Source: Rhizobiaceae bacterium
Lineage (GTDB): Bacteria; Pseudomonadota; Alphaproteobacteria; Rhizobiales; Rhizobiaceae
Reading direction: 5' to 3'
NCBI GenBank assembly: GCA_020628035.1
Contig: JAHDFS010000005.1
Coordinates: 1 to 33,062 of the forward strand
Length of the DNA: 33,062 nt
Part shown: positions 1 through 33,062 of the stretch, one piece after another
Layout: every line of letters begins with the position of its first letter
Numbering within the stretch: the first letter of the stretch is position 1
The notes under the pieces: generated by a model
What the model saw: the letters and a program-made list of their open reading frames with translations, nothing else
What the model was told of the DNA's origin: nothing
Database searches by the model: none
Made by a program: the position numbers and the translations under genes

Positions 1-2
1 GC

Positions 3-332
3 TTGATAGAGCTTTAAACCACCAAAATAACGATCAGGATCAAGCCATTCGGTTTGCAATCCACCCTCGCCTTCAACCGTTGTTAAAATACCGCTGAGCA
101 CAACAATTGCATCAGCGTTTGGCATGTTATCTGCTTGTTTGAGCACCATGCCTCTTTCCAGCTGCGCCATCAGATAAGCACCGGTGATTGGCATGCTCGA
201 TACCCAAAGTACAGAAATTGCTAAAAGCACCAAGCGACGCCGCTTCCACCACACAGCCAAGAGCAAGACCACAATAATTACAAAAAGCGGTGAGACAAGG
301 ATGGGCAGGATTTTGTGTAAGTAGATAGCCAT
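3..332 (-). CDS. YdcF/SanA/ElyC-like (DUF218) membrane protein, N-terminal part; truncated by window edge
   Basis: Hand translation of minus strand from ATG at 332: MAIYLHKILPILVSPLFVIIVVLLLAVWWKRRRLVLLAISVLWVSSMPITGAYLMAQLERG...NADAIVVLSG...; two hydrophobic helices then the DAIVVLSG motif of DUF218. Confidence 0.8.
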   Translation of the reverse strand, partial: MAIYLHKILPILVSPLFVIIVVLLLAVWWKRRRLVLLAISVLWVSSMPITGAYLMAQLERGMVLKQADNMPNADAIVVLSGILTTVEGEGGLQTEWLDPDRYFGGLKLYQ

Positions 333-338
333 GGGTGT

Positions 339-1106
339 TTAACTATCCCCATGCCGCACAAAGGCTGAATGACACTTTGCATCGGGTTTGAGGCTGCCAT
401 TGTCATCAAAATCACCATCAGAGTTGAATTGGATGATGCCGCGGGTGTCGAAGTCACGGATGACATTGATCTGATCGTCTAAGATGCCTTTGAGATATCG
501 TTCAAGCTCAATCTTGGCGTCTCCCTCGTGATAGGAGTGCACGCCATGGGCGCAGACGGGTTTCATTGTGGTCATACCCAGATAGCGCAATGTGTGCGCC
601 ATGGGCCATAACAACATTTCAAGATCACCTTCTTTGCCATTGGGCGCGCATTCATATGCGCTGGCGCCTGTATTGACGCAAAACAAGGCGCGTGTGTTCT
701 TAAACCGTCCATTATCATAGCGCTCATCCACTGTGTGCATGGCGCTGCTGGCGAGCACGCGATCGCACCAGCCTTTTAAGATGGCAGGCTCTTTGAACCA
801 CCATATTGGATAGTGAAATATGATGCGGTCAGCCTGGCATACTTTGTCTTGCTCGACGGTAATATCGCTTGCAAAAGTGCCCTTCTCTGCCGCCTCATCT
901 TGCTCTTTGAGCATGTCGAAATGCGCGCCTTCAACGTGGTTTTTAAAATTCGACGCGCGTTCAACAGGATCAAACCCCATATCATAGAGATCTGACCACA
1001 AAACCTTGTGACCCAGTGCTTTGCAAGCCTGAGCGCTTTTGCGCGCCCAGGCATTGGTGAAGGATTTCGGCTCAGGATGGGCGGTAACAATGAGCGTGGT
1101 GGGCAT
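339..1106 (-). CDS. Flavodoxin-fold NAD(P)H:quinone oxidoreductase (MdaB/KefF-like)
   Basis: MPTTLIVTAHPEPKSFTNAWA...; 'FHYPIWWFKEPAILKGWCDRV' typical of the NAD(P)H dehydrogenase (quinone) family. Start chosen at MPTT rather than the longer ORF start. Confidence 0.85.
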   Translation of the reverse strand: MPTTLIVTAHPEPKSFTNAWARKSAQACKALGHKVLWSDLYDMGFDPVERASNFKNHVEGAHFDMLKEQDEAAEKGTFASDITVEQDKVCQADRIIFHYPIWWFKEPAILKGWCDRVLASSAMHTVDERYDNGRFKNTRALFCVNTGASAYECAPNGKEGDLEMLLWPMAHTLRYLGMTTMKPVCAHGVHSYHEGDAKIELERYLKGILDDQINVIRDFDTRGIIQFNSDGDFDDNGSLKPDAKCHSAFVRHGDS

Positions 1107-1176
1107 TTCAATTCCTAGGAAGGTTTCTGGAAAGAGCAATTTGATTTGCCGCACACTAGCATCATTCAAACCACAA

Positions 1177-1203
1177 AACACCCGCTTAAAACAAGCAGGT
1201 GTT
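1177..1203 (-). terminator. Rho-independent terminator of the ArsR-SRPBCC unit
   Basis: Minus-strand AACACC-t-GCTT-gtttt-AAGC-g-GGTGTT followed by TTG; lies just beyond the stop at 1226. Confidence 0.55.
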
Positions 1204-1225
1204 CATGATCTTAATTGAAGTTTTG

Positions 1226-1651
1226 TTAGTTCGCGTTCGCCCGCAATCTGGCAAAATGTTCGTCCCAACCTTTGTCCAGCGCCATGAGAAGCCCGACAGC
1301 GCCCTCGCCGACAGCTTCGGCGATGCCTTCATGTTTCAGTGATAAACGCGTCCCATCGGCGAAAGCTTCAAGCACCCATGTGAGTGTGGTCGAATTACCA
1401 CCAAATGGGCCGACAATAAATGTGGTCACTAATTTATGTGGCGATGACATTTCAATAACCTTGCCGGTTACGATTGGTTTTTGGGTGCCATCGTCAGATG
1501 TCTCAAACAGCTCGTAATCCTCGCCTTCGCACAAATCTGCGCGCGCCGGATGATACCAAGTCCCCAGCTTGTCCTTATCGGTTAAGAAGCTCCAGACCAC
1601 GTCAGGCGTAGCATTGAAGAATACCGTTTTGTTAATAGTTGTTGATGTCAT
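1226..1651 (-). CDS. SRPBCC / AHSA1-type (START-like) domain protein
   Basis: MTSTTINKTVFFNATPDVVWSFLTDKDKLGTWYHPARADLCEGEDYELF...; AHSA1 pattern, next to ArsR. Confidence 0.85.
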   Translation of the reverse strand: MTSTTINKTVFFNATPDVVWSFLTDKDKLGTWYHPARADLCEGEDYELFETSDDGTQKPIVTGKVIEMSSPHKLVTTFIVGPFGGNSTTLTWVLEAFADGTRLSLKHEGIAEAVGEGAVGLLMALDKGWDEHFARLRANAN

Positions 1652-1652
1652 G

Positions 1653-2030
1653 TTACTTTCCTTCCTTTTGGTTTTTCTGCTCATTTTCAACAGCTTGCAG
1701 CATAGCTGAAAGTTTTTCGTCCCAGAACTGGTTGAAGTAGTTGAGCCAGTCGACCGCTGATTTCAGCCCCAATGGCTCAAGCTTGTTGATGCGCTCGCGC
1801 CCGCTTGTATGAACGGAAATCAAAGCGCCCTCTTCAAGAATATTGAGATGTTTTTTCACCGCCGCGCGTGTGATGTCGAAATGCTCGGACACATCGCCAA
1901 TGGTCATATCCTGCTCAGATAACAGCATTAAAATGCCCCGCCGCGTTGGATCAGATAGAGCGCGAAATGCACCCTGACTTTGCATTAAGTTTGAATTTGA
2001 AAATCTGTCGGTTGAGATGTCATTGATCAT
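1653..2030 (-). CDS. ArsR-family winged-helix transcriptional regulator
   Basis: 'ALSDPTRRGILMLLSEQDMTIGDVSEHFDITRAAVKKHLNILEEGALI' is a classic ArsR HTH; gene ends 2 bp before the SRPBCC start. Confidence 0.9.
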   Translation of the reverse strand: MINDISTDRFSNSNLMQSQGAFRALSDPTRRGILMLLSEQDMTIGDVSEHFDITRAAVKKHLNILEEGALISVHTSGRERINKLEPLGLKSAVDWLNYFNQFWDEKLSAMLQAVENEQKNQKEGK

Positions 2031-2254
2031 GTTGCACGTCCAAATCTATATAATACCTTTTGGTTTCATTTCATATATGATACCTTTTGGTATTATGTCA
2101 AGCAGGGCCGGCAATTTTTCTGATATTTCGTGAAAAACCGAACAATCAGCGCCTTCAAAGCAATGAAATGACAATTTTTTGTAGTTTTTGACCCAGATCA
2201 ACGTGATTGGCGCTGGATATTGGTAATTTTGGCCATAACAGCAAAGGAGACAAT

Positions 2255-2665
2255 ATGTTCAAAAACATCTTGATACCCGTGGACCTTGGCGACATTTCTC
2301 GCGCAACGGACAATTTTAAACGAGCCGCAGAATTAATTGATGATGGGGGCAAAATTACCTTGATCAATGTGGTGGAAGACATTCCAACTTATGTAGAGTT
2401 TGAAATGCCGGAAAATTATGCCGCCAAACATATGGTCACTGCGCAAGATCATCTTGAAAATATCGTCAAAAATGAAGGCATTAAGGCCGGATTTGACGTG
2501 CTACGAGGTCGACCAGGGCCAGCGATTTTAGACTATGCAGAAGAAAATGATATCGATCTGATCATTATGGCATCTCATAAGCCTGAATTGATGGATTACT
2601 TAATTGGATCTACCGCAGCGCGCGTTGTACGGCATGCAAAATGTTCTGTGATGGTCATTCGATAG
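2255..2665 (+). CDS. Universal stress protein (UspA family)
   Basis: MFKNILIPVDLGDISRATDNFKRAAELID...; C-terminal 'IIMASHKPELMDYLIGSTAARVVRHAKCSVMVIR'. RBS AAGGAGA upstream of 2255. Confidence 0.92.
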   Translation: MFKNILIPVDLGDISRATDNFKRAAELIDDGGKITLINVVEDIPTYVEFEMPENYAAKHMVTAQDHLENIVKNEGIKAGFDVLRGRPGPAILDYAEENDIDLIIMASHKPELMDYLIGSTAARVVRHAKCSVMVIR

Positions 2666-2770
2666 GCCGAGATCAAGCGAGCCTCACAAAACTTTCATTT
2701 CCAATTGATCTCCCAATGCCTGACACATAAGCTTAGAAAAGCCGTTGAGTCTTAATTGGGAGGTCAAACT

Positions 2771-4297
2771 ATGGACATCATGATGGAAAGCCCGTTTGCG
2801 CTGTTTATTATCAGCGTATTGGACCTGTTATCGACATTATTCGTGGTGTCGCTGGGCGTTGTTTTTGCCATTATCGTGATCATGTTCATTATCGACGTCA
2901 CCCAATCATCAGATGCAGTGCGGCGCAACTATCCGGTTCTTGGTCGCTTTCGTTATCTCTTCTCTGAGCTTGGTGAGTTTTTTCGGCAATATTTCTTTGC
3001 CATGGACCGCGAAGAAATGCCGTTCAACCGTGCTGAACGCGACTGGGTAGACCGTGCAGCAAAGGGTAAGAGCAATACGATTGCCTTTGGTTCCACCAAA
3101 AACCTCACCCCTCCCGGCACATCCATTTTTGTCAATTCACCCTTCCCTGCGCTGGACGAAGAAGCGGATATGATCCAACCGCTTGAGATCGGGCCCTATG
3201 CCAAGCACCCATATAATGCGCCTAGCTTCTTCAATATTTCCGGCATGAGTTATGGCGCATTGTCTGGCCCTGCAGTTCGAGCCCTTTCGCATGGGGCTAA
3301 AATGGCCAATTGCTGGCTCAATACAGGTGAAGGCGGTGTTGCGCCCCATCATCTTGAAAGCGGCGCGGATATTGTTTTCCAGATCGGCACAGCAAAATAT
3401 GGTGTTCGAGACAAAGAAGGCAATCTAAGTGACGAGAAATTGCGCGAAGTTGCCGCGCACCCGCAGATCAAGATGTTTGAACTTAAGATGAGCCAAGGGG
3501 CTAAACCCGGTAAAGGCGGTATTTTGCCCGCTGTGAAAGTCACCGAACAAATTGCAAAAATCCGCGGTATTGAGGAAGGCCAAGCTTCGATCTCACCCAA
3601 TCGCCATCCCGATATCAGCTCGGCCACGGATATGTTGGATGTGATCAACCGTATTCAACGCGTCACCGGCAAACCAGTTGGTTTTAAGGCGGTCATTGGT
3701 GAGTTCTCCTGGATAGAAGATATGTGTGTTGAAATCCATAAGCGCGGGATTGAACATGCGCCTGACTTTTTCACGATTGATTCAGGTGATGGTGGCACGG
3801 GCGCGGCCCCTATGCCGCTGATGGACAATGTCGGACTTACAATTCGCGAATCTTTGCCGGCAGCGGTTGATATTTTATGTAAATATGGACTTCGAGATCG
3901 TATCCGGGTGATTGTTGGTGGTAAATTGATCAATCCATCGGAAGTTGCTTGGGCGATAGCGACAGGCGCTGATTTTGTCACCTCAGCGCGCGGGTTTATG
4001 TTCTCATTGGGATGCATTCAAGCGCTTAAATGCAACAAGAACACCTGCCCTACGGGTATTACAACGCATAATAGACGTTTGCAGCGCGGGCTTGATCCGG
4101 AAGATAAAGCTGTTCGCGTTGCCAATTATCACAAGAACCTGGTGCATGAAGTTGAGATTATCTCTCATTCTTGCGGTGTGGGTCGGCCCCGCTTACTAAC
4201 GCGCAAACATGTGCGCGTGATGCAAGATAACGGCAAGTCGCTGCCGATGAATGAGCTTTATCCAGAGCCTGAAACTAAATCAGAATATATAAGCTGA
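2771..4297 (+). CDS. FMN-binding glutamate synthase-family protein (GltB2-like, membrane-anchored N-terminus)
   Basis: GxSYGALSGPAVRALSHGA, 'DSGDGGTGAAPMPLMDNVGL', 'CNKNTCPTGI' motifs of the glutamate synthase central/FMN domain; hydrophobic N-terminus. Confidence 0.9.
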   Translation: MDIMMESPFALFIISVLDLLSTLFVVSLGVVFAIIVIMFIIDVTQSSDAVRRNYPVLGRFRYLFSELGEFFRQYFFAMDREEMPFNRAERDWVDRAAKGKSNTIAFGSTKNLTPPGTSIFVNSPFPALDEEADMIQPLEIGPYAKHPYNAPSFFNISGMSYGALSGPAVRALSHGAKMANCWLNTGEGGVAPHHLESGADIVFQIGTAKYGVRDKEGNLSDEKLREVAAHPQIKMFELKMSQGAKPGKGGILPAVKVTEQIAKIRGIEEGQASISPNRHPDISSATDMLDVINRIQRVTGKPVGFKAVIGEFSWIEDMCVEIHKRGIEHAPDFFTIDSGDGGTGAAPMPLMDNVGLTIRESLPAAVDILCKYGLRDRIRVIVGGKLINPSEVAWAIATGADFVTSARGFMFSLGCIQALKCNKNTCPTGITTHNRRLQRGLDPEDKAVRVANYHKNLVHEVEIISHSCGVGRPRLLTRKHVRVMQDNGKSLPMNELYPEPETKSEYIS

Positions 4298-4590
4298 TCT
4301 TGCCAGAGGTGTGGCCCAGAGGCGCCAGATTTGTCTTTTTCAAGCCAGATCTGCGCTACAACCGTTAACAATTCCAGGTAGCTTTCCTAGGATATATAAC
4401 ACTTGGCAATGGATACAAATGACTTCACGTTTAAAAAAACTTCGTATTTTCAATCAATTGTGAGCTTATTAATTTGCCATTAATCCTGTTGGCATTCGAG
4501 CACCCCAAATTAACGTAACTTTTGATCATCTTTGACATACTGATCCCAATCGACCCGAAAAAATAACGGGCATTCACAGGGAAGTAAAAA

Positions 4591-4890
4591 ATGATCTATC
4601 ACAAGTCGACAATTGAGCGCATCGCCGATTTCTTCGGACGAATTGGGTCTGGTGAAGACGCAGAAGCAAAGCGCATTGCAAAATTTAATTTGGATCGCCA
4701 ATTTTACCAAAATGGCCATTCCTCAGCACCACGCAACGCAGTTGCTGCACAACAACAGCAGCTTGAAACAGCGTTTCGCAAGCCATCTCGCGAGCATTTT
4801 GAAACATATCTTGCGAACAGAGAAGAGCACGCACCACGCAAAACCAAAACGGTTTTTGTCTCCGGTAGCTCACTCAATGTGGCAGCTTAA
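4591..4890 (+). CDS. Small hypothetical protein
   Basis: 99-aa ORF MIYHKSTIERIADFFGRIGSGEDAEAKRIAKFNLDRQFYQNGH...; good RBS (AGGGAAG) and strong terminator after it. Confidence 0.6.
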   Translation: MIYHKSTIERIADFFGRIGSGEDAEAKRIAKFNLDRQFYQNGHSSAPRNAVAAQQQQLETAFRKPSREHFETYLANREEHAPRKTKTVFVSGSSLNVAA

Positions 4891-4932
4891 TTAAAAACAT
4901 TCTCGCTCCAACTTTATGTTGGTCAAAAAAAG

Positions 4933-4971
4933 CGCAAAAGGCCTGCTGAGCAACCCCGCAGGCCTTTTTGC
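4933..4971 (+). terminator. Rho-independent terminator
   Basis: GCaAAAGGCCTGC-tgagcaacccc-GCAGGCCTTTTTGC; long GC-rich stem with T5. Confidence 0.85.
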
Positions 4972-5119
4972 TATTTAGATAGACACTAATATCAGTTGAT
5001 AATTTCGCGAATTCCCAATGCTTTTATTGAGACGCTAAGCAATGCCTCTGCATTTTCGACGGTCATTTCACATGCTAATTATTAGTCTCGTGAAATGAAA
5101 ACTGCATGGAAATGGCGCG

Positions 5120-5722
5120 ATGGCGGAAACGGAAAACACCAATCAATTGGGGCAAAGGCTTTATCGATCATTTGAACCGGCTGCTCTTAGATTTAAGATC
5201 ATCGCTCAAATGTTGATTGGATTGGCGGTTTTTATCGCCATCATCCTCAAAGTTATCTTCTTTGTGTTTGAAGCTGAGCCAACAAGTTGGCAGGTATTTG
5301 CACAAATCCACGCGCTCAACCCACTTGAAATCGCAAGTTATGGACTTGGTTTATCCGCTGCACTGGAATTTGGTTATTTGCTGTTCACACCAAGCATAGG
5401 CGTTGCCTTTCGGCCCTTGGTTTTGGGTATTGCGAGCGTCTTATTATTGATTTTTTCATCCCTTGGCGCGCAACCTTATCAGGGCGGAACGGCAGCTACA
5501 TGGGGTTTGGCGCTCATTATTGCCGCCTTGATCATTGCCATGGCCGCTCTTTTGTGGATGCGGAGCTATTTCTTTTCAAATGCCGCACAGGCGCAAACTG
5601 AAAATCAAAGCGAAGCGCAATTGCCTTCCACGCCATCCATGGTTCAACCAACACAGACGAGTTCTTCTAGTTCGTCTGACCCGCAAACAAGCATACCCAG
5701 CATCAATCGTTGGGGCAGCTAG
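5120..5722 (+). CDS. Hypothetical integral membrane protein, low-complexity Ser/Gln-rich C-terminus
   Basis: 200-aa ORF with 4 hydrophobic segments; C-terminus 'PTQTSSSSSSDPQTSIPS'. Confidence 0.65.
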   Translation: MAETENTNQLGQRLYRSFEPAALRFKIIAQMLIGLAVFIAIILKVIFFVFEAEPTSWQVFAQIHALNPLEIASYGLGLSAALEFGYLLFTPSIGVAFRPLVLGIASVLLLIFSSLGAQPYQGGTAATWGLALIIAALIIAMAALLWMRSYFFSNAAQAQTENQSEAQLPSTPSMVQPTQTSSSSSSDPQTSIPSINRWGS

Positions 5723-5743
5723 CGTTAGACTCAATTTAGATTG

Positions 5744-8700
5744 CTACTCAGCCGGCTGAGCGCTTTTGATCTGTGCTTTTCCCGCATCGAGATTTGCGCG
5801 CAATTGTGCCCGATTTACTTCAGCTTCTTCAATCGATTTCAACTTCACATGACCAAATCCACGAATATGCTCGGGCAATTCCAAGAGCGCCAATGCATTT
5901 TTGGTGTTCAGCTGGTCTTTTTTACTTGAAATAACGTCGATATCACCTTGATATTTATCAATTAATTCACGTTCAAGTTTACGTTCAAACGCATAACCAA
6001 ATATATCAAATACGCTGCCGCGCAGGCCCTTCATTTTTGCTAAAACTTTGAACACCGGCAGGATCCAAGGTCCAAATTCACGTTTTTTGATTTTGCCCGT
6101 CACCGGATCTGGTTTGGATAAGAAAGGTGGCGCCATGTGGAAGGTAAGTTTGTAATCCTTATTGCTTCCTGCAAATTGGCGTTCTAATCCTTTAGCAAAA
6201 GCACCATTTGAATATAGTCGCGCAACTTCATATTCATCCTTATAGGCCATGAGTTTGAAGGCATATTTTGCTGCGGCGCGGGTCAATTTATGATCTTTGG
6301 TTGGATCGCTTGCTCGAACTTGCGCCACCATATTGCGATAACGCTTTGCATAGGCTTCATCTTGATAAGCTGTGAGAATATCCGCGCGATGGGCAATCAA
6401 CTCATCCAAAGATTTTTGCTTGGTTTTTGGCTTTTGCGCGCGGTCATAGCCCGCTTCGTTTTCGACCACATCTGGTTCAACCACCCATTGTCGTCCCTTA
6501 TCAAAAGCTTGTTTGTTCAAGTTAATCGCAACACCATTAAGCTCGATCGCGCGTAAGACAGCATCGCGTGAAAGCGGCAGCAAGCCTTTTTGATACGCCA
6601 CACCAACAATAAACATATTGGACGCAATCGCATCACCAAAGAGTTTGAGCGCGAGATCGCTGGAATTCACTTGCGTGAGATTTCCTTCATCAACTGCATC
6701 TTTTAAGCGTTTGTGCATAAGCGTTGATGGCATTTGTAAATCTGGCTGCCTCGTGAAATCACCGGGCATGAATTCATGGGCGTTTACAAGCGCCTTCGTG
6801 GATGGATTGAGCATCCCCAGCACTTTCTCACCTGAGCTTACGATCAGATCACCGCCTAAAAGCAGATCTGCCCCACCTTCGGCAACGCGAATGGTCTTGA
6901 TCTCAGATGGGCTGGCTGCAAGTTTTAAATGGGTCGTAACCGAGCCACCCTTTTGCGCAAGGCCTGCCATATCCACAATGCCACAGCCTTTGTTCTCTAA
7001 ATGCGCGGCCATGCCTAAAACCGCGCCGACAGTCACAATGCCCGTGCCACCAACACCAGTGATAAGCACTGAATATGGTTGATCTAGAGAGACAAGTTGC
7101 GCAGGTTCAGGCAGCAACTTAGTTTTCGTCGCCCTCGCCTCAGCTTTCTTCAGCTTTGCGCCGGTGACAGTCACAAAGCTTGGGCAGAAGCCATCCACGC
7201 AGGTGAAATCCTTGTTACAGCTAAACTGATCGATCTTACGTTTTCGACCAAATTCGGTTTCGACCGGTTGAACAGCGACACAATTGCTGGCGACCCCGCA
7301 ATCGCCGCAGCCTTCGCACACATCTTCATTGATGAAAATATGTTTATCAGCGCCCTTATCGATGGCGCTCATGATACCGCGTTTTCTACGGCGACGTTTT
7401 TCTGATGCACAAGTCTGATCATAAATCAGCGCGGTAACGCCTTTAATCTGCGCCAATTCACGCTGAACAGCATCAAGCTCGTCGCGCGGATAGACTTTGA
7501 CCCCGGCTGGCAAACGTCCTGTGTTAATTCGCGAAAGTTCATCCCCGACAAAGACCAGCTTTTCAACGCCAATGGCTGTGATTTCATTAGCGATGCGATA
7601 GACATCCACTTCACCATCCATGGGTTGACCGCCTGTGAGCGCCACAGCGTCATTATATAAAAGCTTATAGGTAATGGTTGTATTGGACGCGACAGCCGCG
7701 CGCATTGCCAATATGCCGGAATGGTTATAGGTGCCATCGCCCAAATTCTGGAACACATGTTTGGTTTTGGAAAACTTGCTTTCACCAATCCAATTGCTGC
7801 CTTCTGCTCCCATATGTGTATAGGCATTGGTTTGGCGGTCCATAAAGACCACCATCGTGTGGCAACCAATACCCGCATAGGCGCGCGAGCCTTCTGGCAC
7901 TTTGGTGGATGTGTTGTGCGGGCATCCGGCGCAGAAAAACAGGCCGCGTTCAATCGGCAGCGCTGAAATTTCGCGATTACGATATTCCTGTAATTCAGTG
8001 ATCCGGTCCGAAAGCTTCTTATTTCGTTTTGCCGCAACAAGATTGTTGCCGATCACAATGGCGATCTGCACCGGTGATAAATCCATTTCAGACTGAAGTT
8101 GAATATTACCTTTCGCATCCTTTTTGCCTGTGATTTGTGGCCGGATTGGCAAATCGTATAAAATTGTCTTTAACTGATCTTCAATCAGCGCTCGTTTTTC
8201 TTCAACAACGATGATTTGCTCAAGACCTTGCGCAAATTTGCTCACGCCTTCTGGCTCTAATGGCCAGGTGACAGCGACTTTATATATTGCAAGTCCAAGC
8301 TTGTCGGCTTTGGCTTCATCAATTCCCAGAGCTTCTAACGCTTGAAGCGTATCCATATAGGATTTGCCCGTTGTGATAATGCCGATACGGGGATTATCAC
8401 CGCCTTTATAAACGATCTTGTCGAGTTTATTTGCCCGCACATATGCGCGCACAGCATCAAGCTTATATTTATGCAGCGTCTGCTCGCGCATTTGTGGGCT
8501 GTCACCGAGCTGAATGTTCAGCCCTTGGGGTGGCATTTCACATTCAGGCAATACTGGCTCAAACTCGTCATATCTGTGCGTGATAGATGATGTTGATTCG
8601 ACATTGTCTTTGACGCATTTTAGCCCACACCAAACGCCGGCAAATCTCGATAACGCCCATCCATGTAGGCCGTAGTCTAGTATTTCAGCAACGCCCGCCG

Positions 8701-9229
8701 GATTAAGAACCGGGATCATGGCATCCGCCATGGCAAATTCGCTCTGGTGGCACGTGGTTGAGCTTTCGCATGTATGATCATCTCCCATGACAACCAAAAC
8801 CCCGCCATGAGGTGACGAGCCCGCGAGATTGCCGTGTCGAAGCGCATCGCCTGAACGATCAACGCCAGGGCCTTTTCCGTACCAGATGCCAAATACACCA
8901 TCATAAAGGCCTTCGCCGCGCAATTCGGCTTGTTGCGTACCCCACAGGGCAGTTGCCGCCAGGTCCTCGTTGATGCCTTCTTCAAAAATAATATTGCGCG
9001 GCTTTAGCAAAGATTTGGCTCGGGTAAATTGCTGATCAAGCGCGCCCAAGGGTGAGCCGCGATAACCCGAAATATAACCAGCTGTGTTTAAACCATTCCT
9101 TTCATCAATATGACTTTGGGTCAGGCAAAGTCGGATGAGCGCTTGTGTGCCATTGAGAAAGACTTGTTCTTTTTGGATGTCGAATTTATCGTTGAGATCA
9201 ACATCTCTTAATTCCGGTTTATGCAGCAT
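5744..9229 (-). CDS. Indolepyruvate ferredoxin oxidoreductase family protein (fused alpha/TPP, ferredoxin-like and gamma domains)
   Basis: 1162 aa from MLHKPELRDV; 'GYISGYRGSPLGALDQQ', TPP region 'GLFFCAGCPHNTSTKVPEGSRAYAGIGCH', Fe-S region 'CEGCGDCGVASNC', gamma region 'VLITGVGGTGIVTVGAVLGMAAHLENKGCGIVDMAGLAQKGGSV'. Confidence 0.95.
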   Translation of the reverse strand: MLHKPELRDVDLNDKFDIQKEQVFLNGTQALIRLCLTQSHIDERNGLNTAGYISGYRGSPLGALDQQFTRAKSLLKPRNIIFEEGINEDLAATALWGTQQAELRGEGLYDGVFGIWYGKGPGVDRSGDALRHGNLAGSSPHGGVLVVMGDDHTCESSTTCHQSEFAMADAMIPVLNPAGVAEILDYGLHGWALSRFAGVWCGLKCVKDNVESTSSITHRYDEFEPVLPECEMPPQGLNIQLGDSPQMREQTLHKYKLDAVRAYVRANKLDKIVYKGGDNPRIGIITTGKSYMDTLQALEALGIDEAKADKLGLAIYKVAVTWPLEPEGVSKFAQGLEQIIVVEEKRALIEDQLKTILYDLPIRPQITGKKDAKGNIQLQSEMDLSPVQIAIVIGNNLVAAKRNKKLSDRITELQEYRNREISALPIERGLFFCAGCPHNTSTKVPEGSRAYAGIGCHTMVVFMDRQTNAYTHMGAEGSNWIGESKFSKTKHVFQNLGDGTYNHSGILAMRAAVASNTTITYKLLYNDAVALTGGQPMDGEVDVYRIANEITAIGVEKLVFVGDELSRINTGRLPAGVKVYPRDELDAVQRELAQIKGVTALIYDQTCASEKRRRRKRGIMSAIDKGADKHIFINEDVCEGCGDCGVASNCVAVQPVETEFGRKRKIDQFSCNKDFTCVDGFCPSFVTVTGAKLKKAEARATKTKLLPEPAQLVSLDQPYSVLITGVGGTGIVTVGAVLGMAAHLENKGCGIVDMAGLAQKGGSVTTHLKLAASPSEIKTIRVAEGGADLLLGGDLIVSSGEKVLGMLNPSTKALVNAHEFMPGDFTRQPDLQMPSTLMHKRLKDAVDEGNLTQVNSSDLALKLFGDAIASNMFIVGVAYQKGLLPLSRDAVLRAIELNGVAINLNKQAFDKGRQWVVEPDVVENEAGYDRAQKPKTKQKSLDELIAHRADILTAYQDEAYAKRYRNMVAQVRASDPTKDHKLTRAAAKYAFKLMAYKDEYEVARLYSNGAFAKGLERQFAGSNKDYKLTFHMAPPFLSKPDPVTGKIKKREFGPWILPVFKVLAKMKGLRGSVFDIFGYAFERKLERELIDKYQGDIDVISSKKDQLNTKNALALLELPEHIRGFGHVKLKSIEEAEVNRAQLRANLDAGKAQIKSAQPAE

Positions 9230-9733
9230 GGTTCCTCCCACTTCAGCCACATAAGCAAATATGCCCAAAGGCGGCAAGTCAAAGGGGGAAAAATCTTATC
9301 GATATTCGCGAAAGACTTGGCGGTGAAGAAGGATTAATCCATCGGCTCAAATATTATGAGGCAGACGTGATTCATGTATTTGACTATCTGATCAATAAAG
9401 TTTTTTGAAACAGATTTTCGCCACATTTTCTAACCTGAACAGCGAGATTGATCACAAATCAGCCAAAAACCTGCGACAATAAACCTGATTTTTTCACTCA
9501 AAAAAATTTTTTTTCAGCTAATTTTTGACCCTAATTACGGTGCTGTTCACGTATCTGTTTTTTGACGCTTTTGCCTAATATTTGGTTTTAAACGCTTTTT
9601 TCTTTTCTATGTATTCAAAATGTCATTTCAAGACACCAAACGCGAAAATCTGTTCACATTTTTGTGCACTGGATTTGTGTTTGCAAAGCTCAGAATCGAG
9701 CCTATATTCCACTCATCGAAACGCTAAACGGCA

Positions 9734-9766
9734 CTCTGAACATTCGGCCACAAACCTTGATCAGAG
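9734..9766 (+). other. Predicted stem-loop with CCACAAA in loop (element 1)
   Basis: CTCTGA-acattcggCCACAAAccttga-TCAGAG. Confidence 0.4.
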
Positions 9767-9798
9767 ACTTCGATAAAACAAACTAAATGAAACATTAC

Positions 9799-9823
9799 GG
9801 TGCGCCACAAATTAAAATGCACC
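9799..9823 (+). promoter_or_regulatory. Predicted stem-loop with CCACAAAT in loop (element 2), 5' UTR of the EF-hand gene
   Basis: GGTGC-gCCACAAATtaaaat-GCACC, 20 nt upstream of the ATG at 9844. Confidence 0.5.
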
Positions 9824-9843
9824 ACACTAAAAGGACTAAAATT

Positions 9844-10095
9844 ATGAAAACTCTTATTGCTCTTGCTACTGTATCTTTGATGGCTGTTTCTGGTGCGTCT
9901 GCACTATCTTTCGGTCAAGTTGACGCAGCTGTTGGTCAAAGCGACGAAATCTCAAGCGTATATGCTGGTGACGGTTTCGTTTCTTACGACGAACTACGTG
10001 GTAAAACAGGTGCCTACGATCGCGCAGCATTCGACGCTGCTGACGCTGATGGTAACGGTAAATTGACACCAACAGAATTCAAAAACCTTGGATAA
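9844..10095 (+). CDS. Small exported EF-hand protein
   Basis: MKTLIALATVSLMAVSGASA signal peptide; EF-hand loop DADGNGKLTPTEF; start at 9844 preceded by AAAAGGA. Confidence 0.85.
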   Translation: MKTLIALATVSLMAVSGASALSFGQVDAAVGQSDEISSVYAGDGFVSYDELRGKTGAYDRAAFDAADADGNGKLTPTEFKNLG

Positions 10096-10109
10096 TTATC
10101 TGTTGAATT

Positions 10110-10134
10110 CCTAAAGACCTTCATGGTCTTTAGG
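10110..10134 (+). terminator. Possible terminator hairpin
   Basis: CCTAAAGACC-ttcat-GGTCTTTAGG, perfect 10-bp stem 15 nt after the stop; no T-tract, so may be an mRNA 3'-end/stability hairpin. Confidence 0.45.
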
Positions 10135-10179
10135 GATCATTGATTAGGTATTGATCCACTTAATCGTTTGACGTTGGGA

Positions 10180-10298
10180 GCCTGTACAGAAATGTGCAGG
10201 CTTCGCGCCTTCATGGCCGCGTAACCAAGGTTTTGCTTAAAGTTTTGTAAAAAGCTTTGCGCATAAAAAAAGAGAGACGCCACAAACATCTCTCTTTT
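10180..10298 (+). ncRNA. Candidate small structured RNA or 3'-UTR structure
   Basis: Hairpin GCCTGTACA-GAAA-TGTGCAGGC (9 bp with one G-U, GNRA loop) at 10180-10201 and terminator-like AAAAGAGAGA-cgCCACAAAca-TCTCTCTTTT at 10268-10298; no convincing ORF. Confidence 0.3.
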
Positions 10299-10307
10299 AA
10301 CACGTAC

Positions 10308-10329
10308 CGGAATGCCACAAATCATTCCG
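10308..10329 (+). promoter_or_regulatory. Predicted stem-loop with CCACAAAT loop (element 4)
   Basis: CGGAATG-CCACAAAT-CATTCCG immediately upstream of AAAAGG / ATG at 10349. Confidence 0.5.
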
Positions 10330-10348
10330 AAAACCTAAAAGGCTCATT

Positions 10349-10444
10349 ATGAAACATGTACAAGAACCAAATAATGGTATTTTTACGGCTTTGTCAATGT
10401 CAGAAATGACTTACTCCACCAAATGGTGCGACAATGTTGCATAA
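10349..10444 (+). CDS. Possible 31-aa short ORF
   Basis: MKHVQEPNNGIFTALSMSEMTYSTKWCDNVA*; RBS AAAAGG at spacing 7; shares ATGAAACATGTAC start with the gene at 10761. Below the ORF-track length cut-off. Confidence 0.35.
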   Translation: MKHVQEPNNGIFTALSMSEMTYSTKWCDNVA

Positions 10445-10703
10445 TCACATCACCTGATAGTTTTACTGAGCTACTGGAAAAGGGTTTTTGGGATCACCAA
10501 ATAGGATATGTAACCGCGTATTATCTAATCAGACCACAAGCATTTTAGATATACGCAAGAAAGTAATTCTCTCGTTTAATACACGCAACCTCACGCGTTT
10601 GTGCGTAAGTGTTAATTTTAAATGAGTGCGTAAAGTGTTAAATTATAGTTAATGCGATGCCCCACACACATTTTATGGCATCGAAAAGGCGTTATGAAAA
10701 CAA

Positions 10704-10742
10704 TCGTGCCACCCACAAATACCACAAATATTTAGGCACGCT
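10704..10742 (+). promoter_or_regulatory. Predicted stem-loop with two CCACAAAT copies in loop (element 5)
   Basis: CGTGCC-acCCACAAATaCCACAAATattta-GGCACG, followed by AGAAAGG and ATG at 10761. Confidence 0.5.
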
Positions 10743-10760
10743 CACAGAAAGGAATGAGTT

Positions 10761-11012
10761 ATGAAACATGTACTATCCATTCTTGCAATCACATTTCTAT
10801 CTATCAATGTTGCAAGTGCAGCGCTTAGTTCAACCGAAGCCAACTATTCAAGCGGTATCAGCCCACTGGCTATGACACCCAAAGGTTCTGCTTCAATTGA
10901 CAAAGATCCTGTTCTAACAGGCCCGAACTTCATGGAATCACGACTTTACATCAACGATATCAATCCAGAGATTGGTCTCATCCCATCTGAGATGATGAAG
11001 TCTGCGGTTTAA
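10761..11012 (+). CDS. Small exported protein of unknown function
   Basis: MKHVLSILAITFLSINVASA signal peptide, 83 aa, RBS AAAGGAA, terminator after stop. Confidence 0.7.
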   Translation: MKHVLSILAITFLSINVASAALSSTEANYSSGISPLAMTPKGSASIDKDPVLTGPNFMESRLYINDINPEIGLIPSEMMKSAV

Positions 11013-11055
11013 CCCTAGGCATAGCCAAAGGGTACCTTTCATGGTCGCACCATCA

Positions 11056-11095
11056 CCCCGCTTTCGATTTATCGTTGGCGGGGTTTTGTTATTTT
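11056..11095 (+). terminator. Rho-independent terminator
   Basis: CCCCGC-tttcgatttatcgttg-GCGGGGTTTTGTTATTTT after the stop at 11012. Confidence 0.75.
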
Positions 11096-11139
11096 GATCC
11101 CTAGTTTTGGGTTGTCGGCAAAAATAAAATGAAAAATGG

Positions 11140-11181
11140 AACGCCCCAAATACCACACCAAGACGGTATTTGAGGCGTTTT
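11140..11181. terminator. Second hairpin, possibly bidirectional terminator
   Basis: AACGCC-cc-AAATACC-acaccaagac-GGTATTT-ga-GGCGTT. Confidence 0.45.
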
Positions 11182-11385
11182 GCGTCCACGTCTTGGGAGG
11201 ATTGATTACCTGATCAGTTGATCACCTAATCACTGGCATGGACAAATGTCTGCGCAATAAGCGCGATGACTGAATAAATAGATATACGTTGAGCCCCCCT
11301 CATCGGTTCGAATTAAATTGCTACAAAATTCGAATTTTATAAATCGAATCATAAACATAAACGAACAACTTATTCGTACGCCCGA

Positions 11386-11417
11386 AGAAAAAGGGTAACA
11401 ATTATGAATTGTTACCC
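11386..11417 (-). terminator. Terminator of the ccdA-thioredoxin operon
   Basis: Perfect 11-bp inverted repeat GGGTAACAATT-atg-AATTGTTACCC (11393-11417); on the minus strand the stem is followed by TTTTTCTTC. Confidence 0.7.
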
Positions 11418-11485
11418 CTAAGATTTTTTAAAAACATCACTTTAGTATCAGCGATTGATCTAAAAGTTTAGTAATAGTCTCAAAA

Positions 11486-11923
11486 TTATGAGTTTTGTGC
11501 GGCTGATAGGCCTTTATCCATCAATGCTTTGATTTGAGCCTTTGAGGTGCCGGCAACAATACGTCCCAGTTCGTTATCGCCATTTAGGACAAGGAGCGTA
11601 GAACGCCGAGGGATTTTGTATTTTGTTGAGATCTCCTCACGAGAATACACATCCCAATCCACGCGCACAAAGACCATGTCATTATATGCTGCATTTTCAG
11701 ACCGCAAGGCGCTGATTGTGCGTTTTTGTGATGCGCAAGTTGTGCACCAATGCGTGGTGTAATCAATGAAGACAGTTTTGCCCTGGCTGAGCGCGTTCTT
11801 AACGACACCGGGCGTATATTCAACAGTATCAGCGGCGCTCGCTGTGTTTACACCTGCAAGTAACATGGTACTTGCGATTACGGCACCTAAAGTTGCACGG
11901 CGTGTCAGTTTAATCGTCGACAT
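11486..11923 (-). CDS. Periplasmic thioredoxin-fold protein
   Basis: MSTIKLTRRATLGAVIASTMLLAGVNTASA signal; 'FIDYTTHWCTTCASQKRTI' CxxC active site. Confidence 0.85.
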   Translation of the reverse strand: MSTIKLTRRATLGAVIASTMLLAGVNTASAADTVEYTPGVVKNALSQGKTVFIDYTTHWCTTCASQKRTISALRSENAAYNDMVFVRVDWDVYSREEISTKYKIPRRSTLLVLNGDNELGRIVAGTSKAQIKALMDKGLSAAQNS

Positions 11924-11945
11924 ATGTTTCTCCTTCAATCTTGAT

Positions 11946-12659
11946 TTATAATATAACAGAAAAATCGAGCAACCAGGCAGGTAATACTTGCAATGCCCAG
12001 AGTTCAATTATGTGATGGATTTTGAAATAGATCATCAAACCAACAGCAACGAAGACAAATCCCAAAATGGGTTTGGAGCGTTCGGCCAAGGATTTAAGTG
12101 CCTGCGTGCGGCTGCGTAGGGCTGATTGTGCGCCCCAAGACAAGCCCAAAATGAGCGTTGAGACGCCAAAGGCAAAAAACAGCATGATGAGCATAGCCCA
12201 AAAGAGACTTTCTCCTTGAGATGCTAATGCAATTGCACCACCGAGTGTTGGACCAATGCAGGGTGACCAAACAGCGCCTAATAATACGCCGCCGAAAAAT
12301 TGGCCAGAATAACCACCCAGATCGAGCCCGAGCATTTGCTTATTTGCAACGCCTGCAACACCTTGGGTTGCCGCTTCAAATCTTCGAGAAAAAGCCGGCA
12401 CCAAAAGAACGAGACCGAACATAATCATCACCAGCGCACCGATTTGTGCAAGACGTTCTTGGGTCAATCCAATCGAGTAACCTAATGTTGTCACAAACAT
12501 GCCAAAGGCTACAAATGACACGGTCAAGCCAGCTGAAAGCACCCATGGACCGGAGCGCCCTGCATTGAGAGCAGATGCAAGAACAATTGGTAAAACGGGA
12601 ATAACGCAAGGATTAATCAGCGTTAAAATTCCTGCAAGATATGCGAAAACGAGTTCCAT
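11946..12659 (-). CDS. ccdA: CcdA/DsbD-type cytochrome c biogenesis / thiol transport membrane protein
   Basis: 'AGILTLINPCVIPVLPIVLASA' and 'GAVWSPCIGPTLGGAIALAS'; paired Cys in membrane helices; adjacent thioredoxin. Confidence 0.85.
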   Translation of the reverse strand: MELVFAYLAGILTLINPCVIPVLPIVLASALNAGRSGPWVLSAGLTVSFVAFGMFVTTLGYSIGLTQERLAQIGALVMIMFGLVLLVPAFSRRFEAATQGVAGVANKQMLGLDLGGYSGQFFGGVLLGAVWSPCIGPTLGGAIALASQGESLFWAMLIMLFFAFGVSTLILGLSWGAQSALRSRTQALKSLAERSKPILGFVFVAVGLMIYFKIHHIIELWALQVLPAWLLDFSVIL

Positions 12660-12840
12660 TTAGTGATGATCCCATCAAAACGACATTTGGGATGTTTTAA
12701 ATTTTAAGATCGGATTTCTCAATCGAATTTAACCACACATGAATTCACAATGTCGTGTGATGCGAATAGTGATTAGCGTCTATCAAATGTTCAGAATTTG
12801 ATTCTGTAAACCAGCTTACAACATTGTTTTTAAAGCAAAA

Positions 12841-12943
12841 CGCCTCGATCAAGTGGCATGACCGAGGCGAGACTAAAATGCCCTTTAGAGGGGGGTCGTG
12901 TGGGGCATTTCAGTGCCACCTTCCCAAGCTGATTGGGAAGGTG
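12841..12943 (-). terminator. Three consecutive hairpins downstream of the fasciclin gene, the last terminator-like
   Basis: CACCTTCCCAA-gctga-TTGGGAAGGTG (12917-12943), AAATGCCC...GGGCATTT (12876-12910), CGCCTCG...CGAGGCG (12841-12869) followed on the minus strand by TTTTGCTTT. Confidence 0.65.
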
Positions 12944-12960
12944 TCCAATGCCGGGTATTC

Positions 12961-13491
12961 TTATTGTGGTAGCAAAACAGTGTCGACGACGTGGATCACA
13001 CCGTTTGACTGGTCAAGATCAACAGCTGTCACTGTGCCGATGTTACCGCTTTCGTCTTTCAATTTGACCATGTCACCGTCAAGCATGGCTACGATTGTGT
13101 CACCTGATACTGTTTCAATCTCGAGCATACCACCGTCAGCTTCGCCAATCATTTTCACAAGGTCGCCAGACATAATGTCACCAGCAACCACATGCGCTGT
13201 GAGTACTTTTGTCAAAGCGTCTTTGCTTTCTGGCTTTAGCAATGTGTCCACTGTACCTTCTGGCAGAGCAGCAAATGCGTCATTTACTGGAGCGAACACT
13301 GTGAATGGGCCCTCGCCTTTTAACGTATCGACAAGACCAGCGGCTGTTACAGCTGCGACCAATGTTGAATGTGCATCAGATGCAATTGCTGCATCAACAA
13401 CGTCTTTTTTCATGCCGCCAGCAAAGGCTGTCGCAGATGCTGCGATTGCGATTACAGAAGCTGCTGCTGTGATTTTTAGTGTATTGATCAT
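12961..13491 (-). CDS. Fasciclin (FAS1) domain exported protein
   Basis: MINTLKITAAASVIAIAASATAFA signal; 'GPFTVFAPVNDAFAALPEGTVDTLL', 'LTAHVVAGDIMSGDL', 'NGVIHVVDTVLLP'. Confidence 0.95.
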   Translation of the reverse strand: MINTLKITAAASVIAIAASATAFAGGMKKDVVDAAIASDAHSTLVAAVTAAGLVDTLKGEGPFTVFAPVNDAFAALPEGTVDTLLKPESKDALTKVLTAHVVAGDIMSGDLVKMIGEADGGMLEIETVSGDTIVAMLDGDMVKLKDESGNIGTVTAVDLDQSNGVIHVVDTVLLPQ

Positions 13492-13659
13492 TTCTCTCTC
13501 CAATAAGATTAGGTTTGTTTCAAAACCCCGCAGTTATTGAAAGGAACGAATGATGTTTCGAAAAAGTTTCAAAAAAAATCTGTAAAAATGTGCTTTTTAT
13601 AATTACGGCATCTTTTCAATCAGTTAGACTTAATGAAATTGTTTCGAAAGGCTTTGAAA

Positions 13660-14010
13660 ATGATCATTGAAATCAGGCATTACACATTAAAACAGGGCCG
13701 TCGCGAAGACTTTATTGCTTATTTCGAAGCAAAAAATCGGCCTGCGTTGCGCGATGCGGGCATGCTGGTTTTCGGTCCCATGAGAGATTTGGAAAATGAA
13801 AACAAAGTCCATTGGATGCGGGCATTTTCATCACTTGAACATCGCGAGGAAATCAAAGATGCATTTTATGACGGTCCGGTCTGGAATGAAGAAATAGAAG
13901 CCGAAGTGATGCCGATGATTGAACATTACGAGGCGGATCTCGTAGAAACAACGATCGGTTTTGAAGGCTTTTACGGCGAGCAAGTTTTTACCCAAAACAA
14001 AACTGAATAA
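13660..14010 (+). CDS. NIPSNAP family protein
   Basis: MIIEIRHYTLKQGRREDFIAYFEAKNRPALRDAGMLVFGPMRDLENENKVHWMRAFSSLEHRE; alternative start at 13633. Confidence 0.85.
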   Translation: MIIEIRHYTLKQGRREDFIAYFEAKNRPALRDAGMLVFGPMRDLENENKVHWMRAFSSLEHREEIKDAFYDGPVWNEEIEAEVMPMIEHYEADLVETTIGFEGFYGEQVFTQNKTE

Positions 14011-14154
14011 AACGCGGTTTAATAAATTGTATTTTTTCGCATCAAACGATAAGTTCGCACTTGCGACCACGGGCCTTTAAGAAACTTATGGCCAATTCTT
14101 ATGAACTGAAGATTGCATCACCCTGCAGTTATTTTCGGTTCCAGAAAGCGTGAT

Positions 14155-14805
14155 ATGACAAATTATTCCATCAAAACTGAATTCCTCATTGAAAACGAAG
14201 CGGATCTGCGAGCACTTTTTCCGCCAACCCACGAGCTTGCGATCAAAAAAGAGCAGAGCAAAATCGACAAACATGCGCGAGACTTCATTGCCCGCGCGCC
14301 ATTTGTGTGCCTTGGCACGCATAATGATAAAGGCTTAAGCGATGTGAGCCCGCGTGGAGATGCGCCGGGATTTGTACAAATCTTGGACGAGGCGACAATT
14401 GCCATCCCTGATCGTCCGGGCAATAACCGTCTCGATACGCTTTCTAACATCACGCATAACCCAAATATTGGTCTGATGTTTATTATCCCAGGGTTCGACG
14501 ATACATTGCGGATCAATGGCGAAGCTCAATTGACCACCGATCCAGAATTGCTGGCGACAATGGCGGTTAAAGGCCAAGCGCCTAAAATTGCGATACTTGT
14601 GCATATTAAAGAGCTCTATATGCATTGTGCGAAAGCCTTTCGGCGGTCAAAATTGTGGGATCCAGCCTCTTTGCAGGATCGCAATGACATGCCATCACTC
14701 ATGAAAATCATGCTTGATCAAGCCGATGAAGCACCTGATGATCAACAGGAGATGGAAAAGCTCGACGCGGCATTGGAAGAGGCTTATCAAAAGAGCATGT
14801 ATTAA
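14155..14805 (+). CDS. Pyridoxamine 5'-phosphate oxidase-family FMN-binding protein
   Basis: 'FVCLGTHNDKGLSDVSPRGDAPGFVQILDEATIAIPDRPGNNRLDTLSNI'. Confidence 0.9.
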   Translation: MTNYSIKTEFLIENEADLRALFPPTHELAIKKEQSKIDKHARDFIARAPFVCLGTHNDKGLSDVSPRGDAPGFVQILDEATIAIPDRPGNNRLDTLSNITHNPNIGLMFIIPGFDDTLRINGEAQLTTDPELLATMAVKGQAPKIAILVHIKELYMHCAKAFRRSKLWDPASLQDRNDMPSLMKIMLDQADEAPDDQQEMEKLDAALEEAYQKSMY

Positions 14806-14878
14806 TGCCAAAACGCGCTAAGTGCCCTCACCCCAGCACTTTTATCTGCGTTTGGTTCCGGTTTTTGGGAGAAGAGTA

Positions 14879-15250
14879 ATGCCAGAATATCTAGGCGGTT
14901 GTTCATGCGGCGCAATCCGCTTTGCAACATCTAAAACCCCGTTGCGCGTGGGTGTTTGCCATTGCCTTGATTGCCGCAAGCATCATGGGGCACCTTTTTA
15001 TGCCGCTGCAATTTATTCAGTTAATGATGTAAAGATCACCGGCGAAGCAAAAGCGCATAAAGGACGATATTTTTGCTCTGAATGCGGATCATCGGTCTTT
15101 GCAATCACAGATGATGAGATCGAACTTCATCTGGGATCATTTGATGAACCAAATCTACTTACCCCAACTTATGAATGCTGGACGATAAGACGCGAAAACT
15201 GGCTCGCACCTATTATCGGCGCTGAACAGTTTGAGCGGGATCGTGATTAA
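14879..15250 (+). CDS. GFA (glutathione-dependent formaldehyde-activating-like) domain protein
   Basis: 'GGCSCGAIRFATSKTPLRVGVCHCLDCRKHHGAPF', 'RYFCSECGSSVFA' zinc-binding Cys pattern. Confidence 0.9.
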   Translation: MPEYLGGCSCGAIRFATSKTPLRVGVCHCLDCRKHHGAPFYAAAIYSVNDVKITGEAKAHKGRYFCSECGSSVFAITDDEIELHLGSFDEPNLLTPTYECWTIRRENWLAPIIGAEQFERDRD

Positions 15251-15915
15251 ACCCGCGTCAATTCACCCAGTGCAACCACTGGGCCTTGGGCCACGCCTGT
15301 AGGTGAACCACCAATTTGCTCAACGGAAATAGCAAACTTGGCATCTGGTGCGATTTCTAAGCCTTTTGGGTTTAACTCGCCTGATAAGACGCCCAAAGTG
15401 ACCACTTCACCATCGGATTTGACCAACCAAAGCTCATAATCCTTATCTGCAGGTTTTGTGCCCTGGCTTTGCGTGACCATGAGGCCCTGATCGGTAACTT
15501 GCGCCACAAAGGCTACTTGATAATCTTCAAGCGCGTTGATCGAGCTTGTATAGATGACTTGCGGCGCAGATATTTCAGCGAAATAGTCCATCACGCGCGG
15601 AGTAGCTGCAAAAATAAGGACAGCCAGCAGAATGGGAATACGATAACGCGTCAACAGACCCAACATGCCGCCGGACGCGACGGGTTCAGCAAAGAGCTTA
15701 TCGTCAATGGCTTTTTTGACAGATGCTGGCGCTTCAACTTCTTTAAATTCGTGATTTAACCCTGAGAGCTTTTCTTCCCAAGACGAAACCAGACGCGCGA
15801 AATTGACATCGTTCTCAACACGCTTTTGCGCGTTTTCACGCTCAGCGCCTTCCAATACGCCCAAGGCGTATTCGGCGGCCAAGTCATCGTCATTATATTT
15901 TGCGTCGTCACTCAT
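15247..15915 (-). CDS. Anti-sigma factor (RskA-like, single TM)
   Basis: 'DDLAAEYALGVLEGAERENAQKRVENDVNFARLVSSWEEKLSGL'; TM segment; 'DYELWLVKSDGEVVTLGVL' RskA-type C-domain; next to the ECF sigma gene. Confidence 0.9.
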   Translation of the reverse strand: MSDDAKYNDDDLAAEYALGVLEGAERENAQKRVENDVNFARLVSSWEEKLSGLNHEFKEVEAPASVKKAIDDKLFAEPVASGGMLGLLTRYRIPILLAVLIFAATPRVMDYFAEISAPQVIYTSSINALEDYQVAFVAQVTDQGLMVTQSQGTKPADKDYELWLVKSDGEVVTLGVLSGELNPKGLEIAPDAKFAISVEQIGGSPTGVAQGPVVALGELTRV

Positions 15916-15960
15916 ATATCATCTTCTAACGTTTGAACGTTGAGGCATGCATGCCGCGTT

Positions 15961-16554
15961 CTAATTCGATTCAAGACATTCGCGCAAGCTTTTAAGGCTG
16001 CGGCGAAGCCATGTTCGCATGGTGTTGAGCGGGATCTGATACTTATCCGCCAATTCCTGATACGAATATCCTTCTATATAGGCGGACTTCACTGCATCCG
16101 CTTTGTCTTCATCCAGCTGGCCCATGCAATAATCAATGCGACGTGCCTCGCCCATATTAACTGCGCTGTCTTCAGGGCTCGGAGCTTCACTTGCCATCAG
16201 ATCAGATACGTCATCAATATCCGATGTTTTGGCAGATGATGTGGGCGCTTTACGGGTTCTTATGCGGTCAATCGCGTGGTTTCTTGCAATCGCAATCAGC
16301 CACGACATTGCACTGGCCTCTTGTGTTGCAAAGCGATCTGCCTTTTGCCACACGCGCACATAAACTTCCTGCAAAGCGTCCTCTGCTTCAGCCCTGTCAT
16401 TTAGTAAACGTAACAAGACGCCAAAAAGTTTCGCACTTGTTTGAGAATAAATGACATCAAACGCATCTCTGTCGCGGAGTGCGACTTGCGCGATCAATTC
16501 TGAGATATCGTAGGTCTTGGACAATTCAACTCTTTTCACGTCAACTCTTTTCAC
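15961..16554 (-). CDS. ECF-family RNA polymerase sigma factor (GTG start)
   Basis: 'FGVLLRLLNDRAEAEDALQEVYVRVWQKADRFATQEASAMSWLIAIARNHAIDRIR', 'YQELADKYQIPLNTMRTWLRRSLKSLRECL'. Confidence 0.93.
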   Translation of the reverse strand: MKRVDVKRVELSKTYDISELIAQVALRDRDAFDVIYSQTSAKLFGVLLRLLNDRAEAEDALQEVYVRVWQKADRFATQEASAMSWLIAIARNHAIDRIRTRKAPTSSAKTSDIDDVSDLMASEAPSPEDSAVNMGEARRIDYCMGQLDEDKADAVKSAYIEGYSYQELADKYQIPLNTMRTWLRRSLKSLRECLESN

Positions 16555-16586
16555 GGAGGGTCAATCTCGTCGTTAGAATTGATATG

Positions 16587-16615
16587 TTTTACGGTCCATT
16601 GAATAATATGGATCA
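16587..16615 (-). promoter_or_regulatory. Candidate ECF promoter TGATCC-N18-TAAAA upstream of the sigma gene
   Basis: Minus strand TGATCC ATATTATTCAATGGACCG TAAAA; resembles the alphaproteobacterial RpoE (ECF11) consensus. Confidence 0.35.
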
Positions 16616-16679
16616 ACAAAGCTTAACGATTTTATTCAAATTCAATGAAATCATGTGACGGTGTGTAAGGAATGTTAAT

Positions 16680-17474
16680 TCAACATTTCACACCAGTTGC
16701 TACATTTACCGCATCTGTATAAACCATGTGATTACCTGCGATATGAGCACTCATCGAGTTTTCAACATCCAAGATAAGTGCATTTTTTTGCTTTTCATCC
16801 AAATCAATGAAGGCTTGCGCGATCGGCATGGAACCTAAATGCAGGGGAACAAACTCACTTGGTTTGGGAACCTTGATGTTCAATTGCTGCCGAACTATTT
16901 CAACTCGCTCGAACTTCGCATCGGACAGTTGTTTGGTTAAATCAGCTGCTGACGGCGTGATCCTTTGACTTCGTTGGATTCGTGCAATTTCAGGAGAGAT
17001 AAATTTCTCAACAGCGTGGCAGATGGCCTCTGTATATGCGCTATGGCCATCCCAGATTGAGATTGCAATACGTCCTTGAGGCATAAGAACTCGGTAAAAC
17101 TCGGCCAATGCAGCAGCTTGATCCGGGAAATAATGATAACCGTGCTGAGATATCACCGCGCTAAAAGAATTAGATTGTAACGTCGTATCAACAACGTCGC
17201 TTTCGGTAAATTCTATATCCAAATCGGCAGCCAGTTCACGCGCCTTGATTAACATACCAGCATTTATATCCAACCCTGTCACATGACCAGTTGGACCGAC
17301 TTTTTCTTTGGCCAAGCGAGTTGTGACGCCTGTACCGCAAGCTACATCCAAGATGTTTTCACCAGTCTGAGGATTAACGAGCTCGAGCAACGCCTCTGCC
17401 CATCGTCCAAACCACAATGGCACCATAACATTTTCATAAATTTCAGGCGCATTACCTGCTAGCTGAAAAGACAT
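16680..17474 (-). CDS. Class I SAM-dependent methyltransferase
   Basis: 'ENILDVACGTGVTTRLAKEKVGPTGHVTGLDINAGMLIKARE'. Confidence 0.9.
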   Translation of the reverse strand: MSFQLAGNAPEIYENVMVPLWFGRWAEALLELVNPQTGENILDVACGTGVTTRLAKEKVGPTGHVTGLDINAGMLIKARELAADLDIEFTESDVVDTTLQSNSFSAVISQHGYHYFPDQAAALAEFYRVLMPQGRIAISIWDGHSAYTEAICHAVEKFISPEIARIQRSQRITPSAADLTKQLSDAKFERVEIVRQQLNIKVPKPSEFVPLHLGSMPIAQAFIDLDEKQKNALILDVENSMSAHIAGNHMVYTDAVNVATGVKC

Positions 17475-17554
17475 ATCCACCCCCATAAGCTTGCTGAATA
17501 GAATAAACTGGCAAGATGCTAGGTGGTTGGCAAGGTTAGGTCAAATGCAGTCAA

Positions 17555-18445
17555 TCACACTTCCAATACACCGCGCATGACATCGACGCTCGAACCAGCG
17601 ATTTCAACGATTGCACCGTTCTCGCTCTCGTGCATTTTAAGCTGCATGGCGCTGGGTCGGCCCATATCAACCCCTTGTGTGACGTTGTAGAATTCCCCGT
17701 TTAAGGGCTTAATACCAAGATCATGCGCAAATGCTGCCATGGCTCCGCCGGCGCTTCCGGTTGCTGGATCTTCGTAAGGCTGGCCACGGAAGGTGAACAT
17801 ACGCGCTGACCAATCAAGGCCTTCTCCCGCATCTCGCGTATAGGCATAGATGGCTTTTGCCGGTCCCTCGCCCACCATGGCGCGCGCTGCATATTCGTTT
17901 AAGCGCAAGGTTTTAAGCGCGTCTCGTTTGTGCAATTCGACAACCACAAAATTGGCGCCAACGCTGACATGTCGCGGGGTATGGTGATCGGTGTTCACGT
18001 CATCCAATTCGAGCGATAATGCGCGTGCTGCATCAATAGGATTATATTCCACACCCTTGAAAAGTGGCATTGGCGACGTAATCGCAGTCGTATCAACCTC
18101 ACCATTTTCATCATAACTTACAACCACTTCGACAAGGCCAACACGTTCCTCAAACACCAATTTCTGTGGCGCGTCTGTTGCCATATTAGCCAAAACATAG
18201 GACGTGCCGACATTTGGATGCCCTGCAAAATCCATCTCAGAATTAGGCGTAAATATCCGCACATGCGCTGTGTTTTCAGCGGTTTTAGGTTTCAGCACAA
18301 AGCTGGTTTCAGAAAAGTTGAATTCGCGGGCGATGGTCTGCATTTGCTCGGTCGATAGATCATCCGCGTCTAGAACGACTGCTAACGGATTGCCGCCAAA
18401 TCTTGTTTTGGTGAACACATCAACGACGTGATAATTGAGTTTCAT
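17555..18445 (-). CDS. PhzF-family isomerase/epimerase
   Basis: MKLNYHVVDVFTKTRFGGNPLAVVLDADDLS..., 'FAGHPNVGTSYVL', 'EDPATGSAGGAMAAF'. Confidence 0.93.
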   Translation of the reverse strand: MKLNYHVVDVFTKTRFGGNPLAVVLDADDLSTEQMQTIAREFNFSETSFVLKPKTAENTAHVRIFTPNSEMDFAGHPNVGTSYVLANMATDAPQKLVFEERVGLVEVVVSYDENGEVDTTAITSPMPLFKGVEYNPIDAARALSLELDDVNTDHHTPRHVSVGANFVVVELHKRDALKTLRLNEYAARAMVGEGPAKAIYAYTRDAGEGLDWSARMFTFRGQPYEDPATGSAGGAMAAFAHDLGIKPLNGEFYNVTQGVDMGRPSAMQLKMHESENGAIVEIAGSSVDVMRGVLEV

Positions 18446-18579
18446 GGCCGGATCCATTTTGTTTTAAAAATCAAGCCTGAAGCTAGCAGAAATGTGAGGT
18501 TAAGACACGTCAATAATATCAATGCAATGATCATTATTTTTCATTATGAAAATCACCACACCTGCTTTATCTATGCTTC

Positions 18580-19218
18580 ATGTTTGACTATTCGCTTTTA
18601 CATTGGACGGCGTTTTTAACCGCAGCAATCTTGCTCAATATCTCGCCGGGGCCTGATATTGCCTACATGATCAGCCATTCGATCCGCGGGGGCAAACGCG
18701 TGGGTTTTGCGGCCATGTTTGGCACTTGGGCCGGCACAATGGTGCATGTCTTTGCAGCAGCTTTGGGCCTGACTGCAATTTTAGCAACCTCCGCCGCTGC
18801 ATTTACCATCGTTAAGTGGCTCGGCGCCATATATCTCATTTGGCTCGGGATCTCGGCCCTACGTTCAAAGGGTGGTTCGACATTTTCGCCTGAGGTTGAT
18901 AAGCCTGCAAAACCAATGCGAACGGTCTTCATGCAAGGGGCCGTCGTTTCAGCGCTGAACCCCAAGATCGCTGTGTTTTTCTTAGCCTTTCTGCCACAAT
19001 TTGTGGTCGAAGGCGCTGGCCCGATCTGGATGCAGCTTGCGCTTCATGGCACGCTGATTTTGGTCGTATCTGCCTTTATCGAACCTTTATTCGTGTTGCT
19101 TGCTGATAAATTGACCGGCACTTTGCGAGAAAAGCCGCAATTTGGTTTATGGCTCGACCGTGCGCTGGGTGGCACATTGATCAGCTTAGGCGCATGGCTC
19201 GCCGCGAGCCAGCGATAG
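18580..19218 (+). CDS. LysE-family translocator (copy 1)
   Basis: 'LLNISPGPDIAYMISHSIRGGKRVGFAAMFGTWAG', 'LGAIYLIWLG', 'ALNPKIAVFFLAFLPQF'. Confidence 0.93.
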   Translation: MFDYSLLHWTAFLTAAILLNISPGPDIAYMISHSIRGGKRVGFAAMFGTWAGTMVHVFAAALGLTAILATSAAAFTIVKWLGAIYLIWLGISALRSKGGSTFSPEVDKPAKPMRTVFMQGAVVSALNPKIAVFFLAFLPQFVVEGAGPIWMQLALHGTLILVVSAFIEPLFVLLADKLTGTLREKPQFGLWLDRALGGTLISLGAWLAASQR

Positions 19219-19375
19219 TTTCTCGCTTTTCCGGCGCGAGATCAAACCAACTTCCTTCACACCCCGTATAGATGATTATTGCCAATCTACCGTGGGTAAA
19301 GACCCACTTTATTTTTCAATTCGTTTGGGTGATACTGCGGTTCGGGGGCTTTTCGTTTGTTAAAGGGAAAGTAAA

Positions 19376-20182
19376 ATGATCATCAGACTAATTGCGGCGC
19401 TCACATTGCTGGGCAGCGTTAGTGCGCATTCCGAAGAGCTTCAAATCTTCGACGCCCACCTTCATTATAGCCATGATGCCGCCTTGCAAATTCCAACCGA
19501 ACAGGTTGTGAAGATTTTGCGTGATGCAGGCGTTAAAAAAGCGCTTGTTTCAAGTTCGGATGATGATGGCACGCAGAAATTAAAAGCCGCAGCTCCTGAT
19601 ATCGTTGTCCCTGCCCTAAGACCTTATAAGCGTCGTGGTGCAATCAGCACCTGGATGAATGATCTGAATGTGATTGACTATCTTGAAGATCGGCTATCAC
19701 AGTTTGAATATGAAGCCATTGGCGAGTTCCATGCCTATGGCGATGATATCAACACGAAAGTCATTCAGCGCCTGATTGAATTAGCAAAAGAAAGAAATCT
19801 GTTGCTGCATCATCATGGTGATCGCGCCGCTGTGGATCTGATCTTCGATGCATGGCCTGAGGCGCGAGTTTTGTGGGCACATTCGGGATTTGCCGGTCCT
19901 GATGAAGTTGCCGATACGCTTGAGACTTACCCCAAGCTCTGGGCCGATCTTGCCTATCGCTCGGATATGGCCAATGCCGAAGGCGTTGACCCTGACTGGG
20001 AAAAACTATTTATGAAATATCCGGATCGTTTCATGGTGGGTAGCGACACATTTGCCCCAGAACGCTGGTATTATGTGGGTGTGCACGCCGATTTCAGCCG
20101 CAGCTGGCTATCTGATTTACCCGATGATATTGCGCGAAAAATCGCCTTTGAAAATGCAGTAGCAATGATTGCAGCGAAATGA
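19376..20182 (+). CDS. Exported amidohydrolase-family protein
   Basis: Signal peptide; 'IFDAHLHYSHDAA', 'LLLHHHGDRAAVDLIF', 'RFMVGSDTF' metal-dependent hydrolase motifs. Confidence 0.85.
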   Translation: MIIRLIAALTLLGSVSAHSEELQIFDAHLHYSHDAALQIPTEQVVKILRDAGVKKALVSSSDDDGTQKLKAAAPDIVVPALRPYKRRGAISTWMNDLNVIDYLEDRLSQFEYEAIGEFHAYGDDINTKVIQRLIELAKERNLLLHHHGDRAAVDLIFDAWPEARVLWAHSGFAGPDEVADTLETYPKLWADLAYRSDMANAEGVDPDWEKLFMKYPDRFMVGSDTFAPERWYYVGVHADFSRSWLSDLPDDIARKIAFENAVAMIAAK

Positions 20183-20595
20183 TAAAGCTTGCTGTTTTGC
20201 CAAGTATATTTGGGGCGAGCTTACTTGCAGCAACAAGTGCTCAGGCCTGTGCACCCAGCGGTGCTGTTGAACTCACATCATTGCAAGAAACGCCCTTTCA
20301 AGCCTATGCCGAGCTGGGATTAGAGACGATTTCAAAACCATTTGAGATTGATCTTTATTTTTGTGGGGATGGTATTGAGAAGATCTATCGAATCAAGGTC
20401 GATGCCATCATGCCAGCTCATCAGCATGGTATGAATTATACGCCTGAAATTTACGGTATCGAGCCTGGTATTTATCAGATCTCGGGCATGTTTTTTCATA
20501 TGCCGGGAATGTGGGAGCTGCAAGTCAGCACGCATTCTGCATCTGAAACGGACGCGCAATCCTATCTCTTCACGCTGGATATCACGGCACGATGA
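20179..20595 (+). CDS. Exported His/Met-rich small protein (FixH/YtkA-like fold guess)
   Basis: Signal peptide; 'MPAHQHGMNY' and 'GMFFHMPGMWELQV'; ATGA overlap with both neighbours. Confidence 0.6.
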   Translation: MIKLAVLPSIFGASLLAATSAQACAPSGAVELTSLQETPFQAYAELGLETISKPFEIDLYFCGDGIEKIYRIKVDAIMPAHQHGMNYTPEIYGIEPGIYQISGMFFHMPGMWELQVSTHSASETDAQSYLFTLDITAR

Positions 20596-21734
20596 GGAAG
20601 CTTAGAGGTGTTGCTCTGGTGGTTTTTGGGATGCTGGCAGGCTTCACAGCCGCCAAGAGCGATGTCTTATTGTCAGAAGATGAAATTGCGCAGACGCTTC
20701 TGCATGGGCCCTGGCCAATTGAATATGGCAAAGATCCCAGCAATCGCGTGTCAGGAAATCTCGAAGCGATTGCATTTGGGAAAGCTCTGTTTTCAGACCC
20801 AATATTGTCGCGCGATGAAAATATGTCCTGCGCCAGCTGTCATGATCCAGAATATGGATTTTCCGATGCGTTACCGCGTGCTGTTGGGCAAAAACTTTTA
20901 GATCGCAACACGCCATCCTTGATGAATTTGCGCAGTCATCGCTGGTTTGGCTGGGCGGGTGGCACAGATAACATTTGGGCGCAAAGCATTGATCCAATTC
21001 TCAACATTGATGAAATGGGTCATGACGCCGAGAGCCTTAGATCAGCGATCGCAGGCAGTACATATCCTCAAACCTATGGAAAGCTATTTGGAGACATTTC
21101 CAAACATGCCCCTGAAGATGTCTTGGTCAATATCTCCAAAGCACTTGCAGCCTATCAAGAAACATTGAGAACCGGTCAAACATCCTTTGATCGATTTCGC
21201 AATGCGCTGGAAGCTGGTGACTTAACTACGGCTGGCACATATTCTGATTCTGCACAGCGCGGGCTGCAATTGTTTATTGGACGCGGCAATTGCGCTTTTT
21301 GTCATTCAGGCCCGGCATTCACCAATGGCGAATTTCATGATGCAGGCGTACCCTATTTCATCACTGAAACGCGTGTGGACGAAGGGCGATTTGGTGGCTT
21401 AAAGGCGATCAAACAAAATCCTTTTACATTGGCGGGTGATTATTCAGATGATCCTGAAAAAACTGGCGCTTGGGCGGTCAATCAAGTGCGGTTTCAACAT
21501 TCAGATTTTGGCACATTTCGTGTTCCGGGACTGCGAGGAGCCACTAAAACTGCACCCTATATGCATAATGGAAGTTTGAAAGATCTAGCTGCTGTTGTTG
21601 ATCATTATAATGCGATTAACATGGAACGCCTACATGTTGATGGTGAAGCGATTTTGCAGCCTTTGGGACTAAGTCCGCAAGAGAAGAATGATTTGATCGC
21701 TTTTCTTGAAAGCTTAAGCGATGACGGGTCTTAA
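20592..21734 (+). CDS. Di-haem cytochrome c peroxidase / MauG-family protein
   Basis: Two CxxCH motifs (CASCH, CAFCH), 'FGKALFSDPILSRDENMSCASCHDPEYGFSD', 'FRVPGLRGATKTAPYMHNGSLKDL'. Confidence 0.93.
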   Translation: MRKLRGVALVVFGMLAGFTAAKSDVLLSEDEIAQTLLHGPWPIEYGKDPSNRVSGNLEAIAFGKALFSDPILSRDENMSCASCHDPEYGFSDALPRAVGQKLLDRNTPSLMNLRSHRWFGWAGGTDNIWAQSIDPILNIDEMGHDAESLRSAIAGSTYPQTYGKLFGDISKHAPEDVLVNISKALAAYQETLRTGQTSFDRFRNALEAGDLTTAGTYSDSAQRGLQLFIGRGNCAFCHSGPAFTNGEFHDAGVPYFITETRVDEGRFGGLKAIKQNPFTLAGDYSDDPEKTGAWAVNQVRFQHSDFGTFRVPGLRGATKTAPYMHNGSLKDLAAVVDHYNAINMERLHVDGEAILQPLGLSPQEKNDLIAFLESLSDDGS

Positions 21735-21740
21735 ATAAGT

Positions 21741-21788
21741 TTTCGAGGCGCATTTCAGGCTGGAGGTCCTTAAAATGCATCCTCGAAA
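21741..21788. terminator. Bidirectional terminator-like hairpin between convergent genes
   Basis: TTTCGAGG-c-GCATTT...AAATGC-at-CCTCGAAA. Confidence 0.6.
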
Positions 21789-21821
21789 GATTTGGGGATT
21801 TGATTTTATGCGAGTTGCGAA

Positions 21822-22073
21822 TTACGCAGCTGGCTGAGGCTCAGCATCTGCGTCAGTATCAGCATCGCTAACTGGTTCAAATTCTGCATCTTCAACATCA
21901 CGCTTTGGCTTTGCGATAAACGGAGCTGCCAACATTGCAAGACCCAAAGCTGCTAGCGCGAAGACGCCCAATAGCGCCATTGTCATTACACCAAGGCCAG
22001 CCATTACAAGGCCAACAAGCAAGACCAAAGTTGAAGCAACTGTTGCAGAGATTTTTTCGATTAGGTTTTTCAT
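21822..22073 (-). CDS. Small membrane protein with acidic repeat tail
   Basis: 83 aa, two hydrophobic helices and C-terminal 'EPVSDADTDADAEPQPAA'; shares a promoter-region motif with the TCS operon. Confidence 0.65.
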   Translation of the reverse strand: MKNLIEKISATVASTLVLLVGLVMAGLGVMTMALLGVFALAALGLAMLAAPFIAKPKRDVEDAEFEPVSDADTDADAEPQPAA

Positions 22074-22149
22074 TTGTTTTGTCTTTCGTGTTCTTCGTTG
22101 TTTCGATGATGCTAATATGAAGGCGCTGTTTTACCAGCGCCTGAACACG

Positions 22150-22168
22150 AGTTTACATTTTTGTAAGG
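22150..22168 (-). promoter_or_regulatory. Putative regulator box (site A) upstream of the small membrane protein
   Basis: AGTTTACATTTTTGTAAGG; 30 nt from CATATTAG (22112-22119) on the minus strand. Confidence 0.55.
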
Positions 22169-22175
22169 TTGGAAT

Positions 22176-23540
22176 TTATTTTGTAAATTTCAGAACAGCC
22201 CGCAAGCCTTGCGGTTTGTTCTGAGACAAATCCAATTCCGCACGATGACGATCAGCAACCGCCCGCACCAATGCCAAACCCAAGCCACTGCCATCGGTTT
22301 GTCGCGCCGTGTCTAAGCGCACCATGGGTTTGATGATCTCGTCAAAATGCTCTTCAGGCACGCCTTTTCCATTGTCATAAACACCGATTTCCTGAATATT
22401 TCCATTGGTTTGCGCAAAAAGCGTGATTTCATCACCACCATGGACAATGGCGTTTTGAATAAGATTGGCAACAGCCTGGATGAGCATTTGTTTATCCGCG
22501 GTTACAGCACCAGATTTATTATCCTTAAGCACCAAAGATTTACCGGCATCTTCAACCACAGGCCCAAATATATCTTCGATATCAGTGATGAACTCGGAAA
22601 GCTCAATGCGTTCAAAGCCGTCTTCACCTTGCGCAGCTTCAATTCTTGCAACACGCATGATGGTATCGAAAATCACAGATAACCGCCCGGCTTCTTCAAG
22701 TGCTGCGCCACGCTCTTCCCCTTCGGGCAACATTTCGAGCTGCGCACGCAATCGAGCAAGCGGGGTGCGCAAGTCATGAGCTATACTTGCAGATAAATGC
22801 CGTGTTTGAGTAACCAAACGTTCTAGCTCAGATGCTGTCACATCCAATTGACGGGCAAGATCATCTAAATCATCAGATGATGTTTCAACGCCCGTGCGCG
22901 CCGTGAGCTCGCCATTTGCCAAACGGCCTAATGCACCATTAATGCGTACAAGCCGTCTTTGGGCTAATAAACCAGCGGTGATTCCAATCAACAATGCGAT
23001 GGCCAAAACCAATGCTGCTGTGGTCCATAAAATGCCGGAAAGAAGGTTGAGTGCATCTTCGCTGTCTTCAATCGGCAGTGCCACCAAAATGGGCGTACCG
23101 TCTTTATCTTCGGTGATCTGGACCCGCCAGGCGTCAAATTGATTGAAATCATCACCGAGATAGACAGAGCCACCGCCTTTTCGAACCGTGCGTTTGAATG
23201 GATTTGGCAGGTTTCCAAGATCATCAAGTGGTCTGACAATGGCGATTGAATTCTGATCAAGTGTTTCATTCACACTTACGGTGGACGCTAAACTTGTCAG
23301 CGCGGTATCCACGCGCTCGAGCACTGTTTCGCGACCAAATGTCAGCGCTAAAAAGATCGAAACTGCCATGCCGATCGCAAAGAGAACCGACAACATCAAG
23401 GTTAGTCTTAAAGTAGATGATCGCAGCAGCCATCGAAACGGCTTTGCGGCGCGATAGGCCAATCGCTTGATCAGTCTATTAACGCGCCGTGTGTCAGATG
23501 TATTTGCGGATGAAGTTGTTTGCTCATTTGCCGAAGACAT
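22176..23540 (-). CDS. Sensor histidine kinase (HAMP, HisKA, HATPase_c)
   Basis: 'RHLSASIAHDLRTPLARLRAQLEML' H-box, 'NLIQNAIVHGG' N-box, 'DNGKGVPEE', 'GSGLGLALVRAVADRH'; overlaps RR end. Confidence 0.93.
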   Translation of the reverse strand: MSSANEQTTSSANTSDTRRVNRLIKRLAYRAAKPFRWLLRSSTLRLTLMLSVLFAIGMAVSIFLALTFGRETVLERVDTALTSLASTVSVNETLDQNSIAIVRPLDDLGNLPNPFKRTVRKGGGSVYLGDDFNQFDAWRVQITEDKDGTPILVALPIEDSEDALNLLSGILWTTAALVLAIALLIGITAGLLAQRRLVRINGALGRLANGELTARTGVETSSDDLDDLARQLDVTASELERLVTQTRHLSASIAHDLRTPLARLRAQLEMLPEGEERGAALEEAGRLSVIFDTIMRVARIEAAQGEDGFERIELSEFITDIEDIFGPVVEDAGKSLVLKDNKSGAVTADKQMLIQAVANLIQNAIVHGGDEITLFAQTNGNIQEIGVYDNGKGVPEEHFDEIIKPMVRLDTARQTDGSGLGLALVRAVADRHRAELDLSQNKPQGLRAVLKFTK

Positions 23541-24207
23541 AGCCTTCACCTCGTCTGGTGCGGATGAGCTCGCCATCAAATGGTTTATCAACCTTGGTGC
23601 GCAATCGGCTGATATGGGTTTCAACCACGCTGGTCGTCGGATCAAAACTCATGTCCCACACTTGTTCGAGCAACATCGTACGAGTAACCAAGCGTCCAGG
23701 TCGGCGCATGAAATATTCCAGCAGCTTAAATTCCTTGGCCATCAAATCGATGGTTTGTCCCTGACGTTCGCAATGACGGGCAACGAGATCAAGGCTCAGA
23801 TCACCATAGCGCAATGTCGTGGTTTCAACAGGGTCGGAACTTCCCCCTTCTCGTCTGCGACCAAGTGCATTGACGCGCGCAGAAAGTTCAGCAAAAGCAA
23901 ATGGCTTTGTGAGATAATCATCCCCGCCCGCTTCAAATCCTTCAACGCGTGCATCCACTTCCCCTAAAGCTGTTAAAAACAGTGCTGGGGTTTTGTTTTT
24001 CGACGCACGAAGGGATTTGAGCACAGCAAGGCCATCAAGACCCGGCACCATGCGGTCAAGGATCAACAAATCATAGTCTTGCCCCATGGCCGCAATGAGC
24101 GCTTCTTTGCCATCTTCAAATAGATCAACCACATGACCTTCTTCTTTAAGGCCTGAGGTCACCCATGGTCCGAGTTGGCTATCATCTTCTAAAACTAAAA
24201 TACGCAT
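23524..24207 (-). CDS. OmpR/PhoB-family response regulator
   Basis: MRILVLEDDSQLGPWVTSGLKEEGH...LLILDRMVPGLDGL...; C-terminal winged helix 'SVVETHISRLRTKVD'. Confidence 0.95.
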   Translation of the reverse strand: MRILVLEDDSQLGPWVTSGLKEEGHVVDLFEDGKEALIAAMGQDYDLLILDRMVPGLDGLAVLKSLRASKNKTPALFLTALGEVDARVEGFEAGGDDYLTKPFAFAELSARVNALGRRREGGSSDPVETTTLRYGDLSLDLVARHCERQGQTIDLMAKEFKLLEYFMRRPGRLVTRTMLLEQVWDMSFDPTTSVVETHISRLRTKVDKPFDGELIRTRRGEGYVFGK

Positions 24208-24295
24208 AGGGCTCCTTAGCTTTTATTGATCAAGGGGTAAAGGCTGCCATGACTGACAGCCTGTTTTAGTTGATACGTTCTTGGTGAGATTAAGA

Positions 24296-24634
24296 TTAGG
24301 ATTTGCGTTTTTTCTTGCCTTTTTTCTCGCCTTCATCTTCTTCAACAAGCAGAACTTCACCGCTCTCTGCATTGATTTCGACTTCCATTTCCAAGCCTTC
24401 CGCGTTGACAATTTCGATCTCATAAATTGTGGTGCCGTCATCGGTTTCGAGCTCAGCTTCCAAAACAATGCCCGGAACTTCGGTGTTTGCGATTTCAATT
24501 GCCTGGATCATGCTAACCGTTGGGGCTTCTGTGATCGCCTGCTTGTCTTTGGTATCCGCCATTGCAACTCCAACGATGCCACCTGCTAGAACCATGCCTG
24601 CTGCGATATTTCCGATAATGAGTTTCTTGATCAT
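24296..24634 (-). CDS. Exported PepSY-domain protein
   Basis: Signal peptide; 'MIQAIEIANTEVPGIVLEAELETDDGTTIYEIEIVNAEGLEMEVEINAESGEVL' PepSY pattern; Lys-rich tail. Confidence 0.85.
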   Translation of the reverse strand: MIKKLIIGNIAAGMVLAGGIVGVAMADTKDKQAITEAPTVSMIQAIEIANTEVPGIVLEAELETDDGTTIYEIEIVNAEGLEMEVEINAESGEVLLVEEDEGEKKGKKKRKS

Positions 24635-24723
24635 TTTATTCTCCATCTAGGTTGTTTAAAAAGACGTTGTTGTCTTTCGATGCACCTAAGATGGCAGCTG
24701 TAAATTACAGATCTCTGTGATGA

Positions 24724-24742
24724 AGTTTACAATTTTGTAAGA
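24724..24742 (-). promoter_or_regulatory. Putative regulator box (site B) upstream of the PepSY-RR-HK operon
   Basis: AGTTTACAATTTTGTAAGA; 30 nt from CATCTTAG (24686-24693) on the minus strand. Confidence 0.55.
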
Positions 24743-24873
24743 CAAGAAAAAATTCTGATATTTTGTTTCAAGTCCATTTTGCTTGATGATCTGACACCGC
24801 AAGTTTCGGGTGGTGAGGCCTAACAGCAATCACATATATCGTCTCCGATTTTCAAAGAATAAGGAGACGAAAA

Positions 24874-25626
24874 TTGGAACTAAGCAATAAAACAATCATC
24901 ATAACGGGCGCGAGCAGCGGAATTGGAGCCTCCGCTGCCCGCATGTTTGCCAATAATGGTGCAAATGTGGTTTTGGGCGCACGCAGATCGGAGCTTTTAA
25001 AGTCTCTGGCTGATGAAATCACAAAGTCCGGCGGCAAGGCTACCTATCTCGCAGGCGATGTGTCCGACGGGCAATATGCCGAGGATCTGGTGTCTATGGC
25101 CATCGATACTTATGGCCAATTGAACGGTGCATTTAATAATGCAGGTGTGATTGGCGACATGGTGCCTCTAACCGATATGGACGAGCGCAATTGGGCGGAT
25201 GTGATGGCGGTTAATCTCACAAGCGCTTACCACGCCGCAAAGCATCAAATCCCGGCAATGAAAGATGCAAATGGCGGCTCCATTGTTTTCACCTCTACCT
25301 TTGTTGGCCACACGATTGGCCTGCCAGGAATGTCAGCCTATGCGGCTTCAAAAGCAGGATTAATTGGGCTTACGCAGGTGCTGGCTGTTGAACATGGCAC
25401 AGATAATATCCGCGTTAATTCGCTGCTTCCGGGCGGGACTAAAACTCAAATGGCAGGCGATGATCCACAAACCCATGAATGGGTGGCAGGACTTCATGCG
25501 CTAAAACGCATGGCAACGCCTGAAGAAATAGCGAAAGTCGCAGGGTTTTTACTGTCCGACGACGCGTCCTTTATAACAGGCAGCGCACTCATTGCAGATG
25601 GCGGCAATTCCATCAACAAAGTCTAG
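24874..25626 (+). CDS. Short-chain dehydrogenase/reductase (TTG start)
   Basis: 'IIITGASSGIGASAARMFANNGANVVLGAR', 'NNAG', 'SAYAASKAGLIGL'; AAGGAG 7 nt before TTG. Confidence 0.93.
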   Translation: MELSNKTIIITGASSGIGASAARMFANNGANVVLGARRSELLKSLADEITKSGGKATYLAGDVSDGQYAEDLVSMAIDTYGQLNGAFNNAGVIGDMVPLTDMDERNWADVMAVNLTSAYHAAKHQIPAMKDANGGSIVFTSTFVGHTIGLPGMSAYAASKAGLIGLTQVLAVEHGTDNIRVNSLLPGGTKTQMAGDDPQTHEWVAGLHALKRMATPEEIAKVAGFLLSDDASFITGSALIADGGNSINKV

Positions 25627-25631
25627 CGTTT

Positions 25632-26084
25632 TTAAGTGTCAAAATCAGGGTGTTGATTTGAAATCACACCCTGGTTCCATGCTTCATCATCCTCTAATTG
25701 CATGGGCTCAACACCCGGTAAATCGAACAATCCGTCAACAAAATGACGTTTTGAATCAAGATTTACCTGTACATTGGGAGGTGCTAAATCCGGATTATCT
25801 AGCGAACCAATGGAGAGCTCTACCCCCTCACCCGTTTCACTTTCAAATTCATAGGTTAAAGGTGTTCCGCATTTGGCACAAAATCCGCGCCAATTGCGAT
25901 TGGATGAATGGAAAATCGCACGCTCACCGCGGGTCCATTCAAGACCTTTTGCGCTGACTAAAGGACCAAAAAAACCACCAAATGCCTTTTGGCACATACG
26001 GCAATGACAGATAGATGCGCGTCCCAAACCCTTCGCTTTATATCGCACTGCTCCGCATTGGCAGCCACCTGTAATCTCTTCCAT
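25632..26084 (-). CDS. GFA domain protein (second copy)
   Basis: MEEITGGCQCGAVRYKAKGLGRASICHCRMCQKAFGGFFGP..., 'RGFCAKCGTPLTY'. Confidence 0.9.
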   Translation of the reverse strand: MEEITGGCQCGAVRYKAKGLGRASICHCRMCQKAFGGFFGPLVSAKGLEWTRGERAIFHSSNRNWRGFCAKCGTPLTYEFESETGEGVELSIGSLDNPDLAPPNVQVNLDSKRHFVDGLFDLPGVEPMQLEDDEAWNQGVISNQHPDFDT

Positions 26085-26170
26085 AATTGGCCTCATTCAT
26101 TTGCACCCATTGCCCACTATCATTAATCAATTTTTGCTATATTGATAGTGTTAACTTAAGGACTTTATTC

Positions 26171-26932
26171 TTGCTCAACACACTGTCTGAAATCACCAAT
26201 CTCACGCCTGATTTGATATGGCTTGTGATCGCAACTAGCTTGTTTGCAGGCATGATACGCGGCTTTACTGGCTTTGCCTTGTCGGCAGCGTTGATGGCAG
26301 TGTTGTCCAACTTTATTGCCCCAATTGAGATGGTGGCGATCTGCCTTATTCTTGAGATTATTGCCTCGCTTGTGATGATGCGCGACGGAGCCAAAAATGC
26401 GGATATGCGGGTGGTTTGGGCCATGGTGGTCGGCAGCGTGATCGGTACACCAATCGGTTATTTTATTTTAACAAGCATAGATCGCGAAACCTCACGGATT
26501 GTGGCTCTATGCGTCATTTCTGCGCTGGCTCTGTTGTTGTTTATGCGCATCAAAGCCCGGTTTCTTGAAGGTCACGCAGGCCCTTATCTCGCGGGAACCG
26601 GTGCCGGTATGGCCAATATGGCCTCTGTCGGCGGCATGGTGATTGCGCTTTATATCTTAGCGCGTGATCGCGCTGCGAGTGAGATGCGCGGCACTTTGGT
26701 GATGTATTTGATGATTTCAATCCTTGGAAACATCGTTTTTCAGCTTCTTTATGGCCTCATGACATTTGAAGCGCTTAAGCGCTCTGCATTAATGGCGCCT
26801 TTTGTGATCATTGGCATCATGCTTGGCAGTTACTTTTTCCAGCCTTCCTTGCAAAAATATTATAAACCTGTGTGTCTTTTGGTTTTGATCGGAATTTGCA
26901 TTGCCGGACTTATTCGGCAATTGGTCTTTTAA
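26171..26932 (+). CDS. TauE/SafE-family membrane transporter (likely TTG start)
   Basis: 'FAGMIRGFTGFALSAALMAVLSNFIAPIEM'; multiple TM; start uncertain (ORF open from 26087). Confidence 0.85.
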   Translation: MLNTLSEITNLTPDLIWLVIATSLFAGMIRGFTGFALSAALMAVLSNFIAPIEMVAICLILEIIASLVMMRDGAKNADMRVVWAMVVGSVIGTPIGYFILTSIDRETSRIVALCVISALALLLFMRIKARFLEGHAGPYLAGTGAGMANMASVGGMVIALYILARDRAASEMRGTLVMYLMISILGNIVFQLLYGLMTFEALKRSALMAPFVIIGIMLGSYFFQPSLQKYYKPVCLLVLIGICIAGLIRQLVF

Positions 26933-26933
26933 C

Positions 26934-27698
26934 ATGTGGAATGAGATCGTAAATTTCACTGGACTTGAGGCCGATATCCTGCCCTTTTTCATTGGGGCCA
27001 TGTTTCTTGCTGGGTTGATCCGAGGCTTTTCCGGTTTTGCATTATCGGCCACTGTGATGGCCTGTTTATCAAGCTTTATCGCACCTATTGAAATCATACC
27101 CATTTGCTTTGCACTTGAAATATTAGCGGCGATTTTTATGTTTCGTGGTGGTTTTCAAGATGCAGATTTTTCGCTGGTCAAAGGTTTGGCGATTGGCAAT
27201 TTTATTGGCGTCCCAATCGGGCTGTTCATCCTCACCCAGCTCGATGTTGGCACCTCAAGAATTGTAGCGCTGATCATGGTAATGGGCGCCGGTACATTGC
27301 TCTTATTTCGTGTTCGGGCAAGCTTTTTGGCAACTCAAAAAGGTCCTTATATTGGTGGTTTAACCGCAGGTGTTGCTTCTGGGATCGCATCCATCGGCGG
27401 CATGGTGGTAGCCTTATTTGTGCTCACTCTTGATAAAACACCCAAGGAAATTCGCGCGTCGCTGATTATATATCTCATGATCGCCATGGTCTCATCCGTC
27501 ACCTATCTCATTCTATATGAGATCATGACTTTTGATGCCGTAAAGCGTGCCGTGGTTGCCAGTCCGATTATGATCACTGGCATATTGATCGGCAGCGCAT
27601 TATTCAGGCCAAGTTTGGCGAAATATTACAGGCCATTTTGTCTAATCTTATTGCTGATCATCTGTGTGATCGCGCTTTCCCGACAGATATTTGGTTAG
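26934..27698 (+). CDS. TauE/SafE-family membrane transporter (tandem paralog)
   Basis: 'LAGLIRGFSGFALSATVMACLSSFIAPIEI'; begins 1 nt after the preceding stop. Confidence 0.88.
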   Translation: MWNEIVNFTGLEADILPFFIGAMFLAGLIRGFSGFALSATVMACLSSFIAPIEIIPICFALEILAAIFMFRGGFQDADFSLVKGLAIGNFIGVPIGLFILTQLDVGTSRIVALIMVMGAGTLLLFRVRASFLATQKGPYIGGLTAGVASGIASIGGMVVALFVLTLDKTPKEIRASLIIYLMIAMVSSVTYLILYEIMTFDAVKRAVVASPIMITGILIGSALFRPSLAKYYRPFCLILLLIICVIALSRQIFG

Positions 27699-27737
27699 GC
27701 CCGACACATATTTATTTAGGACATAGCGATTGCTGTC

Positions 27738-28397
27738 TTAGGGTTTAAATCGCGCCAACCCCACGCCAAAACCGATGAAAACCGCGCCGATGATGCCATT
27801 CAGCCAACGCTTGAAATTTTGCTTAAACTGATCACTACGCGCAACGTTGGATAACTTTGCAACCAATATTGCCATTGAGGAGAACCAAATAGCATTCAGG
27901 ATGGCTTGCGAGGTGACAAACCCATAAGCGATTGCCATGCTGGTTTGTCCAACATCGATGAATTGCGGAAAAGCTGAGAGATAAAATAGTGACACCTTGG
28001 GGTTGAGCGCGTTGGTCAAAAAGCCTTCCATAAAAGCTTTCATCAAAGTGCGCTTGCGCTTTGCAGGCGATATATTTTCATCCGCTCCCTCACCTTTGAT
28101 TGCTGAGTAAATCGCTCTAATACCAATCCAGCACAGATATGCAGCACCTAAATATTTAACAATCATAAAGGCAGTGGCGCTTTGTGTGAGCAGGACAGAT
28201 ATTCCAAATATTGCAAAGGTGCCGTGCACATAGAAACTTGCAAAAAAGCCCGCAACATTGGCAAATCCTGCGGCTCTGCCCGATGTGGGAACAGTTTTGG
28301 CAATCAAGACACCATTGGGCCCCGGAGACATAACCATCAGTGCAGCGAGCAACATGAAAGAAATTATGTTTGAGTTGAGTAATTCCACTAAAAACAT
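27738..28397 (-). CDS. LysE-family translocator (copy 2)
   Basis: 'MVMSPGPNGVLIAKTVPTSGRAAGF', 'LGAAYLCWIGIRAIY', 'ALNPKVSLFYLSAFPQF'. Confidence 0.92.
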   Translation of the reverse strand: MFLVELLNSNIISFMLLAALMVMSPGPNGVLIAKTVPTSGRAAGFANVAGFFASFYVHGTFAIFGISVLLTQSATAFMIVKYLGAAYLCWIGIRAIYSAIKGEGADENISPAKRKRTLMKAFMEGFLTNALNPKVSLFYLSAFPQFIDVGQTSMAIAYGFVTSQAILNAIWFSSMAILVAKLSNVARSDQFKQNFKRWLNGIIGAVFIGFGVGLARFKP

Positions 28398-28401
28398 TGG
28401 T

Positions 28402-28875
28402 CTAATCTCCTGTCACTTTCAACAAAGTTGCACCGGTCATCTCTAACAGAGTTTTAGGTTCGATATCAAACACCGCATCTGGCGCACCAGCTGCCGCCCA
28501 GACGCTGTCAAATGACAACAAATGTTCGTCCATAAAGGTTGCAAGCGGCGTTAAATGCCCAATGGGTGACACACCGCCAATCGCAAAACCCGTGACAGCG
28601 CGCACAGCGCGCGCATCAGCGCGACCTAATTCTTCGCCAATCACGGATTTCACTACTGTCATATCCACTTGATGATCACCTGAGACGAGCAAAAGCTTCA
28701 TCTCGCCGCTGTCTTTGCCTAGGAAAATCAGCGACTTTACAATCTGGCCAACTGCGCATTGACAGGCAGCCGCGGCTTCTTCTGCCGTGCGGGTGCTTTC
28801 TGGCATGCGTGTGATTTGTGTTGCAGCACCTGCTTCCAGCAAAGCTTTTTTAACACGTTTTACGCTTTTTGACAT
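28402..28875 (-). CDS. YbaK/ProX-type aminoacyl-tRNA deacylase
   Basis: 'RTAEEAAAACQCAVGQIVKSLIFLG', 'AVTGFAIGGVSPIGHL'. Confidence 0.9.
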   Translation of the reverse strand: MSKSVKRVKKALLEAGAATQITRMPESTRTAEEAAAACQCAVGQIVKSLIFLGKDSGEMKLLLVSGDHQVDMTVVKSVIGEELGRADARAVRAVTGFAIGGVSPIGHLTPLATFMDEHLLSFDSVWAAAGAPDAVFDIEPKTLLEMTGATLLKVTGD

Positions 28876-28972
28876 CTTAATTTAACCTTTGAATTGCCAA
28901 AATCTGACTTGTAGTCTTCTGATTCCAAATTATATATTCTTGGAACGAAAACCCCGAATGAAATATTTTTAA

Positions 28973-29443
28973 ATGCTGCGATTTTTGCTCACAACTTTGG
29001 CCCTTCCCATTTTGCAACGCGCATTGCCGCATATCATCCGCGCCGGCAAACAAGGCATGGACGAAGCGCGTGCACGTCGGGCGGAAAAAGAACGTGGAAC
29101 AGCCCATTATGATCGCATAGAAGATGTCGCGGTCGGGGTTTGTCACAAGATCGTCGATGGTGACAGTCTTTATATCGACACCCATGACAAGCAAGTCCGC
29201 CTATGGGGCGTAAATGCCCCTGAACGCCACGAAGTGGGATATAATGCTGCGACACAGAGCCTACGAGACCTCGCCTTTGGTCGCGAATTGCGGGTTGAGA
29301 TCGTTGGAAATGACAAATATGGCCGCACGCTTGGCAGATGTTATTTTGATGATGGCATTGAGCTTAATCACGAATTGATTAAGACCGGCAATGTGAAAGA
29401 ATATTTCCGTTTTACCAAGGGTTACTACTCAAATATTCGTTGA
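28973..29443 (+). CDS. Thermonuclease (SNase)-like protein
   Basis: 'CHKIVDGDSLYIDTHDKQVRLWGVNAPE', 'DKYGRTLGRCYFDDGIELNHELIKTGN'. Confidence 0.85.
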   Translation: MLRFLLTTLALPILQRALPHIIRAGKQGMDEARARRAEKERGTAHYDRIEDVAVGVCHKIVDGDSLYIDTHDKQVRLWGVNAPERHEVGYNAATQSLRDLAFGRELRVEIVGNDKYGRTLGRCYFDDGIELNHELIKTGNVKEYFRFTKGYYSNIR

Positions 29444-29500
29444 TTTTGTTTGTGTTTTCCGATTAGATTTGCGCCAAGGCAAATCAATCTGTGTGAATTC

Positions 29501-29986
29501 ATGAAGACCGTTATCCTTGAACATTTCTATCCGGCAGCCCCAAAAGACGTCTGGGATTTGGCGATCGATTTAGATGCGTTTCATGAAATTATGGGTCACA
29601 TGATCACCTTTGAAGGATTGCCATCTGGCAAGATATTCAAAGGCCAATCAATTGACGTCATGACATCTTTATTTGGCAAACTGCCCAAACAACCCTACCA
29701 TATGGAAGTTGTTGAATGCGATCATGATAAAATGATGTTTTTGTCTTCTGAGCGTGGATCCGGGGTTCAAAAATGGCAGCACCGTTTGACCATCACACCC
29801 CATAAAGATGGCGCATTGCTCACCGATAGCATTGATATCGAAGCTAATATCAAGATTTTGACACCGCTTTTTGCGCTTTGGGCCAAGCATATGTATGAAG
29901 CGCGGCACCAGCCACGGCTGAAGATACTTGCGCGCAATGGCTTGCTCCATTCAGGCGAACCCAAGGCCATTGTTGATCTCGCCTAA
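29501..29986 (+). CDS. SRPBCC family protein
   Basis: MKTVILEHFYPAAPKDVWDLAIDLDAFHEIMGHMITFEGLPSG... Confidence 0.75.
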   Translation: MKTVILEHFYPAAPKDVWDLAIDLDAFHEIMGHMITFEGLPSGKIFKGQSIDVMTSLFGKLPKQPYHMEVVECDHDKMMFLSSERGSGVQKWQHRLTITPHKDGALLTDSIDIEANIKILTPLFALWAKHMYEARHQPRLKILARNGLLHSGEPKAIVDLA

Positions 29987-30079
29987 ATAATGGTGATGAA
30001 ATGATGCTTTAAGTGTCAATTTTTAACACAATCTACCCATAACATAGACATTGAAATCGCGATGGTCTAAAGCCTCGTC

Positions 30080-30724
30080 ATGGATCAATTATTTCTTGTA
30101 TATTTGACGTATTTTCTGGGTGTTGCGAGCCCGGGACCGGCTAACTTTGCCATTATGCATACATCGCTCGAACAAGGTCGATTATCCGGCATTGCTTTCG
30201 GGTTTGGCGTCTTCACGATCTCGCTTTGCTTTGGTATTTCATCTGCTTTTGGTTTGGGTGCGATCATTGCAAATGCGCCCACCGTTTATGATATTATGAC
30301 CCTAATAGGCGCGATATATTTGATCTATATGGGTTATAATTTGGCGCGCAAAGTCATTGATTTAAAAGGCAATAATGTCGAACCACCGGCGAATGACAAT
30401 ATGCCATCCAAGACGCTCGTAACGCATTATATCCGCGGAATTTTGATCCACGCCACCAATCCAAAAGCCATTACAGTTTGGCTGACGATCATTCTGCTCG
30501 CAACATCTGGCCAAGGCGGGAAATTCATCTCCCCGCTGCAAGTGGTCATTGGATGCGCGATCATCGGGCTTACATCTTTTATGAGCTATGCGATCTTTTT
30601 CTCATCCCGCCCCATGGTGGCGCTTTATACCCGCATTCGCAAACCCTTTACGCTAACTTTGGCAGGTGTTTTTGTGCTTGCAGGACTTGTGATGTTGTTC
30701 CGCGCATGGGCGGCGTTTCGCTAA
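30080..30724 (+). CDS. LysE-family translocator (copy 3)
   Basis: 'LGVASPGPANFAIMHTSLEQGRLSGIAFGFG', 'IGAIYLIYMGYNL', 'ATNPKAITVWLTI'. Confidence 0.92.
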   Translation: MDQLFLVYLTYFLGVASPGPANFAIMHTSLEQGRLSGIAFGFGVFTISLCFGISSAFGLGAIIANAPTVYDIMTLIGAIYLIYMGYNLARKVIDLKGNNVEPPANDNMPSKTLVTHYIRGILIHATNPKAITVWLTIILLATSGQGGKFISPLQVVIGCAIIGLTSFMSYAIFFSSRPMVALYTRIRKPFTLTLAGVFVLAGLVMLFRAWAAFR

Positions 30725-30739
30725 ACCAAACGATCCGCA

Positions 30740-30916
30740 TCAACCGTTAGCGTCGGTTGCCTCTTCCACGCAAACCCAGGCGTCATAATCAAATTTGTTT
30801 CCTGCATCGAGGCATTCGCCAATTAAGGCGATATTCTCTTTATTCGCAACGGTGAATGCTGCGATTGACGAGACGATGAAAAACATGATGATCCAAAGGT
30901 TTTTTGGCTGAAACAT
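30740..30916 (-). CDS. Small (58 aa) probable membrane-anchored/exported protein
   Basis: Hand translation: MFQPKNLWIIMFFIVSSIAAFTVANKENIALIGECLDAGNKFDYDAWVCVEEATDANG*; missed by ORF length cut-off. Confidence 0.5.
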   Translation of the reverse strand: MFQPKNLWIIMFFIVSSIAAFTVANKENIALIGECLDAGNKFDYDAWVCVEEATDANG

Positions 30917-30925
30917 GAGGTGTTT

Positions 30926-31312
30926 CTAGCTGTTCTCTTGGAGCTCATCAAGTGGGGCAAAATCTTCGCCCACCAGATAAACACAGCATTCTTTCTCGCC
31001 ATCCTCGGTCTGCACCATAACAGGCGTGCGAAAATAGCCCTCACCTTCAAATTCATCCAGGCGTGCCCAATGATCTGGTAAATCAAAGCTTTCAAAGATG
31101 TGAAACTGAACTTCAGGCCCCTCTTCATCGATGATAAAGCCGGGAAATCCATAATGCACGCCCCAGCCCGCCTTGATCAAACGGCCACGCACGGTGCCTT
31201 TGGACCAAACGCCTTCCATGCCGTCCATCTGGTTATAGTTACATTCTCCCGGCGCTAATGTGCCATAGGATGCTAATCGGGTTTGCGCTGTGTGGATTTT
31301 GTTATCTGTCAT
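30926..31312 (-). CDS. Gamma-glutamylcyclotransferase (AIG2-like) family protein
   Basis: 'LASYGTLAPGECNYNQM', 'VRGRLIKAGWGVHYGFPGFIID', 'ARLDEFEGEGYFRTPV'. Confidence 0.85.
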   Translation of the reverse strand: MTDNKIHTAQTRLASYGTLAPGECNYNQMDGMEGVWSKGTVRGRLIKAGWGVHYGFPGFIIDEEGPEVQFHIFESFDLPDHWARLDEFEGEGYFRTPVMVQTEDGEKECCVYLVGEDFAPLDELQENS

Positions 31313-31353
31313 GTCTTGTGCTTCGCTATTAATTGGCGATCACACTAACCCAA

Positions 31354-31698
31354 TTATCGGGCAATTGTCTCGGGTATTTTTTGCTTTAACAGACCTATCG
31401 CGATATCATTTAGAATATCCAATGTTGCGCCACCAATGGACGCTGATAAGGCCTTGATTTTCATCCAATCCTCGTCTTCCCGAATGGCCTGAACAAAATC
31501 ATGTCCTTTACTGGTCATACGATAGGCATGATTTTCATAACATTTAAGATATCCAGCTTCGACAAGGAGTTCGCAATAGGCGAACTTCTTCTCCTCTTCT
31601 GCAGTCGCATCAACCAAAAGCGCAACCACCATGAACCATTCCTCAGAACGTTCAAAATCTATCAGCAAATCTCTGATGTAATCGTTATCTCGGATCAA
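31354..31698 (-). CDS. DUF2513-like hypothetical protein
   Basis: MIRDNDYIRDLLIDFE...LLVEAGYLKCYENHAYRMTSKGHDFVQAIREDEDWMKIK; matches remembered DUF2513 layout. Confidence 0.6.
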   Translation of the reverse strand: MIRDNDYIRDLLIDFERSEEWFMVVALLVDATAEEEKKFAYCELLVEAGYLKCYENHAYRMTSKGHDFVQAIREDEDWMKIKALSASIGGATLDILNDIAIGLLKQKIPETIAR

Positions 31699-31868
31699 AA
31701 CCCTTCTCCGCAGTAAGTAGTTTTGTAGTATATGATAAGTATTTTAACAGCATTTATCGGCAACTTATATTACTAAATTTAGTAATATTGTCGCTTTTTA
31801 GTTGTGAATTTTAAATAGAACAGCATTTTTAAAACAAAGATATCTGATGCAAACAAACTGTTTAAAAA

Positions 31869-32384
31869 TTAGCAAAAAAGCCAAACACTAAAGAGCTGTA
31901 GAAATAGTCCCAAAAAGATAAAACCAATTCCCCATTCCACGAGATGGAGTGCACGGATCTGTTCTCTGTCAACTCTCAAGCTATCAGAACTTAAGAAGTT
32001 GAAGTGTTCCGAGATTAATTCATTTAATACAATAAACTGTGATGCAAGTTGTTGTTTTTCGTTAATTAGTATTCGAATTTGATGTTGGTTCAGATCCCGT
32101 TCCACCAATTGATTTTTTAACGGGGAAGCCAAATAAGAATGTAGGTCGCTTTCCAGCGAGTTTTTCCTAACCTCAAACTCTCGATCTATTCGTTCGAACT
32201 GCTTACGAAGTTGATCCCTATTGATCTTAAAAGCTTCAGAGTTTTGCTTGTTTAACCATATTTCTGTCGCGAGAAAACCGAATCCAATAATATCGCAAAT
32301 TAAGCCAAAGAAAGCCCATCCTTGAGTTCCAAATCCGGCTTGCGTGCAAAGGAGTTCAAAACTATCTGCCCAACTTAATGTCAT
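31869..32384 (-). CDS. Hypothetical protein with TM helices at both ends and coiled-coil middle
   Basis: 'GWAFFGLICDIIGFGFLATEIWL' and 'WGIGFIFLGLFLQLFSVWLFC' flank a charged helical segment. Confidence 0.55.
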   Translation of the reverse strand: MTLSWADSFELLCTQAGFGTQGWAFFGLICDIIGFGFLATEIWLNKQNSEAFKINRDQLRKQFERIDREFEVRKNSLESDLHSYLASPLKNQLVERDLNQHQIRILINEKQQLASQFIVLNELISEHFNFLSSDSLRVDREQIRALHLVEWGIGFIFLGLFLQLFSVWLFC

Positions 32385-32553
32385 TCTGGCCTCAATTGTT
32401 AAAGACGATTATATCGCCTGTTATACACAACAGTAAAACCATAAGTAATAATTTTGTAAATTTCTACAAAAAGTAGTAATCGACCCGCTCCAACTTGCCA
32501 ATCCATCCCCTCTATATTAGCCATTATGTCTTGGGAAATTGAGGAGAAACAGC

Positions 32554-33062
32554 ATGCCATCCTATGACATTTTGATCGCGTTTATTATGGCAACCGCCTT
32601 GTTTGGTTATATGCCGGGGCCAGCATTGTTATACGCCCCAGCGCGGACGATTGCGGGTGGCAAAAAAGCGGGCTTTATGGCAGCTTTAGGCTTGCATATT
32701 GGCGGCTATGTGCACGTTTTTGCAGCCGCATTTGGCTTGGCTGCTTTGTTCACCTTGGTGCCCGTGCTCTACACGGTTTTAAAGTTTGCAGGCGCGGCTT
32801 ATCTCATCTATTTGGGCGTAAAACTGATCGTCAGCAGACGTAATATCGAGATCGCGCCCGATGAGATTGCCAAGAAGTCCCCGCGTCGCGCCTGTTTTGA
32901 AAGCATGACGGTGGAAATCCTCAACCCAAAAACAGCGATTTTTTACTTGGCTTTCCTGCCGCAATTCACCGATGTCGCGGCAAGCTTTCCAATCTGGCTA
33001 CAGCTGGTGATTTTGGGCATTGTGGTCAATGTGGTGTTTTCGAGCGCGGATGTGATTTGCGT
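32554..33062 (+). CDS. LysE-family translocator (copy 4), truncated by window end
   Basis: MPSYDILIAFIMATALFGYMPGPALLYAPARTIAGGKKAGFMAALGLHIGGYVHVFAAAFGLAAL...ILNPKTAIFYLAFLPQF; GAGGAG RBS. Confidence 0.92.
   Translation, partial: MPSYDILIAFIMATALFGYMPGPALLYAPARTIAGGKKAGFMAALGLHIGGYVHVFAAAFGLAALFTLVPVLYTVLKFAGAAYLIYLGVKLIVSRRNIEIAPDEIAKKSPRRACFESMTVEILNPKTAIFYLAFLPQFTDVAASFPIWLQLVILGIVVNVVFSSADVIC

Follow-up and report, generated by a model that had tools for sequence, protein, structure and literature searches.

The window, the whole stretch of 33,062 nucleotides analysed here (contig C42 of genome G000), belongs to a genus filed under Rhizobiaceae. It contains a locus of three small plus-strand units, in each of which an open reading frame is preceded by stem-loops. 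The features, with their coordinates in the window, are the following.

9680..9708, plus strand: sigma-70-like promoter, TTTGCA-17-TATATT, upstream of unit 1 (consensus match only)
9715..9774, plus strand: predicted 5'-terminal hairpin of unit 1, with outer stem ATCGAA/TTCGAT
9734-9739/9761-9766, plus strand: inner stem of the 5'-terminal hairpin, CTCTGA/TCAGAG, with CCACAAA at 9748-9754 in the apical region
9799..9823, plus strand: hairpin 2 of unit 1, GGTGCG-CCACAAA-TTAAAA-TGCACC, loop motif at -39 from the start codon
9829..9834, plus strand: Shine-Dalgarno-like AAAAGG of unit 1, predicted unpaired
9844..10095, plus strand: exported 83-aa EF-hand protein with a signal-peptide-like N terminus (Pfam EF-hand_5, E=2.7e-9)
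10268..10298, plus strand: first hairpin of unit 2, AAAAGAGAGA-CGCCACAAACA-TCTCTCTTTT
10308..10329, plus strand: second hairpin of unit 2, CGGAATG-CCACAAAT-CATTCCG, loop motif at -34 from the start codon
10349..10444, plus strand: 31-aa ORF with AAAAGG at 10337-10342; its start is conserved, its C terminus is not
10655..10683, plus strand: additional hairpin, CGATGCC-CCACACACATTTTAT-GGCATCG
10705..10740, plus strand: hairpin CGTGCC...GGCACG with two copies of CCACAAA (10713-10719 and 10722-10728)
10761..11012, plus strand: exported 83-aa protein of no known family, with orthologues only in G001 and G002

Each of the four genomes of the genus (G000 to G003) encodes paralogues of the EF-hand protein; outside the genus, no convincing relatives of it were found. 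In G003, an EF-hand gene and its CCACAA leader occur as near-identical copies 2.1 Mb apart (contig C1, 272751 and 2397909; L007 and L011), which points to a unit that is mobile or was duplicated recently.

An earlier note, made from the sequence alone, had described a family of five hairpins here with unrelated stems and a shared loop. Its six CCACAAA copies lie where it placed them, four of them running on to CCACAAAT, and the succession of hairpin, (A)AAAGG and TTATGAAA is indeed found at three hairpins. All five stems are present, with the last one spanning 10705-10740 instead of 10704-10742. The hairpin at 10655-10683 and the outer stem of the promoter-proximal hairpin had escaped that note. 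The latter, AUCGAA (9715)...UUCGAU (9774), lengthens the hairpin and, being located just downstream of the predicted promoter, places it at the predicted 5' end of the mRNA. Outer stem and loop motif are kept in G001, G002 and the paralogues of G000, while the inner arms differ. The TATATT...CTCATCGAAACG segment is found again upstream of paralogues. Within the genus, CTCATCGAAACG (9712-9723) is almost confined to the points at which these leaders are predicted to begin and is a possible start-site or regulator signature.

In unit 2, the top of the first hairpin reads ATG/CAT in G001 in place of ACG/CAT, which yields a perfect 12-bp stem; the second hairpin has the same sequence in G001 and G002. 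The segment 10268-10365, comprising the two hairpins, the Shine-Dalgarno (SD) sequence and ATGAAACATGTA, is nearly invariant in three species, and the 31-aa ORF behind it varies. The hairpins of unit 2 may matter independently of this ORF, as a sponge or as part of a decayed gene. A possible extra hairpin, TATCTAA...TTAGATA (10522-10551), carries CCACAAG in a 16-nt loop; its counterpart in G001 is ATCTAAAT...GTTTAGAT with CCACAAA, and it is absent from G002. In unit 3, the loop of the 10655-10683 hairpin reads CCACACA in the window and contains CCACAAA in the sister species G001 and G002. The second CCACAAA of the 10705-10740 hairpin is enclosed by an inner stem, AAATA/TATTT, extended to GAAATA/TATTTC in G001. 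After the 10655-10683 hairpin comes a 13-aa ORF (MKTIVPPTNTTNI, 10694-10735) with AAAAGG and TTATGAAA. Attenuation by a leader peptide was considered and rejected: neither this ORF, whose frame and length differ in G001 and G002, nor the 31-aa ORF is conserved in length or codons. Unit 1 folds with a z-score of -2.7 and unit 2 with one of -4.9; for unit 3 of the window the value is only -0.7, no better than its shuffles.

All six copies of CCACAAA (9748-10728, plus strand) are in predicted apical loops, and the minus strand of the 1.06-kb locus has none. Dinucleotide shuffles of the locus (n=2000) contain 0.15 copies on average and 2 at most. Across the whole window, both strands together hold 17 copies versus 6.4 +/- 2.7 expected. 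Hairpins are likewise in excess: four CCACAAA hairpins are strong, that is, score at least 14, versus a shuffle mean of 0.005 and a maximum of 1. When the motif is kept in place and only the flanks are shuffled, the observed summed stem score is reached in 0/2000 trials. Stems at the other CCACAAA sites of the window are weaker than those in the locus (Mann-Whitney p = 0.025). Shuffled sequence, named beforehand as a possible refutation, does not reproduce the set of CCACAAA hairpins, and a chance origin of the motif set of the locus is ruled out in the window.

The pattern extends over the genus. Eighteen leaders, each taken as the 160 nt upstream of a start codon, were examined from secreted EF-hand paralogues and their neighbours in the four genomes. 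CCACA[AC] is present on the sense strand of 18/18 (46 copies, among them some CCACAC located in flanks or 3' arms, such as the one at -22 in unit 1; a strict count is lower) and never on the antisense strand. CCACAA proper is found in 17 of them, the exception being the EF-c leader of G003 with CCACAC. Homologous loci deprived of loop and stems were another of the refutations foreseen; every homologous leader of the genus has kept both. The distance from the last main loop to the start codon is 34-48 nt, the usual values being 34, 36 and 39. The -39 position is shared by most EF-hand leaders and the unrelated genes of the 10761 type; -34 is that of the 10349-type ORFs, -36 that of EF-a and EF-b in G003, and a few leaders have -43 to -48. 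In EF-a of G001, the hairpin ends 20 nt before the start. The leaders may have a common ancestor, so that inheritance could explain part of this positional constancy, and the genomes with the element are only four, three of them close and two incomplete MAGs. Within a single loop, CGGTGC-N-CCACAAA is invariant in eight EF-hand leaders, whereas the remainder of that loop differs between them in both length and sequence. The predicted unpaired probability is 0.53-0.95 for the SD and mostly 0.8-1.0 for CCACAA. Folding energy does not settle the strand of the element, the antisense folding better than the sense because the leaders are A-rich.

One leader of G003, the most distant species, consists of four tandem perfect hairpins, each with CCACAA as its exact hexaloop, on different, compensating stems (TGAGACG/CGTCTTA, GAGATG/CATCTC, GAGACA/TGTCTC and GGAACG/CGTTCC), and folds with a z-score of -7.4. 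In a set of nine short-loop hairpins, paralogues included, 89% of the cells are paired, a share that drops to 30-53% once the partner is slid; the covariation score is 0.58, versus 0.33 +/- 0.06 after shuffling. Two-sided changes affect 5/7 pairs, a number which, taken alone, shows no excess over shuffles (127 of 500). In the MAFFT alignment of the leaders, the 3' arms are misaligned, owing to the variable loop lengths. Compensatory stem changes around a conserved loop bear out the earlier suggestion of a structured RNA; the leaders show the conserved unpaired loop on compensating stems that is expected of a novel cis-regulatory RNA.

The element is restricted to these leaders. No noncoding hairpin-loop hexamer is more enriched than CCACAA in 2.395 Mb of G003 (8 versus 0.32 expected), and all eight sit in these leaders; near-identical gene copies account for several of them, which leaves four independent stems, and two of the three strict-hexaloop leaders of G003 are near-identical copies. 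A covariance model gives strong matches in the genus genomes only in these leaders. Among 396 genomes of the family, it detects no convincing copy outside the genus: 10/392 genomes have one match each (E <= 0.01), with about 4 expected, and these matches are weak, none is tandem and several are clearly inside coding sequence. The wider alphaproteobacterial spread anticipated at the outset is thus not seen; among the 396 family genomes, the element is confined to the genus. The accompanying remark that no described element has a CCACAAA loop agrees with Rfam 15 (4227 families, mini-ykkC included), a scan of which gave no match in the window and matches in the locus at chance level only; a literature search also found nothing on a CCACAA(A)-loop element. 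At L031 (G000, contig C106, 32458-32495), a hairpin CAAACG-CCACAAAT-CGTTTG is followed by AGGGAG-CCACAAATG, where an unrelated membrane-protein-like gene begins; it may be a chance occurrence or a further target.

Known systems offer partial likenesses. ANTAR-target RNAs, the dual hexaloop hairpins of NasR/AmiR/EutV, similarly have tandem small stem-loops in a 5' leader, with free stems and conserved loop residues. The exact hexaloops and short linkers (about 10-20 nt) of the four-hairpin G003 leader come close to this layout; loops in the window measure 7-24 nt. The ANTAR-target hexaloop carries A at position 1 and G at position 4 (PMC3369931, PMC8164766). In contrast, all hexaloops here have C1 and C4. 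A terminator overlapping the second hairpin, a feature of ANTAR targets, was found in none of these leaders. There is one ANTAR gene per genome: in G000, one that we take to be NasT, followed by a NasS-like protein; in G003, a presumably AmiR-like gene after an AmiC-like protein. These names come from reading the sequences and from the ANTAR match, not from a family search. An ANTAR partner was rejected, the loop residues being wrong and the genus having no shared ANTAR orthologue. CsrA/RsmE sites present a short motif in loops on arbitrary stems, several per leader and near the SD, much as here, and the motif that CsrA recognises is GGA, located at the SD or close to it. The present loops differ in lying some 20 nt 5' of the SD and in containing no G. 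A CsrA/RsmE-bound leader, which would have GGA in a hairpin loop that overlaps the SD, is not what is found, as G is absent from every CCACAA loop and the SD is predicted to be unpaired.

A fixed loop on stems that only need to pair, in tandem copies of which the last is near an accessible SD, is the anatomy expected of a target for a loop-reading trans factor. The motif, its pairing and compensatory changes, the sense-strand bias, the fixed position and the restriction to leaders were established computationally. We lean, with moderate confidence, towards a cis-acting RNA of the leaders, specific to this lineage, with loops to which a trans factor, probably a protein, would bind to set translation and/or mRNA stability. 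Three messages for small exported proteins, the first presumably transcribed from the predicted 9680-9708 promoter, would each open with a leader made up of at least two stem-loops. Stem sequence would be free and the loop fixed as CCACAA(A), with the last loop some 34-48 nt before the start and an open SD in between. A putative trans factor, most likely an RNA-binding protein, would read the loop on its stem, the tandem copies raising affinity. Its binding would set translation initiation and/or mRNA lifetime, in whichever direction, for the whole gene set together. Neither the ANTAR genes nor the sRNA search described below supplied a partner.

The partner could instead be a trans-encoded sRNA with UUGUGG/AUUUGUGG, base-pairing to one or more loops upstream of the ribosome site. 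The loop would suit it, being an accessible stretch of 6-8 nt fixed upstream of the SD and pared down in G003 to exactly CCACAA; yet one seed match per message is usually enough for an sRNA, and the leaders have 2-5 copies. The earlier note had proposed looking for such an sRNA. A search for UUGUGG with a terminator, covering 61% of the G003 genome, yielded nothing convincing: of 92 noncoding UUGUGG sites, one adjoins a terminator-like stem. The candidate at position 965788 (minus strand) of contig C1 is weak and was discarded, its TTGTGG lying within the stem-loop of the terminator itself. Elsewhere, CCACAA in tandem spacing is no more frequent than in controls, and most of the cases checked fall within long open frames. 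As for pairing in cis within the predicted transcript, 9701-11100 contains no UUGUGG. We regard the sRNA as unlikely; multivalency and the absence of an sRNA candidate make us prefer a protein. A slightly less likely explanation is that the hairpins are passive stabilisers or insulators, a 5'-terminal stem blocking RNase E/RppH, with the loop partnerless and kept by recent descent. The first hairpin does begin where the message is predicted to start, like the stem-loops of ompA-like stabilisers, the stems are strong and some gene copies are recent duplicates. However, stabilisers of that kind require neither a conserved loop sequence nor tandem copies near the start. Moreover, the stems have diverged with compensation and the loop has not, and CCACAAA stays fixed among varying neighbours within one loop. 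Pure descent would preserve the stems too, whereas pure stabilisation would not preserve the loop sequence.

Two further explanations appear very improbable. The leader might bind a ligand in riboswitch fashion, through tandem conserved-loop hairpins before the start codon; there is a general resemblance to guanidine-II (mini-ykkC), which places two small conserved-loop hairpins before its gene. Yet the loop of guanidine-II is ACGR, and CCACAA, devoid of self-complementarity, cannot engage in its loop-loop kissing. The predicted folds leave the SD accessible, copy number (2-5) and spacing vary strongly, and Rfam provides no match. No more credible is an element acting as DNA (a binding site, or a REP-like or transposase-recognised hairpin). 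DNA elements may consist of tandem palindromic units and the paralogous loci have moved within the genome, but the strand is always the same relative to the gene (46:0), the position is always just before the start codon and the remaining noncoding DNA in the 2.395 Mb of G003 is free of the element. Unrelated stems around a fixed central hexamer are also unlike a dimeric DNA site, in which the arms are conserved.

Returning to the reading of the leaders by a trans factor, we advance more tentatively, at somewhat less than even confidence, the proposal that the tandem CCACAA hairpins are the code of a new RNA-binding regulator (or a dedicated sRNA) that coordinates the EF-hand and companion exported proteins specific to this genus. 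To our knowledge, bacterial RNA-binding regulators that recognise a fixed loop on stems of free sequence are few. The hairpins add a class of structured leader that is not in Rfam, and a new loop code, locked to the start codon and attached to one set of exported proteins, offers a compact and testable handle on a possible new regulator.
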